From positions 4,017,320 to 4,081,319 of the forward strand of contig NZ_RAPN01000001.1 in assembly GCF_003610535.1 (NCBI RefSeq): DNA of 64,000 nucleotides. Direction: 5' to 3'. Positions 1 to 64,000 of this stretch are shown here, in pieces. The DNA is from Mangrovibacterium diazotrophicum. Lineage in GTDB: Bacteria; Bacteroidota; Bacteroidia; Bacteroidales; Prolixibacteraceae. Position 1 is the first letter of the stretch, and every line of letters starts with the position of its first letter. The translations under genes were made by a program, and so were the position numbers. The notes under the pieces are model-generated. The model made no database searches. It worked only from the letters and a program-made list of their open reading frames with translations, and was not told where the DNA came from.

Positions 1-131
1 ACCATACCGGTGTGGATGCGATAGTCAACTGTATTTTTATTTTTCACGTAAAACTCATATTTCCAGCCATTATCGTAAGTGTACAGGAAGTGTGCACCCA
101 GGAATTCATTTAAGTCTTTTATGTCTTTCAT
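1..131 (-). CDS. padC: Phenolic acid decarboxylase, 5' part only
   Basis: The reverse strand encodes the first 43 residues of a protein beginning [20 protein letters not shown] and continuing with [12 protein letters not shown] and VDYRIHTGM; the rest lies outside the window. This is the well conserved N-terminus of bacterial phenolic acid decarboxylases, cytosolic enzymes that remove CO2 from ferulic, p-coumaric and caffeic acid to give vinyl phenols, usually as a detoxification step. The ATG is at 129-131. It is divergent from an AraC-family gene at 241 that probably controls it. Assignment rests on recognising the family N-terminus, since no catalytic pocket can be checked here. Confidence 0.85.
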
Positions 132-187
132 AGCTCTTTATTTTTATTGAGTCTAAATTAGTGCTTATATTCGCGGTCAATATTGTC

Positions 188-218
188 AATAAAGACAATT
201 ACTTGACAAATAAGGACA
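188..218. promoter_or_regulatory. Candidate AraC-family operator, two direct half-sites
   Basis: AATAAAGACA (188-197) and AATAAGGACA (209-218) are direct repeats differing at one base and placed 21 bp apart, two helical turns. The first also lies in an inverted repeat ATTGTC-N6-GACAAT (182-199). Direct half-sites two turns apart are the usual target of the double-HTH AraC domain. The site sits in the divergent region between padC and the AraC gene, so it could serve both promoters. That the AraC protein binds here is inference. Confidence 0.5.
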
Positions 219-240
219 GCGCACTATTTGGGGGTATCGA

Positions 241-1011
241 ATGGAAAATGGAACGATTTATACCAAGACGACCGACATTGAGCATTTGAACATGAATACC
301 CATTTTCATGAAGCTCATCATCAGCTCATTTACATGATTAAGGGGACCCTGCGTGTTCGGGTGGCTGAAACGCAATATTTTTTGCCCGAAGGATTTATTG
401 GCCTTGTTCCGGCTAAGGTGATGCACAGCCTGCATAGCCGCAACGAAATGGTGAAGATGTTTTTAATCTATTATCCTTCCAATCTCGAGTTGAATGAATT
501 TACCTTATTTAATGCGAACGATTTTATTATCGAGAATTTGCGCTACCTGAGTAAGCAGGAACAGCAGATTGATCGTGTTGTCCATTCGGTATTGTTTAAT
601 TATGCCTATTCGTTTATTGCCTTATTAAATAGGAGTGAGGAAGAACATACTTTTCCGGTTCGGGGATTGATTGCGCCCAAGAACGACCGGCTTGCCGAAA
701 TTATGCAGTACCTGGAGCGGAATTATAGCAACCCGATAGATCTGAATACCGTTGCTAAGAAGTTTGGCTTTTCGAGCCGGAATTTAACGCGGCTGTTTAA
801 GAAGGAAAATATCAGTTTCAACAACTATGTGAATTACATTCGTGTTGTACACGCCATTGAAATGTTTACCGATCATCATGAAAGTGTGGAAAGTGTTGCG
901 TATGCGGTGGGCTACAGTACAGCGAGTAATTTTAGCCGCACCTTTAGAAAATATACCGGCTTTTCGCCCCGGGAGTTTATCAATGCCAATGCGACCCGGG
1001 CTATTTTTTAG
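241..1011 (+). CDS. AraC-family transcriptional regulator with cupin sensor domain
   Basis: 256 residues. The N-terminal part (about 15-110) looks like a cupin-type ligand domain, with HFHEAHHQLIYMIKG and a later PAKVMHSLHS stretch. The C-terminal part (about 155-250) is a two-helix-turn-helix AraC DNA-binding domain, ending in the family signature SVAYAVGYSTASNFSRTFRKYTGFSPREF-like region (only the family pattern is meant). It is divergently transcribed from padC with direct-repeat half-sites between them, so the simplest reading is a phenolic-acid-responsive activator of padC. This differs from the PadR repressor used by many Firmicutes. The ligand is inferred from context only. Confidence 0.8.
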   Translation: MENGTIYTKTTDIEHLNMNTHFHEAHHQLIYMIKGTLRVRVAETQYFLPEGFIGLVPAKVMHSLHSRNEMVKMFLIYYPSNLELNEFTLFNANDFIIENLRYLSKQEQQIDRVVHSVLFNYAYSFIALLNRSEEEHTFPVRGLIAPKNDRLAEIMQYLERNYSNPIDLNTVAKKFGFSSRNLTRLFKKENISFNNYVNYIRVVHAIEMFTDHHESVESVAYAVGYSTASNFSRTFRKYTGFSPREFINANATRAIF

Positions 1012-1143
1012 TGGATTGAATGTCATTCAAAAAGAAAAATCGGCCGGATAATTTGCAATAATTCACCAGTGAATACTAAAAATCGCCCGACCGATTAAAT
1101 TTCTGTGAGTTTAATTTTAAAGCAATAATGCTATTGGGGCATT

Positions 1144-2717
1144 TTATCTTTTTGTCGTAATCAGAATCACTCCGTCCTTGCCCTCTTCACCATATTTTTC
1201 GATTGCAGACTCACCTTTCAAAACGTCGATACTTTTAATGTTTTCCGGATTAATTTCTAAGCTTTTAACGTCAATATTTCCTTTGTTGACACCATCGACA
1301 ATGATTAGCGGTTTGGCACTGGCGTTTTTGGTCGATCGAATTTGAACGATTGCGGTTTCCGGAGCTCCGCTTCCAATTGCGGTGATTCTTTCGTCTTGCT
1401 TTTTGCGCTTCTTCTGCTCTTTTTTCAGTTTAATGTCGATTACCCCATCCTGCGCTTCTTGTCCGTAAAGTTCGATGCCACTTTGGGCCTTCAATACACT
1501 GATCGATTCAATGGTTTCCGGATCAATTTCGTTGATGCTGTCTACCTTTTTTCCGTCGACAATATAAAGTGGGTTTGGGCCAGGTTCCCAGTCTGCCGAA
1601 GCACCTGAATTGTTTGGGGAGAGGTTTACGGCTAATTGCTGCGGTTGTGCAACCACAATTTCCTGTTGCGCAAAGCCGGGAAAGGCAAACACCAGTGTGC
1701 TTGGAAAGCTGGCTATTTTCATGCTGAATTCTCCCTTGGTGTCCGTGATTGTGCCTACCTGTGTTCCTTTTATCAATATTGAAACACCGGCTAAAGCTTT
1801 CGTGTTGTTTTCGGTTTTTACAGTACCGCTGATCAGGTCGCCGTTTGCGCTAAGTGGTGCGGCTTCGAAGCGCTTGTTCGAGAGGATGAGCACGAGCACA
1901 GTGAGTAGCGGGAGCAACAGTAGTTGCCGCCAGATCTGTTTTTTGTTGTTTTCTGTTTCATCATAAGTATTCGGTCTTTTAGTTGTGAGCCGTTTAGGGC
2001 AGTTAAAAATGGTGCCACACCTTCTTTGTCGGCCATGGCGAGCATGGCTAGCTGGTAGTGTTGGCGGTTGGTTGTTTGAATAATTTGGTCGTCGGTCAGG
2101 TATTCCAGGTTGTTTTTAAGAGCATCTTTCAGCAACCAGGCAAAAGGGTTAAACCACTGGAGCAGGAATAGGAGCTCGGTGGTAAACACATCTATGGTGT
2201 GTTGTTCGTGAACGTGTATCAGTTCGTGTTGAAGAATGACGGGCAAGTGCTCGCTGTTTAGCACCTCGCGCGGAATTATAATTTGGTTGAAAAACGAGAA
2301 GGGGTGCACCTCCTGGTTGCATACGCAGCAGACGGTTTCGAGCAGCCGGGCTTTTTCACTTTTGCGGATCAGACTGATGGCGCGTAGGTTGCTAATGAGC
2401 AGGCGCAGCAAAAAGAAACCAGCTCCGGCGGCAAAAATCAGCAACGCTATTGCCGGCCAGTTGGTTGTTGCCGCTTCTGTTGCCAGTGGTTGCGCAGCAG
2501 TAGTGGGCGTTGTATTGATGATTTGCGGAATGACGACCTCTGTTGCGGTAACTTTGATGGTGATCAGTGGCAACAAGTAACTTACGGGCATAGCCAAAAA
2601 CAGGTATAGCCGGTTGAATCCGAACTGCTTTCGGCGGCGGAAGACCAGCAAGAAAAAAAGGTAGAAGGCAGCGAGTGCCGCTCCCGATTTTAGGAGATAA
2701 ATTAAGAAAGCTTCCAT
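1144..2717 (-). CDS. M56 BlaR1-like sensor fused to CarboxypepD_reg and plug-like repeats, interrupted by a -1 frame change
   Basis: Frame 1 (2717-1833) encodes an M56 antirepressor: several membrane helices and the zinc metalloprotease motif HELIHVHEQHTID, like BlaR1/MecR1. It runs out of sense after MMKQKTTKNRS and would end at 1833 with a meaningless Cys/Ser-rich tail. The -1 frame, open through this point down to 1144, continues naturally as KKQIWRQLLLLPLLTVLVL (a membrane helix), a carboxypeptidase-D-like regulatory domain, and two plug-like repeats (IVDGKKVDSIN...YGQEAQDGVIDI and IVDGVNKGN...YGEEGKDGVILI). The intact paralogue at 22562-24244 has the same join in a single frame. Joined length is about 524 residues. 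The frames meet at 1938-1944, where AAAAAAC is in the zero frame as A_AAA_AAC. Either programmed frameshifting or a disabling indel explains this. It begins 1 bp after the blaI stop codon, so it is co-transcribed with the repressor. Confidence 0.75.
1908..1944 (-). promoter_or_regulatory. Candidate -1 ribosomal frameshift signal
   Basis: On the reverse strand the zero-frame codons are ACA AAA AAC, that is the slippery heptamer A_AAA_AAC (1944-1938). It is followed by a 7-nt spacer and then a hairpin: GCG GCAAC (1930-1923), loop TACT, GTTGC (1918-1914), a 3-nt bulge and CGC (1910-1908). Slipping back one base places the ribosome in the frame that reads the downstream domains. Heptamer, spacing and stem all match known bacterial -1 frameshift sites. 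No upstream Shine-Dalgarno-like stimulator is visible. Confidence 0.45.
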
Positions 2718-2718
2718 G

Positions 2719-3078
2719 TCAATCTTCTTTTTTAATTAGCTCGATAAGTTCTTCCAGCTCCTCAGGACTCAAGCCTTTTTCTTTTACAAAAAAGGCCACC
2801 GCATTTTTGTACGAGTTGTCGAAATAATCTTTAATGACTTGCGACATAAAGCTGCCGCGGTAGTCCTCTTTCGATACCAAAGGATGGTACTCGTAGGTGT
2901 TACCGTAGGCTGTGAAGCCAATCAGACCCTTGTCCTGCAGTAAGCGCACCAACGACGAGATTGTATTGTAGTGGGGCTTTGGATCGGGATACTCGGCGAT
3001 GATGTCTTTCACGAACGCTTTTTCCAGCTTCCATAAAATTTTCATCAGCTCTTCTTCTTTGCGGGTTAGTTTCTTCAT
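2719..3078 (-). CDS. BlaI/MecI/CopY-family repressor
   Basis: 119 residues from the ATG at 3076-3078 (MKKLTRKEEELMKILWKLEK); the open frame runs further upstream but that would overlap the operator. The N-terminal winged helix contains the typical KPHYNTISSLVRLLQDKGLI recognition region, and the C-terminus is the helical dimerisation and cleavage part. Family members hold their own promoter shut until an M56 partner is activated. The partner starts 1 bp downstream. Two palindromes just upstream (3125-3158) are the likely operators. The inducing signal is unknown; beta-lactams should not be assumed. Confidence 0.88.
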   Translation of the reverse strand: MKKLTRKEEELMKILWKLEKAFVKDIIAEYPDPKPHYNTISSLVRLLQDKGLIGFTAYGNTYEYHPLVSKEDYRGSFMSQVIKDYFDNSYKNAVAFFVKEKGLSPEELEELIELIKKED

Positions 3079-3124
3079 CTGTTTGCGATGTTTTGTTTCG
3101 GAATTAAAAGTATAACTGATTTTG

Positions 3125-3158
3125 CAGTTTTGCAACTGAAAATACAGTTAGTGAACTG
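3125..3158. promoter_or_regulatory. Paired palindromic operators of the first BlaI system
   Basis: Two perfect inverted repeats of form CAGTT-N4-AACTG lie at 3125-3138 (spacer TTGC) and 3145-3158 (spacer AGTG), with centres exactly 20 bp apart. They are immediately upstream of the blaI start at 3078. Dimeric BlaI/MecI repressors bind such short dyads in tandem. The dyad differs from the one at the second BlaI locus. Confidence 0.6.
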
Positions 3159-3376
3159 AAAAATTAGTTTGGTGTCTTTGGAGGTGTTACTCTTTTGTTG
3201 TTTGTATTACGGGCCTAACTTCCTGTCTGGGGATTAAAAACGTTGATAATGAATTGGTTTATAATCATTTGGTGAAAGTATGGGCACAAGGATGAACGAT
3301 CAGGGGTAAACGAATATTTTTAAACTATTGGTTGAAAGTGCTAATTTAGACGGGTGTCTAATTGGAATGTCGAAAT

Positions 3377-3778
3377 ATGACAGAAATTAAATTTGAAATT
3401 GGGAGTGTTCCGGATACAGCACAAATCATTGAGGTTTATAATGGTTCAGGAATTAACCGGCCTACAGCAGATTTCAACCGAATTGAAAAAATGTATTCCA
3501 ATTCGAACCTGGTCGTCAGTGCCTGGAAGGGAGATGAACTTGTTGGAATCGCACGTTCGCTGACGGATTTTTGTTACGCTTGCTATTTATCTGATCTGGC
3601 TGTAAAAAGAGAATACCAGAAAGAGGGCATCGGAAAACGGTTGATTGAGCTGACCCAACAAGAAATCGGAGAGGAAACCGCCCTGATCCTTTTATCGGCA
3701 CCCGCTGCGATGGGCTATTATCCCAAAGTTGGTTTTGATAAAGTGGAGAATGGATTTATTATCAGGCGTACAAAATAG
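3377..3778 (+). CDS. GNAT-family N-acetyltransferase
   Basis: 133 residues from the ATG at 3377; a TTG at 3362 could add five residues. The acetyl-CoA site is visible as LSDLAVKREYQKEGIGKRLI (beta strand 4 and the Q/R-x-x-G-x-G/A loop), followed by PAAMGYYPKVGF, the usual C-terminal Tyr/aromatic region. Acceptor substrate cannot be predicted. It stands alone, 226 bp from the blaI operators and 35 bp ahead of an unrelated membrane protein gene. Confidence 0.85.
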   Translation: MTEIKFEIGSVPDTAQIIEVYNGSGINRPTADFNRIEKMYSNSNLVVSAWKGDELVGIARSLTDFCYACYLSDLAVKREYQKEGIGKRLIELTQQEIGEETALILLSAPAAMGYYPKVGFDKVENGFIIRRTK

Positions 3779-3813
3779 GTGCTGTAACCACAAAGTGCAC
3801 ACAATCTAAATCG

Positions 3814-4341
3814 ATGATGAATAAAACAGTGTTTCACAGATTGAAAGCAAACGACGACTATCGTCATGTCATCGCAGCCGGTTTTTTGGTTGTTCTCGGC
3901 TTTGTCTTTCTTTTGGGAATTAGCTCATTTTCCCGGAATGTCTTGGTATTTATCGGATTTTGTGGCTTGGCAGTGTTTGCGTACCGGTTTGTAAAAACGA
4001 CTAAACCAATAACAATAGCTACAAACTCAATTTGCTTGGGGAAAGGGGTTGTAGGCTTCAAAAGCATTTGGCTAAAAGCTTGGGAAATTCGGAAAATAGA
4101 ACTCATTTACGAGAAGAAAATTGAAGATCAGCCAGTGGCGCGTTTGAAAAGCGGTGTCGTTCAAACTTATTCCAATTATTACCTTATTTATTTGAAGCAG
4201 GGGGAATTATTGAAGTTTGATAATTCATACGACGACAACCTGAAAGTACACATCCGTGGATGGTGCGAGGTAAATCAGGTTGAAGTAAATTTAGAAATAG
4301 AGAAATTAACAGATGTTTCGACAGAAGATCTGTTTGAATGA
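3814..4341 (+). CDS. Uncharacterised protein with two N-terminal membrane helices
   Basis: 175 residues. Two hydrophobic helices at about 22-37 and 41-58 are followed by a soluble part rich in beta strands (KPITIATNSICLGKG..., IWLKAWEIRKIELIYEKK). This layout resembles bacterial PH-like (YcxB-type) membrane proteins, but I do not recognise a family with certainty. It is 21 bp upstream of the next gene on the same strand and may be co-transcribed with it. Confidence 0.6.
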   Translation: MMNKTVFHRLKANDDYRHVIAAGFLVVLGFVFLLGISSFSRNVLVFIGFCGLAVFAYRFVKTTKPITIATNSICLGKGVVGFKSIWLKAWEIRKIELIYEKKIEDQPVARLKSGVVQTYSNYYLIYLKQGELLKFDNSYDDNLKVHIRGWCEVNQVEVNLEIEKLTDVSTEDLFE

Positions 4342-4362
4342 AGTCAAGCTAAAAATCGAAGG

Positions 4363-5442
4363 ATGAAATTAAATCGGTTTTGTATTGTACTCCTCTTTTT
4401 TCTGGCGGTAACTAGCGTTGCATTTTCGCAGGGGCAGATTCTTTCAGGCCGTGTAATCGACACGGAAACTGGGGAGCCAATACACAATACCGAGATTTTT
4501 ATTTCGGGAACGACGGTTGGCTGTACCACGGATGCACTCGGGCAATTCTCCATAAAGCCTCCTTTTCTGCCATGTATTCTGATCGCCAATCATGTTTCGT
4601 ATGAGGCCTATGTGAAGCCCATCGATTCTACGAATAATCTAATGATAGAACTGCAGCCTTCAGTATACCGGATTGGCGGAGTTAGCGTGGCAGGTAAAGA
4701 CAGACGAAAAAGAAACCTTCGCTTTTTTTATGCGCATTTCATTCGGGAAAATCAGCATGATATTCAAATACTGAACGATAGTGTCCTCGTTTTTGAACGG
4801 GATGACATGAGTTTTAAAGCACACTGTTCCGACCCTCTTCTTATTGAAAATGATTTTTTAGGTTACCGGATCACGGTGATCATTGACGAGTTTAGCGTGA
4901 CTGTGCATGATGGTCCAACAGGCGAACAATTGCCGTTGAATTCGGGCCGGGGCGGAGAAATATCGAACCTGAAAGGCTACTTTTATTACGAACCGCTGGA
5001 AGAGAGCATAAAAGATAAGTCCGAAATTTTCGAGGAAAACCGGCGGTCTGCCTATTACGGATCTTATCGACACTTTTTAAAAGCATTGTATGATGCTGAT
5101 TTTTCGGATCAGGGCTTTGCTTTGGAGCCATTTCCCAAAGACAGTATTCCCTTCTACCAAATCAAAGGTGGCGGAGCCTTGCTCGATGCCAAGCAATACC
5201 TGATAAATGTCGATTCGCTGCACGTGACGTACTACTTCGATAACGATCAAAAGCCGGTTCCTGAAAAATATGTCAACACGCTGAATTATGTGTTTCGGAG
5301 AGGGTCTGCTATTTATCCAACCAAACAAGCTTTTGTGGTCCGAAAGAACGGAACCAGTCCCAAGTTGACTTTTACGATTCGCGGTGCCATGACGATTAAA
5401 AACTTTGCGAATTCACTTCCGGAGGATTATACCCCGGAATAG
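4363..5442 (+). CDS. Exported carboxypeptidase-D-regulatory-like domain protein
   Basis: 359 residues with a signal peptide (MKLNRFCIVLLFFLAVTSVA, cleavage near FSQG). Residues about 28-110 form a carboxypeptidase-D regulatory-like beta-sandwich (ILSGRVIDTETGEPIHNTEI, GTTVGCTTDALGQFSI). The remaining 250 residues resemble the linker region of DUF5686-type proteins (FYAHFIRENQHDIQILNDSV, YHFLKALYDADF) but no outer-membrane barrel follows. A periplasmic or surface role is likely; function unknown. Confidence 0.65.
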   Translation: MKLNRFCIVLLFFLAVTSVAFSQGQILSGRVIDTETGEPIHNTEIFISGTTVGCTTDALGQFSIKPPFLPCILIANHVSYEAYVKPIDSTNNLMIELQPSVYRIGGVSVAGKDRRKRNLRFFYAHFIRENQHDIQILNDSVLVFERDDMSFKAHCSDPLLIENDFLGYRITVIIDEFSVTVHDGPTGEQLPLNSGRGGEISNLKGYFYYEPLEESIKDKSEIFEENRRSAYYGSYRHFLKALYDADFSDQGFALEPFPKDSIPFYQIKGGGALLDAKQYLINVDSLHVTYYFDNDQKPVPEKYVNTLNYVFRRGSAIYPTKQAFVVRKNGTSPKLTFTIRGAMTIKNFANSLPEDYTPE

Positions 5443-5567
5443 TCGGAGAAGGCTGTTTTACATTCATTTTTAGTTGTTTCCAGATAGATGCTTTGGGTAA
5501 ATCGTCGTAACTTTTGTTAATCAAAGAAATTCCACATTCATTCACGATTAACCCAAAAAGAAAAAGC

Positions 5568-6032
5568 ATGAAAAAATTAGTTTCAATTTGTACACTGTTC
5601 TTGGTATTTGTAACGGTGGCTTTCGCACAGGTGCCGCAGGAAGAAGTTGATTATTACCAATCGGTTTTCGGAATGCAGAAAAAAATGATTGTTGCTGCTT
5701 TCCTGGAGTTAGACGACTCGGACGCCTTTTGGCCGGTTTATAATGAATATGAAAAAGCCCGAAAGGAATTGGGACAGAAAAAGCTGAATTTGACACTCGA
5801 CTACCTGGAGAACTACGGAAACTTTACCGATGACAAAACCGACGAGTTGGTGAAAACAAGCATGAGCAACCGGAAGGCAACCGAGGCTTTGATGGCTAAG
5901 TACTATAAGAAAGTGAAGAAAGCGTCGGGCTCAAAAATTGCTGCTCAGTTTTACCAGCTCGAATGTTTCTTCCAGACAGCTGTCAGCGCAGAAGTGTATA
6001 ATTCGGTTCCTTTGATCGGAGAAATTGAATAA
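5568..6032 (+). CDS. Small exported protein of unknown function
   Basis: 154 residues from the ATG at 5568 (MKKLVSICTLFLVFVTVAFA signal peptide). The open frame extends 18 codons upstream, but the signal sequence fixes this start. The mature part is helical and charged (EEVDYYQSVFGMQKKMIVAAFLEL, DFWPVYNEYEKARKEL-like pattern, KKVKKASGSKIAAQFYQLE). Similar short periplasmic helical proteins are common in Bacteroidota; I cannot name a function. A terminator follows at 6079. Confidence 0.65.
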   Translation: MKKLVSICTLFLVFVTVAFAQVPQEEVDYYQSVFGMQKKMIVAAFLELDDSDAFWPVYNEYEKARKELGQKKLNLTLDYLENYGNFTDDKTDELVKTSMSNRKATEALMAKYYKKVKKASGSKIAAQFYQLECFFQTAVSAEVYNSVPLIGEIE

Positions 6033-6078
6033 AAAAACCACCACGGTATTTTCATTGTTAGCAAAGTAAAGAGATAAA

Positions 6079-6105
6079 AAAAGAGAGGGAAAAACCCTCT
6101 CTTTT
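6079..6105. terminator. Bidirectional intrinsic terminator
   Basis: AAAAGAGAGGG (6079-6089), loop AAAAA, CCCTCTCTTTT (6095-6105): an 11-bp perfect stem with A/T flanks that can stop both the upstream plus-strand gene and the converging TonB receptor gene. Confidence 0.85.
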
Positions 6106-6133
6106 ACAAGTGTAACCCTATTTGTTTTGGAAC

Positions 6134-8614
6134 TTAATATGCTCCACCGTCAAATTCCATTTCGTTGGTGCCGTCGCCACCGTTTCTGCCGTTTTCAGTT
6201 TTGTAATTATTCAGTTTGAAGCTCAAGGTCAGCTGCACAACGCGAGGTTCGTGCTTGAACTTAAAGGTTGAGTTAAAGTTGGTGCCGCTGTTGGTACCTT
6301 GCCAGCCACCTGAACCAAAAATATCCTGCATGCTCAAGGTTGCTGTCAGTTTGCGGTTCATTAGCTCCTGGCGGTATGAGATATTCGAGTAGAATGATCC
6401 GTCGCGATCACCTTGGGCCGAAACTGAAGGCCCGCGGTAGTTACCGTCAATCTGAAGGCGTGCACTCTGCGAAAATTTGAAAGTTGCGTTCATTCGCCCG
6501 TCTTTGTTCAAACTTGAACGGCTAACATATTCACCCAAGACTTCAGCTTGTAATTCGTATTGGTAAACCGAAATACTGGTGTTCACCAACAACCATTTTG
6601 CCAGGTTCAGGTTCAGCATCAGCTCGCCCCCGGTTGATTTGTTATCGCCAACGTTGGCACTGGTCAACAGGTAAGTTCCGTCGTCGAGCACTTCTGTAAT
6701 TCGGTCGTTTACATCCTTCGTTTTGCGGTGGAAAGCGTCAAGGGATACAAACGATCCTCCGAAGCGCTTCATCACACTCATGTCGTACGAGTTGGTGTAG
6801 GCCGGTTTCAATTCCGGATTTCCCTTCCGGATCGTCGTTTGATTCATGAAGGTTTCGAACGGATCGAGGTCACGGCCTCTCGGACGGTCAATTCGCCGCG
6901 AGTAGCTAGCCATCAATTGTGTACCTTCCAAAACCTCATATGAAGCGTGTACCGAAGGGAAAAAATCGAAACGATTCAATGTATAAGTCTCGGCATCGGT
7001 TCCCTGGTGTTTGGTTTCCCGGTTGGTATATTCACCTCTCAAACCAGCCATCATTTCCAGTTTGTTGAATTTATTGGAGTAAGTTGTATACAGGGCATGA
7101 ATATCGCGTTTGAAGTCCATGCTGCTGGTGTAGTCTGCGTTATTTATCCAATCCTGGGTTTCTGTGTCATAATCTTCAAAAATGTAGTCTTGGGTCTCGC
7201 GACGCATCGTACTTTGAAATCCGGCTTCCAGTTTTCCGGTTTCGCCCAACGGACGCGTATAGTCCAGCTTGGCCCGGTAGTCCTGCGAATCCTCACCTTC
7301 TGTTGTTCTTACGCGCAAGTCGTAAACGTCGCTCGGATTGTAGTTTTCGTCCGCAATTACTTCCGATTGGTATTCAACGTCATCTCCGTTACGGTCGCGG
7401 AAGTAGAACATTCCTTCCAGTTTGTGGGTGCCATCTTCGCTGTATTTGTGCAGGAAGTTCACGCTCGCATCCACGAAATTGTTGTTCCGGTCCGCGTCTT
7501 CAGTTTCGAGCGTATATTTTTCAGTGAATGGAGAATTATCCAGATATTCGGTCTTGTAGTAATCATGTACATCCGATTTCGAATCGAAATTAAATGTTCC
7601 AACGTTGGCATTAAAGCCCAAGGTCGTTTTATCAGTCAGGTATAAATCGACACCACCTTTAAATCGGTAGCCATGGCGGTTAAACTCTCGGTCGCCATCC
7701 GAATTCATGTACTCGGTACTGTCGGTATAAAATGTTTCGCGTGTTGAGTGGTGTTCCCCATTCGAAATTCGATCGCTGGTATCAAAACCAAAAGTAAACT
7801 GACGCTTTTCATTTTTGTGGTTTACGGTGAAGTCCAGGCTACGACTTTCGTTCGTACTTCCCGAAACATTTAAAATTCCATCGAACCCGGTTAGCGCATT
7901 CTTTTTGGTAACCAGGTTGATGATACCGGCCATGCCATCGGGATCGTATTTGGCTGATGGGTTTGTAATAATTTCGATGTTTTCGAGGGCCGAAGCCGGA
8001 ATTTGTTGCAAGGCATCACTTCCACTCAGCGCCGACGGCCGCCCGTCGATAAATACCGTGAAGCTGGATGATCCGCGCAGGGTAACGTTTCCTTCAATGT
8101 CGACCTGAACCGAGGGCGTGTTTTCCAGAACGTCTACTGCCGTACCTCCGGCTGCATTAATGTCCTGATCAACATTGATGACTTTCTTGTCAACTTTGTA
8201 CTCCAGGCGGGGTTTCTCGGCAACAACCTCTACACTACCCAATTCCTGGTGCGACGCCTCGAGCGGGATTGTACCCAGGTCGATTGCCTTTTTGTCGTTG
8301 GTGACTTTAATGTTGTTGATCCGTGTTTTGTTGAACCCGATAAAATTGGCTTCAACGTAGTAAGTTCCGTTATTAATTTTTTCAATTGTAAACTCTCCTT
8401 CCGGGTTGGTAATTCCTCCGGTAACCAGAGTCGAGTCGGCGCTGTTATAAATGGAAATATTGGCGTATTCCATAGGGGTATTGGAATCTTTTTCTATTAC
8501 TTTTCCCTTAATAACCGACTTCTCAGAGGGGGCGTTGTCGGGATTTGCCAGAGCGCTGATGTTCGCAAAGCACGCTGCAAATAGCAACAACCACGTGATT
8601 CGTTTCTTGTACAT
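6134..8614 (-). CDS. TonB-dependent outer-membrane receptor
   Basis: 826 residues with a signal peptide (MYKKRITWLLLFAACFANIS). Order: carboxypeptidase-D regulatory-like domain (about 33-120, VIKGKVIEKDSNTPMEYANI), plug domain (about 140-240, with VDVLENTPSVQVDIEGNVTL and NPSAKYDPDGMAGIINL), then a long beta-barrel ending in an aromatic-rich strand. The barrel is of the outer-membrane beta-barrel family 3 type, usually without a SusD partner, and none is present. The substrate is unknown. It stands as a single gene with 241 bp upstream before the permease gene, so grouping it with the peptidoglycan cluster is only positional. Confidence 0.85.
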   Translation of the reverse strand: MYKKRITWLLLFAACFANISALANPDNAPSEKSVIKGKVIEKDSNTPMEYANISIYNSADSTLVTGGITNPEGEFTIEKINNGTYYVEANFIGFNKTRINNIKVTNDKKAIDLGTIPLEASHQELGSVEVVAEKPRLEYKVDKKVINVDQDINAAGGTAVDVLENTPSVQVDIEGNVTLRGSSSFTVFIDGRPSALSGSDALQQIPASALENIEIITNPSAKYDPDGMAGIINLVTKKNALTGFDGILNVSGSTNESRSLDFTVNHKNEKRQFTFGFDTSDRISNGEHHSTRETFYTDSTEYMNSDGDREFNRHGYRFKGGVDLYLTDKTTLGFNANVGTFNFDSKSDVHDYYKTEYLDNSPFTEKYTLETEDADRNNNFVDASVNFLHKYSEDGTHKLEGMFYFRDRNGDDVEYQSEVIADENYNPSDVYDLRVRTTEGEDSQDYRAKLDYTRPLGETGKLEAGFQSTMRRETQDYIFEDYDTETQDWINNADYTSSMDFKRDIHALYTTYSNKFNKLEMMAGLRGEYTNRETKHQGTDAETYTLNRFDFFPSVHASYEVLEGTQLMASYSRRIDRPRGRDLDPFETFMNQTTIRKGNPELKPAYTNSYDMSVMKRFGGSFVSLDAFHRKTKDVNDRITEVLDDGTYLLTSANVGDNKSTGGELMLNLNLAKWLLVNTSISVYQYELQAEVLGEYVSRSSLNKDGRMNATFKFSQSARLQIDGNYRGPSVSAQGDRDGSFYSNISYRQELMNRKLTATLSMQDIFGSGGWQGTNSGTNFNSTFKFKHEPRVVQLTLSFKLNNYKTENGRNGGDGTNEMEFDGGAY

Positions 8615-8855
8615 GTTTAATTGTTTTGTTTTTTCATATCGAAACAGGATGGAAAATGCTGAAAATCTCTCCCGGAAGGATTGCTTTCACATCACTTCAG
8701 CAAAACCTGCTTGTTTTTTAATTGCGTTTACATGTATAAGACGTCAAAAGCCATGTGTGGTTTAATGTGATTTTTGTCAGTTTTGTTAATAAGTGTAAAC
8801 CGAATGTTTTTGTCTGAATTTGGAGTCTGAGTGCCGGAAAATGCTGCGAAGTGCC

Positions 8856-10130
8856 CTAGTTCTTCTTGCCAAATTCGGGGTCTATTTTTAGGTATGGAGC
8901 GATCATAAAACCGGGTAACGTGCATATCATCACCCAAATGAAGAAGTACAAATAACCGACCTGGTCCTCTATCCAGCCGCTGATCATCCCGGGCAGCATC
9001 ATGCCCAATGCCATGAAGCCGGTACACAAGGCGTAGTGAGCGGTTTTATGTTTACCGTCGGCCAGCTGAATCATGTAAAGCATGTAGGCTGTGAAGCCGA
9101 AACCATAACCAAATTGTTCGACGACTACTGACGTGCTGATGATCGCGAGGTTTTGAGTTTGAACCAAAGCCAGGAAAATATAAACGAGGTTGGGCAGGTT
9201 CATAGCGAAAACCATCGGCCAGAGCCATCGCTTCAGTCCGTGGCGCGAAACCACAATACCACCGACGATTCCCCCCAGCGTTAAGGCGATAATTCCGGCG
9301 GTTCCGTAAACAAAGCCAATGTCGCTGGTCGATAAGCCGAGGCCGCCTTTTTCGAGCGCATCAAGCATAAAGGGAGAGGCTAGTTTGGCGAGTTGTGCTT
9401 CGCCCAAACGAAAAACCAGCAGGAATACGATGGCTAGCCCGATTCCTTTTTTTTGAAAGAAGGAGACAATGGTTTCTCCGAAGTTTTTCAAAATGTCGCC
9501 AAAGTCTTTGTTCTCACGCTTGGTATCGCTTGCCGGGTAGGGAAGCAAAAGTAAATGGTATAGAAAGAAAGCGACAAATAAGGATGAGAAAGCGAAGAAA
9601 GCCATACTCCAGGCCGAAGAAATGCTTTCCGAGTTGTTTTCGAGATAGCCTGCTAAAATAACCAGTGGACCTTGGCCGGCCAGCATGGCAAAGCGGTAAA
9701 AGGTATTGCGGATTCCAACGAAAAAAGATTGGTCGCCTTGCGACAAGCCGAGCATGTAAAAGCCATCGGCCGCGATATCGTGGGTTGCAGAACTAAAGGC
9801 CATGAGCCAGAAGAAGGCCAAACTGTACTTGAAAAAGCTGCTTCCGGGCAAGGTGAAGGCGACACCGGCCAAAGCGGCTCCAACAATCAGTTGCATACAG
9901 ATAATCCAAAAACGTTTCGTACGCAGAATGTCCACAAAAGGACTCCAAAAAGGTTTGAAAACCCAGGGAAGGTAAAGCCAGCTGGTGTACAGCGCAATGT
10001 CGGTATTCGAGATATCCAGCCGCTTGTACATGATTACCGAAACAGTCATTACTAATACATAGGGAAGTCCTTCAGCGAAGTAAAGGCTTGGGATCCAGGC
10101 CCAGGGATTGCGGCTGGTCGGTTTATTCAT
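8856..10130 (-). CDS. AmpG-like MFS permease
   Basis: 424 residues, about 12 membrane helices. The N-terminus WAWIPSLYFAEGLPYVLVMTVSVIMY and the following WLYLPWVFKPFWSPFVDI match the AmpG/PAT subgroup of the major facilitator superfamily, inner-membrane carriers that import anhydromuropeptides (AmpG) or acetyl-CoA. It lies 56 bp downstream of a DUF5686 gene and in the same direction as SpoIID-, GHL10- and DUF5009-type genes, which supports a role in peptidoglycan-fragment uptake. Exact substrate is inferred from context. Confidence 0.8.
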   Translation of the reverse strand: MNKPTSRNPWAWIPSLYFAEGLPYVLVMTVSVIMYKRLDISNTDIALYTSWLYLPWVFKPFWSPFVDILRTKRFWIICMQLIVGAALAGVAFTLPGSSFFKYSLAFFWLMAFSSATHDIAADGFYMLGLSQGDQSFFVGIRNTFYRFAMLAGQGPLVILAGYLENNSESISSAWSMAFFAFSSLFVAFFLYHLLLLPYPASDTKRENKDFGDILKNFGETIVSFFQKKGIGLAIVFLLVFRLGEAQLAKLASPFMLDALEKGGLGLSTSDIGFVYGTAGIIALTLGGIVGGIVVSRHGLKRWLWPMVFAMNLPNLVYIFLALVQTQNLAIISTSVVVEQFGYGFGFTAYMLYMIQLADGKHKTAHYALCTGFMALGMMLPGMISGWIEDQVGYLYFFIWVMICTLPGFMIAPYLKIDPEFGKKN

Positions 10131-10186
10131 GTTGTCGTTTTGGTTTGATGCCTCAAAATAGTCAAAAAAAAGCAGTGTTGAAGTTT

Positions 10187-12823
10187 TTATTGGATATTCA
10201 CGCTGATTCGAAATCCAGTTGTTGTTTGATCCCAGTCACTAATGCCGACATTGAATTCAAGATCAAACAGGAAGAAAATATTATTTAGGCCGTAGCTGAA
10301 TTCAAAGTAGTCGGCAACTGACTCACTGGTATAAAAATGGAATTTCAGTTTCTCGCTGATGAGAGTCTGGTTTAACAACGGCAACCGCGTCAGCAGGAAT
10401 TTATCCATGTTCAGGGTTGCATGTCCCTCTGCATAATACTTACGGCTAAACAAGTTGTAATAGCCGGGCAGGGCAAAGTTCTCGTTTGAGTTTGAAAGTG
10501 TAATCCACTGGTCATTGGAGCTGACATAGCTGTAGTCGGCTGCATACAGTTTATTGCGGTTGAGATATTGCCCCACCTGCAGGGAGTAGTTGAGGTAGTC
10601 GTTAAAACCAACATCCAATCCTTGTTTCAGGCCAAGTTCCAGCAAATCATAGTCCGCATCGCTTCCGGCCAAACCACGAATACCTTTGGTGTAGTTTAGC
10701 TTGAAGGTTGGGTATTTGCTGTTGGCCGGATATTTTACTTGCTGGCGAATTCGGTAGCGCTGACTTGGAGTGTAGCTCAATCCCAGGGAGAGTTTGGCTG
10801 CCTGGTTGGTCTCGAGTTGCCAGGCTTCCAGTCCCGGGATAGCCGGAATGTTTTCCGTGTAATCCCGCTTGTTGGACGAGATAAAGGTGTAGGAAGAATT
10901 GTTCTGGACCGGCAGGCGTTTCGCATATTCGAAGGCGGCACTCATTTGCAGACCATTGGTTAGCTCGGTGGTTCCGTTGAGGTTGATGAATTGTTTCTCG
11001 TAGAATTTCTGAAAGTTGCGTTCCATGAGCAAGGCATAAATGTCATACTCCATCGGCCTGATTCCTTTATATTCTTTGAAATCCCGGAGCATTCGTCCTC
11101 CTTTTAGCCCAAGCCATTGTCTTTTCATCCCATTTAGCCGGTAACGGATGCTGCCGTCGGCATAAACTGCTTTGCGCGAAAAAGCATAGGCAACCGATCC
11201 ATTGGCGTTAAAGGCATGTCCGAGGGTGTCGTTTTGGTTGAAGGAAAAAGGCAAGCGATAACTGAAGCCATCAACAGTTGTGAAATGAATTCCCTCGAGG
11301 TTGATGATTCCCGGAATGGTCAACTGTGAACGCGTTTTGCTTGAGTCGTTGCCGTAAGAATAAGTTCTGCCCATCAACAGATCGGATAGCTTGAACTTTG
11401 TGCGTGCGTCGCGAATAGAATCCTGGTATTCGGGAGTGCTTTGTCGGGTAACGATGGAATCTTTTAAGCCAAATTCGGTAGATTCTTTTTCTGTCAGCGG
11501 AATCGGACGCAGTTCAGCCCAGTAAGCAGAATCGTTCTTCACGGCTTTATCGTTCACCTTCACGCGTTCAGGAATTTCCAATGGTTCCGGCGGAAGGGAG
11601 CGCTGTGTTGCCTTGTCCATGAGCTTTTCCAGCTTATACATATCGCGCGTCGACAAGTCTTCTTTCGCGAGCAAGTCATTAATCTTTTCCTGGTCTTTGG
11701 ACACTGGTTTAATTTCTTCTACAGTCGATTGAGTCTCCTCTAGCGAATCAAGAACGGCGGTCTCTTCAGCATTTTCCTCGTTGAGACGATCTAAAAAGCT
11801 ATGATCCAGTTTGTCATTCAGCTGAACTTCGTAGTCGGAAACAGAAGCAACATAGTCGTAGTTCAGCCCAAAACCAAGTGCGCTGACATCCATTTTGAAG
11901 TCGAAGCTGGTCGGCATCCAAGTGTTCTCATCGACTAGAGAATACATTTGACGCATGTCCACATCTATCATCGGCATTGAGAATCGGAGATCCGCCGAGT
12001 GAATATTCCAGTACCCATCCACAATGTTGATGATTCCCTCGAAAGTGCCTTTTTCTTTTGTCTTCGGAATGACTTTCACTTTGTTGATCAATCGTCCCTG
12101 GTCTTCAAAAACACCAACCAGCTCAAAACGGTAGGTTCTCATTGCCTGTCGCCCAACTGGCGAAACAATGCCGTATTTGTCAACATTGTACAAATTGGTA
12201 ATGATCATTTGCATGGGGTCGGTGTTGTTGTCTTCGCCCGACGAGCGCATGGCGATCACTTGCTGATCGAGTTTGTCGGGCTGCTCAAAATGGATCTTGT
12301 TGATGGATTCCATCACAAAAGGCTTGTCTTTTTTGATCCCTTCTTTTTCCATTTTCTTTTTAAACAGGCCGGGAACTTTATAAACTACTCCGGTGCCTTT
12401 CAGGTAAACCTTGCAATCGTAAGTGGCCACTTGTTTTTCGTAGTACGGGGCCATAGCGATGGCATGGCGCATGACATAATAGGCGGGATCTTCACCCGAT
12501 GCGAGCACTTTGATTTCACTTAACCTTACGTTTTGTGGTTGCAGCGTGATCGCCAGTTCTTTGAAATCGTCGCCAATGGTTACGGTTTGTTTAACTGACT
12601 GATAGCCGATGTACTGAAATAAAATTTCCCATTCACCTTTCGGGAGTTTCAGCTCGAAGGCACCGTTTATGTTCGAAGTGGTTCCTGTTTTTAGCTCCGG
12701 AATGTAAATATTGGCGTAAGCAACAGGTTGTTTTTCAGAATCGGTAATGGTACCCCGAATCCCTTGGGCAAGGAGGTTGGTGGTTGTAAACAGTAGGACT
12801 AGGAATGTGAACAGTAGTTTCAT
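10187..12823 (-). CDS. DUF5686 / carboxypeptidase-regulatory-like outer-membrane protein
   Basis: 878 residues. Signal peptide (MKLLFTFLVLLFTTTNLLAQ), a carboxypeptidase-D regulatory-like domain (about 20-105, IRGTITDSEKQPVAYANIYI), a long middle region with DYDCKVYLKG-type strands, a charged stretch (about 365-460, many Glu/Lys/Asp), and a C-terminal beta-barrel-like part with alternating aromatic residues. DUF5686 proteins are abundant in Bacteroidota outer membranes and are functionally uncharacterised. It is placed between the AmpG-like and SpoIID genes, all on the minus strand. Confidence 0.8.
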   Translation of the reverse strand: MKLLFTFLVLLFTTTNLLAQGIRGTITDSEKQPVAYANIYIPELKTGTTSNINGAFELKLPKGEWEILFQYIGYQSVKQTVTIGDDFKELAITLQPQNVRLSEIKVLASGEDPAYYVMRHAIAMAPYYEKQVATYDCKVYLKGTGVVYKVPGLFKKKMEKEGIKKDKPFVMESINKIHFEQPDKLDQQVIAMRSSGEDNNTDPMQMIITNLYNVDKYGIVSPVGRQAMRTYRFELVGVFEDQGRLINKVKVIPKTKEKGTFEGIINIVDGYWNIHSADLRFSMPMIDVDMRQMYSLVDENTWMPTSFDFKMDVSALGFGLNYDYVASVSDYEVQLNDKLDHSFLDRLNEENAEETAVLDSLEETQSTVEEIKPVSKDQEKINDLLAKEDLSTRDMYKLEKLMDKATQRSLPPEPLEIPERVKVNDKAVKNDSAYWAELRPIPLTEKESTEFGLKDSIVTRQSTPEYQDSIRDARTKFKLSDLLMGRTYSYGNDSSKTRSQLTIPGIINLEGIHFTTVDGFSYRLPFSFNQNDTLGHAFNANGSVAYAFSRKAVYADGSIRYRLNGMKRQWLGLKGGRMLRDFKEYKGIRPMEYDIYALLMERNFQKFYEKQFINLNGTTELTNGLQMSAAFEYAKRLPVQNNSSYTFISSNKRDYTENIPAIPGLEAWQLETNQAAKLSLGLSYTPSQRYRIRQQVKYPANSKYPTFKLNYTKGIRGLAGSDADYDLLELGLKQGLDVGFNDYLNYSLQVGQYLNRNKLYAADYSYVSSNDQWITLSNSNENFALPGYYNLFSRKYYAEGHATLNMDKFLLTRLPLLNQTLISEKLKFHFYTSESVADYFEFSYGLNNIFFLFDLEFNVGISDWDQTTTGFRISVNIQ

Positions 12824-12903
12824 GGCAACTCGATCGGTTTTGGATGCAATTTATGCTAAACGATTGTATTGGCCATGTTAAATAGTTTTAAAGACAGCTA
12901 CAC

Positions 12904-14232
12904 TTAATATTGCTTAACCAATTCGGAATCGCGGAAATAATGTTGCAGGATTTCTTGATAGCTGTAGCCTTTTTCGCCCATCACGGCAGCTCCGATCTGG
13001 CAAAGCCCAACGCCATGTCCCCAGCCCGCCCCGGTCAATACAAATTTTTGCGGGACTCCGTTCTCGATGTCCAAGTGGTCGATCACAAAAGCAGAACTGT
13101 ACAGGTGGCTCGTCGAAAGAGCCCGCCGAATTTCAAGCTCTTTTCCAATGATTTTGGTGCATGCGCTCCCAGTAATTTTTAGCTTGATGATTCGTCCCGA
13201 GTGACCGCGGCTGATGGCTTCCATGCTGATGATGTCGCCAAAATCAATCCCGGTTCGTTCGTGAATTAGTGTTGATAGTTCGGTTTGCGAATAGCTGACT
13301 TGCCAACGATAGAAATCCTGAGTTTTTTGGTCGAAGTCGGGTAGGACTTGTGATAACACTTGCTGATCCGTTGTGTTGCAGAAAGCGTTGGGAGATGTTC
13401 TGATCCAGTGCTCGGCTTCGTCCTCCCGGCGCAAATCCACGCAGGTGGTTGCTGCTTCTTCCGAGTCAACAATCTTGCTGAGGTACGGATGGTACACCGG
13501 CTCCCAGGCATTTTCAAAGTTCTCGGAAACACCGCCGCAGCATTTCGAAAAACGGGCGTCGCAAATGTTATTGTCGTACATCAAAAACTCGCCGAAAGTG
13601 GCATCAATGGCTTCATTGGCCTTGTCGCTGATGATTTTGGTGATTCCCTGGTAGCGCTGGCAATGGTCGTCGGCACACACGTCGAACAACGTATGGTCTT
13701 CCCGGTCGTACCAGCGGATTCGCTCGTCGGCCGTTTCAATGGTCGCCTGGTAGTTGGTTTGTTCGGTTTCGATTTTTTTGCTTTTCACAATTTGCGCCAT
13801 CAACCAGCTGCGCGAAATCACTGCGTGTGCTTTCAGCAGTTCGGGCGAACTGGTTGCACTCATTTCCGACGAGATGACCGAACGAAGATACTCTTCAAGC
13901 GGAACCACGTTCACGCCACGTACTTTTCCGTCTTCGATAATCAGTTTCAAGCTTCCCCGGAATTCCTGATCCTGCTTTTGTTCCCAATGAAAGTTGATAC
14001 CGATTGTCACGTCCTTCAGCAGGAAAGAAGCATCTGAACTTTTTGAGCCAAATTTGAATTCATTGGCCTTTTGCGTGTGACCACTTTCGTCAGTGAGCCA
14101 TAAATCTTCACCCCGTATTTCGACGGAGAATTTGATTCCGGAGCAACCGTCCGGTAATTGATAGTTGCCTTTTAATTCAAATTGAATCGTTGGTTCGGCC
14201 ATGATGCCGACTTGTATTTCGGGTTGATTCAT
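12904..14232 (-). CDS. SpoIID/LytB domain protein
   Basis: 442 residues from the ATG at 14230-14232 (MNQPEIQVGIMAEPTIQF); an upstream GTG at 14259 lies inside a hairpin and is less likely. SpoIID signatures are clear: VVPLEEYLRSVISSEM with the catalytic-type Glu of SEM, LLKAHAVISRSW, and near the end GAGWGHGVGLCQIGA. SpoIID is a lytic transglycosylase that cuts glycan strands already stripped of stem peptides. No signal peptide is visible, which is odd for a cell-wall enzyme and suggests action on imported fragments or an unusual export route. The Cys-rich middle (HCQRYQG, CCGGVSE) is typical of Bacteroidota members. Confidence 0.85.
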   Translation of the reverse strand: MNQPEIQVGIMAEPTIQFELKGNYQLPDGCSGIKFSVEIRGEDLWLTDESGHTQKANEFKFGSKSSDASFLLKDVTIGINFHWEQKQDQEFRGSLKLIIEDGKVRGVNVVPLEEYLRSVISSEMSATSSPELLKAHAVISRSWLMAQIVKSKKIETEQTNYQATIETADERIRWYDREDHTLFDVCADDHCQRYQGITKIISDKANEAIDATFGEFLMYDNNICDARFSKCCGGVSENFENAWEPVYHPYLSKIVDSEEAATTCVDLRREDEAEHWIRTSPNAFCNTTDQQVLSQVLPDFDQKTQDFYRWQVSYSQTELSTLIHERTGIDFGDIISMEAISRGHSGRIIKLKITGSACTKIIGKELEIRRALSTSHLYSSAFVIDHLDIENGVPQKFVLTGAGWGHGVGLCQIGAAVMGEKGYSYQEILQHYFRDSELVKQY

Positions 14233-14250
14233 TGGTTTAAAGTTTTTGTC

Positions 14251-14292
14251 CGATTTCACGCTAACCCCTCCCTAAAGGGTGGCGTGAAATCG
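14251..14292. repeat. Palindromic module, left of DUF559 gene
   Basis: Perfect 11-bp arms CGATTTCACGC (14251-14261) and GCGTGAAATCG (14282-14292) enclose a 20-nt core TAACCCCTCCCTAAAGGGTG (14262-14281). The core matches, in inverted orientation and at 16 of 20 positions, the core of the hairpin on the other side of the DUF559 gene. There is no T-run, so it is not a standard terminator. Confidence 0.75.
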
Positions 14293-14299
14293 ATGCAAT

Positions 14300-14692
14300 T
14301 CATGACTTCAGTCTTAGATTTATTTCTTCTTGGATTTTCAAAACAACAGATTCCAGGTTATTATTGACTTCTTCATTCGTGAATCGAATGGTTTTTATCC
14401 CAAGCCTTGCTAATTCACCTTCACGTCCCACATCGTACTCATGTTGTTCTTTTGATAAGTGGTATTCTCCATCAACTTCTATCGCAAGTCTGGCGGGATG
14501 GCAGTAAAAGTCGAGGATAAAAATATCCAATGGATGTTGTCTTCTGAATTTAACACCACATACCGTTGGATCCTTTAACTGATTCCACAACAAAGCCTCA
14601 GATTTTGTCATATTTTCCCGGAGAAGCGATGCTTTCTCAAAAAGATCAGGCTTTGCGCCAAAAAACATGGAAACTTTATCGTCGATGGACAT
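14300..14692 (-). CDS. DUF559 endonuclease-domain protein (Vsr-like fold)
   Basis: 130 residues from the ATG at 14690-14692; a TTG at 14701 adds three. Nearly the whole length is a DUF559 domain: LRENMTKSEALLWNQLKDP, VKFRRQHPLDIFILDFYC, LAIEVDGEYH. The family adopts the PD-(D/E)XK/Vsr-like nuclease fold, and the conserved Asp and Glu are present. Its job in the cell is unknown. It interrupts the SpoIID-DUF4922 gene pair, and both flanking intergenic gaps carry a matching hairpin module, as if gene and modules came in together. Confidence 0.85.
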   Translation of the reverse strand: MSIDDKVSMFFGAKPDLFEKASLLRENMTKSEALLWNQLKDPTVCGVKFRRQHPLDIFILDFYCHPARLAIEVDGEYHLSKEQHEYDVGREGELARLGIKTIRFTNEEVNNNLESVVLKIQEEINLRLKS

Positions 14693-14719
14693 GCAGTTCA
14701 ATTTAGTCTCAAGGTTGCC

Positions 14720-14765
14720 CTGATTTTTCTTTCTCCCTTTAGGGGTGGGGTAAAAGAAAAATCAG
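14720..14765. repeat. Palindromic module, right of DUF559 gene
   Basis: Perfect 13-bp arms CTGATTTTTCTTT (14720-14732) and AAAGAAAAATCAG (14753-14765) enclose a 20-nt core CTCCCTTTAGGGGTGGGGTA (14733-14752). Its reverse complement, TACCCCACCCCTAAAGGGAG, equals the left module core at 16 of 20 positions. The arm sequences of the two modules are unrelated although each is perfectly self-complementary. Confidence 0.75.
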
Positions 14766-14797
14766 ATTTTACCGATGCTTAATATAGTGAAAGTTTC

Positions 14798-15748
14798 TTA
14801 GTCAATTCCTTTGATTAGATTCTTCAAGTGTTTAAAAGCTGCATCATTCAAACTGACCTGCTTGTAAATATCGATAAAATCGGCAGAAGTTATTTTCTCA
14901 AAATCTTCCCTTCGGGGGAGGATTGCCAGGCCTCCCATTTCAACCGAGGCCGGGCTCATCAGAATTTGCTCGCTTCCTTCCTTAAAATATTGGCAAGGGC
15001 GCTGTCTTTCGCGCGGAAAGAGTAGTACTTGCCATTGCCCGTTTTCAAAGTTGGCGAGTATATTCATCATCGGCTCATCATCGTTTTCGTTTTTGGGTAA
15101 CAAGCCCAAAACTCGTTCGACAAACAGAATTAACTCGGTTGAATCAGTCGACGTGAATACAATCAATTTTCGAAGGTAGACTTCATCCAACGCGTAAACC
15201 TGTGTTGAGTTGAGATTTGCAAGTTGTTCGGCTTTTGATTCCAGTCGTTTTGTTACCTCCCGGTCAACAGGCATTACATTTTTTCCTCCGGCCTGAAAAT
15301 GAAAATGGTCTGGGGCCGAAGCACCGCACTTTGGGCCGTTGTAAAATAGCGTGAAATCAGGCAAGGCCTCAGCGAGCACCAGCATATCCAAAAGTCGTCC
15401 TTCGAAATGTTGAGGCACATGTTCGTAGCCAACAATGGTCAGGTGCTTTTCGAAAATCGGGTAAGGGTTGATGAGAACCTCATATTTGCCTTGGAAATCC
15501 ACCCCGGCCTGTTCGGTCGGGCGATTGCTTTTGCACAAAAAACAGGGACGTTCACTAATCGATGTTCGGTCGGTTTTAGCGGCAGACGAGTGAATTCGTC
15601 CGGGGTTGAACTGAGCTACAATTTGAAAATCGTCGAACTGGAAGCTGCGTTTTTCGACGCTGGCCAGATCGTCGTAATTTTTCCGCGCCAGCTTCCATTC
15701 TCGGGTTTGCTGATTGATTAATTTGTCTATCTGTACGGCTAGTTTCAA
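14798..15748 (-). CDS. DUF4922 protein (HIT/GalT-like nucleotidyl transferase fold)
   Basis: 316 residues. The start appears to be TTG at 15746-15748, since no ATG occurs for many codons and homologues begin just before the IDKLINQQ segment. Features: QFNPGRIHSSAAKTD, a CFLCKSNRP cysteine pair, and PDHFHFQAG, an HxHxQ-type motif as in HIT/galactose-1-phosphate uridylyltransferase enzymes. DUF4922 genes commonly lie with SpoIID and peptidoglycan-related genes in Bacteroidota. A nucleotide-sugar phosphorylase or transferase reaction is possible but unproven. The stop of the GT2 gene is 22 bp upstream, so the two are probably co-transcribed. Confidence 0.75.
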   Translation of the reverse strand: MKLAVQIDKLINQQTREWKLARKNYDDLASVEKRSFQFDDFQIVAQFNPGRIHSSAAKTDRTSISERPCFLCKSNRPTEQAGVDFQGKYEVLINPYPIFEKHLTIVGYEHVPQHFEGRLLDMLVLAEALPDFTLFYNGPKCGASAPDHFHFQAGGKNVMPVDREVTKRLESKAEQLANLNSTQVYALDEVYLRKLIVFTSTDSTELILFVERVLGLLPKNENDDEPMMNILANFENGQWQVLLFPRERQRPCQYFKEGSEQILMSPASVEMGGLAILPRREDFEKITSADFIDIYKQVSLNDAAFKHLKNLIKGID

Positions 15749-15770
15749 GTTTTTCGTTTCAAATTTTATC

Positions 15771-17219
15771 TTATGACTCCAGTTTGTTTAGCTTCAACCG
15801 TGCCTTCAGCTCAAACGTACGCAGACCATCTTTGTATTGGTTGTGCGCATTTTGCTTGTTAATATCCAACGATGCATCCGAGTTGTCTTCCCAACGGCGG
15901 CAGCGGTAGATGGGGTTGTAAATCCGGCCAATTTTCCATTGGCGTGAAATAGCCAGGCCCATGGCGTAATCTTCGCCGTAGCTGGTATTCGGAATCCGAA
16001 TGTCTCGGTAAATCGGTGTGTAAAATGCCCTCGGTGCTCCCAGTCCGTTAATTCGCAGCGCATTGTTGGGGCCATTCTCCGGAGTCCATTCCCTGTGTTC
16101 GATTAGTCCCGGTGGAATCTCTTCCAACTTGAAATTACACATCTGGTACGATCCAATGACCATGGCGCACTGCTCCTCGTGAAACTTGTCGACCACCTGT
16201 TGCAAGGTTGTTTCATCAAAATACAAATCATCGCTATCGAGTTGAACAGCGAAACGGCCACATTGCGGATGGAAAACGGCTTCGTTCCAGCAACCACCAA
16301 TTCCTAAATCGTTGCGTTCGGGAATGAGATGAATCAGCCGATCGTCCGTGTAACTTTGGAGTAGTTCCGTTGTTCCGTCGGTTGAGTGATTATCGATGAT
16401 AATTAGGTTAAAGGCAAAATTACAGTTCTGAGACAGCACTGAGTCTACCGCATCTTTGATGGTTTTGATCCGATTCCGAACAGGAATGACGACAGTGGCT
16501 TCAACCGGGAAACCGTCCTCGAACTGAACCGTTTTAAAATCCGGTTTCAAAAAGGCGCCTATTTTTTGCAGGTGAACGGTACAGGCCTGTTCCAACTCGA
16601 TTTGCCGTTCCCGGGCCGAACTGGTCACGTAGTCGAATAACTTTTCTCCCGACTTCCGGGTGTCGGTTTCCGCCATGGTGAACAGCAATTCAGGAACTCG
16701 CGTAATTTCGCCCATGCGAGAGGCCAGCAAGCGCAAAGCATAGTAACCCGCATGGTTCCAATCGCCGGTAACGGCCGCTTCGAATGTTTTCAACACATCC
16801 GTGCGGTACAATTGTACCGGGCCAAAGTTGAAATCGTCGCGCAGGCTACCTTCCTGGTAGGCAATTACCGGGTGCGCCGCCAATACACCTTCTTTTTCTT
16901 CGTAGTAGTCGGTGTACAGCATGGTCGCGTCGGTGTAATCTGCCAATTGTATCAGGCGTTCCAATGCGAATTGGCCGATGGTCAATTGTTTTTCGTTGAG
17001 GGCCAGCAAAGCGTAGTCACTTTGCGCATGTTCTGTTATTGTCTTGATGGTTTGTGTCGACAACGGCAGACCGGTAGTTAAACAGTTTGCACCGGCCACT
17101 TCAACCGGTTTCGGCGCTAAAACATAAATTGATCTGACCAAGGGCAATTGCCGAAGTTGGTCAACGATATCTTGTGTTTCTTTGAGCCCGATCCAGGCGA
17201 TAAAACTGTCAATTTGCAT
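15771..17219 (-). CDS. Family 2 glycosyltransferase with an extra N-terminal GT-A-like domain
   Basis: 482 residues from the ATG at 17217-17219 ([19 protein letters not shown]); the open frame extends 8 codons to a TTG. The second half is a GT2 domain: [35 protein letters not shown] and the metal-binding QLDSDDLYF. The first ~240 residues look like a degenerate second GT-A domain ([32 protein letters not shown]). No membrane helices, so a cytosolic enzyme. It sits between DUF4922 and the GHL10 hydrolase; its acceptor is unknown. Confidence 0.78.
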
Positions 17220-17283
17220 AGGCTGAAAAGTTGATCCCGGCAAGTCCGGGAGTTCTAAGCTCTGTTATTCCGTTTGTTGGTCG

Positions 17284-18798
17284 TTACCATTTTATGACTT
17301 CCGGTTTGGTTGCTTTCCCTTCATTATTCATTCGGTCCAGCGCAGTTACCCGGAATTCGTAGCGCTCTTTTTTGCCTTTCCGTCGTGCCAATTTAATTTC
17401 AGTATCTTCCGTAATCATGTAGATTGAACGCACATCGGCTTCATTCAGTTGCTCACCGACTTTGTTTTTATAAACGATGTAGCGTCTGGGTTCATCCATG
17501 GGGTTCGAGAAATCTGATTTCTCCCATATTAATTTGCGACCACTTTTCCGGAAGTTGACCGGAGTTTTCGGAGGCATGAAATCGATCCATGGCATAGGCG
17601 GAACCAGTGCCTGTGTGGCGTAAAGGTTGTTTTGAAGACTATCCTGCAGCCCCAGTAAATTTCTTTTCAGTTGTTTTGCGCTAAAGAATACGCTTCCCTG
17701 AATTCCGGGAGTTTGGCGGGTCAGTCGGATTTGTTCCGGCATTTGACCGGCCTGTGTCCATTCCGGTGTCGACGACTTGGCATCAATCCGGTACAGCCCG
17801 TGCCCGATATAAACGTCGCGGTTAAAGGCGTTCTTACTCCACCAGTCAATCAGTGTAATATAGTTGGCAGCCGGGTGCCCGATTTGCCAGTAAAGTTGCG
17901 GCGTTACATAGTCGATCCAACCGTACTGCAGCCACTTCAGGATGTCGGCATATAAGTCGTCGTAATTGGTAACACCGGCACGGGTCATCGAGCCGCGGGC
18001 ATCTTTATCGATGTTGCGCCAAACGCCGAAAGGGCTGATGCCAAATTTCACCCATGGCTTGGTGGCTTTAATCGTCTTGCCCAGCAATTGGATTGTCAGA
18101 TCAACATTGTGACGTCGCCAGTCCTCCAACTGATCAGCCCCGAAATGATAAGGATTGGTGGCAAACTGAATGTCGTCCGGGAAAGCTTCGCCGGCAACGG
18201 GGTACGGGTAAAAATAGTCGTCGCAGTGGATGGCATCAACATCGTAGTGTAGCACGATGTCCTTCACCACGCCGGCGATAAACTGACGGGTTTCTTCCAG
18301 TGCCGGGTTGAAATAGAGTTTGCCGCCGTATTTCACAATCCACTCCGGATGTTTAAAGGCGATATGTGATGAAGAAAGCGGTTCGTTGGCATCTTGTGCA
18401 ACGCGGAAGGGGTTGATCCAGGCGTGGAACTCCAATTGACGTTTGTGTGCTTCATCAATCCAGAACTTCAGCGGATCGTAACCGGGATCTCTACCGGGCG
18501 TGCCAGTGAGGTAACGCGACCACGGCTCCAGTTTGGAAGGATAAAATGAATCGGCGGTTGGGCGAACCTGGAAAATAACAGCATTCATTCCATTCTCGAC
18601 CAACAGATCCAACAGTTCAATCGCCTCCGCTTTTTGTTGTTGAACGGTCAGGCCTGGTTTCGACGGCCAGTCGATATTGTTGACAGTAGCTACCCAGGCT
18701 GCCCGAAATTCGAACTTAGGGGCTGGTTGCGATTGTGCAAATCCAGAAAAAGTCAGTAGGATGAAGAGCAAAGCAAAAACATTCCGCATCATGTGCAT
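17284..18798 (-). CDS. GHL10 (DUF187) glycosyl hydrolase-like protein, DigH/YngK type
   Basis: 504 residues; signal peptide in MRNVFALLFILLTFSGFAQS (start at 18798 or at the third/fourth codons). The GHL10 barrel follows: FEFRAAWVATVNNIDWPS, GMNAVIFQVRPTADSFYPS, FHAWINPFRV, DAIHCDDYFYPYP and PQLYWQIGHP. A C-terminal fibronectin-like domain (about 420-500) ends with YEFRVTALDRMNNEG. E. coli DigH (YddW) of this family cuts peptidoglycan glycans lacking stem peptides, so together with SpoIID, the AmpG-like carrier and the sugar kinase it fits a cell-wall salvage route. Periplasmic or outer-membrane location expected. Confidence 0.85.
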   Translation of the reverse strand: MHMMRNVFALLFILLTFSGFAQSQPAPKFEFRAAWVATVNNIDWPSKPGLTVQQQKAEAIELLDLLVENGMNAVIFQVRPTADSFYPSKLEPWSRYLTGTPGRDPGYDPLKFWIDEAHKRQLEFHAWINPFRVAQDANEPLSSSHIAFKHPEWIVKYGGKLYFNPALEETRQFIAGVVKDIVLHYDVDAIHCDDYFYPYPVAGEAFPDDIQFATNPYHFGADQLEDWRRHNVDLTIQLLGKTIKATKPWVKFGISPFGVWRNIDKDARGSMTRAGVTNYDDLYADILKWLQYGWIDYVTPQLYWQIGHPAANYITLIDWWSKNAFNRDVYIGHGLYRIDAKSSTPEWTQAGQMPEQIRLTRQTPGIQGSVFFSAKQLKRNLLGLQDSLQNNLYATQALVPPMPWIDFMPPKTPVNFRKSGRKLIWEKSDFSNPMDEPRRYIVYKNKVGEQLNEADVRSIYMITEDTEIKLARRKGKKERYEFRVTALDRMNNEGKATKPEVIKW

Positions 18799-18854
18799 AA
18801 GAGTTTCAGTTTATCAAAGCGTTTGTCATGAAACAGCCAATAGGCCCGGCTGTT

Positions 18855-19952
18855 TTAGATTTTGATGAATATTTTCTTTTTGTACAAAATAAGGGCAATT
18901 ATCCAGAAAATTATGGCCAAATGCAAGGCAAAAAACAGCGACCCGTTGAGCTCGCCCGCCCATGGAACCAGTAATTTGTTGTAAATGAACCCCTGGAGGC
19001 TCGTTCCGTCCGGAAGTTTGATCACCCAGAGCATGGTGGCCCACACGCCGGCAAGTACATAAATGAACAGCGGGTTCATGCCGTAAACCAGGAAGGGGTG
19101 TGCCCATTTTCGTATTCCTTTGATGTCGATCAACCAAATGAGGAATGCCAGGAAGATTGCCGCGAGCCCGCAGGTCAGCAAAACGTAGGAGCTGGTCCAG
19201 ATAGGTTTATTGACAGGAAAAAAAGGATTCCAGATCAGTGCCAACACAAAACCGGCCAGTCCCCAAAGAAACAATTTGATGACAACTTCTTTTTTATTTT
19301 CATGCTCATCAATTAGTTTCCCGGCAAAGTAGCCAAACAGAACATTCACAACGGCCGGTAAGGTACTCAGCAGTCCTTCCGGGTCGAAAGGAATACCGTA
19401 GCCTCCGTACATATGGCTTTCACCGAGTAGTTTCAAATCGAGGCTACGCACGACATTGTCCTGCAATGTGAGTGGATGGTCGCCACCAAACAGCAGGAGG
19501 ATTCCCCAATAGGCAAATAAGATGATGGCCGACGACCAGTAACTTGCACGGACCGGAACCAAAAGCACCAGAAAGGAAGCGGTGCAGTAGGCCAGTGCGA
19601 TTCGTTGTAAAACACCCATGATTCGCCAACTTTCAAGACTGAACCCAGTAAAAGGGAAAGCGTTCAGAAACAAGCCCAAGGCAAAAATGATCACGGTTCG
19701 TTTGATGATTTTCAGGCTCATCGGTAAAGAAAGCTGGTGATCTGTCTTTTTGAAGGAATACCACATGGCTGTTCCGACAATAAAAAGAAAGAAGGGAAAA
19801 ACGAGGTCGGTGGGTGTCCATCCGTGCCATTTGGAATGCTCTAGCGGCGGATAAATGTGACTCCAGCTTCCGGGATTATTCACAATGATCATCAGCATAA
19901 TGGTCATTCCCCGAAGAACATCAAGGGATTGAAGTCGTTTGCTTGACTGCAT
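18855..19952 (-). CDS. DUF5009 / HGSNAT-like multi-spanning membrane protein (MurT-like candidate)
   Basis: 365 residues with about 10-11 membrane helices. N-terminus [20 protein letters not shown] and [20 protein letters not shown]-like segment (here [19 protein letters not shown]) match the heparan-alpha-glucosaminide N-acetyltransferase/NagX/DUF5009 group. In Tannerella forsythia a member (MurT) acts as inner-membrane MurNAc transporter next to a BadF/BadG kinase (MurK). Here the divergent neighbour at 20124 is such a kinase, so a MurT-MurK-like pair is the favoured reading. No murQ etherase gene is in the window. Confidence 0.8.
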   Translation of the reverse strand: [365 protein letters not shown]

Positions 19953-20123
19953 GATTGAAATGGTTTAAAGTTGTATTCGGATTAGGTTGTCGACGCCAAG
20001 CGATTTTAACTGTTTGATTGCGCGTCGGAAGCAAAGCTAGTGATAATTTATTTGCCGTAAAACGGACCGGAAGTACAGATGATCCGTTAAATTTGAGACA
20101 ACTTACATAAAAATTTGACAGAT

Positions 20124-20960
20124 ATGATTTTGCTTGCAGATAGTGGTTCTACAAAAACAGATTGGTTGGTCGCGGACGATTTTGGGGAGACGCGTCGTTT
20201 TCAGACTTCGGGTATCAACCCTTTCTTCCGGACGACAGAGGATATTGTCAATGAACTGGCTCCCGTTTTTAAACTGCACCACCTGCCGGTAGAGGAAATC
20301 TTTTTTTACGGGGCGGGCGTGGTGAACGAAGAAAAAGCGGAGGTGATCAAACAGGCCATGCGCCAATTGTTTGGCGATGTTCGTTGTGAAGTAGCCAGCG
20401 ACGTACTGGGTGCAGCCCGGGCAGTTTGCGGAAATACGGCGGGGATTGCCTGTATTTTAGGTACGGGAGCAAACGCGTGTTACTACGATGGCGCGCAGGT
20501 GGTGAAGGGCATTCCGCCGATGGGATTTATTTTGGGCGACGAGGCCAGTGGTGCCGTTTTAGGCCGCAATTTGATTGGCGACTACTTTAAGGGAGTGATG
20601 CCAGCCGATTTGCGCGAAAAGTTTTATGCTCAGTTTGGCGTAGAAAAGGATACGGTGTTGGAGCGTGTTTATCGTACCGAAAAGCCGAATAAATACCTCG
20701 CCACCTTCACCGTGTTTTTAAGTGAAAACATTGGTGAAAGCTATTGCCGGGATTTGTTGCACATGCAGTTTCGGGCTTTTATCGAGCGCAATGTGTTGCA
20801 ATTGCCTGAGTCGGCAGATCATCCGGTTAGTTTTGTTGGCTCGATTGCCCACTTTTTTCGCGATATTCTGAAAGATGAACTAGAGAGACACAAGCTGACT
20901 TTAGGCACGATCCAAAAGGGGCCAATTGAAGCTTTACTGGCTTATCATTTTCAACATTAA
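20124..20960 (+). CDS. BadF/BadG/BcrA-family amino-sugar kinase (GlcNAc/MurNAc kinase-like)
   Basis: 278 residues from the ATG at 20124 (MILLADSGSTKTDWLVADDF); a TTG at 20115 would add three. ASKHA-fold ATP sites are visible: phosphate-1 loop ADSGSTKTDW, phosphate-2 region GIACILGTGANACYYDG and the adenosine loop VSFVGSIAHFF. MGFILGDEASGAVLGR is the family signature of N-acetylglucosamine and N-acetylmuramic acid kinases. Divergent from the DUF5009 gene with 171 bp between. Phosphorylates an imported amino sugar in the cytosol; MurNAc versus GlcNAc cannot be decided from sequence alone. Confidence 0.85.
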   Translation: MILLADSGSTKTDWLVADDFGETRRFQTSGINPFFRTTEDIVNELAPVFKLHHLPVEEIFFYGAGVVNEEKAEVIKQAMRQLFGDVRCEVASDVLGAARAVCGNTAGIACILGTGANACYYDGAQVVKGIPPMGFILGDEASGAVLGRNLIGDYFKGVMPADLREKFYAQFGVEKDTVLERVYRTEKPNKYLATFTVFLSENIGESYCRDLLHMQFRAFIERNVLQLPESADHPVSFVGSIAHFFRDILKDELERHKLTLGTIQKGPIEALLAYHFQH

Positions 20961-21080
20961 GAATTAATTTGCGTAATCGATTGCACTGCAAATAAGCTGT
21001 TTGAGAATAAAGCGGTTAGATAAAAGTAGAAATAACATTTAAAAAATAGAATTTTTAATTTTCGATATCAAGGAAAATGA

Positions 21081-21257
21081 TATCTTTGCCCTCATAAACA
21101 TGTGTGTTTGTCTTTCAAATCCAATTTGTTAGCAAACACGAAATCAAGTAGTGATCCCGCATTCGCGGGTGAAGCTCATGGTTTAATAGGTTTAGTTGGT
21201 TTAGGTTAGTTCCGGGAGACCGGAGCGGAAAGGCAATCGGGAGGTTGCCTTTTTTCG
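21081..21257 (+). ncRNA. Candidate structured RNA with its own promoter and terminator
   Basis: The 470-bp gap between the kinase and the lipoprotein gene holds, in order: a Bacteroidota -7 element TATCTTTG (21081-21088); hairpin CCCGC-ATTC-GCGGG (21156-21169); a linker with three GGTTTA units (from 21180); hairpin TCCGG-GAGA-CCGGA with a GNRA-type loop (21211-21224); and a terminator AAAGGCAA (21229-21236) / TTGCCTTT (21245-21252) with a T-run. No open frame of note lies inside. The -33 element is not clear. The 3' part resembles the element at 28641-28714. The remainder of the gap (21258-21430) shows nothing I recognise. Confidence 0.45.
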
Positions 21258-21430
21258 TTTTCAGGCTGTAACTGCGGCATGAAATTCTTCGTTGTATTCG
21301 GAAAAGCCGTTCGTGGTAAGCATCACTTTTAGTACGAAAAGGAGCAAAATACAAAATCAAAACCGATGATCCTTTTTGCTGCGTCATTCCTACTATCGGC
21401 TTTTAGTGTTAAACCTCACAAAACCAAACG

Positions 21431-22030
21431 ATGAAAACAATCAAGCTTTTTTTTATCGCCATGCTGGCAACTGCAATGTTGGCCGGCTGCGGAGATGATG
21501 ACGAAGGTGATTCAAATCCGGCGAACTATTTCAAAGTAGATGGAAAGACCTATGAGCTAAAAGTAGGCTATTTGCAAAATTGGGGAACAGATGAAGGCTA
21601 TTACGAGGGCTACAATCTGGACCTGGTTTTGGTATCCGATGGCTTTAGTTTCGATATGGAAAGCTATGAGTTGACGGGCATTGGCGATGCTGTTTATTTT
21701 GAAATGTTTACGACAGAGTCAACCGGGTTGGATGCCGGGGAATATGAATATTCGAGTACCGAACCGTATCCGACCGGATCTTTCGATTACGGGGAATATT
21801 ACGTGGGCTTCGACATTGAAACGGAAGATTATGAAAGTTACGGCTACTTTACAGCGGGAACGGTGACCGTGAGTAAAAGTGGCAGCACCTACCAAATCTC
21901 GTTCAGTTGCACAACTTCGACCGGGAAAAAAGTGACCGGTTATTTCAAAGGAATATTGACCAGCTTGGACTATGATCTTTATGGAACCGCGAATCGGGCG
22001 GCTAAGAAGATCAGCTTTGCAAAAAACTGA
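21431..22030 (+). CDS. Putative lipoprotein, unknown function
   Basis: 199 residues with a lipoprotein signal (MKTIKLFFIAMLATAMLAGC; lipobox LAGC, then DDDEGD, the acidic stretch typical of surface-exposed Bacteroidota lipoproteins). The mature part is Tyr/Gly/Asp-rich and probably a beta-sandwich (YFKVDGKTYELKVGYL, YFTAGTVTVSKSGSTYQISF, GKKVTGYFKG). I recognise no family. It stands alone. Confidence 0.7.
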   Translation: MKTIKLFFIAMLATAMLAGCGDDDEGDSNPANYFKVDGKTYELKVGYLQNWGTDEGYYEGYNLDLVLVSDGFSFDMESYELTGIGDAVYFEMFTTESTGLDAGEYEYSSTEPYPTGSFDYGEYYVGFDIETEDYESYGYFTAGTVTVSKSGSTYQISFSCTTSTGKKVTGYFKGILTSLDYDLYGTANRAAKKISFAKN

Positions 22031-22115
22031 TGTCGGGATTGGAGTGCTCTGTCTTTGGGAATTATTTAGGCAGAACCAAAAAAACGTTGATATTTTAATT
22101 CATAAACTGTGAATT

Positions 22116-22496
22116 ATGCAATTCAGATATGCCCGTCACACCCCCGATTTAAATGCTTTGGAAGATTTTTACACCGGCGTTTTGGGACTTGAAGTGCTTG
22201 GCCGTTTCGAAGGTCATTCGGGTTACGATGGTGTTTTTCTGGGTAAAGAGGGAAAAGGATGGCACTTTGAGTTCACCCAATCCGAAGACTTGCCGGAGCA
22301 CAGTTCGGATGACGATGATTTGCTGGTCTTTTATGCCGAGTCTCAACTGGAGTACGACACGATTTGGGCTGCGATTCATGAAGGCGGATTGGAACTGGTT
22401 TTGCCGAAAAATCCGTATTGGATTGAACACGGCATTTGCATTCTGGACCCCGATGGTTTTCGGGTGATGATTAGCCGCCAGCGGGTGAAAGGTTAG
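22116..22496 (+). CDS. VOC (glyoxalase/dioxygenase superfamily) protein
   Basis: 126 residues, one VOC module: MQFRYARHTPDLNALEDFYT, GLEVLGRFEGHSGYDGVFLG, and near the end YWIEHGICILDPDGFRVMISR. The repeated beta-alpha-beta-beta-beta pattern and the acidic residues of metal-binding members are partly present (WHFEFTQ). Family members bind a divalent metal and act on small molecules or as resistance binders; substrate unknown. It is 85 bp downstream of the lipoprotein gene. Confidence 0.82.
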   Translation: MQFRYARHTPDLNALEDFYTGVLGLEVLGRFEGHSGYDGVFLGKEGKGWHFEFTQSEDLPEHSSDDDDLLVFYAESQLEYDTIWAAIHEGGLELVLPKNPYWIEHGICILDPDGFRVMISRQRVKG

Positions 22497-22521
22497 AGTT
22501 TGCCCTCGAAGTATAGTTGGG

Positions 22522-22557
22522 AAAGGGATGTCATCTTTCGAAAGATGACATCCCTTT
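22522..22557. terminator. Bidirectional terminator, perfect 36-bp palindrome
   Basis: AAAGGGATGTCATCTTTC (22522-22539) is followed directly by its exact reverse complement (22540-22557), then T/A-rich sequence. It separates the converging VOC gene and the second M56 gene. Confidence 0.88.
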
Positions 22558-22561
22558 TGAA

Positions 22562-24244
22562 TTAAAACTCAATTTTTACGGCATAATCCACCGGAACGGC
22601 TTTGCCGCGCTGCTTGCCGGGTGTCCAATCTTCCATTCCTTTGACTATAGTGGCCGCATATTGGTCGACCTTTTCATTGCCACTACTATCCCACAGGTCG
22701 AAATTAGTTGGTGTTCCTGTTTCTGAAACAGTGAACCTAATTACAGCAGTTCCGGAAAGTTTAATGCCGTCAAAAAACTCCTTGTTTTTTATTTCTTTCT
22801 TTTTCTCGTTTATATATTTCGCTAACGCATACTGTCCTCCGGGATATTGCGGCATCTCTTCAACCACAACAAATACTTCGTCAGAACCAGAACGACGGAT
22901 TGATTCCGGAACTGGAGGAGGAGGTGGTGGTGGAACATCCCCTTCTTTAAAATCCGTTGAGATATTATTAAGGCTTCTATTCATTATAAATCTCACCAAC
23001 GGTTTTTCTGAATTGTTGTCGTTTATGCTTGTTAGCCCTCGGTGGTAACCCACGAAGGAGGCGACGAGTCGCATCGGTTCCGCATTCGGAAGTTTCACGG
23101 CGAGCCAGATTTTCTCTGGTTTTTCTTTTGGCTCTTTATTTAGAAAAACTTTTGTTCCTTCAGGTAATTCAAGTTTGAATCTTCCATCAGGACCAGCAAC
23201 CGTTCCAATTGTCGTTCCTTGAATAACAATGGAAGCACCGGGCATTGGGAGATTAAATTCACTCTGAACAGTGCCTGCTAAGATGATATTGTTTTCATTA
23301 TTATCCACTTGAAGAGAAGTGCTATTGATCGGAGTTGGAGATTGCTGATCTTGCTTCAGATGATACTTCGGTTGCGCAAAAGCAAATAATAGTCCTGCAA
23401 CAACAGGGAAAAGCAATCCGAAGCGTAGCAATTGTTTTCGTGATGTTTTTTGTTTTTTCATCATGTTTAAACGGGTTGGGCCAAGGGCGAAGTTCAGGTT
23501 GTTCGATAAGCCGAGCACCTGCATGCCCATCAGCTGATTAACTAATAAAAGCTGATACCTGGCTGGTGATTGGCCCCGGGAAAGTACACCTTGATCGGCC
23601 AGGTATTCGTGATTTTGTTTAATGGCCTGTTCCAGTAGCCAGCTGATGGGGTTAAACCAAAAGACCAGCGTGAACAGTTCTATAACGAGCAGATCAATCC
23701 AGTGTCGCTCGCGAATGTGCACTTCTTCGTGAGCCAGGATGACATCCAAATCTTCCTGCTTGTGATATTCAGGATGAATGAAAATATGATTGAAAAAGGA
23801 GAACGGAACCGAAAAGTGTCGGTTCTCGACAATTGAGTAATTGCCGCTTTTCCCTTTTTTATTGGTTAAGATCAATCGAATGGGCTTAATGCTTTGGATC
23901 AACAGCCGCAGGGCCAGTAAAAACAAACCGGTGCAATAAATGGCAATGAGTACAGACGACCAGCTAAATCCATTATCGGTGGCTAGCAACTGATCATTGG
24001 GAACTGTTGTAGTTGACTTGAATAGTTCGGCCCAATCTTCTGCTTGTACCGGAGTTTTTCCTTCTACCCAAACCGTGTATTGCAATGGAAACAAGGCAAA
24101 TAATACGGGCAAAACTATGGCGGCCAGCAGGTACAGGCGATTCAACTTAAAGAAGGTGGTTTTACGCAACAACAGTGCATAGAATGCATAAAATAGTGCG
24201 CTCCCAATGCTGATTCGGATGATGATTTGCAGGATTGTTTCCAT
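22562..24244 (-). CDS. M56 BlaR1-like sensor fused to CarboxypepD_reg and TonB C-terminal domain
   Basis: 560 residues in one frame. Four or so membrane helices and the metalloprotease motif VILAHEEVHIRERHWID form the M56 domain (about 1-275). After a further helix comes a carboxypeptidase-D regulatory-like domain (about 325-430, IILAGTVQSEFNLPMPGASI), a polyproline stretch (VPPPPPPPVPES) and a TonB C-terminal domain (about 455-560, MPQYPGGQYALAKYI, GTAVIRFTVSETG). So the sensor carries the parts of a TonB-like energy transducer on its periplasmic end. It begins 1 bp after the BlaI stop codon. It is the intact counterpart of the frame-broken gene at 1144-2717. Confidence 0.88.
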   Translation of the reverse strand: METILQIIIRISIGSALFYAFYALLLRKTTFFKLNRLYLLAAIVLPVLFALFPLQYTVWVEGKTPVQAEDWAELFKSTTTVPNDQLLATDNGFSWSSVLIAIYCTGLFLLALRLLIQSIKPIRLILTNKKGKSGNYSIVENRHFSVPFSFFNHIFIHPEYHKQEDLDVILAHEEVHIRERHWIDLLVIELFTLVFWFNPISWLLEQAIKQNHEYLADQGVLSRGQSPARYQLLLVNQLMGMQVLGLSNNLNFALGPTRLNMMKKQKTSRKQLLRFGLLFPVVAGLLFAFAQPKYHLKQDQQSPTPINSTSLQVDNNENNIILAGTVQSEFNLPMPGASIVIQGTTIGTVAGPDGRFKLELPEGTKVFLNKEPKEKPEKIWLAVKLPNAEPMRLVASFVGYHRGLTSINDNNSEKPLVRFIMNRSLNNISTDFKEGDVPPPPPPPVPESIRRSGSDEVFVVVEEMPQYPGGQYALAKYINEKKKEIKNKEFFDGIKLSGTAVIRFTVSETGTPTNFDLWDSSGNEKVDQYAATIVKGMEDWTPGKQRGKAVPVDYAVKIEF

Positions 24245-24245
24245 G

Positions 24246-24635
24246 TTAGTCTGCTGTTTGATCTGGTTTGTTCAGTTCTTGTTCGGCTTCTTTTAAAATG
24301 GCTTCGAGGTCGGCTAAATCCAGTTGGTTCTCGCGGGCAAAGAAGGTCGCCATTTTCGGGAACGAACCGTTAAAGTAGTTTTTCAACAAGGATCCAAATT
24401 GGAACTTCGTGTATTCGGCTTTGGTCACTTCAGGAAAGAACAGATTGGTGTTGCCAATTTTTTTGCGACCAACAAAACCTTTTTTCTCCAGTACCGACAG
24501 GACAGTGGCAACGGTCGTATAAGCTGGTTTCGGATCGTCAAATTGTTCCACAACGTCTTTAACTACAGTCTCCTTCAGTTTCCAAACATATTGCATCACT
24601 TGTTCTTCTGCTTTGGTCAATTGAATCAGTTCCAT
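24246..24635 (-). CDS. BlaI/MecI/CopY-family repressor
   Basis: 129 residues: MELIQLTKAEEQVMQYVWKL, then the winged-helix core KPAYTTVATVLSVLEKKGFV and a C-terminal helical part. Partner of the M56 sensor that follows after 1 bp. The upstream palindromes at 24653-24722 are its likely operators and differ from those of the first BlaI locus, so the two systems should not cross-regulate. Confidence 0.9.
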   Translation of the reverse strand: MELIQLTKAEEQVMQYVWKLKETVVKDVVEQFDDPKPAYTTVATVLSVLEKKGFVGRKKIGNTNLFFPEVTKAEYTKFQFGSLLKNYFNGSFPKMATFFARENQLDLADLEAILKEAEQELNKPDQTAD

Positions 24636-24652
24636 CCGTATAAATTTTAATT

Positions 24653-24722
24653 CTACTACAAATATAGTAGGTCGATTTGAAATTATTACTATGTTTTTAG
24701 AAATAATACTATGAAAATAGTA
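24653..24722. promoter_or_regulatory. Palindromic operators of the second BlaI system
   Basis: CTACTA-N6-TAGTAG (24653-24670) and TACTAT-GAAA-ATAGTA (24707-24722) are perfect inverted repeats; a TACTAT half-site at 24687-24692 begins exactly 20 bp before the second one. All lie just upstream of the blaI start at 24635. The TACTAT/ATAGTA dyad is close to known BlaI/MecI boxes. Confidence 0.6.
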
Positions 24723-24762
24723 ATGTTGAAATTAAGAGATTGTAAAACAGCGGTTTTATGAT

Positions 24763-27700
24763 TTAAATCTCACTCAATACTGTTTTGGCTTTAGCAACGG
24801 TCGAGATGTTTTCGAAGCTTAAACTCAACTTGTTCAACTTTTCTTTCATGCGGCATTTATTCGGGTTGTGCTGCACGTAGCTCAATACCCTGGTAAAAGC
24901 TTCCGACTGGTAGTAGGGCGACTGCTGGTCGGAAATAAAGTAGCAGATCATTTTTTTGTTCTTCAGAATGATCCGCTCAATACCGAGGTTGATAGCCACC
25001 CAACGCAAGCGAACCACTTCCAGTAGCTCCACGCTTGGTGCCGGCAGCTTGCCAAATCGGTCGGTCAGGCTAATTTCAAATTGCTGCAGGTTCTCCTCGG
25101 TTTCCATGCTGTCTAACTCGCGGTAGAGCAGCATACGCTCCGAGATACTTTGGATGTATGCGTCGGGGAACAGCAATTCCATATCCGTGTCGATCTGGCA
25201 ATCGCTGATGAATTTATTTTTCAGGAAGGCTTTGCTGGCGTCGGCCTGCTGTTCTTCCTCAAACAGGTCTTTGTACTCGGTTTGCTTCAATTCCTGGATC
25301 GCTTCGTTCAGAATGCGGTGGTAGGTTTCGTAACCTATGTCGGCAATGAAACCGCTTTGCTCGGCTCCCAGCAAGTCGCCGGCACCACGAATGTCGAGGT
25401 CGCGCATGGCAATGTTGAACCCACTGCCCAGTTCCGAGAATTCTTCGATGGCCTGTAGTCGGTGTCGGGCCTCGGTGCTTACCATCGAAAGTGGAGGTGT
25501 CAGCAGGTAACAGAAGGCTTTTTTGTTCGAACGTCCCACGCGGCCACGCAGCTGGTGCAAGTCGCTCAAACCAAAGTTTTCAGCGTGGTTGATGATGATT
25601 GTGTTCGCATTCGGAATATCCAGTCCCGACTCGATAATGGTGGTGGCAATCAACACATCCTGTTCGCCATTGATAAAGTCGAGCATGATTTTCTCCAGCT
25701 TCGGTCCCTCCATTTGTCCGTGACCGACAACCGTTTTTACGCCCGGAACAATGCGACGAATTGTAGCTTCCACTTCGTAAATATTCTGTACCCGGTTGTG
25801 AATGAAGAATGCCTGTCCGTTGCGAGCCAGCTCGTAGTTGATCGCATCGCGGATCAAATCTTCATTGAACCCGTGTAGTTCCGTAATAATCGGGTATCGG
25901 TTGGGGGGAGGTGTTTGAATGATGGATAAATCTCGGGCACCCATGAGCGAAAACTGCAAGGTACGCGGAATCGGTGTGGCAGTTAGTGTAAGCGTGTCCA
26001 CATTCACTTTTAGTTGTTTCAGTTTCTCTTTCACCGAGACACCGAATTTTTGTTCCTCGTCGACAATTAATAACCCGAGGTCTTTGAATTTCACATCTTT
26101 CCCCACCAAACGGTGTGTGCCGATGAGAATATCAACTTTTCCGTCGGTTACATCTTTCAAAATTCGTTTGATCTCAGCGGCAGGACGTAGTCGGCTGATG
26201 TATTCCACCTTCACCGGGAAATCTTTCAAACGATCGGAGAATGTTTTGTAATGCTGAAGGGCCAGAATAGTGGTTGGAACCAGTACGGCAACCTGTTTGC
26301 TGTCGGTGGCTGCTTTAAAGGCGGCGCGCACGGCGATTTCGGTTTTCCCGAAGCCTACGTCACCACAAACCAGGCGGTCCATCGGGATGTGACGTTCCAT
26401 GTCTTCTTTTACAGCCTGGGTTGTTTTCACCTGATCGGGCGTGTCTTCGAAAATGAACGACGCTTCAAGTTCGTTCTGCAGATACGAGTCGGGCGTAAAA
26501 GCATGCCCTTTTTCCTGCCGGCGCTTTGCATACAACTTAATCAGGTCGCGCGCAATGTCCTTCACCTTGCTTTTGGTGCGCTCTTTCAGCTTTTGCCAGG
26601 CACCGCCACCCAGTTTATTGATTTTCGGTTCAAGACCTTCTTTGCCTTTGTATTTTGAAATGCGGTGCAGCGAATGAATACTTACCAACAACACATCGTT
26701 GTCGCGGTAGGTCAGGCGAATGGCTTCCTGCATTTTGCCGTTCACCTCGGTTTTCACCAGGCCGGCAAACTTCCCGATCCCATGGTCGATATGCACGACG
26801 TAATCGCCGGGGTGCAGTTTATTTAGTTCTTTGACCGTGATGCTCTCGCGCTGGTCTTTCCGGGTTTTAATCTTGAAACGGTGATAGCGCTCAAAAATCT
26901 GGTGGTCGGTGTAACAGGCGATCTTGGTGTCGTGGTCCACAAAACCTTCGTGCAGAGTGAAACTGAAATCGGTGAATTTCACATTCAGCCCCTGGTCGTT
27001 GAAAATGGCGTGTAGACGTTCAATCTGCTTCTCGCTGGTTGAAAGAATATAATTTTTGTAGCCGTTGGCCAGGTTCTGTTGCATGTTTTTCGCCAACAAC
27101 TGAAAGTTCTTGTTGAATACCGGCTGCGGTGCACTGTTGAATTCAATCACAGGAGTTGCGTCGAAACCGGTACGGTTGCCGGTTGCAATAAGGCTGAATT
27201 GAAGCGCTTTCTTTTTGAAATCCGGTCCCGAGATGATGCGGTTCGGCAGATCCTCCGGAACATCATCGCCTTGCAGGGCTTGTTTGTAGCTGTTCTCAAT
27301 TAACTCGGTAATTAAGTCCAGGTCGTTGAAATAGAGGATACTATTTTCGGGGATGAAGCAGAGGAAATTATCCCGGCGTTCATCGTCCAGTCCGCTTTGG
27401 ATGTTGGGGATGATGACAATCTTCGACAGTTGCTTCTTCGAAATCTGGCTTTCAATATCGAAACTTCGAATGGAGTCCACATCGTCGCCAAAGAAATCGA
27501 GTCGGTAGGGATCTTCATTCGAGAACGAATAAATGTCGACCAAACTCCCCCGAATCGAATATTGACCGGGCTCGAACACAAAGTCGACCCGCTCGAATCC
27601 ATATTCAAACAGCACATCGTTCAGGAAATCGATGGAAAGCTTGTCACCCTTATTTACGGTAAAGCTGTTGGAGGCAAGTGCTTCGCCAGTGATCACTTTC

Positions 27701-28086
27701 TCAACCAAAGCCTCCGGATAGGTGACAATGTTTACCGGGTTGCCTTCGCGGATTTGGTTGAGGACTTCGGTTCGTAAAATAATGTTCTCCTGCTCCAGGT
27801 GCTCACTTTGGATGGCACGCTTGTACGAACTGGGAAAGAACAGCACGTTCTCACCGGTTTGGAGGTTGTTCAGATCGTCGAAAAAATACGCTGCCTCTTC
27901 CCGGTCGTTCAAAATACAGATGGTAACCTGTTGTTGTTGCTCGGCCAAAATGGAGGCGAAGATGCTTTTCAGAGACCCCACTAATCCGTGCAGGTGAACT
28001 TTAGATTTGGGGGTAGCAATGCTCGTCAACGCATGTTTGAAAGCATCGTGGTTCTGATAAATTTTACGAAATTCGAGTAAGTCCAA
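24763..28086 (-). CDS. mfd: Transcription-repair coupling factor Mfd
   Basis: About 1107 residues. Order: UvrB-like N-terminal modules, a CarD-like RNA-polymerase-interacting domain (LHPGDYVVHIDHGIGKFAGL), then the RecG-like translocase with Walker A GDVGFGKTEIAVRAAFKAA, Walker B-type VDEEQKFGV, TATPIPRTLQFSLMGARDLS and LRGRVGRSNKKAFCYLL, and the C-terminal TRCF domain. It removes stalled RNA polymerase at lesions and recruits UvrA. No in-frame ATG lies near the start. The open frame reaches a TTG at 28107, but that triplet is inside a TATCTTTG promoter element; the TTG at 28084-28086 (giving MDLLEFRKIYQ) fits homologues better. Confidence 0.93.
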   Translation of the reverse strand: MDLLEFRKIYQNHDAFKHALTSIATPKSKVHLHGLVGSLKSIFASILAEQQQQVTICILNDREEAAYFFDDLNNLQTGENVLFFPSSYKRAIQSEHLEQENIILRTEVLNQIREGNPVNIVTYPEALVEKVITGEALASNSFTVNKGDKLSIDFLNDVLFEYGFERVDFVFEPGQYSIRGSLVDIYSFSNEDPYRLDFFGDDVDSIRSFDIESQISKKQLSKIVIIPNIQSGLDDERRDNFLCFIPENSILYFNDLDLITELIENSYKQALQGDDVPEDLPNRIISGPDFKKKALQFSLIATGNRTGFDATPVIEFNSAPQPVFNKNFQLLAKNMQQNLANGYKNYILSTSEKQIERLHAIFNDQGLNVKFTDFSFTLHEGFVDHDTKIACYTDHQIFERYHRFKIKTRKDQRESITVKELNKLHPGDYVVHIDHGIGKFAGLVKTEVNGKMQEAIRLTYRDNDVLLVSIHSLHRISKYKGKEGLEPKINKLGGGAWQKLKERTKSKVKDIARDLIKLYAKRRQEKGHAFTPDSYLQNELEASFIFEDTPDQVKTTQAVKEDMERHIPMDRLVCGDVGFGKTEIAVRAAFKAATDSKQVAVLVPTTILALQHYKTFSDRLKDFPVKVEYISRLRPAAEIKRILKDVTDGKVDILIGTHRLVGKDVKFKDLGLLIVDEEQKFGVSVKEKLKQLKVNVDTLTLTATPIPRTLQFSLMGARDLSIIQTPPPNRYPIITELHGFNEDLIRDAINYELARNGQAFFIHNRVQNIYEVEATIRRIVPGVKTVVGHGQMEGPKLEKIMLDFINGEQDVLIATTIIESGLDIPNANTIIINHAENFGLSDLHQLRGRVGRSNKKAFCYLLTPPLSMVSTEARHRLQAIEEFSELGSGFNIAMRDLDIRGAGDLLGAEQSGFIADIGYETYHRILNEAIQELKQTEYKDLFEEEQQADASKAFLKNKFISDCQIDTDMELLFPDAYIQSISERMLLYRELDSMETEENLQQFEISLTDRFGKLPAPSVELLEVVRLRWVAINLGIERIILKNKKMICYFISDQQSPYYQSEAFTRVLSYVQHNPNKCRMKEKLNKLSLSFENISTVAKAKTVLSEI

Positions 28087-28104
28087 AGCACATAAATTTG
28101 CGGG

Positions 28105-28112
28105 CAAAGATA
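28105..28112 (-). promoter_or_regulatory. mfd promoter -7 element
   Basis: On the reverse strand TATCTTTG, a full match to the Bacteroidota -7 consensus TAnnTTTG, lies only about 18 bp before the proposed TTG start of mfd. This would give a very short leader. No clear -33 TTTG is seen at the usual distance. Confidence 0.5.
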
Positions 28113-28236
28113 CAAATTTGTTTCCGGCTGTAGTCGGCCGGGTTCATCTTACCCTTGTGATCTCAAATATTTCATGTTCGCTTAGCAGACATTTTCTGCC
28201 AACAAGAGATGAACAAAAACGATGGCATGAAAGTTG

Positions 28237-28258
28237 ATATATCCAGATATCTAGATAT
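28237..28258. promoter_or_regulatory. ATATATCCAGATATCT motif upstream of thioredoxin-like gene
   Basis: ATATATCCAGATATCT (28237-28252) continues as AGATAT, giving three ATAT(C) units spaced 8 bp apart and a central AGATATCT palindrome. It lies 15-37 bp before the ATG at 28274. The same 16-mer occurs at 51637-51652 ahead of the complex I operon and was noticed nowhere else in the window. A regulator-binding site is inferred. Confidence 0.4.
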
Positions 28259-28273
28259 TAAATTTAAGTTGCC

Positions 28274-28615
28274 ATGTTACACACCAATTTAAAGCATGTT
28301 TTATCAGCTGCCGATCACGAAAAGCTGATTTCAGAAAACGAAAATGTGATGGTTTGTTGTGGTCGTATGGGGCCGATGTGTATTCCGGTATACGCGGCGA
28401 TGACCGAGTTGGAAAACGAGTATGACCAGGTGGTTTTTGCGGACATGGAATTTGATATTCCGGATGCAGCGGTTATTCGCAATGCGCCGGAATGCCGGAA
28501 CTTCATGGGACTGCCATTCGTGGTGTATTATAAAAACGGGAAACTGGTGCATGCAACCAGCAGCATCCAGAACCGCCCGCAAATTGAATCGATTTTGAAG
28601 GAGAAATTATTATAG
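28274..28615 (+). CDS. Thioredoxin-fold protein with altered active site
   Basis: 113 residues, the length of a bare thioredoxin domain. LISENENVMVCCGRMGPMCIPVYAAM occupies the place of the usual strand-WCGPC-helix, and GLPFVVYYKNGKLVHATSSI supplies the cis-Pro loop and last strands. Instead of WCGPC there is CGRMGPMC: the C-terminal cysteine and the GP are kept, while the position of the nucleophilic cysteine is Met and another Cys sits four residues upstream. Normal two-cysteine thioredoxin chemistry therefore looks changed or lost. Preceded by the ATATATCCAGATATCT motif; followed by a structured terminator region. Confidence 0.75.
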   Translation: MLHTNLKHVLSAADHEKLISENENVMVCCGRMGPMCIPVYAAMTELENEYDQVVFADMEFDIPDAAVIRNAPECRNFMGLPFVVYYKNGKLVHATSSIQNRPQIESILKEKLL

Positions 28616-28640
28616 TAAATCTTGATGTGACAATTTAGCG

Positions 28641-28714
28641 GCCACCTTGAGGTGGCAGTGGTTTAGGTTTAATTGTTTTGTAGTAGTGGAAAGGTTGCCC
28701 GTGTGGCAGCCTTT
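28641..28714 (+). terminator. Structured 3' element with terminator after thioredoxin-like gene
   Basis: Hairpin GCCACC-TTGA-GGTGGC (28641-28656), then TGGTTTAGGTTTAATTG, then AAAGGTTGCC (28690-28699) / GGCAGCCTTT (28705-28714) with one G-T pair and a T-run. Layout and several sequence blocks match the candidate RNA at 21156-21257. Confidence 0.65.
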
Positions 28715-28726
28715 TTTATTTTCGTC

Positions 28727-30892
28727 TTATAACAGGCGAATACGTACGCCAGCATTCATAACGAATCCATCTGTTGGTGCCCAGATATCAGGGAATACGG
28801 GATTGTTGTAAGGTGGTAAAACCAGCGGTTCAAAATCGGTTTGCTCGGTATCGCCGAAGTTCTCAAAATTTACAAAGACTGAAAACTTCTCAAAATGGCG
28901 CATCGCCATAAAGCCCATTACCCAATAGTTTGGTTTACGATCGTAAGCTTCGTTGTACTGCCAGCCTGTGTAGTACAATTCATAACCGATCGACCATTTT
29001 TCTTCCCGGTCAAACATCAGGACTGCTCCCGCGCTATGCTTGGGCGTTAATGGCTTTTGGTTGTTCAGGTTATCGTACTTCAATTTGGTGCTGCTAAATG
29101 CGTAGTTCACAAATAGTTTGAAGTCGCTGTACGTGAATTTTAAATTTGTTTCGAAACCTGAACTCAGAATATTTCCATCGGCATTCTCAAAATAATAGTT
29201 GTTATCCGTTTCGTCTCGCAGCACCAGCGCGTCTTTTAATTGGGTGGCAAAAAACAGCTGGTTGATGGAGAATGTCAGTTTATCGAAGAATGTAGTTCGG
29301 TAGTTCAGATCGAAGTTACCGCCAACAGACCGTTCAGCCTTGGCGTCGTCCTCGTTCAAGGGTTCAATATTTCGGTAGTACAAACGCTCGGCATCTTCGG
29401 TGAAGATGGTTGGCAGCTTGTAGCCCATCGCACCACCCAGTCGCATGGTCAGTCGATCCGTGGCTTTATACATCAGCGATGCTCTGGGCAGAACAAACGA
29501 TCCGAAATCCAGATCGTAATCGTAACGCAGTCCGCTTTCCAGTGCCACATTCTCCGTAAAATCGGTGGTATTTTGCACGAAGGTTCCCAAGGTGTTGTGC
29601 GTATAACTCCGATCTTCATTCGTGCCCAAAAGGTCTTCATTGAACTGCTCGAAATAGTGGTTGGCGCCCAGTTGCCAATCCGAATCATCACCTTTTTGAA
29701 GGGTGTACAGGAATTCGGTGAATCCCGAAAGTTGATTTCCTTTAAACTGATAACCGGGAATTTCGAGGTCGCGGTCGAAGTATGTCACGCTGTTTTTGAC
29801 GCTGAAGCTGCTTTCTTCTTTTTCGTTGAGGAACTGAAATTGGGTTGAGAAGCGCTTCGACTCGTTGGCTTCGGTAAACACATGTTCTGCATCCGGGTTT
29901 CCCTTTATCACCTGCACGTCGCCACCGGTGCGGTCATCTACATTGGCATTCACGCCAAACAGTATTGTTGAGTTCGGGTTGAGGTAAAAATAAACTTTCG
30001 GATTCAGGCTGAATGATTTCGCTTTGGGAATATTGGAAAAACCATCATCGTCGGCATCGTAAGCTGATTGCCGGCTGGCAGATCCGTAAATTGAAAAACC
30101 GATGTGTTCATACTTTTGCGCGTAAAACAGGTTGCCCGTTGTTCCTTTGGCACTGGTCTGGTTGATCATCACCGAGAGGTCAGGTTTCTCTTCCGGCTGA
30201 ATGGAGATCAGGTTGACCAATCCCGCGATCGCTCCGCCGCCGTACAAGGTTGAATTACTTCCTTTGATCAACTCAACCTGCTTTAAGTCCAAAGGCGGAA
30301 TCTGCATGATCGACAAGCCGCCCGCGAAACCGCCGTAGAGTGGAAAACCGTCTTTCAGTATTTGCGTGTATCGCCCGTCAAGCCCCTGGATCCGGATGCT
30401 CAGGTTGCCGGAACTTAAAGACGTTTGCTGCATTTGAACACCGGTTGTTTCGCTGAGCAGCATCCCGATGTTACTCGAATTCATGGCCGCTTTTTCGCCC
30501 AGTTCTTCGCCGGTAATGGCTTCAATGCGTGTTGGTATATCTTCGATGGTTCGGGACGATCGGGTAGAGGCAATCACCACTTCCTCAATCTCTTCACCTT
30601 CCTCTAGTTCAACTTCGAATGTACGATTATTGTCGGCCGGGAAATGCAGTAGCAGTAGTTGTGCTTCGTAGCCAATAAAACTGATTTCAATTTTGGTCTC
30701 TCCGTTTGAAAGATTTCTCAGTTGTGCTTTCCCCGATTCATCGGTTACGGCACCGGTCGTGGTTCCTATTAACACAACATTGGCGCCCACCAATGGTTTT
30801 TCATCGTCGTCGTTCACAATAAAGTTGACGGTATTTTGAGCGTACGAACACGCCGAGGCAAAGATGGCCAGTACTAGCAGCAGCTTTTTCAT
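28727..30892 (-). CDS. TonB-dependent receptor next to a Fur-family gene
   Basis: 721 residues from the ATG at 30890-30892, chosen because it gives a signal peptide (MKKLLLVLAIFASACSYAQN); the open frame runs 48 codons further into upstream sequence. Domains: carboxypeptidase-D regulatory-like (about 20-105), plug (about 115-225, with IEDIPTRIEAITGEELGEKA and LIKGSNSTLYGGGAIAGLVN), beta-barrel with a C-terminal GVRIRLL strand. The plug resembles siderophore, colicin-I and metal receptors rather than SusC. It follows the Fur-family gene by about 60 bp in the same direction, so metal or metallophore uptake is the likely task. Confidence 0.87.
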   Translation of the reverse strand: MKKLLLVLAIFASACSYAQNTVNFIVNDDDEKPLVGANVVLIGTTTGAVTDESGKAQLRNLSNGETKIEISFIGYEAQLLLLHFPADNNRTFEVELEEGEEIEEVVIASTRSSRTIEDIPTRIEAITGEELGEKAAMNSSNIGMLLSETTGVQMQQTSLSSGNLSIRIQGLDGRYTQILKDGFPLYGGFAGGLSIMQIPPLDLKQVELIKGSNSTLYGGGAIAGLVNLISIQPEEKPDLSVMINQTSAKGTTGNLFYAQKYEHIGFSIYGSASRQSAYDADDDGFSNIPKAKSFSLNPKVYFYLNPNSTILFGVNANVDDRTGGDVQVIKGNPDAEHVFTEANESKRFSTQFQFLNEKEESSFSVKNSVTYFDRDLEIPGYQFKGNQLSGFTEFLYTLQKGDDSDWQLGANHYFEQFNEDLLGTNEDRSYTHNTLGTFVQNTTDFTENVALESGLRYDYDLDFGSFVLPRASLMYKATDRLTMRLGGAMGYKLPTIFTEDAERLYYRNIEPLNEDDAKAERSVGGNFDLNYRTTFFDKLTFSINQLFFATQLKDALVLRDETDNNYYFENADGNILSSGFETNLKFTYSDFKLFVNYAFSSTKLKYDNLNNQKPLTPKHSAGAVLMFDREEKWSIGYELYYTGWQYNEAYDRKPNYWVMGFMAMRHFEKFSVFVNFENFGDTEQTDFEPLVLPPYNNPVFPDIWAPTDGFVMNAGVRIRLL

Positions 30893-30953
30893 AAATGGTT
30901 GTTTAATTGACGAGCAAAAATACAACGAATTGGAGTGCAACAGGATTGCAAAT

Positions 30954-31364
30954 TCAGCGGCAGGCGGCGCAAATCCCCTTGATGACGTAGTTGGCGCTTT
31001 CGAAACGAAATCCATCGGGCAAAACCGGTTGCTCAATCAGGTGATCTTTTAAACAGCTTGTTTGCCCGCATTTGTTGCAATAGAAATGGGCATGCAGATC
31101 GCCTAGGTTGCAGGAACAGCCTTCGCTGCAAAGCGCAAACTTTGTGGCACCGGTTCCGTCGTCAATTTTATGGATGATGCAGTTTTCCTGGAAGGTTTTC
31201 AAGGTTCTGAAAACAGTTGAACGATCGACATGATCCAGTTGCTGTTCAATCTCGAGCAGGCTTACGGCTTGTGGGTTGTTGCGTAAAATTTCCAGTACCA
31301 ACTGTCGCATGGCAGTGGGCTTAATGTTTTTTTGCTGCAGTAATTCGGCTGCGGTTTCTTGCAT
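30954..31364 (-). CDS. Fur-family metal-responsive regulator
   Basis: 136 residues from the ATG at 31362-31364 (a TTG at 31376 would add four). Winged helix: IKPTAMRQLVLEILRNN, VDRSTVFRTLKTFQENCII. The metal part has DLHAHFYCNKCGQTSC and a C-terminal CAAC pair, giving the two CxxC zinc motifs of the superfamily; there is also an extra CSEGCSC cluster. Directly upstream of and co-directional with a TonB receptor gene. Whether it senses iron, zinc or another metal is open; the missing upstream His-rich hinge speaks slightly against classical Fur. Confidence 0.85.
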   Translation of the reverse strand: MQETAAELLQQKNIKPTAMRQLVLEILRNNPQAVSLLEIEQQLDHVDRSTVFRTLKTFQENCIIHKIDDGTGATKFALCSEGCSCNLGDLHAHFYCNKCGQTSCLKDHLIEQPVLPDGFRFESANYVIKGICAACR

Positions 31365-31435
31365 AACGATAAACAATTAAACGGTCATGTCCTTTTAAAA
31401 CACGGCTTTCGTGTGGATTGTTCCCGCTGTTAATT

Positions 31436-32833
31436 TCAATGGCCGGGTGGATTCAGGTATTGGCTAAAGAAGTTGTAAAGTTTTGTTAGTGATCCACCGT
31501 CCTGAGGTAATGAATGACCGTGTCCGTAGTCGACCAAGCTTTCGGTTGGAACACCGAGCTTTTTCAGTTTATTCTGAAAACGGGCAATTTGATCCTGGTA
31601 ATAAATTTCGTCGTCGGTATTGTAAAAGAAAAGCGTTGGTGCCGTTGCTGCGGTTTCAACGAGGAATTCGGAGCCCATCGATTTCCAGCGCTCGTAGTTT
31701 TCGTCCAGCGGACCCCAAACCCACGGACAACGAGCTTCCAGGTTTTTGTCGCCATCGTCGATCGCATTGTAGATTTGGGTGTAGTCGAACACGCCCGGCC
31801 CGAGTGCGGCAACTTGTACGTCGTCGGAAATTCCTTGGTGGAAACCGGCATTTTCAAACTCGGGAACTTTTCGGTCGCCAATAGCCATTGATCCGGCAGT
31901 TGATCCGCGGGAGAAACCAAAGACCCCGATTTTCCCGGAAAGCCCCATTTCGTCACCTAAAAATCGCAAGGTGCGGATAGCAGATTTCACTTTTTGAGCA
32001 GCATCGGGGTTGGTCTCATACGATTTGTACGCATCGTTCGGGCCATCGGCGGGCTTGCCTTTTCCCCACGAGCAATATTTGGGGTGGTCGGCAATGGCCC
32101 AGGCCATGCCGTTGGCAGGAGCTCCTTCGAGAAAGGAATCGTTGAAGCCTGCCAGCGTGTAATCCAGTTTTAACCGTAAATTCTGATTGGCTGCGGTCAG
32201 TTTCTTTTTATTCGAATCCCAGGTGGCGTAGCTGTTGCTGTATGAAAACGACAGGATCACCGAAACAGGCTCTTTCGGGTTGGCCGGGTAAACGATGTCC
32301 ATACGCAGCGAGTCGCCAACAGTGTATTCGGTGGGAGTGTTGTAAACGGTCGGATCATCGACAAAATAAGGAACATCGCGGGCAATCCGGTACCCCTCGA
32401 ACAGCACGTAGGAACGGTAGTGAGAACAATCCGTCAATCCGCAAAACGAACCGGATCCGATGGAATCGTTGATGGCGATGATGTCTTTATTGATGAGCGG
32501 AGAAACTGTGTTTGAATCATGTGCATAATCCAGTTCGACAACACGGTACCCTTGTGCAAGCAGCCAGGCAACATTTTCCGGATTGCTGTTTTGACCAATC
32601 TTCGGAACAACCAGATTCTCGAGGTAAACTACCGTCATTGGGCTACCGTAAAAATCGAGCTTTGGCGATTTGGGATTCGTTACGGTGTAGCTGATTTCAC
32701 CTCCGGTGACTTGGCTTGTCCATTTCCCGGTTGAGGCAGCAGCCCAAAAGGGTAGGGCAAGCAACACTAATAAAAGGGTAGCTAAGCGATAGGAGGCTGT
32801 TCGTTTGGTGTGTCGGAAGTCTGAATTTTTCAC
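31436..32833 (-). CDS. Secreted alpha/beta-hydrolase
   Basis: 465 residues, apparently with a GTG start (32831-32833); a signal peptide ends near LPFWAAASTG. The alpha/beta-hydrolase core shows the nucleophile elbow IGVFGFSRGSTAG (Ser in GxSxG), preceded by KVKSAIRTLRFLGDEMGLSG, and near the C-terminus FYNTDDEIYYQDQ and YGHGHSLPQDGG, which fit the catalytic Asp and His. This resembles the esterase/BD-FAE-like carbohydrate esterases of Bacteroidota. Substrate unknown. Separate from the following beta-lactamase-like gene by about 53 bp. Confidence 0.75.
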   Translation of the reverse strand: MKNSDFRHTKRTASYRLATLLLVLLALPFWAAASTGKWTSQVTGGEISYTVTNPKSPKLDFYGSPMTVVYLENLVVPKIGQNSNPENVAWLLAQGYRVVELDYAHDSNTVSPLINKDIIAINDSIGSGSFCGLTDCSHYRSYVLFEGYRIARDVPYFVDDPTVYNTPTEYTVGDSLRMDIVYPANPKEPVSVILSFSYSNSYATWDSNKKKLTAANQNLRLKLDYTLAGFNDSFLEGAPANGMAWAIADHPKYCSWGKGKPADGPNDAYKSYETNPDAAQKVKSAIRTLRFLGDEMGLSGKIGVFGFSRGSTAGSMAIGDRKVPEFENAGFHQGISDDVQVAALGPGVFDYTQIYNAIDDGDKNLEARCPWVWGPLDENYERWKSMGSEFLVETAATAPTLFFYNTDDEIYYQDQIARFQNKLKKLGVPTESLVDYGHGHSLPQDGGSLTKLYNFFSQYLNPPGH

Positions 32834-32886
32834 AGCTGGTTTTTCTTGTTCGGTTTCTAGTCCGGCAAAAATAACAGATTTGGGCG

Positions 32887-34215
32887 CTACTCGGACTCTT
32901 TGGTGAAGTTAAACACCCCTCCGCCTTGTTTTAGTAACATCGTCTTTTCATCGGGCTTGAACTCCATCACCAAGCCCGCCTGCGGAAATTCAAACTTGTC
33001 TTTGCCCGTCAGTTCCAGCGGGAAGGGAGCCTGCCCTGTGCCTTGCCCAATGAGCTTTCCATCTTTAATGCTGATTGTAATTTTTAAGGGGAGTTGAGCT
33101 GAGGCATAAGTGCCCACATATTTTTCCAGTTCTTCCGGGCTGAGCTCACTGTTCATAAACACAGGGATTTCAAATGGTTTGTCGTATGCCGCACTCAATA
33201 CGGCAACCGAAATGTCGTTGTTGTTCATCCGGCTGCCATTGGAGGTGAGTGCAAAAGAGACCTTTCCATCGGGGAAATACATAAACACAGATCTAAAACC
33301 ATCAATGCCCCCGGTGTGTCCGTAGCCTTTTCGGTCGTAAAACGGAAATTGAAACAGCCCGAATCCCAGACCGTCGACGATTGTCTCCATTTGTTCCAGG
33401 CTTTCTGCGCTGACCAATTTCCCGCTAAACAATGCGTCGCTGAATTTGGCTAAATCGCTCGGTGTTGAAACAATACTTCCGGCGCCCATTGGAATCGACA
33501 AGTCGGTTTCTTCTTCCATCTTCCAGACATCGTCGATATATTTGTAAGAATAACATTCGTTTTTGTCCGCATTAATCTTTCCACCAAAATAAGTGTTTGT
33601 CAGCTCTAGAGGTCGGACAATCGACTCGTGTAATAAAGTAGCATAGGATTTCTTTTCGACCTTCTCTAAAATGTAGCTCAACAATACAAAATTCGAATTG
33701 CTGTATTCGGTTTTGGTTCCCGGCTCAAAATCGCTGCCGCCCTTGGCAATGATTTCCACCATCTCGCTTTCCGACTTGGCTTCGGTGTTCCAGTCGAGGT
33801 AACTTTTGTCGTTGGTGAAATTGTGAATTCCGCTGCGATGTCCCAGCAGGAGGCGGATGGTTATTTTATCGGCATTGGGAATCGCAGGGAAATAGCTTTC
33901 GATGCTTTCATCCAGTTTCAGTTTGCCGGCTTCAACGGCTTTCTGCACCAAAACAGTGGTGAATGTTTTCGAGATGGAACCAATTCGATACTTCGAGTCG
34001 GTGTTGGCTTTCGTTCCGCTTTCGAGGTTGGCAAAACCGATTGCCCGCGCGTAAATGAGTTGTCCGTCTTGCGAAACGGCAACGCTGCCCATGAACCGGT
34101 CGTTGACTTCCAGTGTATCGAAATAATCATCGAGTTTGGCTTTGTTGAATTCCTGGGCAAAAGCAATATGAAACAGAGCGACAAAGAGAAGCGTCGATAA
34201 AAGCTTAGTTTTCAT
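32887..34215 (-). CDS. Beta-lactamase-family serine hydrolase
   Basis: 442 residues with a signal peptide (MKTKLLSTLLFVALFHIAFA). Class C/PBP-like active site: SISK in RIGSISKTFTT (catalytic Ser and Lys), then TEYSNSNFVLLSYIL with the Y-x-N motif, and a HTGG in GHTGGIDGFRS replacing KTG. A C-terminal lipocalin-like domain (about 345-440) follows. Such proteins hydrolyse peptides or esters in the periplasm; a true beta-lactamase is not implied. It is read before the alpha/beta-hydrolase in the same direction. Confidence 0.85.
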   Translation of the reverse strand: MKTKLLSTLLFVALFHIAFAQEFNKAKLDDYFDTLEVNDRFMGSVAVSQDGQLIYARAIGFANLESGTKANTDSKYRIGSISKTFTTVLVQKAVEAGKLKLDESIESYFPAIPNADKITIRLLLGHRSGIHNFTNDKSYLDWNTEAKSESEMVEIIAKGGSDFEPGTKTEYSNSNFVLLSYILEKVEKKSYATLLHESIVRPLELTNTYFGGKINADKNECYSYKYIDDVWKMEEETDLSIPMGAGSIVSTPSDLAKFSDALFSGKLVSAESLEQMETIVDGLGFGLFQFPFYDRKGYGHTGGIDGFRSVFMYFPDGKVSFALTSNGSRMNNNDISVAVLSAAYDKPFEIPVFMNSELSPEELEKYVGTYASAQLPLKITISIKDGKLIGQGTGQAPFPLELTGKDKFEFPQAGLVMEFKPDEKTMLLKQGGGVFNFTKESE

Positions 34216-34337
34216 TTCGGTAGATTTTTAGTTAAATGTACAACTAGTGCTCATCTTTGCCGAAGGAAATCGGTGTAATTTTTCCAGTGTTTTGATCCTT
34301 GTTTATCTACTAAAGAGAGACTGGAAGCTACTGAAAG

Positions 34338-34859
34338 TTATAATCGTTGTTTGATTTCTGAAAAGTAACGATGTTCTGAATAGAAATTATAGCCATGTGA
34401 CAGAAGGTTGAGTTGATCATTACTGCAAATAACTGTCAGCGACATTGGAGTGATACCATACTCAGATGGGTGTAATCTGAAATATCTTGCATATCGGATG
34501 TGGACGCCAAGTGCTAAAAGTAACATCATGGGGCTAAATGGAAAGGGTGTAATTTCTTCTGCTCCTTTTTTCAGAATGATTTCTGTTATTTCCGTGTAAG
34601 GGATTGAGATGAAGCTAAGTTTCTGGCGGTGGTTGATTCGCAGTAAAAGGCCGTTCTCGAATTTTTCGAATATTGATCTGGTTTCCAGGTCATCCCAGTT
34701 TTTCTCCAAATCGTTGATTTTCGATTTGTTTAACTGGTACATACTACTGCCGATAGTGCCGAATTTTATTTGATTGGGGATCGAAATTTGGGGTCCTAGT
34801 TGAGATTCGATTTTGAGTTTAAAGGCTCCGGTATATTCTTTTTCGTCAAAGAAGATCAT
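34338..34859 (-). CDS. Uncharacterised protein
   Basis: 173 residues from the ATG at 34857-34859 (MIFFDEKEYTGAFKLKIESQ). An earlier ATG at 34887-34889 would overlap the rhomboid stop codon and add ten residues. It has no signal peptide and one mildly hydrophobic segment (PFSPMMLLLALGVHI). I recognise no domain. The position directly behind the rhomboid gene suggests translational coupling or at least one transcript. Confidence 0.5.
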   Translation of the reverse strand: MIFFDEKEYTGAFKLKIESQLGPQISIPNQIKFGTIGSSMYQLNKSKINDLEKNWDDLETRSIFEKFENGLLLRINHRQKLSFISIPYTEITEIILKKGAEEITPFPFSPMMLLLALGVHIRYARYFRLHPSEYGITPMSLTVICSNDQLNLLSHGYNFYSEHRYFSEIKQRL

Positions 34860-34878
34860 AAAAAAAATAATTTGAATT

Positions 34879-36546
34879 TTAGTTCTCATCCTGTGTTGCA
34901 CCCATTTCCCGAAGGATATCTTCAATGGCGGCGTTGTAGTTCATAATCGCGGTGTCGTATTTTCGGGTTTTTTCGGAGATGGCTCTAGAGATTGCTCCGT
35001 AGGATTTCAGGCGCAGGTCGCAATATAGCCGTAGCTTGTGAATATGATCATGAAGTCCCGACGGCAGTTCATAATGGTCAACACTGTCGAGCAGGGCAAT
35101 GCTGGCCTCCCAGTTTTTGATCCCGTTATTTTCAATTTCAGCCAGAATCTGCTCATCACTCGAGTTAGGTTGCATGCGGTAAAGTCCCAGTGCTTCTTCT
35201 TCCATTCGGGCAAATTTCTGCATATCGGCCTGGTAGTGAGCAAAATCGCGTTCAATGCTATTTCGCATTAAAACCAATGAGCCAGCAGACGCAACAAGCA
35301 GAAGTGCACCCATCGTGGCGTACTTCAGTTTTAAGTTTGGCGTTTTTAGCTCGGGATAGTAGGCATAGCCAATCAATAAACCGCTGACTAAACCGCCGAT
35401 GTGGGCGGCGTTGTCAATGCCGGCTTTCATGCCATTAGCCAGGTTGTAAAAGACAAACACTCCAATGCTGATGAGTAGCGATTTGCGGGCCGATTTCTCC
35501 ATGAGGTTGGTCGTCAGCATGGCGAGGAAAACACCGTAAAGTCCGAAGATGGCACCCGACGCCCCGGCAGAAACTTCAAATTCGTGCCAGAATACGCTGG
35601 TGGCGCCTCCAACGATACCCGATAGGAGATAGGCGAAAGCAAGTCGCGTTTTTCCGAGATAGGGTTCAAGCAACAGGCCGATGTAAACCAGCGCATACAT
35701 GTTCATTAGCAAATGGAAAACGCCGATGTGGACAAACAGGTGGGTGATGAGTCGCCATCCTTGACCATCGAGTGTATACGGCCGGAAGTTCGCGCCCCAG
35801 TGGAGCAGTTGCTCGCCGTCGGGTAGTAGTGGGCTCACTCCAAAGGCAATCATTAGTAGGAAGACCAGTACATTTAGCATTACAATAATCGGTGTAACGA
35901 AATAGCCTTTCTGTGGAACAAACAGCGAGAATACACTGGTTATTTTTCCTTTCTTAATCAGCGGAGGATGATCCAGCTGATCGATGTCGGCAGCGAATTG
36001 TACCGAGAGCTCGTTATATTTTTCGGCGAGCATTTCAACATCGAAACTGCGATGTAGCTTTTCAAAAGTCTTTCGGAAATCCTCGATGTTTCGGCGGTTT
36101 TTACCCCAGTCGAACGGTTGGTTGCCCGTGCATTCACTTTTCAGATCGATGCGTGCGATGCCCACTTTTACCTGCACTTCCTCGCTCCACGAGGCCAGCG
36201 AAAAACCGGTGTAGGCCACAAAACCCGATGCACTCGAATAGCCGGTTTCCCATCCCAGCTTTTGCACGGTTTCCCAAGCAAGCACATAAGCTTGTTCGGG
36301 TGTGAGATCGCCATACAGCACGCTGTCGGTTTGCCGGGGCGAAAAGCCAAACGACAGGCGTTCCTTATGTTCGCCGGTTGCGCGTTGTTTTTGTTTTTCA
36401 ATGTTGGCCTGGTCAATTTCGAAGCGGTCACAGCTTTCCTCGAAATCGGCTTTGGCGGCTGTCAGCTTGCAGATGATTCCCTGTTGTGAATCAAACTTTC
36501 GGTGTTGGCAAATTTTACAGTATTCCAGTTGGTGTAGCCGATCCAT
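34879..36546 (-). CDS. Rhomboid-family intramembrane serine protease with large extra domains
   Basis: 555 residues, well over twice a minimal rhomboid. The first ~200 residues are soluble, with Cys10, Cys13, Cys27 and Cys39 in a zinc-ribbon-like arrangement and a LTPEQAYVLAWETVQKLGW region. The rhomboid core spans about 215-395: HLFVHIGVFHLLMNMYAL, catalytic Ser330 in GASGAIFGLYG, and His382 in AAHIGGLVSG. The C-terminal ~140 residues are helical (tetratricopeptide-like in feel). Inner-membrane protease; substrate unknown. Confidence 0.88.
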   Translation of the reverse strand: MDRLHQLEYCKICQHRKFDSQQGIICKLTAAKADFEESCDRFEIDQANIEKQKQRATGEHKERLSFGFSPRQTDSVLYGDLTPEQAYVLAWETVQKLGWETGYSSASGFVAYTGFSLASWSEEVQVKVGIARIDLKSECTGNQPFDWGKNRRNIEDFRKTFEKLHRSFDVEMLAEKYNELSVQFAADIDQLDHPPLIKKGKITSVFSLFVPQKGYFVTPIIVMLNVLVFLLMIAFGVSPLLPDGEQLLHWGANFRPYTLDGQGWRLITHLFVHIGVFHLLMNMYALVYIGLLLEPYLGKTRLAFAYLLSGIVGGATSVFWHEFEVSAGASGAIFGLYGVFLAMLTTNLMEKSARKSLLISIGVFVFYNLANGMKAGIDNAAHIGGLVSGLLIGYAYYPELKTPNLKLKYATMGALLLVASAGSLVLMRNSIERDFAHYQADMQKFARMEEEALGLYRMQPNSSDEQILAEIENNGIKNWEASIALLDSVDHYELPSGLHDHIHKLRLYCDLRLKSYGAISRAISEKTRKYDTAIMNYNAAIEDILREMGATQDEN

Positions 36547-36639
36547 GGTCTTGAGGTTTTGGTTTATGATAAAACGAAGAAAACGTTGGTTTTGTGTTTA
36601 GAAAGATGTTTTAAATGGCGGTTAAATATCTGTTTTTGT

Positions 36640-37650
36640 TTAGTTTTTCTCTACCGATAGGTCCTCAATAACAAAGGTGTCGTAATCCCAGTCTTCCATC
36701 ACCAGGTAGACATACCACAAGGGGCCGGTGGTTGAGGTGGAAACGAGGGAGTCGTTGATGTAAACAGAGCAGTAGTCTTCGTTTTCGATCTTTTCATAAT
36801 TCATCGTCAGTTTAACGCCGTTTTTGGCATCGATAGGGATGTCGAAGGTTCCATGAATATAGGGGTTTGACGAATTTTCACTTAGTGAATAGACCTTATA
36901 ATCTTCATTATTTTCAATGTTGAAGAAAGTTCCGATTAGCGGCAGTATTTCTTTGTAGTCGTAGAGGCGTGCCCGGTCGTACGATCCGTCGCAAATGAAT
37001 CCTATTGAAGGGAGGATTAGCCTTTCGGGCAATTTTAGGGTAAACGAAACTTTCAGTTGCTCTTCACCATTGGTCTGAAGTCTTAGCCAGCGGAATTGCC
37101 GAATGTCGCAATTCGTGTATGTCAGTGCTTTGGGGCCGGTTGCCTGCCAATCTCCGATATATTCCCATTCGTTGTCTGCAATTTGCATCGTTCGAGGAGT
37201 TAAGGATTCGAAATACAAACGATAATCAATTGTCTCAGAAAAAGAAGCTTTCAAGTAAACAGCCACGTATAGACTGGAGTCATTCTCAGCCGTGAAGGAC
37301 AAGTTGGAGTATGAGCCGCTGCGATACGATTCAGCAATGGTGTCCTGCTCCGAATCCAAAAGTGTCATGGCGATTACGGAGCTGTTCACACCGGGTTGTG
37401 TGCTGGCGACCTGGTAGGTCATTCCGCGCTGGATATGAAGCCGGAAAAGGTGTAGTTCTCCCGGATTTAACGTGCCGTAATAGAAATGATCATCATTTTC
37501 GGCGACATAGGAATTATAGTAATTATTAATTCTTAACGAAACGCTGTTTTCTAAATCCAAGCTTGGTTGATCGTCCTGGTCCTCTTTCTGGCAAGCGAAA
37601 AACAACAGCGTTGACACCATGATCAGCAGAATTCCGACTAGTCGGTTCAT
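36640..37650 (-). CDS. Putative lipoprotein, unknown function
   Basis: 336 residues; lipobox in LLFFACQKEDQDD, with acidic residues right after the Cys as in surface-exported Bacteroidota lipoproteins. The mature protein is beta-rich: SVSLRINNYYNSYVAENDDHF, GELHLFRLHIQRGMTYQVAS (resembling a bacterial pre-peptidase C-terminal-like sandwich), and a C-terminal half similar to a concanavalin-like sandwich (WRWLRLQTNGEEQLKVSF-type strands). No enzyme motif seen. Stands alone. Confidence 0.65.
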   Translation of the reverse strand: MNRLVGILLIMVSTLLFFACQKEDQDDQPSLDLENSVSLRINNYYNSYVAENDDHFYYGTLNPGELHLFRLHIQRGMTYQVASTQPGVNSSVIAMTLLDSEQDTIAESYRSGSYSNLSFTAENDSSLYVAVYLKASFSETIDYRLYFESLTPRTMQIADNEWEYIGDWQATGPKALTYTNCDIRQFRWLRLQTNGEEQLKVSFTLKLPERLILPSIGFICDGSYDRARLYDYKEILPLIGTFFNIENNEDYKVYSLSENSSNPYIHGTFDIPIDAKNGVKLTMNYEKIENEDYCSVYINDSLVSTSTTGPLWYVYLVMEDWDYDTFVIEDLSVEKN

Positions 37651-37747
37651 AGTAATTGAGGTTTTGGTTTATGATAAAACGAAGAAGTTGGCCGTTTCGT
37701 GTTTGGGAGATGTTAAGCTGCCTCTCTTTTTTAGCTAGGTCAGGTTG

Positions 37748-38218
37748 CTAAACATTCGCAGCTGTTTGCGGCTGTTGCAACTTCATTTTGCATTCGTGCA
37801 TTTTTACCCAGAAGATAATCCAACAAACCAGCGCAGCTGGAGCGGCCAGTGTATTGACAATCGGGATGACGGCACAACACGACAGGATACAAAAAGCCAG
37901 GCCAATGCTTCGACCCGGGGAGCTTTCGGTGCTGTTGATGTTGCGTTCGGCAAATTCAAACCGTAGCGATTCGCTGATCCGGTCGACCACAATAAAATGC
38001 CAAACTAGATTGAAGACGGGGATGAGCAGCAGCCAAACCGAGCCGGGTGACATTTTGCGGTTCTCCGTGCTAACGGCGTAAAGCGTGTTTTGCAGGGTGA
38101 CCAGGTAGAAAATAAAGGGAATGATTCCGAGTAGGAATACACCAAGAATCGCGATGATGACGAAGATCTCTTGAGGACCGAATAGTCCCAGCAGAATAGA
38201 ATTGATTTTGAGTAGCAT
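37748..38218 (-). CDS. Four-helix membrane protein, unknown function
   Basis: 156 residues from the ATG at 38216-38218 (MLLKINSILLGLFGPQEIFV); the open frame extends 19 codons upstream but overlaps the hairpin at 38260-38286. About four membrane helices with a GSVWLLLIPVFNLVWHFIVV segment, the pattern of small Bacteroidota inner-membrane proteins of unknown function. Co-directional with the DUF4349 gene upstream. Confidence 0.6.
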   Translation of the reverse strand: MLLKINSILLGLFGPQEIFVIIAILGVFLLGIIPFIFYLVTLQNTLYAVSTENRKMSPGSVWLLLIPVFNLVWHFIVVDRISESLRFEFAERNINSTESSPGRSIGLAFCILSCCAVIPIVNTLAAPAALVCWIIFWVKMHECKMKLQQPQTAANV

Positions 38219-38259
38219 AAGGTTTGTTTTAGGGTTTGTTTGAATTCGGTTGATTAATG

Positions 38260-38286
38260 CTGTCCCTCGTTGCAAACGAGGGACAG
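38260..38286 (-). terminator. Strong hairpin between DUF4349 gene and the four-helix membrane protein gene
   Basis: Perfect 11-bp stem CTGTCCCTCGT (38260-38270) / ACGAGGGACAG (38276-38286), loop TGCAA. It lies 5 bp after the DUF4349 stop codon in transcript order. There is no T-run, so read-through, RNA processing or Rho-type stopping are all possible. Confidence 0.55.
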
Positions 38287-38290
38287 GTGA

Positions 38291-39133
38291 TTATTTTTTC
38301 TTTCTAAATTTTTTCCAGGCATAACGAACGACTGCAACAAAAATCCAAAGTGGCCAAAGGTTAAAGAGAAGGAGCGTAAAATCAATTAGCCCATACCACC
38401 CCTTGAATAAGGCTTGTTTTAATTTCTGAACGAAGTTGCCCCGCTTCACAGGATTATATTTGAAATCTTTCTGCTTCGAGATGGTCAAATCCAGCGTACT
38501 GTAATCCACTAAATCACTCAGATAGTTTAGTCGGCCTGTCGTACTTTCGATTTCTTCTTCAATTCCACGGATTTTTTCCTCAATCTCAAGGATATCTTTC
38601 ACCGTTTGTGCTTTAGCTAATAATTCATTGTACCGCTTCAGGTAATTCTTTTTGTTTTGAAGGCGTGTTTCCAAATCAATAAACTGGTCGGTTACATCCC
38701 GTGCATCAATCTCTTTGTATTTTACTTCTCCCTTTCCGGTCTCTACGGCGTTTAAGAAACGATCAAAATTGGCCGACGGAATTCGTACTTTTAGATTGTA
38801 AGAAGATTCCCAGTTCGAGTTGTTATAACTCTCGTTGTCATAATAGCCGCCTTGATTTTTAACCAAGGTGTCGATGCGGGATTTCGAATCTTCCAGGTCG
38901 TTTACCTCTATGCCAATCCGCCCGTCTTTAATGATTTTCTTTTTAATCACCTCCTGACTAGTCACCGGAGGTAAAGGCGGAGCCGGCGGATTAGCCAGTT
39001 CCTGTCGGGTTGTCGGGATGATCTCATTTTCTGCTGCCATGTCGAGGATCGCATAAGAATCGATGGAACTCGGCTTTTGATGGCAGGAGACAAATAGCAA
39101 GCTGAAAATAAATATTGATAAGATGTTTTTCAT
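38291..39133 (-). CDS. DUF4349 lipoprotein
   Basis: 280 residues; lipobox LFVSCHQK. The DUF4349 domain (about 68-250) reads KKKIIKDGRIGIEVNDLEDS, YYDNESYNNSNWESSYNLKV, ARDVTDQFIDLETRLQNKKN, a coiled coil (about 150-205) and YSTLDLTI, followed by one membrane helix near the C-terminus. Members are envelope proteins of unknown role with a long coiled coil. In one run with two upstream genes, a coiled-coil lipoprotein and a membrane protein. Confidence 0.85.
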   Translation of the reverse strand: MKNILSIFIFSLLFVSCHQKPSSIDSYAILDMAAENEIIPTTRQELANPPAPPLPPVTSQEVIKKKIIKDGRIGIEVNDLEDSKSRIDTLVKNQGGYYDNESYNNSNWESSYNLKVRIPSANFDRFLNAVETGKGEVKYKEIDARDVTDQFIDLETRLQNKKNYLKRYNELLAKAQTVKDILEIEEKIRGIEEEIESTTGRLNYLSDLVDYSTLDLTISKQKDFKYNPVKRGNFVQKLKQALFKGWYGLIDFTLLLFNLWPLWIFVAVVRYAWKKFRKKK

Positions 39134-39169
39134 GTTTGATAGATTTTGTTTGTAGGAAACGGATGATTG

Positions 39170-39790
39170 CTATTCCTGAATTTTAGCATAAGGCTCTAAT
39201 TGTTTGATGGAACTTTCCAGTGCCTCTTTTACCGATTCCACTGTTTTGAGGTTCGGTAATTCATTCCGCTGGTAATTGCTCATCATCGGTTGGGTGACAA
39301 GTATTTTCATCAGTATTTCCAGATCGTTTAGCTTTTGTGTCGCCGAATCTACTTGCGAAGCAACTTCATCCAGCTGAGCCGTCTTTTTCAATTGCTTGGC
39401 TTTTAGTGTTTCAATTAATTTGTTTAAATCCTGTCTTAGGGTTGAGTCACTCAGTTGGCTGGAGTATCTCGCGAGTGTATTCCAGTAATCTTGGTTATTC
39501 CTTCTATAAATCTCATAAGCCATCAGGCTGTCCGATTTATGTTCGCGTACTTTTTTTAGGTCAGAAGTCAACGACTTTAGCGACTCGTTAGTCTCGACCG
39601 CCTCATCAAACAGTTGCTGAATGATGTCCGAATCGTATCGTTTGCTGTAGGACGAAACATCAATCTTGTTATCGTCAACCAAGGCATCCGGGGTTTGTTG
39701 GTTGGTGTTTTGCTCTGCCACCTTACTTTTGTCGTTGGAGCACGATAGCGTGATGGTGATAAGTGCGAGAGCTAATAGTTGTTTATGCAT
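39170..39790 (-). CDS. Coiled-coil lipoprotein, unknown function
   Basis: 206 residues; lipobox LSCSNDKS. Mostly helical with predicted coiled coils (LTSDLKKVREHKSDSLMAYE, NKLIETLKAKQLKKTAQLDE). It begins 6 bp after the stop of the membrane-protein gene and precedes the DUF4349 gene by 36 bp, so the three probably form an operon acting in the same envelope compartment. No known family. Confidence 0.65.
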   Translation of the reverse strand: MHKQLLALALITITLSCSNDKSKVAEQNTNQQTPDALVDDNKIDVSSYSKRYDSDIIQQLFDEAVETNESLKSLTSDLKKVREHKSDSLMAYEIYRRNNQDYWNTLARYSSQLSDSTLRQDLNKLIETLKAKQLKKTAQLDEVASQVDSATQKLNDLEILMKILVTQPMMSNYQRNELPNLKTVESVKEALESSIKQLEPYAKIQE

Positions 39791-39796
39791 ATGACG

Positions 39797-40306
39797 CTAT
39801 TTTTCAGTATTATTTTCTAGCCGTAAAAGTCGGGCAACAAAATTCAAGTTTGTGATTAATAGGTAACCGATTAAAATATTCAAGCCATTTACAAACCAGT
39901 TCCATTTGTAAGTAGGAGTTACTGCTTGCGACTGAATGTCGGTATAAAATGTGTTGATGGTTTGATTTATAAATACAGGGATATTGTTGATGATTAGAAA
40001 ACCACCGATAATGAAAGTGGCGATTTTCACAATTTCCACTGTTGTCAGGTTGCCCAACTCAATCTTGTCATTGTCGAAACCTTTGTCAAGTTTCAGAAGG
40101 TTTACAATTTGGCTGGCTTTAAATATCAGGAAAACGAAAAGAGCAACGATCACGAATAGTATAGCCAGTAAATAGAGAATCGATGTAACTCCAAAATCCA
40201 TTATAATGAACGAAACATTGCTCGGTAGTGTGAAAAATACTGCGGTAATTATTGAATAAAGCCCGAAAAGCTTTATAACCAGAATAAAAAAATCTCTTTT
40301 AGTCAT
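39797..40306 (-). CDS. DUF2975-like four-helix membrane protein
   Basis: 169 residues, four membrane helices (about 8-28, 37-66, 94-115, 145-160). A conserved-looking loop KASQIVNLLKLDKGFDNDKIEL lies between helices 2 and 3. It vaguely resembles DUF2975-type membrane proteins; assignment is uncertain. First gene of the run 40306-38291. Confidence 0.6.
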   Translation of the reverse strand: MTKRDFFILVIKLFGLYSIITAVFFTLPSNVSFIIMDFGVTSILYLLAILFVIVALFVFLIFKASQIVNLLKLDKGFDNDKIELGNLTTVEIVKIATFIIGGFLIINNIPVFINQTINTFYTDIQSQAVTPTYKWNWFVNGLNILIGYLLITNLNFVARLLRLENNTEK

Positions 40307-41023
40307 TGTTCATTTTTTTAGGATGCACTGTACGGATTCCATATGGATTGTGGCGGTCTCGAAGCACTTTTCTGTCAACCGAAACCAAAGCTAGCTATGG
40401 AGCGGAAAACTTGCCGGTAGCCGTTCGTCCGCCATAAGCTATATGCGTTGTTGAAGACATTTATTTTTTATTTTCTTGTATTTGTTCATTCAAAAATTCA
40501 ATAACACCTTCTAAATAGCTTTTCAAATCTTGATATTCTTCTTCTCCAGGAATCCACATCGCAAATTTCCAGTACTTCCATTTATTTTGTCCATTAGTTG
40601 GTGGGACAATGAGAAACTGTTGTTCATCTTCAAGTCCTGCAATCATAATTGCTCTTTCTAAATCGCTCACGACATCGTTCAATTCTTCCATCTCTTTCCA
40701 GGTGTCAATCACATTCCACTGGAAATTTCTATAAAAATCGATTTCATCTACTTTTTGAAAACTTGGTTCAACACTATTCGAACAAGGTGGAAATCCGTTT
40801 GCAGTACTTACCATTTCGATATAGTCTTGAGGAAGTTTTATTCCCAATCGTTTTTCTGCATTCTCAATTTCTGTCCCACTTGCTGGAAGATTACCAATCC
40901 ATTTAGTTTTGATTTGCTCTTCAGTGTAGTTTTCGTCACAAAACTCAATGGATTTGTCAAATAGTATTTCTAAGGTCTCTTTCATTTTTATTGGCTACAA
41001 CGTCCTAGGAGACGCAATTGCGT
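40307..41023. mobile_element. Candidate gene cassette carrying an SMI1/KNR4 gene
   Basis: The SMI1/KNR4 gene is bracketed by inverted CGTTGTTG (40446-40453) and CTACAACG (40995-41002). Outside the left end lies a ~150-bp non-coding block (40307-40445) with alternating short complementary stretches (CGGTCTCGAAGCAC, GTCAACCGAAACC, CCGTTCGTCCGCC, AAGCTATATG), typical in style of the recombination-site-like blocks that separate single accessory genes in Bacteroidota genomes. A 12-bp palindrome ACGCAATTGCGT (41012-41023) lies just outside the right end. No integrase is present in the window, so the mobility claim is inference. Confidence 0.4.
40461..40985 (-). CDS. SMI1/KNR4 (SUKH) family protein
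   Basis: 174 residues. The SUKH core is plain: GTEIENAEKRLGIKLPQDYIEM, TANGFPPCSN, RNFQWNVIDTWKEMEEL and QQFLIVPPTNGQNKWKYWKF. In bacteria SUKH proteins are mostly immunity proteins against polymorphic or contact-dependent toxins, and many occur as lone orphans. No toxin gene is seen beside it. The AT-rich composition, unlike the neighbours, and the flanking inverted ends support acquisition as a single-gene unit. Confidence 0.88.
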   Translation of the reverse strand: MKETLEILFDKSIEFCDENYTEEQIKTKWIGNLPASGTEIENAEKRLGIKLPQDYIEMVSTANGFPPCSNSVEPSFQKVDEIDFYRNFQWNVIDTWKEMEELNDVVSDLERAIMIAGLEDEQQFLIVPPTNGQNKWKYWKFAMWIPGEEEYQDLKSYLEGVIEFLNEQIQENKK

Positions 41024-41294
41024 TTATTTCTCTTATATCTTTTTGATGCTATTGTTCTTTCCATGCTATTTTGATGTGGAAATAACAATTGCTGCCTTTG
41101 CGCATCTCAATTTACGAAACTTATCAAAATACAAATCCTCGTTAGTTTAATTTATTGCTGATCTAAATAAGGTTTGGTATTCAAATGGATTAGGTTTGGT
41201 TGTTATTTGGAATTATGTTGGGATTTGCCGGTTGCTTATGCTGAGTTTCAGATGGGGCGGTCGCCGGAAATTAATCGATCCAATTGGTTTTTAG

Positions 41295-41465
41295 GATCTT
41301 TGGCGCGATGGCGAAAAGGAGCAACTGCGCACCCTGTCCGGCCCGTCGGTCGATCCCCGTACCCGGGAGCTCGAGGCACAGTTGGAGGAGGTCACACAGC
41401 GCCTCCACGACCTCGAAGTGGAAAACAGGACTTTGCTCAAAGTTTTACAACAATCGAAAGTTTAA
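41295..41465 (+). pseudogene. GC-rich coiled-coil coding remnant
   Basis: A 56-codon open stretch begins right after a TAG (41292-41294) and ends at TAA (41463-41465). It encodes LWRDGEKEQLRTLSGPSVDP, then RTRELEAQLEEVTQRLHDLE and VENRTLLKVLQQSK, a heptad coiled coil. There is no start codon. G+C content and codons (CTC, CGC, CCG, GAG) differ sharply from the AT-rich surroundings. This looks like the tail of a foreign gene, possibly a transposase or its accessory protein, but the family is not certain. The rest of the ~600-bp gap (40986-41602) shows no other gene. Confidence 0.5.
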
Positions 41466-41602
41466 GGAATATTCTGCTGATTCTCAGTCTTCTTTTATCT
41501 TCACTGCTTTGTATTTCGGAGCGGTTGAAAAATATGGCTCCGAATCTGCGTAAGTGTTGAAATTCCGTTAATTTTGGCTTAAAATAAAATTGCGTTTACG
41601 TT

Positions 41603-42472
41603 ATGAAAAAGCTAATCTATCTATGTGTTGTTGTCCTTTTGGCGTCGTGTCAACAAGGTAAAATCAAACAAATGCAGGCTATGCAGGACAGTCTGGCTCA
41701 GGCTGCTGTTGAGAAAGATTCCGCGATTATCAATTTTGTGTCGGCCATGACCGAGATTCAGGAAAACCTGGATTCGATTAAACAAGTGGAAGATATCGTG
41801 CGCATTGAATCAAGTGCGGTAAGCGAAGGCCGTCCCAGCGATAAAGATCGTATTTTGAGTGATATCGCAACTATTCACGAGCTGATGCAGAAGAACAAGG
41901 AGCTGATTAATAAGCTGCAAAAGCAGTTGGGCAGTTCGAATGCAAAGGTTGCCGAATTGCAGCGGGCCATTGTGGTGCTTCGTCGTCAGGTGGAGCAAAA
42001 AGATGCTGAAATTGCTGAGCTGAATGCTGAGTTGGAAAAGATGCATGTGGATTTAAACAATCTAAATACCCGTATCGAAGAGATGACTGCTGAAGGCATG
42101 CGTAAAGATGCAGATCTGCAGGCCCGGGCGTCAACCATCCAGTCGCAGACCATTGCAATGAATACAGCTTTTTATGCTTTTGGCAGCCAAAAGGAATTAA
42201 TCGACAACGATTTGGTTGAGAAAAGCGGAGGCTTCCTGGGTATTGGTCGCACACTGAAAATGAAAAAGGATTTTAACCAGGCTTATTTCACACAGGTCGA
42301 TATTCGCGACTTCACCCGAATGGAACTTCACGCCAAGAAGGCGAAGTTAGTGACAACTCACCCGTCAGATTCGTACCATTTTGAAGAAGGCGATTTAGTT
42401 GAGGCCATTGTGATTGATAATCCGCAGACATTCTGGCAAAGCTCGAAATACCTGATTATTGAGGTGAACTAA
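41603..42472 (+). CDS. Cbp1-like coiled-coil lipoprotein
   Basis: 289 residues; lipobox in VVVLLASCQQG. A long coiled coil covers about 20-190 (MQKNKELINKLQKQLGSSNA, VEQKDAEIAELNAELEKM), then a globular C-terminus (AFYAFGSQKELIDNDLVEKS, GRTLKMKKDFNQAYFTQVDI). The layout matches the Bacteroidota family annotated as Cbp1 (collagen-binding adhesin) proteins, named after a single characterised member, so the adhesin role should be treated with care. A strong terminator follows. Confidence 0.7.
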   Translation: MKKLIYLCVVVLLASCQQGKIKQMQAMQDSLAQAAVEKDSAIINFVSAMTEIQENLDSIKQVEDIVRIESSAVSEGRPSDKDRILSDIATIHELMQKNKELINKLQKQLGSSNAKVAELQRAIVVLRRQVEQKDAEIAELNAELEKMHVDLNNLNTRIEEMTAEGMRKDADLQARASTIQSQTIAMNTAFYAFGSQKELIDNDLVEKSGGFLGIGRTLKMKKDFNQAYFTQVDIRDFTRMELHAKKAKLVTTHPSDSYHFEEGDLVEAIVIDNPQTFWQSSKYLIIEVN

Positions 42473-42496
42473 GAAGTTGCCGTTCCATACAAAAAG

Positions 42497-42536
42497 AAAG
42501 TCCGCTATCCCGAAATGGGTAGCGGACTTTTTTTAT
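42497..42536 (+). terminator. Intrinsic terminator after the Cbp1-like gene
   Basis: AAAGTCCGCTA (42497-42507) pairs with TAGCGGACTTT (42520-42530), with an inner CCC/GGG and a T-run to 42536. Probably also serves the converging dihydroorotase gene. Confidence 0.88.
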
Positions 42537-42578
42537 TTTGTCTTAATGAATGTAGTATTTCAACGAATGACAACTGTT

Positions 42579-43922
42579 TTAGTAGTTGAATTCGAGTCGT
42601 TTCCCGCGAACGCTAGGTTCAATGTGGCCGCGATCGTAAGCCAGTTGACCGTTGATAAAAGTCTTCGATACTTGTGTGTTGAATGTTGTTCCTTCAAATG
42701 GTGACCAACCGCATTTGTAGATGATGTTTTCCGGGCAAACCACCCAGCTCTTATTCGGGTTTAGCAGCACCAGGTCGGCATAGTAGCCTTCGCGAATATA
42801 TCCGCGACGGTCGATGCGGAACAGGTCGGCCGGAGCATGGCACATTTTCTCAACTACCTTTTCAGCCGTTAGTTTTCCCTGGAGCACAAACTCGAACATC
42901 GCCGTTACTGAGTGCTGTACCAGCGGTCCGCCCGATGGCGCTTTAAAGTAGGAGTGAGATTTTTCGTCCAGCGTGTGCGGGGCATGGTCGGTTGCAATCA
43001 CATCAATGCGATCGTCGAGCAGCGCTTCCCACAAAGCTTTGCGGTCGTCGGCCGATTTCACAGCTGGGTTCCATTTAATACGGGTTCCGTAAGCGGCGTA
43101 ATCTTTTTCTTCGAACCAAAGGTGGTGCACACAAACCTCGGCGGTAATCTTTTTATCTTTCACCGGTCCCGGTTGGAACAGCACCATTTCGTCGGCAGTT
43201 GAAATGTGCAGCACGTGCAAGCGGGTATCGTATTTCGAGGCCAGCTCCACCGCTTTCGACGATGATTTGAAACAGGCTTCGGCACTCCGGATTTTCGGGT
43301 GGCGCGAAATCGGCACAACCTCACCGTATTTTGCCCGGTAAATTTCAATGTTTCGTTTAATGATGGCTTCGTCCTCGCAGTGCGTCGCAACCAGTGTTGG
43401 CGCATTTTTGAAGATCTCCCCCAGTGTTTCCTGGTCGTCAACCAGCATGTTCCCGGTAGAGGAACCCATAAAAACCTTAATGCCGCAAATTTTACGCGGA
43501 TCGGTTTTCAGGACTTCGTCCAGGTTGTTGTTGGTGGCACCCATGTAAAACGAATAGTTCACGGCCGACACTTCAGCAGCGCGCGCGTATTTCTTTTCCA
43601 GTTCTTCCTGAGTGGTGGATTGCGGATTGGTATTCGGCATCTCCATGTATGAAGTCACCCCGCCGGCTAGTGCCGCCATCGATTCGGTGGCAATTTCACC
43701 TTTGTGGGTCAAACCCGGCTCGCGGAAGTGAACCTGGTCGTCAATAGCTCCCGGAATCAACCAACGCTCTTCAGCATCAATCAACTCGGCATGTTCCATT
43801 TGCGATTCGGGAAGGTCTCCCCGGAATATTTTTGCGATAAATTCACCTTCGATAATGACTCCTCCCCGGAAACGCTGTCCTTCATTGATGACAATAGCGT
43901 TGTGGATGATGGTCTGTTTCAT
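42579..43922 (-). CDS. pyrC: Dihydroorotase
   Basis: 447 residues, an amidohydrolase closing carbamoyl-aspartate to dihydroorotate in pyrimidine synthesis. Motifs: IDDQVHFREPGLTHKGE, ALAGGVTSYMEMPNTNP, the metal-bridging Lys in ICGIKVFMGSSTGNML, ATHCEDE, LHVLHIST and IATDHAPHT with the catalytic Asp. In most type I enzymes the first motif is H-x-H; here the first His is Gln (DQVH), a substitution I recall as usual for Bacteroidota dihydroorotases. Single gene, separated from the mannosyltransferase gene by a terminator. Confidence 0.9.
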   Translation of the reverse strand: MKQTIIHNAIVINEGQRFRGGVIIEGEFIAKIFRGDLPESQMEHAELIDAEERWLIPGAIDDQVHFREPGLTHKGEIATESMAALAGGVTSYMEMPNTNPQSTTQEELEKKYARAAEVSAVNYSFYMGATNNNLDEVLKTDPRKICGIKVFMGSSTGNMLVDDQETLGEIFKNAPTLVATHCEDEAIIKRNIEIYRAKYGEVVPISRHPKIRSAEACFKSSSKAVELASKYDTRLHVLHISTADEMVLFQPGPVKDKKITAEVCVHHLWFEEKDYAAYGTRIKWNPAVKSADDRKALWEALLDDRIDVIATDHAPHTLDEKSHSYFKAPSGGPLVQHSVTAMFEFVLQGKLTAEKVVEKMCHAPADLFRIDRRGYIREGYYADLVLLNPNKSWVVCPENIIYKCGWSPFEGTTFNTQVSKTFINGQLAYDRGHIEPSVRGKRLEFNY

Positions 43923-43963
43923 GTGACTTGGTTTTTGTCGTAAATTACGAATTGAAAATTAAA

Positions 43964-43985
43964 AAGGCTACAGTACTGCAGCCTT
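43964..43985 (-). terminator. Terminator after the polyprenol-phosphate mannosyltransferase gene
   Basis: AAGGCT (43964-43969) and AGCCTT (43980-43985) with an inner CAG/CTG; on the reverse strand it is followed by a T-rich run. It lies between this gene and the dihydroorotase gene. Confidence 0.75.
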
Positions 43986-44028
43986 AAGCAATTATTTCTC
44001 GGTTTTGTTCAAACCGCATGAATGTTGT

Positions 44029-44778
44029 TTACGATAGTTGCGATTTTTGTGGAATGTAGTGTTTGAACCAGCTGCGAATCTTCATTCTCAGGATTCCCCA
44101 AAGCGCTTCATTGAAGATCCCGCCACTCATTTTGGAGCTTCCTTCCTGGCGGTCGGTAAAAATGATAGGTACTTCGGTAATGTTAAAGCCGTGTTTCCAG
44201 GCCGTGAATTTCATTTCAACCTGGAAGCCGTAGCCCTTCAGTTGAATGTCATCCAGGTCAATCGCTTCGAGCACCGAACGACGGAAACATTTAAAACCAG
44301 CTGTGGTATCCATAATCTTCATGCCGGTGATCATCCGCACATAAACTGATGCAAAGTACGACATCAGTACGCGTCCAAGCGGCCAGTTGATCACGTTAAT
44401 TCCCTTGATGTAACGGGAGCCGATAGCTACGTCTGCTTCATTTTTGTCGCAGGCCTCGAGAAGCTTTTCCAGGTCTTCCGGATTATGCGAAAAGTCACAG
44501 TCCATTTCGAAAATATAGTCGGCGCCATATTCCAGTGCCCACTTAAATCCGGTGAGGTAAGCTGTACCCAATCCTAATTTCCCTTGGCGTTGTACCAAAT
44601 GCAGTTTTCCGGGGAATTCAATCTGCAACCTTTGCACAATTTCGGCCGTTTTATCAGGTGAATTGTCGTCCAGAATTAAGATTTCAAAAGGGGTTTTTAA
44701 AGAGAAAACCTTGCGAATCATTCGTTCAATGTTCTCTTTTTCATTGTAGGTTGGAATGATAACCAAATTAATTTTCAC
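44029..44778 (-). CDS. Polyprenol monophosphomannose synthase-type GT2
   Basis: 249 residues with a GTG start (44776-44778). DPM1 signatures: VIIPTYNEKENIERMIRKVF, ILDDNSPDKTAEIV, GLGTAYLTGFKWALEYGADY, EMDCDFSHNPEDL and DTTAGFKCFRRSVLEAID. There is no C-terminal membrane anchor. Transfers mannose (or another hexose) from a nucleotide sugar to a lipid phosphate at the inner membrane, which supplies O-glycosylation or lipid-linked sugars. Bacteroidota glycosylate many secreted proteins; a link to that is inference. Confidence 0.87.
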   Translation of the reverse strand: MKINLVIIPTYNEKENIERMIRKVFSLKTPFEILILDDNSPDKTAEIVQRLQIEFPGKLHLVQRQGKLGLGTAYLTGFKWALEYGADYIFEMDCDFSHNPEDLEKLLEACDKNEADVAIGSRYIKGINVINWPLGRVLMSYFASVYVRMITGMKIMDTTAGFKCFRRSVLEAIDLDDIQLKGYGFQVEMKFTAWKHGFNITEVPIIFTDRQEGSSKMSGGIFNEALWGILRMKIRSWFKHYIPQKSQLS

Positions 44779-45000
44779 GTGCAGTTTCCAATTTGTTCTA
44801 TGCGAAATTAAACTTTTTGAGCATATTTGAATGAGAGGGCTAAATTATTTTTGAAGAAGGGTCTGTCGAAATGACAGCAAGGGTATTATGATATCGTTAA
44901 AATGATATCTTTACAATAGGTTTTGTTTGCTCGGAGATTTATAATTGTAAAATTTGTGGCAAAAAGAAACCGAAATCAAATCTGTTTACGCGGGAGAATT

Positions 45001-46563
45001 ATGGAATTTAGATGCAAAAAAGCAGGAAATGAATGTTACGGCGTAAAGGAGCTAACCCTTTTGTCTGAGATTAGTCAGCGACTAATTCAGAGCAAAGAAC
45101 TCAAAAATGATTTGTCGGTAATTCTGGAGCTTCTGGTTAAAAGTCTCTATGCAGAAAGAAGCTTTCTTACAATTTTCAACAGGCAGAATTCAACAATTTA
45201 TATTGAAGCTGCATATGGTTATAGTTCAGCGCAACAGGCCAGAGGAAAGTATGATTTAGGAGAAGGAATTATTGGACGAGTCGTTGAGTTAGCGAGACCG
45301 ATTGTCGTTGACAAGATCGCAGAATCGAGTTTGTTCCTGAATAAAACCCAGCAGGAACTCAAATCGAAGGAAGGAAAAGATTTAACTTATGTATGTGTGC
45401 CGGTTATGGAAGACGGACAGGTGACGGGCGCGCTAAGTTTAATCAGAGTCTACAATCCGTTTATTACCAAAGATGAAAACCTTTATTTACTGTCGGTTAT
45501 CGGCGGCCTCATTTCACGTGTTGTGAGCTCGAAGCAGGAGCAGGTGGAAGAATTGGAGGTGCTCCGTCAGAAAAATAAAGAACTACAAAGCAAGCTGGAC
45601 GATGACCATCGCCCGGTAAATATTGTCGGAAACTCGGGGAAAATGCGCGACGTGTATTCTCTGGTGAATATGGTGGCCGAGACAAACTCGACTGTTCTGA
45701 TTCGCGGGGAGAGTGGTATTGGTAAGGAATTGATTGCCGATGCGATACATTACACCAGCAAGCGCGCGAAGAACAGCTTTGTGAAAGTGAACTGTTCTGC
45801 ACTTCCCGATTCGCTGATCGAAAGTGAATTGTTCGGGCATGAAAAAGGTGCTTTTACCGGGGCCGACAGTCGCCGCAAAGGGCGTTTCGAGCTGGCTGAT
45901 GGTGGAACGATATTCCTGGATGAAATCGGGGATATTCCGCTTTCGACGCAGGTGAAGATCCTTCGTATTCTTCAACAGCGCGAGTTCGAACGGTTGGGCG
46001 GAACCGAAACGATTAAAGTTGATGTGCGTATTGTTGCGGCAACAAACCGAAACCTGGAAAAAGCCATTGAGGACGGTGAGTTCCGCGAGGACTTGTTCTA
46101 TCGGATCAATGTTTTCCCGTTGTACATTCCGCCATTGCGCGAACGCCGCGACGACATTCCGTTGCTGGTTGACCACTTCATCGAAAAATTCAATAAGCGA
46201 AACGGAACGGGAGTGAAGCGAATCACAACCAGCGCGCTGAATATGCTGATGGTTTACAGTTGGCCGGGAAACATCCGGGAACTTGAAAACTGTGTGGAGC
46301 GGGCTTGTATTTTGACGACTGATAACGTGATCCATTCCTATAATTTGCCACCATCGTTGCAAACAGCCGACTCGACAAACACACAGTCTCGTGGAGGTTT
46401 GGTTTATACGGTTGAGCAGGTAGAGAAACAGTTGATCCGAGAGGCATTAACAACAACCAAAGGGAATATTGCCAAAGCGGCAGACCTGTTGATGGTTACT
46501 GAACGGATGCTGGGAACACGTGTAAAGAAGTACGAAATCGACGCCTGGCGTTTTAAAGTCTAG
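45001..46563 (+). CDS. Sigma-54-dependent activator of NifA type (GAF-AAA+-Fis)
   Basis: 520 residues from the ATG at 45001; the open frame starts 26 codons earlier without support. GAF domain (about 20-165), AAA+ domain with Walker [17 protein letters not shown], the sigma-54 contact loop GAFTGAD, Walker [11 protein letters not shown] and [20 protein letters not shown], then a Fis-type helix-turn-helix ([31 protein letters not shown]). This C-terminus is of the kind seen in NifA/AnfA-like regulators. No nif genes are in the window and the neighbours are unrelated, so its targets lie elsewhere. A TATCTTTA -7-like element is at 44906-44913. The GAF domain carries no obvious metal-binding Cys cluster. 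Confidence 0.88.
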
Positions 46564-46613
46564 TTTAGTAAGGTTTTTATTCACCGCTATTTTAGCTACT
46601 TTCAAAAGCAAAA

Positions 46614-47081
46614 ATGCATTTGACTTTTGTTGAAATTGATCTGGAAAATCAGGAGCATGTTGATGCTTTGATCGTTCTGTTGGATTGCTACATGCAAGAC
46701 CCGATGGGAATTAGCGATCCAATGCCTGAGGGATTGGCGCCGAAAATAATCAGTGGTTTGCGGGAGTATCCCGGTTATTTGGGGTTCCTGGTGAAAGCTG
46801 GTGATCGTTATGCGGCCTTAGCAAATTGCAATCGAAACTTCTCGACCTTCAAAGCCAAGTACCTGATCAATATTCACGATTTTATTGTACATCCCGACTT
46901 TCGTGGGCAAGGTGTCGGACAGTTTCTGCTGGACGAAATTGCTTCCTACGGCGAGCGGAATGGTTATTGCCGCGTCAATCTCGAGGTTCGGCACGACAAT
47001 GAAAATGCTCAGAAATTGTATATAAAGGCCGGATTTGTTGAATGTAATCCGCCCATGTATTTCTGGGAACGAGTTTGGTAA
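46614..47081 (+). CDS. GNAT-family N-acetyltransferase
   Basis: 155 residues. HDFIVHPDFRGQGVGQFLLD gives the acetyl-CoA-binding strand and Q-G-x-G loop; YCRVNLEVRHDNENAQKLYI and AGFVECNPPMYFWERVW give the C-terminal half. Acceptor unknown. Followed by a terminator at 47108. It begins 50 bp after the NifA-type gene and might be on its transcript. Confidence 0.88.
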   Translation: MHLTFVEIDLENQEHVDALIVLLDCYMQDPMGISDPMPEGLAPKIISGLREYPGYLGFLVKAGDRYAALANCNRNFSTFKAKYLINIHDFIVHPDFRGQGVGQFLLDEIASYGERNGYCRVNLEVRHDNENAQKLYIKAGFVECNPPMYFWERVW

Positions 47082-47107
47082 ATTATTTTTTCGACATGTT
47101 ATAAAAG

Positions 47108-47138
47108 AAAACACTCCCGGATTCGAGAGTGTTTTTTC
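47108..47138 (+). terminator. Intrinsic terminator
   Basis: AAAACACTC (47108-47116) pairs with GAGTGTTTT (47127-47135), followed by T residues. Between the GNAT gene and the converging repeat-protein gene. Confidence 0.85.
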
Positions 47139-47200
47139 TGTTTATCGCCTTTTCTACGTTTCGGCTAGTTCGAACTATGATGTGAGTTAAACAAGTCTCT

Positions 47201-49840
47201 TTAGTTTGACGTTTCCACCGAGATCAGTTTCCCGAGTTTCATGAAGATCCCGCCGTTTACGATGAAGTTTTGGCTGTCCAAAGCATAAACACCAACAGCT
47301 TGGTCGTCGACTGCACTGGTGCTTGTACCGGTAATGTAAAAGTTTGAAATTGTTGCCGTCGCATCTCCTTTTAGCATTATACCGTAGGAATTTGTTCCCG
47401 AAGCTTTTGTTCCAGAGATATTCAGGTTCGTTAAGGATACCGGTGGGTTAATATCTGTGCTGCTTCCAGTAATCTCAATCCCGCTTCCGGTTGCATTTTT
47501 TACCGTCACATTCGAGGTTGTAGCTGATGACTCAGAGATGATAAGTCCATTTCCATCTGTTGAATTAATGCTAATATTAGCGAGGCTGAAGCTTTTGGTT
47601 GGAGATTCAGATGTTGTGTTTTTAGCTAAAGTCAGTGCATCGTGAGCTGTGTTGGAGATTTTTATACGATCAAGTTGGCCGGAACAGCTATACATTATAA
47701 AAATGCCTTTTCCTTGAGATTCGTCTATAGTCATATCTTCAATCGAGAGGTCATCGACATTTCCGAGGATACATACAGCGGCTGTTTCTCCTGAGTTAAC
47801 CGAGTTCAATACTTTGATATTATTGAAAGTTAAGCGACTGGTTTGACTAGATCCCGCGCTTCCGTTTTTGTAAATAGCACGTTCGAATGCTGACATACGA
47901 AGGTTACTTAACGTGACATCTGTAAGCCCGGATTCGATAGAAAGGGCAACGCCGCCGCCGCTTGATGCAAAGAGTATATTGTCAATCGTCACATTGCTGG
48001 CGTTAATTGTAAAGGCGTTTGTGCCTTTCGTAGAGATTGTTTTAGGGGCACCAAGCGACTCCATACGGAGGCTGTAGGCAATAGTGATTGGGCTAGTAAT
48101 TTCGAAGTCAGCGTCGATAACAATATTGGAAACTTGATTCTCGATTGCTGTTTTTAGTTCAGCTTCGGTGCTGATGTAGTCGCCGGTAGTTGTAGCGGAT
48201 GCCTCGGCTGTCAGCGATTTCCACTCGGTACCATTGTAGCCAAGAAAATCTTTATCGTCAGCATCGTAGCGGATCATACCTTCCGCGGAAATTGTATCGT
48301 TGTTCCCCGACAACCGAAGCTCTTTCAGCTCGGTTAAACCGTCGGTGTATGAAATCGATTTATCCTCTGAGCCTAGTGTCCACAAGGTATCAACCACTGT
48401 TGTTTCTGTTCCGGCATCAGCAATCATTGATTTCCATTCCGTACCGTTGTAACCCACAAAATCTTTCGTTGTGGAGTCAAAGCGAATCATTCCTTCTTCT
48501 GCGTCAACATTGCTGCTTCCTGAAATTTTCAGATCTTTCAACTCAGTCAAACCATCGGTATATGAGATGGATTTTGTTTCGCTATCTACAGTCCACAGGG
48601 TATCCACAATTGTGGTTTCAGTTCCTGCAGCAGCAGTCACAAGTGATTTCCATTCGCTGCCGGTGTAGCCGGTGAAGTCTTTCGTGTCGGCATCGTAGCG
48701 AATCATCCCTGCTTCCGGAGTAGCATCGCTGTTTCCAGAAATTACGAGGTCTTTCACTTTCGTGACTCCATCATTGTAGGTGATTGATTTGCTGGTTGCA
48801 TCAACAGTCCAGAGAGTATCAACAATCGTCGTTTCTGTATTTGTTGAAGCGGCAATCATCGATTTCCATGCTGTGCCATCGTAGGCTTGGAAGTCATTGG
48901 TCGAATTGTCGAAACGAATCATCCCTGCTTCCGGCGATAAGTTACTGCTGCCCGAGATTTTTAAGTCTTTTAGTTCAGTTAAACCGTCGGTATATGAAAT
49001 CGATTTGGTTGCAGCATCAACTGTCCACAGGGTGTCAACAACTGTTGTTGTTGTATTGGTCGCAGTCGCTGTCAACGATTTCCATTCCGTTCCGTTGTAG
49101 CCTTCGAAATCATTGCTACTGGTATTGAAACGAACCATCCCTGCTTCCGGTGACAGATTGCTACTACCATAGATTTTCAGGTCTTTCAACTCTGTTAATC
49201 CATCGGTGTATGAAATCGAATTGTTTTCGGTATTAAAAGACCAAAGTGAGCTTGATGACTCAGAGGATGAATTGCCTTCAGTTAGTGACTTCCACTCCGA
49301 GCCGTTGTATCCAATGAAGTCGTTGCTTGAAACATCGTAACGAATCATCCCCGCTTCCGGAGAAAGATCACTGCTGCCGTTAATTTTTAAGTCCTGTACT
49401 TCTGTAAGCCCTTTCGTGTATGATAACGAATAATCGCCTGAGTTATACTCCCATGGATTATCCATTGATTTTACAGCATAAAGTGCAATTGGCACTGCTG
49501 TAACATTCGATATACCCAGCAATTCTCCGTTCATGGTTACTCGGATTTTGTAGGCTCCGGCTCCCCAATCAATATCGGTGAAGCTTCCACTTGTTGCAGT
49601 TCCTTCTCCGATTTTGAAGTTGACAATTCCGTTGGTGCCAGTGTCAATTCCGGTATGTGTTTCGGAATAAACGGCTTGGCTGTTTAAGATGATGTCGATC
49701 GCAAAATCGACAACTTTATCGGTCATTACTTTTCCTTCAGAGTCTCGTACGACAGCTTGATAATTAAATGAATAGGGTGTTTGGGCGAAGACGCTTACCT
49801 GGAGCATCAATAGTGCCAATATGACTAATAACCTGTTCAT
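47201..49840 (-). CDS. Exported tandem-repeat protein with beta-helix C-terminus
   Basis: 879 residues from the ATG at 49838-49840 (MNRLLVILALLMLQVSVFAQ signal peptide); upstream in-frame sequence is not part of it. Residues about 20-130 are a Bacteroidota-typical N-domain (PYSFNYQAVVRDSEGKVMTD). Six tandem units of ~71 residues follow, each of pattern SISYTDGLTELKDLKISGSS ... GMIRYD ... DFxGYNGTEWKSL and usually ending TETTIVDT. Then a Ser/Thr-rich right-handed beta-helix (about 575-860, ASNVTIDNILFASSGGGVAL) with phage-tail-fibre/pectate-lyase style coils. No T9SS domain at its own C-terminus; the gene just upstream has one. Likely a surface fibre or adhesin. Confidence 0.75.
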   Translation of the reverse strand: MNRLLVILALLMLQVSVFAQTPYSFNYQAVVRDSEGKVMTDKVVDFAIDIILNSQAVYSETHTGIDTGTNGIVNFKIGEGTATSGSFTDIDWGAGAYKIRVTMNGELLGISNVTAVPIALYAVKSMDNPWEYNSGDYSLSYTKGLTEVQDLKINGSSDLSPEAGMIRYDVSSNDFIGYNGSEWKSLTEGNSSSESSSSLWSFNTENNSISYTDGLTELKDLKIYGSSNLSPEAGMVRFNTSSNDFEGYNGTEWKSLTATATNTTTTVVDTLWTVDAATKSISYTDGLTELKDLKISGSSNLSPEAGMIRFDNSTNDFQAYDGTAWKSMIAASTNTETTIVDTLWTVDATSKSITYNDGVTKVKDLVISGNSDATPEAGMIRYDADTKDFTGYTGSEWKSLVTAAAGTETTIVDTLWTVDSETKSISYTDGLTELKDLKISGSSNVDAEEGMIRFDSTTKDFVGYNGTEWKSMIADAGTETTVVDTLWTLGSEDKSISYTDGLTELKELRLSGNNDTISAEGMIRYDADDKDFLGYNGTEWKSLTAEASATTTGDYISTEAELKTAIENQVSNIVIDADFEITSPITIAYSLRMESLGAPKTISTKGTNAFTINASNVTIDNILFASSGGGVALSIESGLTDVTLSNLRMSAFERAIYKNGSAGSSQTSRLTFNNIKVLNSVNSGETAAVCILGNVDDLSIEDMTIDESQGKGIFIMYSCSGQLDRIKISNTAHDALTLAKNTTSESPTKSFSLANISINSTDGNGLIISESSATTSNVTVKNATGSGIEITGSSTDINPPVSLTNLNISGTKASGTNSYGIMLKGDATATISNFYITGTSTSAVDDQAVGVYALDSQNFIVNGGIFMKLGKLISVETSN
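48190..49460 (-). repeat. Six tandem ~213-bp coding repeats
   Basis: The reverse-strand reading frame here carries six head-to-tail copies of a ~71-codon unit. Units 2-6 share long identical stretches at protein level (SYTDGLTELKDLK in units 2, 3 and 5; GYNGTEWKS in units 2, 5 and 6), while unit 4 (TYNDGVTKVKDLVISGNSDA) is the most divergent. The linker between units is Thr-rich. DNA identity is lower than protein identity, so the array is not freshly duplicated. Confidence 0.8.
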
Positions 49841-49844
49841 TGTT

Positions 49845-50375
49845 CTAAGATTTAATAATTTTAAACGTTCGCAATTTCTGATTTTCCTGATTGTAAAATT
49901 TGATGAAATAAATCCCTTTGGGATAAAGTGATAGGTCCAACTGTTGTGTACCCGAATTGTAGTAGTCACTGTAGTTCATAACGACTCTGCCAGTGATATC
50001 TGTCACTGAGACATCCATTGCCAATTCTTTCGCGAAGGAGTACGCGATATTAATCGTCTTTTTGAAGGGGTTAGGGTAAACGCTAAGTTCCTCGTCCTGA
50101 AATTCTTCCTCTTCGTCAATTCCACTCACGATGCCCTGTTCGGTCGAAGCAGACCCCAAATCTGATTGATGGAATCCTTGGGTGAGCATTACAGTAGCAC
50201 CTTGAAATGCATCTGTTATCACTTCACCAACCGTAAAATCGACCATGTAACTGCTTGACTGCATTGTGCCACCCGCGTTGCCAGTTACCCGCAACTCTGC
50301 CTGTTCACTTTGGGCTTTTGTGCTAATGGTCAAAATTGAACATAACACGGCACCAAACAAAAGTAATTTGTTCAT
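49845..50375 (-). CDS. Small T9SS-sorted exported protein
   Basis: 176 residues with a signal peptide (MNKLLLFGAVLCSILTISTK). N-domain: ELRVTGNAGGTMQSSSYMVD, FTVGEVITDAF, TQGFHQSD, a short beta module common in Bacteroidota T9SS substrates. The last ~80 residues are a type A C-terminal sorting domain (LSVYPNPFKKTINIAYSF, VTDITGRVVM, LYPKGIYFIKFYNQ, KIIKS end). It is exported by the type IX system. Its stop is 4 bp before the start of the tandem-repeat protein, so the two are translated from one message and probably work together at the cell surface. Confidence 0.85.
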   Translation of the reverse strand: MNKLLLFGAVLCSILTISTKAQSEQAELRVTGNAGGTMQSSSYMVDFTVGEVITDAFQGATVMLTQGFHQSDLGSASTEQGIVSGIDEEEEFQDEELSVYPNPFKKTINIAYSFAKELAMDVSVTDITGRVVMNYSDYYNSGTQQLDLSLYPKGIYFIKFYNQENQKLRTFKIIKS

Positions 50376-51019
50376 TTCTCTCTTTCATTTTTTCCACATT
50401 CCTAGCTCGACCCAAACGCATATAGCGCATACGTTGGGCCATAATTTTCCCTTACAAGCTCAAATTGCTGCCACTCTGAAACAGCAATATTAAAATGCGT
50501 TAACAATGAAAAGTGAGTATTTCTTTTTTGAATCTTCGCGCCATCTCAGAAATGGCAATAGGGTGATAAAATTGAAGAATCTTTCATTCCACTCGAAACG
50601 CTCTCTTTCCTAAAAAATTCAGTCAAATAATCAAACGCAATAGATTACCCGACACGAATTAATGCCGAAAATGCAAAAAAGGTTCCACATAACAAGCATA
50701 TTTTTTCAAAAAAAATCGCTATCTTAAATTAATCCAAATAATAAATTGTCAGCGTGTTGCAGGGTTCTCTACTCTATCTTTAGCTTTAGTTAACTAAAAT
50801 AGTAATACGGTAATTTTTACTTTATGGCAATGGAGTTTCTTTGAATATTGGCTTTTTCAATTGACAGCTTTTCTATTTTTAGAAATGACTTCCTATTTAG
50901 GGTTATTAACAAACATTATGATTAAATTATTTAAATGAACTTTTTTTCAAAACGTGTGCACTAACAAATTTTGCACGTTGGCTGTTGTTAGTACTATAAA
51001 ATTGAACATTCGATACAAA
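50376..51019. other. 644-bp AT-rich intergenic region
   Basis: Divergent gap between the T9SS gene and the DUF423 gene. No coding frame is convincing. It contains a 14-bp perfect palindrome TTTAGTTAACTAAA (50785-50798) and A/T runs; nothing else is recognised. It probably holds two promoters. Confidence 0.5.
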
Positions 51020-51385
51020 ATGAAAACAATATTGATTACCGCTGCAGTAAGTTTAGCCCTGGCCGTTGTAATAGGTGCCTTTGGAGCACATGGTTTAAAA
51101 TCGAAGTTGTCGCCCGAAATGATGGACGTCTATAAAACGGGAGTTGAATATCATTTCTACCATGCTTTGGGATTACTTTTAGTAGGAATTTTATCCATTC
51201 AGATGCCTTCTTCGCTCATCAATTTCTCAGCTTTGTTTCTGTTCCTGGGAATCGTGATTTTCTCAGGTAGTTTATATGTACTTGCTATAACCGGAATAAA
51301 ATGGATCGGTGCAATCACGCCAATTGGCGGTTTGTGCTTTATTGCCGGATGGCTTTTGCTTGTTTTGGCGGTTCTTAAAAAATAG
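51020..51385 (+). CDS. DUF423 small membrane protein
   Basis: 121 residues from the ATG at 51020 (MKTILITAAVSLALAVVIGA); upstream codons of the open frame are excluded as they precede the first membrane helix. Four membrane helices and the family signature GAFGAHGLKSKL followed by YHFYHALGLLLVGIL. Widespread inner-membrane family of unknown function. Monocistronic as far as visible. Confidence 0.88.
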   Translation: MKTILITAAVSLALAVVIGAFGAHGLKSKLSPEMMDVYKTGVEYHFYHALGLLLVGILSIQMPSSLINFSALFLFLGIVIFSGSLYVLAITGIKWIGAITPIGGLCFIAGWLLLVLAVLKK

Positions 51386-51853
51386 CGACCCGAAGTTTTA
51401 TTTTTTAGAATCTCTTTCCTCATGTGCAGACGATGTTTGTTTTAGTGGAGGCAGAAGGAGAGGAAGAATCGCCTTTTTCAAAAAAATGCTTCTGTTTATT
51501 AAGAAATTATGACCTGTTTATTTAGATTCGATATAAATCATAGGTTCGTTAATTTCAAATACAAAAATGTCTTTAATTTCCCTATCGGATTGTTTTTCAG
51601 ATTTTTTTGTTTAAAAGTAATGAGAATAAGTTGAATATATATCCAGATATCTGTATTTGTTCCTTCCGTAAAAAGTCTCTTCCGGATTTTTTCAAATAAA
51701 TTAAGATTTACATTTGCTAGCTCATTTTCATCCGAATATTAATATGTATTCAATGCCGGATGAAACCCTCATGCTTTGTGTATGTAATGCCCTCCTTTAA
51801 GAGAGTAAAAGCATTGCGTGTCCGTTTCACTGACATTACTTAGAGCTTGTGTT
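51386..51853. promoter_or_regulatory. Leader region of the complex I operon
   Basis: 468 bp without a gene. ATATATCCAGATATCT (51637-51652) is identical to the motif before the thioredoxin-like gene at 28237, and both are preceded by GTTGA. TTTGCTAGC at about 51713 and TATTAATATG further down could be a weak -33/-7 pair. No terminator for DUF423 is obvious. Confidence 0.4.
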
Positions 51854-52204
51854 ATGAGTAGTGAAATGTTAATTCTGTTCTTTGTTGTCGCCATTATTTT
51901 AGTTGGAGGAGCAATCGTCTTTTCCTCATTGGCTGCGCCCAGCTCGCTTAATCCTGCGAAGTCCGAACCCTACGAATGTGGTATTCCAACCGAAGGTCCT
52001 GCCTGGATCCAGTTTAATGTTGGTTATTACCTGTTCGCAATTATTTACCTCATTTTCGATGTTGAAACTGTGTTTCTGTTCCCTTGGGCAACAGTGATGC
52101 GCAATATCGGCATGAGAGCCTTTGTCGAGATAATCATTTTCTTTTTTATCCTGGGAATCGGATTGTTGTACGCATGGAAAAAGAAAGCACTGAGATGGGT
52201 ATAA
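51854..52204 (+). CDS. nuoA: NADH-quinone oxidoreductase subunit A
   Basis: 116 residues from the ATG at 51854, first gene of the complex I operon. Three membrane helices, the conserved loop [20 protein letters not shown] and [11 protein letters not shown]. NuoA is a membrane-arm subunit whose Cys-containing loop lies at the quinone tunnel. Its stop codon overlaps the start region of nuoB (the ATG of nuoB at 52195 lies before the TAA at 52202). Confidence 0.93.
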
Positions 52205-52755
52205 AAATTAAATCAATGAATTACGAAGAATTCGAAGACAATGACTCTTTGGAAATCTTCAAGAAATCCGGTGGTAGTATTTTAATGACGAGTATTGATA
52301 ACCTCCTGAACTGGGGGCGTTCGAACTCAGTATGGCCGTTGACTTTTGCTACCAGTTGTTGCGGGATTGAAATGATGGCAGCTGGAGCATCGCGGCACGA
52401 CTTTGCCCGCTTCGGGATCGAAGTTTACCGTGCTACACCACGTCAGGCAGATGTGATTGTGGTTGCCGGAACAATCGTTCACAAAATGGCGCCAATCCTG
52501 AAACGCCTTTACGACCAAATGGCTGACCCCAAATATGTGATTGCGATGGGAGCCTGCGCCATTTCCGGTGGCCCCTTCTTCTATAATTCCTACAGCGTTG
52601 TGCGCGGAGTTGACCATGTGATTCCGGTCGATGTGTATGTACCGGGCTGTCCGCCGCGCCCCGAAGCATTGCTATACGGTGTGATGCAATTGCAACGCAA
52701 AATACAAACCGAATCAATTCGCGAACCTCGCAAAGCCAACGATAACCTGCTTTAA
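52195..52755 (+). CDS. nuoB: NADH-quinone oxidoreductase subunit B
   Basis: 186 residues from the ATG at 52195 ([20 protein letters not shown]), which overlaps the end of nuoA. It carries the ligands of cluster N2: [10 protein letters not shown] (two adjacent Cys), [10 protein letters not shown] and [14 protein letters not shown]. This peripheral-arm subunit passes electrons to quinone. An ATG at 52216 is an alternative start. Confidence 0.93.
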
Positions 52756-52764
52756 CCGGAAGTC

Positions 52765-53220
52765 ATGGAAAAACTCGAATTACGAACCGAATTACAAAAG
52801 CATTTTCCCGAAGCAGAATTTCCCGAAAATACGCCAATCACCGAAATGGTGATCTCCAAAGATAAAATCCACGAAGTTGCCGCAACGCTGAAAGCCGAAG
52901 AAGCTTTGGCTTTTGATTACTTAATCAGTATGACCGCGGTGGACTGGAAAGAAAAAATGACGCTCGTCTACCATCTTGAATCTGTTAATCATCGTCATGT
53001 ATTGGTGTTGAAAGCAGATGTTACCGATCGAACAAATCCGCAGATTGATACGGTGGCTGATGTTTGGCCAACTGCGAATCCGCACGAGTGCGAAGTTTTC
53101 GACTTGTTTGGAATCCGCTTCAATAATCACCCGGCGTTGCGCCGCCTGTTTTTGGAAGACGATTACGGCTATCCTTTGCGGAAAGATTTCCTCGACGAAG
53201 TCAATTTCATTGAACGTTAA
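52765..53220 (+). CDS. nuoC: NADH-quinone oxidoreductase subunit C
   Basis: 151 residues with the 30-kDa subunit signature: ADVWPTANPHECEVFDLFGI, then HPALRRLFLEDDYGYPLRKD. It is a stand-alone gene. In many Bacteroidota nuoC and nuoD are fused as nuoCD; here they are separate, with 9 bp between them. Confidence 0.92.
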   Translation: MEKLELRTELQKHFPEAEFPENTPITEMVISKDKIHEVAATLKAEEALAFDYLISMTAVDWKEKMTLVYHLESVNHRHVLVLKADVTDRTNPQIDTVADVWPTANPHECEVFDLFGIRFNNHPALRRLFLEDDYGYPLRKDFLDEVNFIER

Positions 53221-53229
53221 TCTCCTGTT

Positions 53230-54357
53230 ATGAGCGAAGAAATAATTAAAGATGTCATCATCGGCGAAAGCGAGGATTACATCATTAATATGGGGCCTCA
53301 GCACCCGTCAACGCACGGTGTTTTAAGGCTGGAAGTTTGCCTGCAAGGGGAAACGGTAAAATATTTGATCCCGCATGTCGGTTATATCCACCGAGGGATT
53401 GAGAAAATGTGCGAGGCGAATACGTATCCGCAAATCATTCACCTGACCGACCGGATGGATTACTTGTCAGCACACATGAATAACGAAGCAGTTTGCTTGT
53501 GTGTGGAGAACGCGTTGCAGATTGAAGTGCCTGAAAAAGTAAAATATGTGCGCACCATTTTGTCAGAGCTTAACCGCCTTGCTTCGCACCAGTTGTGGTG
53601 GAGTGCTTTCGGGATGGACCTTGGAGCATTGACAACCTTTTTCTACGGTTTGCGCGACCGGGAATTGATTCTCGATATTTTCGAGGAATCCTTCGGTTCT
53701 CGCTTGCTGCACAGTTTCAATACGCCGGGTGGTTTAATGCACGATATTCATCCGAATTTCCAGACGCGGGTGAAAGAATTCATCACCTATTTCCGTCAAA
53801 AACTTCCTGAATACGACCAGTTGCTGACCGGCAATGTCATTTTTGAACAACGCGCCAAAGGTGTCGGTGTAATGAGCAAAGAAACAGCAATCGCCTACGG
53901 TGTGACCGGACCGTCGGGCCGTGGTTCTGCCTTCTCTTGTGACTTGCGGAAACATGCGCCTTACAGCGCCTATGACAAAGTACAGTTCAACGAAATTTTA
54001 TATACGGAAGGCGACACCTTTGCCCGCTACAAAGTTCGGATGGACGAGATGTGGGAATCGATGAACATCATTGAGCAATTGGTGGACAACATTCCGGATG
54101 ATGGCTTTTCGGCGAAAATGAAACCAATCATCAAATTACCGGCCGGCGAGTATTTCCAACGGGTTGAAACGGCTCGCGGCGAGTTTGCAGTGTTCATTGT
54201 GAGCGATGGCGACAAAAAGCCTTATCGCATCAAGTTCCGCTCGCCCAACTTCAGTAACCTTTTTGTGATGAACGAACTGGCCAAAGGTGGAAAGATTGCC
54301 GACCTGATTGCGATCAGCGGTTCGCTGGACCTGGTAATTCCTGACATTGACCGATAA
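53230..54357 (+). CDS. nuoD: NADH-quinone oxidoreductase subunit D
   Basis: 375 residues. NMGPQHPSTHGVLRLEVCLQ near the N-terminus and HVGYIHRGIEKMCE are the 49-kDa signatures, with the His of the HPSTHG loop lining the quinone site. The C-terminus ends ISGSLDLVIPDIDR, as in other NuoD. Homologous to the large subunit of [NiFe] hydrogenases but without nickel-binding cysteines. Confidence 0.93.
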   Translation: MSEEIIKDVIIGESEDYIINMGPQHPSTHGVLRLEVCLQGETVKYLIPHVGYIHRGIEKMCEANTYPQIIHLTDRMDYLSAHMNNEAVCLCVENALQIEVPEKVKYVRTILSELNRLASHQLWWSAFGMDLGALTTFFYGLRDRELILDIFEESFGSRLLHSFNTPGGLMHDIHPNFQTRVKEFITYFRQKLPEYDQLLTGNVIFEQRAKGVGVMSKETAIAYGVTGPSGRGSAFSCDLRKHAPYSAYDKVQFNEILYTEGDTFARYKVRMDEMWESMNIIEQLVDNIPDDGFSAKMKPIIKLPAGEYFQRVETARGEFAVFIVSDGDKKPYRIKFRSPNFSNLFVMNELAKGGKIADLIAISGSLDLVIPDIDR

Positions 54358-54369
54358 TATCTGTGTGCT

Positions 54370-55458
54370 ATGCAGTCAACCATTTATAATTTTCAAGATT
54401 TAACAGGATCAGTTGATTCCACTTTTCTGAGCTGGTTTGGAACCACCGGTGCGCTAATTGCAGAGCTGGTGCTGGTTGGAATCGTGTTCCTGGCTTTTTA
54501 CGCGTTACTGGGTTTGTTTCTGGTATACCTTGAACGTAAAGTTTGTGCAGTCATTCAAAACCGTTACGGGCCTAACCGGGTTGGTCCGCTGGGATTGTTC
54601 CAAACGGTAGCCGACCTTATCAAGTTGCTGATGAAGGAGCTGATCCCGATTCGCCGCTCGGACAAATTCCTGTTCAACCTGGCACCTTTCATCGTCATCA
54701 TCGCTTCATTTATGGCCATTGCTGCTACGCCTTTTGCCAGAGGTTTGCAGGCTGTTGACCTGAACATCGGGGTGTTTTATGTGATGGCAGTTTCGTCGCT
54801 AGGTGTGGTGGGGATTCTCATTGCCGGTTGGTCGAGTAACAGCAAATATTCACTGATTGGTGCGATGCGAAGCGGAGCCCAGATTGTGAGCTACGAGCTT
54901 TCAGTTGGTTTGTCGCTACTGGCGATTGTAACTTTCGCCGGTACAATGCAACTCTCCGGAATTGTGGAAAGTCAGGCTGATGGCTGGTGGATTTTCAAAG
55001 GACACATTCCTGCGATTATCGCTTTCATCATCTTTTTAATTGCCAGTACAGCGGAGATCAACCGCGGACCTTTCGACCTGGCGGAAGCCGAATCGGAATT
55101 GACAGCTGGTTTTCACACCGAATATTCCGGTATCAAGTTCGCCTTCTTCTTCCTGGCCGAGTATATTAACATGTTTATTGTGGCGGCCATCGGGGCAACC
55201 GTGTTCCTCGGCGGGTGGATGCCTTTCCATATCGGTTCGTGGGATGCTTTCAATCACGTGATGGATTTCATCCCGTCGATGGTTTGGTTCTTCCTGAAAG
55301 CGTTCTTCATTATCTACATCATCATGTGGTTCAAGTGGACTTTCCCGCGTTTGCGGATCGACCAGTTGCTGACCCTGGAGTGGAAATACCTGATGCCGCT
55401 GAGCTTGATTAATATCATCATCATTGCTTTTATCGTCCTGATGGGATGGCACTTTTAA
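54370..55458 (+). CDS. nuoH: NADH-quinone oxidoreductase subunit H
   Basis: 362 residues, about eight membrane helices. [20 protein letters not shown] and the acidic loop [19 protein letters not shown] are family hallmarks; the loop couples quinone reduction to proton pumping. [20 protein letters not shown] is the conserved C-terminal segment. It starts 12 bp after nuoD. Confidence 0.94.
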
Positions 55459-55469
55459 ACGAGTAGAAG

Positions 55470-55952
55470 ATGAATAGTGTAATTCAATATTTCAAAGATA
55501 TTTTTCACGGCGTTTCCACCTTGTGGTCGGGAATGCGCGTTACCGGAAAGTATTTTGTGAGCCCGGGCGAGATTGTCACCCAAAAGTATCCGGAGAATCG
55601 GGCGACCCTGAAAATGGCTGATCGTTTCAAGGGCGAGATTGTCATGCCGCACGACGATAATAACCAACACCGTTGCACCGGATGTGGCATTTGCGAAATG
55701 AACTGTCCGAACGGCTCCATCGAAGTGCTGACCAACCGGGTTGCAAATGAAGATGGAAAATTGGTTCGTGTAATCGATAAGCACGTGTATCATCTGTCGA
55801 TGTGTACGTTTTGCGGATTATGTGTGAAGACCTGTCCGTCGGATGCATTGGCATTCGGCCAAAAGTTTGAGCATGCCGTTTTCGATCGCCATAAATTGAC
55901 TAAAATTTTGAACCGCGAAGGTTCATCACTCAAGAAGGAGGTTAAATCATGA
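55470..55952 (+). CDS. nuoI: NADH-quinone oxidoreductase subunit I
   Basis: 160 residues with two 4Fe-4S ferredoxin motifs, CTGCGICEMNCP and CTFCGLCVKTCP, clusters N6a and N6b. In a complex without NuoEFG this peripheral subunit may be close to the electron-entry point. Its last codons overlap nuoJ by 4 bp (ATGA type). Confidence 0.93.
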   Translation: MNSVIQYFKDIFHGVSTLWSGMRVTGKYFVSPGEIVTQKYPENRATLKMADRFKGEIVMPHDDNNQHRCTGCGICEMNCPNGSIEVLTNRVANEDGKLVRVIDKHVYHLSMCTFCGLCVKTCPSDALAFGQKFEHAVFDRHKLTKILNREGSSLKKEVKS

Positions 55953-56464
55953 ATATAGCAATGTTTTACCTGCTTTCAGCAATAATCCTTGTGTTCTCTA
56001 TATTGACTGTTACCAGCCGGAAAATCCTGCGAGCGGCAGTTTACCTTTTGTTCGTGCTGATTGGAACATCGGGAATTTATTTTCAGCTGAACTACGAATT
56101 TTTGGCCGCGGTGCAGCTGACGCTGTATGCTGGCGGTATCGTGGTGCTGATCATCTTTAGTATCCTGCTGACACATCATATCGATCACAAATTTGAACGA
56201 CCGGCGCTCTTCAATTTGCTGGGTGGTATCGCAGTGGCGGCAGTCGGTGTTGGAGCCGTGTTGTACACTGTTTTTGATCATCGCTTTGTGCCTTCTGCTG
56301 CTCCGGCGGTGGATGTGAATATGACCGTGATTGGTGAGCAGCTGCTCGGCATGGATAAGAATGGTTATGTACTGCCCTTCGAGCTGATCAGTATTTTGTT
56401 GCTGGCCGCTTTGATCGGCGCAGTTGTGATTGCAAAAAAAGGAAAAGAAACCGAAGAACTTTAA
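55949..56464 (+). CDS. nuoJ: NADH-quinone oxidoreductase subunit J
   Basis: 171 residues, five membrane helices; FYLLSAIILVFSILTVTSRK, NYEFLAAVQLTLYAGGIVVL (the pi-bulge helix region) and VLPFELISILLLAALIGAVV are typical. An unusually good Shine-Dalgarno for this phylum, AAGGAGG (55935-55941), precedes the ATG at 55949, inside the end of nuoI. Confidence 0.92.
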   Translation: MNIAMFYLLSAIILVFSILTVTSRKILRAAVYLLFVLIGTSGIYFQLNYEFLAAVQLTLYAGGIVVLIIFSILLTHHIDHKFERPALFNLLGGIAVAAVGVGAVLYTVFDHRFVPSAAPAVDVNMTVIGEQLLGMDKNGYVLPFELISILLLAALIGAVVIAKKGKETEEL

Positions 56465-56468
56465 AACC

Positions 56469-56786
56469 ATGATAGAGGGAATTCCAATTTATCACTTTCT
56501 CGTTGTGAGCACCATCATGTTTTTTGTTGGTGTGTGCGGATTCATCATCCGGAGAAACTTGATTACCATGCTCATGGCAGTCGAACTGATTTTGAACTCG
56601 GTGAACATCAACTTTGTGGTTTTCAACCGCTATTTGTATCCTGACCAGTTGCAAGGGCATTTTTTCACCCTGTTCATTGTGGCTGTTGCAGCAACGGAAG
56701 CGGCTGTAGCCATTGCATTGATCATTAACATTTATCGTCGCTTTAAGAATATTGAAGTGCAGAATGTTAGCGAGATGAAATATTAG
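56469..56786 (+). CDS. nuoK: NADH-quinone oxidoreductase subunit K
   Basis: 105 residues from the ATG at 56469, four codons after nuoJ. Three membrane helices with the two conserved membrane glutamates, in MLMAVELILNSVNINFV and VAATEAAVAIAL. Followed by an atypical 119-bp gap before nuoL. Confidence 0.92.
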   Translation: MIEGIPIYHFLVVSTIMFFVGVCGFIIRRNLITMLMAVELILNSVNINFVVFNRYLYPDQLQGHFFTLFIVAVAATEAAVAIALIINIYRRFKNIEVQNVSEMKY

Positions 56787-56905
56787 TGATTGACTATTGA
56801 TTAACGATTAACGAATGCAGATTATCGATTCAAGAGTGCACTGGAACTTGAAACCTGGAACTCGAAACTGATAGCTGTAAACTGAATAACTGAAAAAATT
56901 ACATC
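56787..56905 (+). repeat. Low-complexity microrepeat spacer inside the nuo operon
   Basis: The 119-bp nuoK-nuoL gap is built of degenerate short units: GATTGACTATTGATTAACGATTAACGA at its start (three GATT(A)AC/GATTGAC-like units) and ACTTGAAACCTGGAACTCGAAACTG further on (TGGAACT/CGAAACT units). All other junctions in the operon are at most about 35 bp. No promoter or terminator is recognised in it. Confidence 0.5.
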
Positions 56906-58825
56906 ATGACAGGATATGCTTATACTGTACTGATTCCGTTGATTCCTCTGGCGATGTTTTTGATCATCGGTTTGTTGACGGTAAAATGGAAGCCGATCGT
57001 TTTCGGAATCATGGGAACCATCGGCATGGGAACTTCATTTGTGCTCTCGCTGATCACCGCCATTAATTATTTTTTCGTGGTGGGGCCGGGACCAAACGGT
57101 TTTGAACCGATTATTGCGACTAAAGTCACCTGGTTGCGCCTGACTGAATTCCTGCACATCGATTTGGGCGTCATGCTCGACCCGATTTCGGTGATGATGC
57201 TGGTGGTGATTACCACGGTTTCGTTGATGGTGCACCTTTACAGTATGGGTTATATGAAAGGAGAAGTTGGTTTCCAACGCTTTTATGCTTTCCTGTCGCT
57301 GTTCTCCTTTTCGATGTTGGGACTGGTGCTGGCAACCAACATTTTCCAGATGTACATTTTCTGGGAGCTGGTGGGTGTGTCGTCCTTTCTGTTGATTGGT
57401 TATTACTACGAAAAACCTTCGGCAGTGGCCGCTTCGAAGAAGGCGTTCATCGTAACGCGTTTCGCCGACCTTGGATTCCTGATCGGGATTCTGGTTCTGT
57501 CATTCTACACAAAAACATTCGACTTTGCGGATTTAACTGCGCCTCATACAACCATTTTTGCTGAAAGCGCTTCGGTAAGTTTCATGGGCGTTTCTGTATT
57601 TACCTGGGCAATGATCCTCATTTTTATGGGTGGTGCCGGTAAATCAGCCATGTTCCCGCTGCACATTTGGTTGCCCGATGCGATGGAAGGCCCGACTCCG
57701 GTTTCTGCCTTGATCCACGCCGCAACGATGGTTGTTGCCGGTGTTTACTTGGTTGCCCGCATGTTTCCGGTATTCCATTTTCAGGCACCCGATGCACTCG
57801 AAATTGTTGCCTGGGTTGGTGGTTTTACCTCGCTGTTTGCTGCCGTAATTGCGATGACGCAGTTCGACATCAAGCGTGTGTTGGCCTTTTCAACTTTGTC
57901 GCAAATCGGTTACATGATGCTCAGTCTGGGTGTCTCCGGATACGGTGGCGAAGAAGGTTTGGGCTACATGGCTTCCATGTTTCACTTGTTTACACACGCT
58001 ATGTTTAAAGCGCTGTTGTTCCTGGGAGCTGGTTCCATCATTCACGCGGTACATTCCAACGACATGAACGACATGGGCGGTTTACGCAAATACATGCCTA
58101 TTACGCACATCACCTTCCTGATTGCCTGTTTGACAATCTCGGGTATTCCACCGTTCTCTGGTTTCTTCAGTAAGGACGAGATTTTGGTAGCCGCTCACAA
58201 TTACAGCACAACGCTGTTTTCAATCGAATACATTACAGCAGGTTTAACTGCCTTCTACATGTTCCGTTTGTATTTTCGGGTGTTCTGGGGAAATGAACGT
58301 CATTATCATCACACGCCGCACGAATCGCCGCTGGTGATGACCATCCCGTTGATGGTGCTGGCTTTTGCATCGATCTTCTCGGGCTTCCTACCTTTCAGCG
58401 AGCTGGTAACTTCCGACGGTATTGGTTTCGAAACTGAAACTCACCTGATGGTTGCGCTTCCTTCAGTATTGATTGGCGTACTTGGAATTGTGGTGGCCTT
58501 CATTTTATACAAAAAAGAAAGTCTGGTTCCGAAAGCAATTACCGAAAAATTGGGGATCTTCTATACGGCAACTTTGAATAAATTTTACATCGACGAGATT
58601 TACCTGTTTGTGACCAAGAAAGTCATCTTCAACTATGTGTCTCGTCCGGTGGCTTGGTTCGACCGTCACATCATCGACGGATTCATGGTGGGCATCGGAA
58701 AAGTAACCGAAAAAACATCGTACGAAATAAAACAAATGCAGTCGGGGCAGTTGCAGCATTATGCGTTTGCCTTTGTGGCCGGCACCTTGATCTTGGTGTT
58801 GTCAATTTTGTACTGCTTCATTTAG
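56906..58825 (+). CDS. nuoL: NADH-quinone oxidoreductase subunit L
   Basis: 639 residues, an antiporter-like proton channel with about 16 membrane helices and the long lateral C-terminal helix. MGGAGKSAMFPLHIWLPDAM holds the conserved Lys, VSALIHAATMVVAGVYLVAR the His/Lys path, and YIFWELVGVSSFLLIGYYYE the helix-5 Glu. The C-terminal segment (IYLFVTKKVIFNYVSRPVAW) continues to a final anchor helix. Confidence 0.94.
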   Translation: MTGYAYTVLIPLIPLAMFLIIGLLTVKWKPIVFGIMGTIGMGTSFVLSLITAINYFFVVGPGPNGFEPIIATKVTWLRLTEFLHIDLGVMLDPISVMMLVVITTVSLMVHLYSMGYMKGEVGFQRFYAFLSLFSFSMLGLVLATNIFQMYIFWELVGVSSFLLIGYYYEKPSAVAASKKAFIVTRFADLGFLIGILVLSFYTKTFDFADLTAPHTTIFAESASVSFMGVSVFTWAMILIFMGGAGKSAMFPLHIWLPDAMEGPTPVSALIHAATMVVAGVYLVARMFPVFHFQAPDALEIVAWVGGFTSLFAAVIAMTQFDIKRVLAFSTLSQIGYMMLSLGVSGYGGEEGLGYMASMFHLFTHAMFKALLFLGAGSIIHAVHSNDMNDMGGLRKYMPITHITFLIACLTISGIPPFSGFFSKDEILVAAHNYSTTLFSIEYITAGLTAFYMFRLYFRVFWGNERHYHHTPHESPLVMTIPLMVLAFASIFSGFLPFSELVTSDGIGFETETHLMVALPSVLIGVLGIVVAFILYKKESLVPKAITEKLGIFYTATLNKFYIDEIYLFVTKKVIFNYVSRPVAWFDRHIIDGFMVGIGKVTEKTSYEIKQMQSGQLQHYAFAFVAGTLILVLSILYCFI

Positions 58826-58858
58826 AATTAGAAATTAACACGATAAACCAGCACAGAA

Positions 58859-60364
58859 ATGAATATTTTGAGTCTGTTTGTAGTGGTTCCGGTTCTCACG
58901 ATAGTGGGGATACTATTTACCAAAGATTTTAGAGGTGCCCGTGTGGTGTCGGCCATCGGTATGAGCATCCAGCTGGTGTTGGCTGCTGCACTGGTGCTGA
59001 TGTACCTCGGTGCGCGCAAGGCCGGCGTCAGCGACGAGATGTTGTGGACGGCCGATTACATGTGGTTTCCCAGTTTGAACATCCACTATGCGATTGGGGT
59101 CGACGGCATTGCTGTGGCCATGATCGGCTTGACGGCGATCGTTGTTTTTGCCGGAATTTTTGCATCGTGGGGCGTTGAATATTTGTCGCGCGAGTTTTTC
59201 ATTTCGCTGATTTTGCTGGCAACCGGGGTGTTCGGCTTCTTCATTTCACTCGACTTGTTTACCATGTTCCTGTTCTATGAGGTGGCGGTAATCCCGATGT
59301 ACCTGTTGATTGGTATCTGGGGTAGTGGACCGAAAGAATCTTCGGCCATGAAACTGACGCTGATGTTGATGGGGGGCTCGGCCCTGCTGATGGTTGGTTT
59401 GTTCGGATTGTACTTTAACTCGGCGCCCGATGGTGGTGCGCTGACCTGGAATATTATGGAAATAGCGAAAGTGCACATTCCTGACGCTGCACAACGCTTT
59501 TTCTTCCCCTTTACCTTCATTGGTTTTGGTGTGTTGGGCGCTTTGTTCCCGTTCCACACATGGTCGCCCGATGGTCACGCTTCGGCGCCAACAGCGGTTT
59601 CGATGCTGCACGCCGGTGTATTGATGAAACTGGGAGGTTACGGTTGTTTCCGGGTAGCTATGTTCCTGATGCCGCAAGCGGCGCATGAGATGGCCTGGAT
59701 CTTTATCATCCTCACGACAATCTCGGTTGTTTACGGTGCGTTTGGAGCCATCTGGCAAAAAGACCTCAAATTTATTAATGCTTACTCCTCGGTGAGTCAC
59801 TGTGGCTTGGTGATCTTCGCCTTGTTGATGATGAATAAAACCGCCATGGACGGTGCCATCCTGCAAATGATTTCACACGGTTTGATGACGGCACTTTTCT
59901 TTGCTCTGATCGGGATGATTTACGGACGGACCCACACCCGCGACATTCGCGAGATGGGTGGTTTGATGAAAGTAATTCCGTTCCTGGCAGTAGTTTATAT
60001 GATCGCCGGTTTTGCCTCTTTGGGTTTGCCGGGTTTGAGCGGTTTTGTAGCCGAGATGACGGTGTTTGTTGGTTCGTTCCAACACCAGGATTTATTCCAC
60101 CGCGTAGTAACGATCATTGCAGCTTCGTCCATCGTAGTGACGGCAGTTTATATTTTGCGTGTGGTTGGCATCATCTTGTTGGGGCCAATCAAAAACGAGC
60201 ATCACCTGGAGTTGACCGATGCGGTTTGGTTTGAGCGACTGAGCACAATTACTTTGGTATTGGCAGTTGCAGCTATCGGTATTGCACCGCTTTGGTTGTC
60301 GGACACCATTCAGCAAAGCCTTGGGCCGATCATCGCTAAACTGACGGTTTTCAATCCATTTTAA
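58859..60364 (+). CDS. nuoM: NADH-quinone oxidoreductase subunit M
   Basis: 501 residues, antiporter-like subunit with about 14 helices. GVDGIAVAMIGLTAIVVFAG, LFYEVAVIPMYLLIGIWG with the conserved Glu, PFHTWSPDGHASAPTAVSML and KLGGYGCFRVAMFL are the family blocks. It starts 33 bp after nuoL. Confidence 0.94.
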   Translation: MNILSLFVVVPVLTIVGILFTKDFRGARVVSAIGMSIQLVLAAALVLMYLGARKAGVSDEMLWTADYMWFPSLNIHYAIGVDGIAVAMIGLTAIVVFAGIFASWGVEYLSREFFISLILLATGVFGFFISLDLFTMFLFYEVAVIPMYLLIGIWGSGPKESSAMKLTLMLMGGSALLMVGLFGLYFNSAPDGGALTWNIMEIAKVHIPDAAQRFFFPFTFIGFGVLGALFPFHTWSPDGHASAPTAVSMLHAGVLMKLGGYGCFRVAMFLMPQAAHEMAWIFIILTTISVVYGAFGAIWQKDLKFINAYSSVSHCGLVIFALLMMNKTAMDGAILQMISHGLMTALFFALIGMIYGRTHTRDIREMGGLMKVIPFLAVVYMIAGFASLGLPGLSGFVAEMTVFVGSFQHQDLFHRVVTIIAASSIVVTAVYILRVVGIILLGPIKNEHHLELTDAVWFERLSTITLVLAVAAIGIAPLWLSDTIQQSLGPIIAKLTVFNPF

Positions 60365-60391
60365 CGAATTCATTCTGAAAAATACAGAATC

Positions 60392-61816
60392 ATGACTATC
60401 GAACAATTTTTATTGATGCGCCACGAGTTGCTGCTGATCCTTGCAGCAATGATCGTTCTGATTGCTGAATTGGCAATGAGCGAATCGGGCAAGACAAAAA
60501 TAATTCCCTTCGCTGCGGGCTTGTTTGCTCTGGTGACGGCGATTGGTTTCATCCCTTCGGAAACGGGAAGGCTCTTTGGCGGTTCGTTCCAAAGTTCGCC
60601 GCTGACGCTGTTTATGAAGAATGTGTTGAACCTGGCAGTTCTGATCATTTTCCTGCAGTCGGAAGGCTGGTTGAAGAAACCGGAAAATAACGAGCGAATC
60701 AGTGAGTATTTTATTCTGACGATAGTTACGCTGGTGGGAATGAATTTCATGATTTCGTCGGGTGACTTCCTGATGTTCTACCTGGGATTGGAAACAGCAA
60801 CAATTCCGGCAGCGGCGCTGGTTGCTTTCGATCGCTTGAAAAGCCATTCGGCTGAAGCCGGTATTAAATTGATTTTGTCCTCGGCCTTGTCATCAGGCAT
60901 TTTGTTGTTCGGTTTGTCGCTGATTTACGGGGCAACCGGCTCCATCTATTTTGCCGATGTAGTTGCTAAAATAGAACCGTCGCCCATCCTGATCCTGGCT
61001 TTTATCTTTTTCGTGGCGGGTATGGGATTCAAAATTTCATTGGTTCCTTTCCACTTTTGGACAGCCGATGTTTACGAAGGTGCGCCAATCAATGTCACTT
61101 CCTACTTGTCGGTGGTGTCGAAAGGGGCGGCTGCTTTCACCTTCAGCATTATTGTATTTAAAGTATTCGGAGGCCTGTTTGAACAGTGGCAACATCTGGT
61201 TTACGCCTTGGCCGTGATGACCATGACCATTGCCAACTTGTTTGCTCTCCGTCAGGATAATATCAAACGGTTCCTCGCGTTCTCGTCAATTGCACAAGCC
61301 GGTTTTATTTTGCTCGGTATTTTAGGTGCAGGCGAAATGGGAATGGCGGCTGTGGTGTATTTCGTGTTAATCTACGTTTTCACCAACCTTGGCGCATTCG
61401 GGGTGGCAACCTCGGTGTTCAACGCTTCGGGAATCGATACCATCTCGGGTTATAAGAGTTTGTACAGAACCAATCCGAAATTGAGTTTGCTGATGACAGT
61501 GGCTTTGTTCTCGTTGGCAGGAATTCCGCCGGTTGCAGGTTTCTTTGGAAAATTCTTCCTGTTTACATCGGCTGCCAGTCGCGGTTATTACATCCTGGTG
61601 TTGATTGCTGTGTTGAACGCAACTATATCACTTTATTATTATTTGCGCGTCATCAAATCAATGTTTATCGATCAAACCGACGAGCCGATTGCTGCTTTCC
61701 GGAGTTCAACATCCATGCGGATCAGTCTGATCATGTGTGTGGCCGGTATTTTTCTGGTGGGTTTTGCCAGCGGAATCTTCGAATACATTCGCGAAATCAG
61801 CCAGTTGTTTTTATAA
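60392..61816 (+). CDS. nuoN: NADH-quinone oxidoreductase subunit N
   Basis: 474 residues, third antiporter-like subunit. FYLGLETATIPAAALVAFDR, LVPFHFWTADVYEGAPINVT and AGIPPVAGFFGKFFLFTSAA identify it. Last named subunit of the operon. No nuoE, nuoF or nuoG lies in or beside the operon, so the enzyme encoded here has 11 subunits. Confidence 0.94.
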   Translation: MTIEQFLLMRHELLLILAAMIVLIAELAMSESGKTKIIPFAAGLFALVTAIGFIPSETGRLFGGSFQSSPLTLFMKNVLNLAVLIIFLQSEGWLKKPENNERISEYFILTIVTLVGMNFMISSGDFLMFYLGLETATIPAAALVAFDRLKSHSAEAGIKLILSSALSSGILLFGLSLIYGATGSIYFADVVAKIEPSPILILAFIFFVAGMGFKISLVPFHFWTADVYEGAPINVTSYLSVVSKGAAAFTFSIIVFKVFGGLFEQWQHLVYALAVMTMTIANLFALRQDNIKRFLAFSSIAQAGFILLGILGAGEMGMAAVVYFVLIYVFTNLGAFGVATSVFNASGIDTISGYKSLYRTNPKLSLLMTVALFSLAGIPPVAGFFGKFFLFTSAASRGYYILVLIAVLNATISLYYYLRVIKSMFIDQTDEPIAAFRSSTSMRISLIMCVAGIFLVGFASGIFEYIREISQLFL

Positions 61817-61826
61817 TTTAAATTGA

Positions 61827-62156
61827 ATGAAAATGACACTAGATAAAGCACAACACAGCATTGAAGAAATTGACGGGGTACGTTGTTCGGTTGTTGAAAA
61901 AGGAGTGAGCACCGAACGCGCCGCTTTTCTGAAAAACTTATTGGAACACAATGGGTATCAAGTGAAAATAAAAGCTGAAGGCGACAGCGGCCTGGCAACT
62001 TTGGGGGTAACCGACATTGTTTTTAATGTTGTTTTGGCGGTCTACGGGCGCCATTTAAAAAGTGCTTCCGGAAAAAAGGTAACACCGGCTTACTGGTTAC
62101 AGCAATCAAATAAAGAAACGGAAATTGAAGTCAACTATTGGTCATTTGGGAAATGA
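61827..62156 (+). CDS. Small soluble protein at the end of the complex I operon
   Basis: 109 residues, starting 10 bp after nuoN and followed by a terminator, so it is the last gene of the operon. No membrane helix or signal peptide. DGVRCSVVEKGVSTERAAFL, LLEHNGYQVKIKAEGDSGLA, VFNVVLAVYGRHLKSASGKK, TPAYWLQQSNKETEIEVNYW. The alpha/beta pattern suggests a small ferredoxin-like or ACT-like fold. I recognise no family. The position hints at a role linked to complex I, but it may be unrelated. Confidence 0.65.
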   Translation: MKMTLDKAQHSIEEIDGVRCSVVEKGVSTERAAFLKNLLEHNGYQVKIKAEGDSGLATLGVTDIVFNVVLAVYGRHLKSASGKKVTPAYWLQQSNKETEIEVNYWSFGK

Positions 62157-62179
62157 CCGGTAAAATCTTAAGTATATAG

Positions 62180-62208
62180 AGGGAGCAGCGGAAGTTGCTC
62201 CTTTTTTT
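62180..62208 (+). terminator. Terminator of the complex I operon
   Basis: GGAGCA (62182-62187) pairs with TGCTCC (62196-62201), extended by A-T and G-T pairs, followed by a T-run. The rest of the 307-bp gap to ackA holds the ackA promoter and small hairpins only. Confidence 0.85.
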
Positions 62209-62374
62209 GTCTTTTATCTTTGTACTATTAAAGCTGTATGTTCAGTAAAATAAGGATAAGCGTCCTTTAAACACCTTTTTGGTTTAGTAATCATTTGATC
62301 AATTGATTTTTAGTTGGGTTTGGGTGTGTAGAGGCAGTCTAATTAAAGTCGTTTTTTTGTTTGACGATGAATAT

Positions 62375-62463
62375 TATATTTGCGGCCCTTTTAGCGAAAA
62401 AATCGCTCTATCTTTTTGTCTGACAAAAAAATAGGGCATCAACCATCAAATCGAAAGTATTAA
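62375..62463 (+). promoter_or_regulatory. ackA promoter and structured leader
   Basis: TATATTTG (62375-62382) fits the Bacteroidota -7 consensus TAnnTTTG. The ~75-nt leader contains AGCGA-AAAAA-TCGCT and TTTTTG-TCTGA-CAAAAA, two short A/T-loop hairpins just before the ATG at 62464. A regulatory role of these is a guess. Confidence 0.5.
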
Positions 62464-63696
62464 ATGATTGTATTAGTATTAAATTGTGGTAGCTCATCCA
62501 TCAAGTATCAATTGCTTGATATGGTGAATATCGAGGATCCGGAAGTAAAGGCTATTGGTGTTGTGGAGCGTATCGGACAGGAAGAGGGCGTTCTGACACA
62601 TAAACCTTTGATCGACGGTGAATACCAAAAATTCAGGTTTACGGGTAATATCCCGAATCACGAAGCCGGTATTTCCTTAATTATGGAATCACTCGTAAAT
62701 GAAGTGCACGGCGTAATCGGGGCTGTTTCCGAAATCCAGGCTGTTGGCCACCGGGTTGCTCACGGCGGCGAGTCGTTTAGCGAGAGTGTTTTGATTAACG
62801 ATAGCGTTAAAGAAGAGATTAGCAAATTGAGTGATTTGGCTCCGTTGCATAACCCGGCTCACATTTCGGGTATCGAAGCCATGGAGAAGTTGTTGCTCGG
62901 GGTGCCGCAGGTTGCTGTATTCGACACATCGTTTCACCAATCCATGCCGCCGGAATCGTTTCTGTATGCTATTCCTTACGAGTATTACACCAAGCACAAA
63001 TTGCGTCGCTATGGTTTCCACGGAACCAGCCATAAATACGTAGCCGAGAAAGCATGCGAGCATTTGGGTCTCGAAATGGATAAAATCAACATCGTCACCT
63101 GTCACTTAGGAAACGGTGCCTCTATTGCAGCTATTAAAAAAGGAAAGTCGTATGATACTTCCATGGGTTTTACACCGGTTGAAGGTTTGATAATGGGAAC
63201 CCGTGTTGGTAACCTCGACGTTGGTGCTTTGTTGTTCCTGATGGAAAAAGAAGGACTTGACCTGCAGGGGGCAAACGACCTGATTAATCGTAAAAGTGGT
63301 ATGCTGGGTATCTCAGGTGTTTCGTCAGATATGCGTGATATTGAAGATGAAGCATGGAATAAGAATAATAAGAGAGCAGCCTTAGCGCTGGATATGTACT
63401 ACTCGCGCGTGAAACGCTACATTGGCGCATTTGCTGCCGAAATGGGTGGAATTGATGTGATTATCTTCACCGGTGGCGTAGGCGAAAATGGCCCTGAAAC
63501 CCGCGAAGCGGTTTGTGCCGGTTTTGGATACATGGGCGTTGCATTTGATACCGATGCTAATGACGGGGTTCGCGGCGAGCTGAAAGAAATAAGCACTCCA
63601 AAGTCGCGCGTAAAAGTAATGGTTGTTCCAACCAACGAAGAAAAGGTGATCGCAGTAGATACCGTTAATGTATTAAAGTCAGTTGCTGTAAACTAG
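62464..63696 (+). CDS. ackA: Acetate kinase
   Basis: 410 residues, ASKHA fold. MIVLVLNCGSSSIKYQLLDM (phosphate-1), VAVFDTSFHQSMP with the catalytic Asp, RRYGFHGTSHKYVAEKA, and HLGNGASIAAIKKGKSYDTS and FTGGVGENGPETREAV are all family signatures. It makes ATP and acetate from acetyl phosphate in fermentation. Phosphotransacetylase (pta) is often adjacent, but is not present on either side within the window. Own promoter and terminator make it monocistronic here. Confidence 0.96.
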   Translation: MIVLVLNCGSSSIKYQLLDMVNIEDPEVKAIGVVERIGQEEGVLTHKPLIDGEYQKFRFTGNIPNHEAGISLIMESLVNEVHGVIGAVSEIQAVGHRVAHGGESFSESVLINDSVKEEISKLSDLAPLHNPAHISGIEAMEKLLLGVPQVAVFDTSFHQSMPPESFLYAIPYEYYTKHKLRRYGFHGTSHKYVAEKACEHLGLEMDKINIVTCHLGNGASIAAIKKGKSYDTSMGFTPVEGLIMGTRVGNLDVGALLFLMEKEGLDLQGANDLINRKSGMLGISGVSSDMRDIEDEAWNKNNKRAALALDMYYSRVKRYIGAFAAEMGGIDVIIFTGGVGENGPETREAVCAGFGYMGVAFDTDANDGVRGELKEISTPKSRVKVMVVPTNEEKVIAVDTVNVLKSVAVN

Positions 63697-63705
63697 CATA
63701 TCTTT

Positions 63706-63734
63706 AAAGTCCGGCACTGCCGGACTTTTTTATT
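63706..63734 (+). terminator. Terminator of ackA
   Basis: AAAGTCCGGC (63706-63715), loop ACT, GCCGGACTTT (63719-63728), followed by T residues. Confidence 0.92.
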
Positions 63735-63797
63735 CGATTGGGCTGTCCTTATATATACGAGGATGCGAGATCAGCAATTCTTGTTAAGCACAAAAAA

Positions 63798-63821
63798 AGG
63801 CCTTGGGAATTCCCAAAGCCT
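63798..63821 (-). terminator. Terminator of the OmpA-family gene
   Basis: AGGCCTTGGGAATTCCCAAAGCCT forms a stem (AGGC/GCCT outside, TTGGG/CCCAA inside around AATT) preceded on the plus strand by an A-run, that is followed by T residues on the reverse strand that it serves. Confidence 0.85.
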
Positions 63822-63844
63822 AATATTTTTTCTTCAAATATTTC

Positions 63845-64000
63845 TTATTTCACAATAAATGTTGCTCTTCTGGCAATTTGGCGGGCTCCCGCTGAACTTT
63901 TATCAACGCTTGTGTCTTCGCCTTTACCAATTGCGTTCAAACGTGAGGGGTCAACACCTGCTTCAGTCAACAGTTTCACAACTGCATCTGCACGTTTTTG
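63845..64000 (-). CDS. OmpA-family protein, C-terminal end only
   Basis: The reverse strand reads, from the window edge to the stop at 63845-63847, 51 residues: KRADAVVKLLTEAGVDPSRL, NAIGKGEDTSVD, SSAGARQIARRATFIVK. This is the end of an OmpA-like peptidoglycan-binding domain (helix SxxRAxAVxxxLxxxGVxxxRL, the GxGE turn and the last RR-x-F strand). Such proteins anchor the outer membrane to the cell wall. The N-terminal part is outside the window, so porin, lipoprotein or motor type cannot be told. Confidence 0.85.
   Translation of the reverse strand, partial: QKRADAVVKLLTEAGVDPSRLNAIGKGEDTSVDKSSAGARQIARRATFIVK

What the first reader, a model, noticed from the sequence alone, without database searches (positions are those of the whole stretch)
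14251..14765. DUF559 gene framed by inverted 20-nt cores, each inside a perfect hairpin with unrelated arms
Seen: left core TAACCCCTCCCTAAAGGGTG and the reverse complement of the right core TACCCCACCCCTAAAGGGAG are both exactly 20 nt and agree at 16 positions. Each is enclosed by perfectly complementary arms (11 and 13 bp) whose sequences have nothing in common. Together they enclose one gene for a Vsr/PD-(D/E)XK-fold protein that splits the SpoIID-DUF4922 pair. Inference: a minimal mobile unit of nuclease plus short inverted ends that inserts into, or creates, palindromes, perhaps like REP/RAYT or homing systems. I recall CCCTAAAGGG-type sequences beside DUF559 genes in other Bacteroidota, but I could not check this. 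I know of no described mechanism.
Basis: partly seen in the sequence, partly recalled or inferred. Interest (0 to 1): 0.72.

Follow-up and report, generated by a model that had tools for sequence, protein, structure and literature searches.

The report
Nuclease element with hairpin ends
A small gene for a DNA-cutting enzyme sits between two folded DNA ends related to repeats scattered through many bacterial genomes, which suggests that this enzyme helps those repeats to spread.

Summary
In detail: a DUF559 (Vsr-like nuclease) gene lies between two inverted 20-nt cores, each inside perfect, mutually unrelated arms of 11 and 13 bp. In four related genes longer palindromes stand at the same place (TACCCCAAACCCC-N4-GGGG; CCCC-N4-GGGGATTTAGGGG). 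Palindromes of this kind flank DUF559 genes that I read in Bacteroidota, Chloroflexota, Cyanobacteria, Deinococcus and Proteobacteria, including E. coli ycjD. They resemble the known BoxC/PIT/"intrastrand triplex" repeats, for which the one paper I read reports no mobility gene. DUF559 also lies in frame inside IleRS, ValRS, LeuRS, HisF and RimM. In IleRS, insert relatedness is decoupled from host relatedness, so the unit moves. A nuclease profile hits a mobile-intron protein (3r3p). Best reading: a roughly 490-bp nuclease-only mobile unit with BoxC-type ends, working like REPIN/RAYT or homing elements but with another enzyme. In one Weeksellaceae genome the arms travel with the ends; whether the window's arms are inherited or newly grown is unresolved. 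Insertion into existing palindromes is not supported. Against: automatic detectors miss many loci, the window's included, and one genome has 29 end copies without DUF559. No cutting or movement was tested.

The parts
14262..14752 (-). DUF559 element body, TACCCC...GGGGTTA on the minus strand: core, gene, core (about 490 bp)
   Evidence: alignment with L001, L063, L107, L112
14300..14692 (-). gene for a DUF559 (Vsr-like, EDxHD-like) nuclease; ORF open to TTG 14701, likely start ATG about 14692
14733..14752 (-). upstream core TACCCCACCCCTAAAGGGAG (upstream end of the element)
   Evidence: same place as ACCCCAAACCCCTGAAGGGGC in relatives
14262..14281 (-). downstream core CACCCTTTAGGGAGGGGTTA (downstream end of the element)
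   Evidence: same place as CCCCTTTAGGGGATTTAGGGGT in relatives
14720..14732 (.). inner arm of the upstream hairpin
14753..14765 (.). outer arm of the upstream hairpin
14282..14292 (.). inner arm of the downstream hairpin
14251..14261 (.). outer arm of the downstream hairpin; two compensatory double changes and one break in G104

Best explanation
The locus is a member of a very widespread nuclease-only mobile unit. One gene for a DUF559 nuclease is framed by inverted ends that correspond to BoxC/PIT/triplex-type palindromes (C-run, C-run, loop, G-run, with the first C-run outermost). Shown here: the linkage of such ends with DUF559 genes in several phyla; the correspondence of the window's cores with those ends; in-frame insertion at a fixed site in IleRS, with empty sites and gene-less scars; insert history independent of host history; gene-less double-end copies in this genome; and a significant profile match of the nuclease to a mobile-intron protein. 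Inferred: the nuclease nicks or cuts target DNA, and host repair copies the unit or its gene-less derivatives into the break, the hairpin ends serving as recognition or priming structures. Also inferred, and less certain: long arms arise and stay matched when the 3' end of a nascent strand folds back on the CCC/GGG core and copies the flank (template switching at a quasi-palindrome).
For: Linkage: 46 up and 67 down of 96 domains against 27 of 535 distant windows; strict triplex motif at 50 of 96 against 3 of 119, and 29 of 83 against 14 of 1531; looser motif at 57 of 96 against 4 of 183, and 55 of 79 against 27 of 1697; 8 of 8 plasmid or megaplasmid loci on both sides by eye, 6 of 8 by the looser motif; E. 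coli ycjD downstream. Corresponding cores in L001, L063, L107, L112. DN-type end: 503 copies in 140 family genomes, 16 in this one, 1 for the reversed control; present in 71 of 98 genomes with DUF559 and 15 of 42 without, Fisher 6e-5. IleRS: 12 full-length frames of 1288-1314 aa, other complete frames about 1143-1208; 20 empty sites and 2 scars. Host against insert identity over 36 pairs: rho 0.03, p 0.84. ValRS inserts nested among IleRS inserts. Profile hit 3r3p 'Mobile intron protein', E 4.3e-6.
Against: No experiment. G124 carries 29 end copies but no DUF559, and 15 of 42 genomes without DUF559 have some. The looser detector finds nothing at 39 of 96 domains in the family set (the window's among them), 24 of 79 in the named set and 15 of 27 in nine further genomes, where distant windows ring in 7 of 100. 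Opposite orientation is common: upstream 28 proper against 33 opposite (family) and 36 against 26 (named), downstream 48 against 36 and 44 against 26. The window's cores do not reach the triplex definition. No clean DNA-level empty site was found for the window copy: G105 and G106 lack it, but their spacer is too diverged to align. No target-site duplication was seen. I know of no DUF559 protein shown to join DNA ends (recall). By single sequence 3r3p scores only E 0.098.
Confidence: 0.6

Rival explanations
1. DUF559 is a passenger: the BoxC-type repeats are moved or amplified by something else (replication slippage, recombination, another enzyme), and a small nuclease gene was captured between two repeats early on and is carried along.
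For: Repeats without DUF559 exist (G124: 29 copies). Holder 2015 (PMC4666352; abstract, sections 15, 18, 19 and part 1 of 20 read) ties the repeats to genomic instability and reports no mobility activities nearby.
Against: The same gene family stands between such ends in several phyla; the ends lie at near-constant distances in many relatives; in-frame units in aaRS genes carry the gene; the profile hits a mobile-intron protein.
Confidence: 0.2
2. The hairpins are transcription terminators or mRNA-stability structures of neighbouring genes, and the arms are kept by selection on RNA.
For: Co-directional genes on both sides; two compensatory double changes in the left arms of G104.
Against: Ends of the same kind lie inside open frames of IleRS and ValRS; no long T-run follows the stems; PIT elements are reported to lack promoter and terminator activity (passage in PMC4666352).
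Confidence: 0.08
3. The unit inserts into pre-existing palindromes; the arms are target DNA.
For: Arms at the two ends of the window copy are unrelated.
Against: In G140 the same arms recur at several places, for two of three types with unrelated outer flanks (by eye); in 21 loci of a related clade the arms next to the scored cores are at most 6 bp, save one of 8 at a more distant core.
Confidence: 0.05
4. DUF559 works here as a repair or defence nuclease, such as a Vsr-like mismatch nicking enzyme, and its spread is ordinary horizontal transfer by recombination at repeats.
For: Caulobacter VsrA contains a DUF559 domain, and the DNA damage response of cells lacking the methyltransferase ScmA depends on it (PMC12907096, passages). 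Weak PADLOC hits to DpdF and a type II enzyme.
Against: Does not by itself explain in-frame copies inside aaRS genes, gene-less double-end copies or the shared ends.
Confidence: 0.15

Closest known systems
BoxC / PIT / TM intrastrand-triplex repeats (Holder et al. 2015, PMC4666352; abstract, sections 15, 18, 19 and part 1 of 20 read)
   Same: Palindromes with a third C- or G-run; in E. coli K-12 five close inverted pairs always combine type A with type B; E. coli ycjD (DUF559) carries such a repeat downstream.
   Different: The paper reports no mobility gene; here such palindromes are the ends of DUF559 units. The window's cores are shorter and sit inside long arms.
REPIN/RAYT (REP with TnpA-REP, HUH tyrosine transposase)
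   Same: Hairpin ends around one gene, plus gene-less double-hairpin copies (REPIN architecture recalled).
   Different: The gene is DUF559, not an HUH enzyme; the ends differ from GTAG- and CGTC-tagged REPs (PMC3733652, passages).
EDxHD homing endonucleases (I-Bth0305I)
   Same: Profile match to 3r3p 'Mobile intron protein'; a review describes the EDxHD family (PMC3943268, passages). One paper already places a DUF559 gene in the EDxHD family (PMC9403480, passages).
   Different: No intron or intein seen; the unit has its own palindromic ends, can be translated in frame and also sits between genes. That 3r3p is I-Bth0305I is recalled.
Rickettsia palindromic elements (RPE)
   Same: Palindromic inserts translated in frame inside protein genes (recalled).
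   Different: RPEs carry no nuclease gene (recalled); not compared by sequence.

Membership tests
DUF559 (PF04480) | profile match over the curated cut-off | tested here: met
   106.3 bits against 20.6
DUF559 (PF04480) | conserved acidic/His nuclease residues | tested here: met
   E35, W39, Q55, D64, F65, E75, D77, G78, H81, D90 invariant in 56 sequences, the window's first
BoxC/PIT/TM triplex repeat | three-block mirror plus hairpin of at least 6 triads | tested here: not met
   window cores have a 3-bp CCC/GGG stem and fail even the looser automatic motif (L003 missing); downstream ends of 46 of 96 family domains pass the strict one
BoxC/PIT/TM triplex repeat | correspondence of the window's cores with such repeats | tested here: met
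   aligned at the same place in L001, L063, L107, L112
REP/RAYT | HUH Y1 transposase between the hairpins | tested here: not met
   the only gene inside matches DUF559 and, below cut-off, MTES_1575
EDxHD homing endonuclease | nuclease-domain homology | tested here: met
   3r3p E 4.3e-6 by profile; single sequence only 0.098
EDxHD homing endonuclease | host intron or intein | tested here: not met
   no splicing domain among the Pfam matches of the window protein or of ten fused proteins from other loci
EDxHD homing endonuclease | fixed insertion site in a host gene with empty alleles | tested here: met
   IleRS copies of the family: 20 empty, 9 distinct filled, 2 scars; 6 of 39 rows not read. 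Not shown for the window copy itself
EDxHD homing endonuclease | cutting of the empty site | not testable with these tools
   needs protein
IS/MITE with target-site duplication | short direct repeats at the borders | tested here: inconclusive
   no direct repeat of 12 nt or more at 14100-14900; shorter ones not excluded

The most novel reading that the evidence does not exclude
DUF559 units are the autonomous drivers of the BoxC/PIT/triplex repeats of bacteria. They would be a class of mobile element run by a Vsr/EDxHD-type nuclease alone, with hairpin or triplex ends. It homes in frame into essential genes (IleRS, ValRS, LeuRS, HisF, RimM), sheds gene-less double-hairpin copies, and carries, and perhaps grows, perfect palindromic arms by fold-back synthesis at its ends.
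Probability: 0.42. Interest if true: 0.88.

Novelty: new variant of a known kind. Interest (0 to 1): 0.77.

Why it matters
BoxC-type repeats were found in E. coli in the 1990s (PMC4666352, passage), and that paper reports no mobility gene near them. DUF559 is a very common gene family with no agreed role. If they belong together, both questions become directly testable in E. coli K-12, where ycjD and the repeat coexist. It would also add a nuclease-only route of mobility and explain nuclease domains found inside essential tRNA synthetases.

Tried and rejected
Insertion into existing palindromes: disfavoured, because arms recur with the ends in G140. The pattern search behind that is weak as a count: 15 hits in G140 against 9 for the reversed control at up to one mismatch; the point rests on the hairpins read by eye. 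A classical transposase or HUH enzyme: none in the unit. Empty site of the window copy: G105 and G106 lack gene and hairpins, but the spacer is too diverged to place the borders. E. coli as a source of empty sites: ycjD is polymorphic (a place covering at least 80% of the query in 3333 of 5426 genomes), but in the two strains without it that I opened an efflux operon stands next to fabI. At tkt-ypfG the BoxC copy stands where the five other strains fetched have REP sequence, so there is no clean empty site. The arm of the window's right hairpin is not found elsewhere in the genome as more than chance: 181 matches at up to 3 mismatches against 159 for the reversed control. CGTC-type REPs (said to lack a transposase, PMC3733652, passages) were looked for by eye beside eight plasmid DUF559 genes; BoxC-type ends were found instead.

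A weakened inference: I first took the window's arms as newly grown, because in 14 of 21 and 17 of 22 scored relatives the ends lie 24 and 10-14 nt closer to the gene. The tree does not place the window protein inside that clade, and arm-bearing relatives (L158, L160, L136) lie in the same unresolved fork, so the arms may be inherited. The 97% own pairing is largely by construction, since only hairpins whose arms pair were kept; the informative figure is the 35% cross pairing.

My two looser motif detectors are post hoc; (stem of 6 or more) rings less: 40 of 96, 38 of 79, 11 of 27 and 7 of 8. The nine further genomes ring in only 12 of 27, so automatic support there is weak. Literature searches; in their listings I saw no paper linking DUF559 with these repeats; the held open-access library lacks most subscription journals.

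Full report
THE OBSERVATION. The two hairpins are exactly as described: arms of 11 and 13 bp, cores of 20 nt that agree at 16 of 20 positions in inverted orientation, and one DUF559 gene between them (PF04480, E 1e-30), between SpoIID and DUF4922 genes. CCCTWWAGGG occurs twice in 64 kb, both times here (mean 0.11 in shuffles). Six perfect hairpins with arms of at least 11 bp exist in the window against 0.75 expected (40 shuffles), two of them here.

IT IS NOT A LOCAL CURIOSITY. The genome has two more DUF559 genes, both flanked by related palindromes. Of 140 genomes of the same family, 98 have DUF559. The family set below is 93 loci with 96 domains: the 3 of this genome, the 30 loci returned, and 60 stretches that I picked from its capped list of places, mostly free-standing genes, before looking at their flanks. 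A CCC-N4-GGG core lies within 200 bp upstream of 46, downstream of 67 and on both sides of 41 of the 96, against 27 of 535 windows more than 600 bp away. With a strict triplex-type motif (two mirrored pyrimidine blocks and a purine block) it is 50 of 96 against 3 of 119 distant windows. With a looser motif it is 57 of 96 against 4 of 183, and 55 of 79 against 27 of 1697. In nine further genomes it rings in only 12 of 27, with 7 of 100 distant windows. The strict motif prefers the orientation with the third block outermost downstream (46 against 15 in the family set, 24 against 9 in the named set), less so upstream (16 against 10 in each). The looser motif is less clear: upstream 28 against 33 and 36 against 26, downstream 48 against 36 and 44 against 26. 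By eye, most of the named loci that the strict test misses carry variants, but not all. All eight plasmid or megaplasmid loci fetched (Neisseria gonorrhoeae, Azospirillum, Sinorhizobium, Sphingomonas, Novosphingobium, Sphingobium, Picosynechococcus, Deinococcus; 8 of the 43 records) have such palindromes on both sides by eye; the looser motif finds 6 of the 8. The cyanobacterial plasmid even has the Bacteroidota sequence CCCCTAAATCCCC-N4-GGGGACTTT.

THE REPEATS HAVE A NAME. E. coli K-12 ycjD is annotated as DUF559. Downstream of it stands CCCCTCGCCCCTCTGGGGAGAGGGTTAGGGTGAGGGG, which passes the strict motif with one mismatch in each part. I take it as a copy of the BoxC/PIT/TM repeat that Holder et al. 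2015 describe as an intrastrand-triplex motif, 23 copies in K-12, with five close inverted pairs that always join type A to type B. They report no mobility activities near the repeats (PMC4666352: abstract, passages, sections 15, 18, 19 and part 1 of 20 read). The identification rests on the sequence, the loop TTA named for type A, and recollection of BoxC; the paper's Table 1 was not seen. The held library lists 14 papers with DUF559, none evidently on repeats by title, and no paper combining DUF559 with inverted repeats or ycjD with palindromic.

THE WINDOW'S CORES CORRESPOND TO THESE ENDS. Aligned with four relatives (L001, L063, L107, L112), the upstream core TACCCCA--CCCCTAAAGGGAG stands opposite ACCCCAAACCCCTGAAGGGGC, and the downstream core CACCCTTTAGGG-----AGGGGTTA opposite CCCCTTTAGGGGATTTAGGGGT. 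The right core also resembles the arm-bearing ends of genome G140 (CTCCCTTTAGGGTAGGGGTAAAA). The window's cores themselves have only a 3-bp CCC/GGG stem and fail the automatic motifs.

WHERE THE ARMS COME FROM. In a clade of 28 related genes (26 loci, chosen from the tree), the upstream end lies 58-63 nt from the domain in 14 of 21 scored genes and the downstream end 33-37 nt in 17 of 22; in the window the distances are 85 and 47. In the 21 of these loci that one search also scored, arms beside the core are at most 6 bp, save one of 8 at a more distant core. That would fit arms added inside the ends of the window copy. But the tree does not place the window protein in that clade, and arm-bearing relatives (L158, L160, L136) share its unresolved fork, so the arms may as well be inherited. 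In sister species G104 both hairpins survive although the gene is gone apart from short stubs; its left arms differ from the window's by two compensatory double changes and one break (10 of 11 pairs kept). In 16 arm-bearing hairpins, picked because their arms pair, exchanging arms between hairpins drops pairing from 97% to 35%, with 7 of 240 exchanges at 90% or more: the arms differ, each matched to its own partner. In G140 three arm types each recur at two or three places; for two types the DNA outside is unrelated between copies, while the two copies of the third share their flanks (by eye). There the arms are carried with the ends. Flavobacterium palustre (L160) and G140 (L158) have the same arms at both ends of the gene; L137 has unrelated arms, as in the window. 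My inference is that arms grow and stay matched by fold-back copying at the core. Long arms near DUF559 genes are about twice as frequent as elsewhere (63 of 355 against 157 of 2098 segments).

THE UNIT MOVES. A DN-type end pattern has 503 copies in the 140 genomes, 16 in this one, and 1 for the reversed pattern. It is present in 71 of 98 genomes with DUF559 and 15 of 42 without (Fisher 6e-5; related genomes are not independent); G124 has 29 copies and no DUF559. Gene-less double-end copies are seen in this genome. DUF559 lies in frame inside IleRS, ValRS and a type ISP restriction gene in this family, and in LeuRS, HisF/HisA, RimM and an MmeI-like gene elsewhere. In IleRS the site is fixed: after YAQxxYPF(E) and before FPADFIAEG. 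Twelve genomes have full frames of 1288-1314 aa, and three more inserts lie in fragments at contig ends (G018, G033, G042); other complete frames have about 1143-1208 aa. Of 39 rows looked at (two genomes twice) 33 could be read: 20 empty sites, 9 distinct filled ones and 2 short in-frame scars, one of which keeps the right palindrome without the gene. Across nine filled genes, host (450 aa after the insert) and insert identity are uncorrelated (36 pairs, rho 0.03, p 0.84). G017 and G002, of one genus, share 90% in the host but 53% in the insert; G072 and G002, of two genera, share 80% and 75%. In a tree of 189 domains, the IleRS inserts and five ValRS inserts of this family form one clade (98/86), with ValRS inserts on two branches inside it (one strongly joined group of four, and L021 with weak support); the 11 HisF inserts form another (91/78). 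The tree has 108 columns and its bootstrap had not settled.

THE ENZYME. Ten residues are invariant in 56 sequences, among them E75-x-D77-G-x-x-H81 and D90. A profile finds 3hrl 'Endonuclease-Like Protein' (E 3.9e-32) and 3r3p 'Mobile intron protein' (E 4.3e-6). By single sequence the second is only 0.098. That 3r3p is the EDxHD homing endonuclease I-Bth0305I is recalled; a cyanobacterial genome paper already assigns a DUF559 gene to EDxHD (PMC9403480, passages). In Caulobacter a protein with a DUF559 domain, VsrA, is needed for the DNA damage response of cells lacking the methyltransferase ScmA (PMC12907096, passages).

MECHANISM AND LIMITS. The most likely account is a nuclease that cuts or nicks target DNA, repair that copies the unit or a gene-less pair of ends into the gap, and hairpin ends that are recognised or act as primers. 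Only the linkage, the insertion polymorphism, the decoupled histories and the sequence kinship of the enzyme are shown. Cutting, target choice, copying and arm growth are inferred. The window copy itself has no alignable empty site, and no target-site duplication was seen. The claim 'works like REPIN/RAYT or a homing element' is stronger than 'is one': the HUH enzyme of RAYTs and the intron or intein of classical homing genes were both not found.

Noticed in passing
L284 (own genome C1:3114000-3132000): Two DUF559 genes about 60% identical to the window's lie in an array of many CCC-N4-GGG repeats on both sides of a 1050-aa frame.
   Followed up: partly
L285 16376-17695 (own genome C6): Three double-hairpin, gene-less units, about 63 nt long in two of them, spaced 831 and 465 nt apart inside a longer repeated stretch.
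   Followed up: partly
G124 (unnamed family member): 29 copies of the DN-type end but no PF04480 match: a lost driver or another enzyme.
   Followed up: no
L114 2541-3335 (E. coli K-12 ycjD): A perfect 17-bp hairpin without a C/G core stands just upstream of ycjD, and part of the end of the gene is repeated downstream beside a decayed repeat.
   Followed up: no
L281 and L280 (Sphingobium, Novosphingobium plasmids): A second, variable hairpin sits between the outer C-run and the conserved stem of the end, a possible parallel to the arms in the window (by eye).
   Followed up: no
L123, L134, L135, L148, L152, L167, L172, L177, L184, L186, L187: DUF559 fused to the N-terminus of HisF (HisA-like in L148) in Pedobacter, Mucilaginibacter and relatives, one clade in the tree (Pfam checked for L123 and L148 only).
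   Followed up: partly
L143, L082, L088, L089: Neighbouring DUF559 copies: three in L143; two each in L082, L088 and L089, the last pair with equal scores.
   Followed up: no
window 42497-42530; also 22522, 38260, 6079: Other perfect hairpins in the window with arms of 11-16 bp, one with a TCCCGAAATGGG loop.
   Followed up: no
L211, L212 (two E. coli strains without a ycjD match next to fabI): A TetR/RND efflux operon stands next to fabI where K-12 has ycjD.
   Followed up: no
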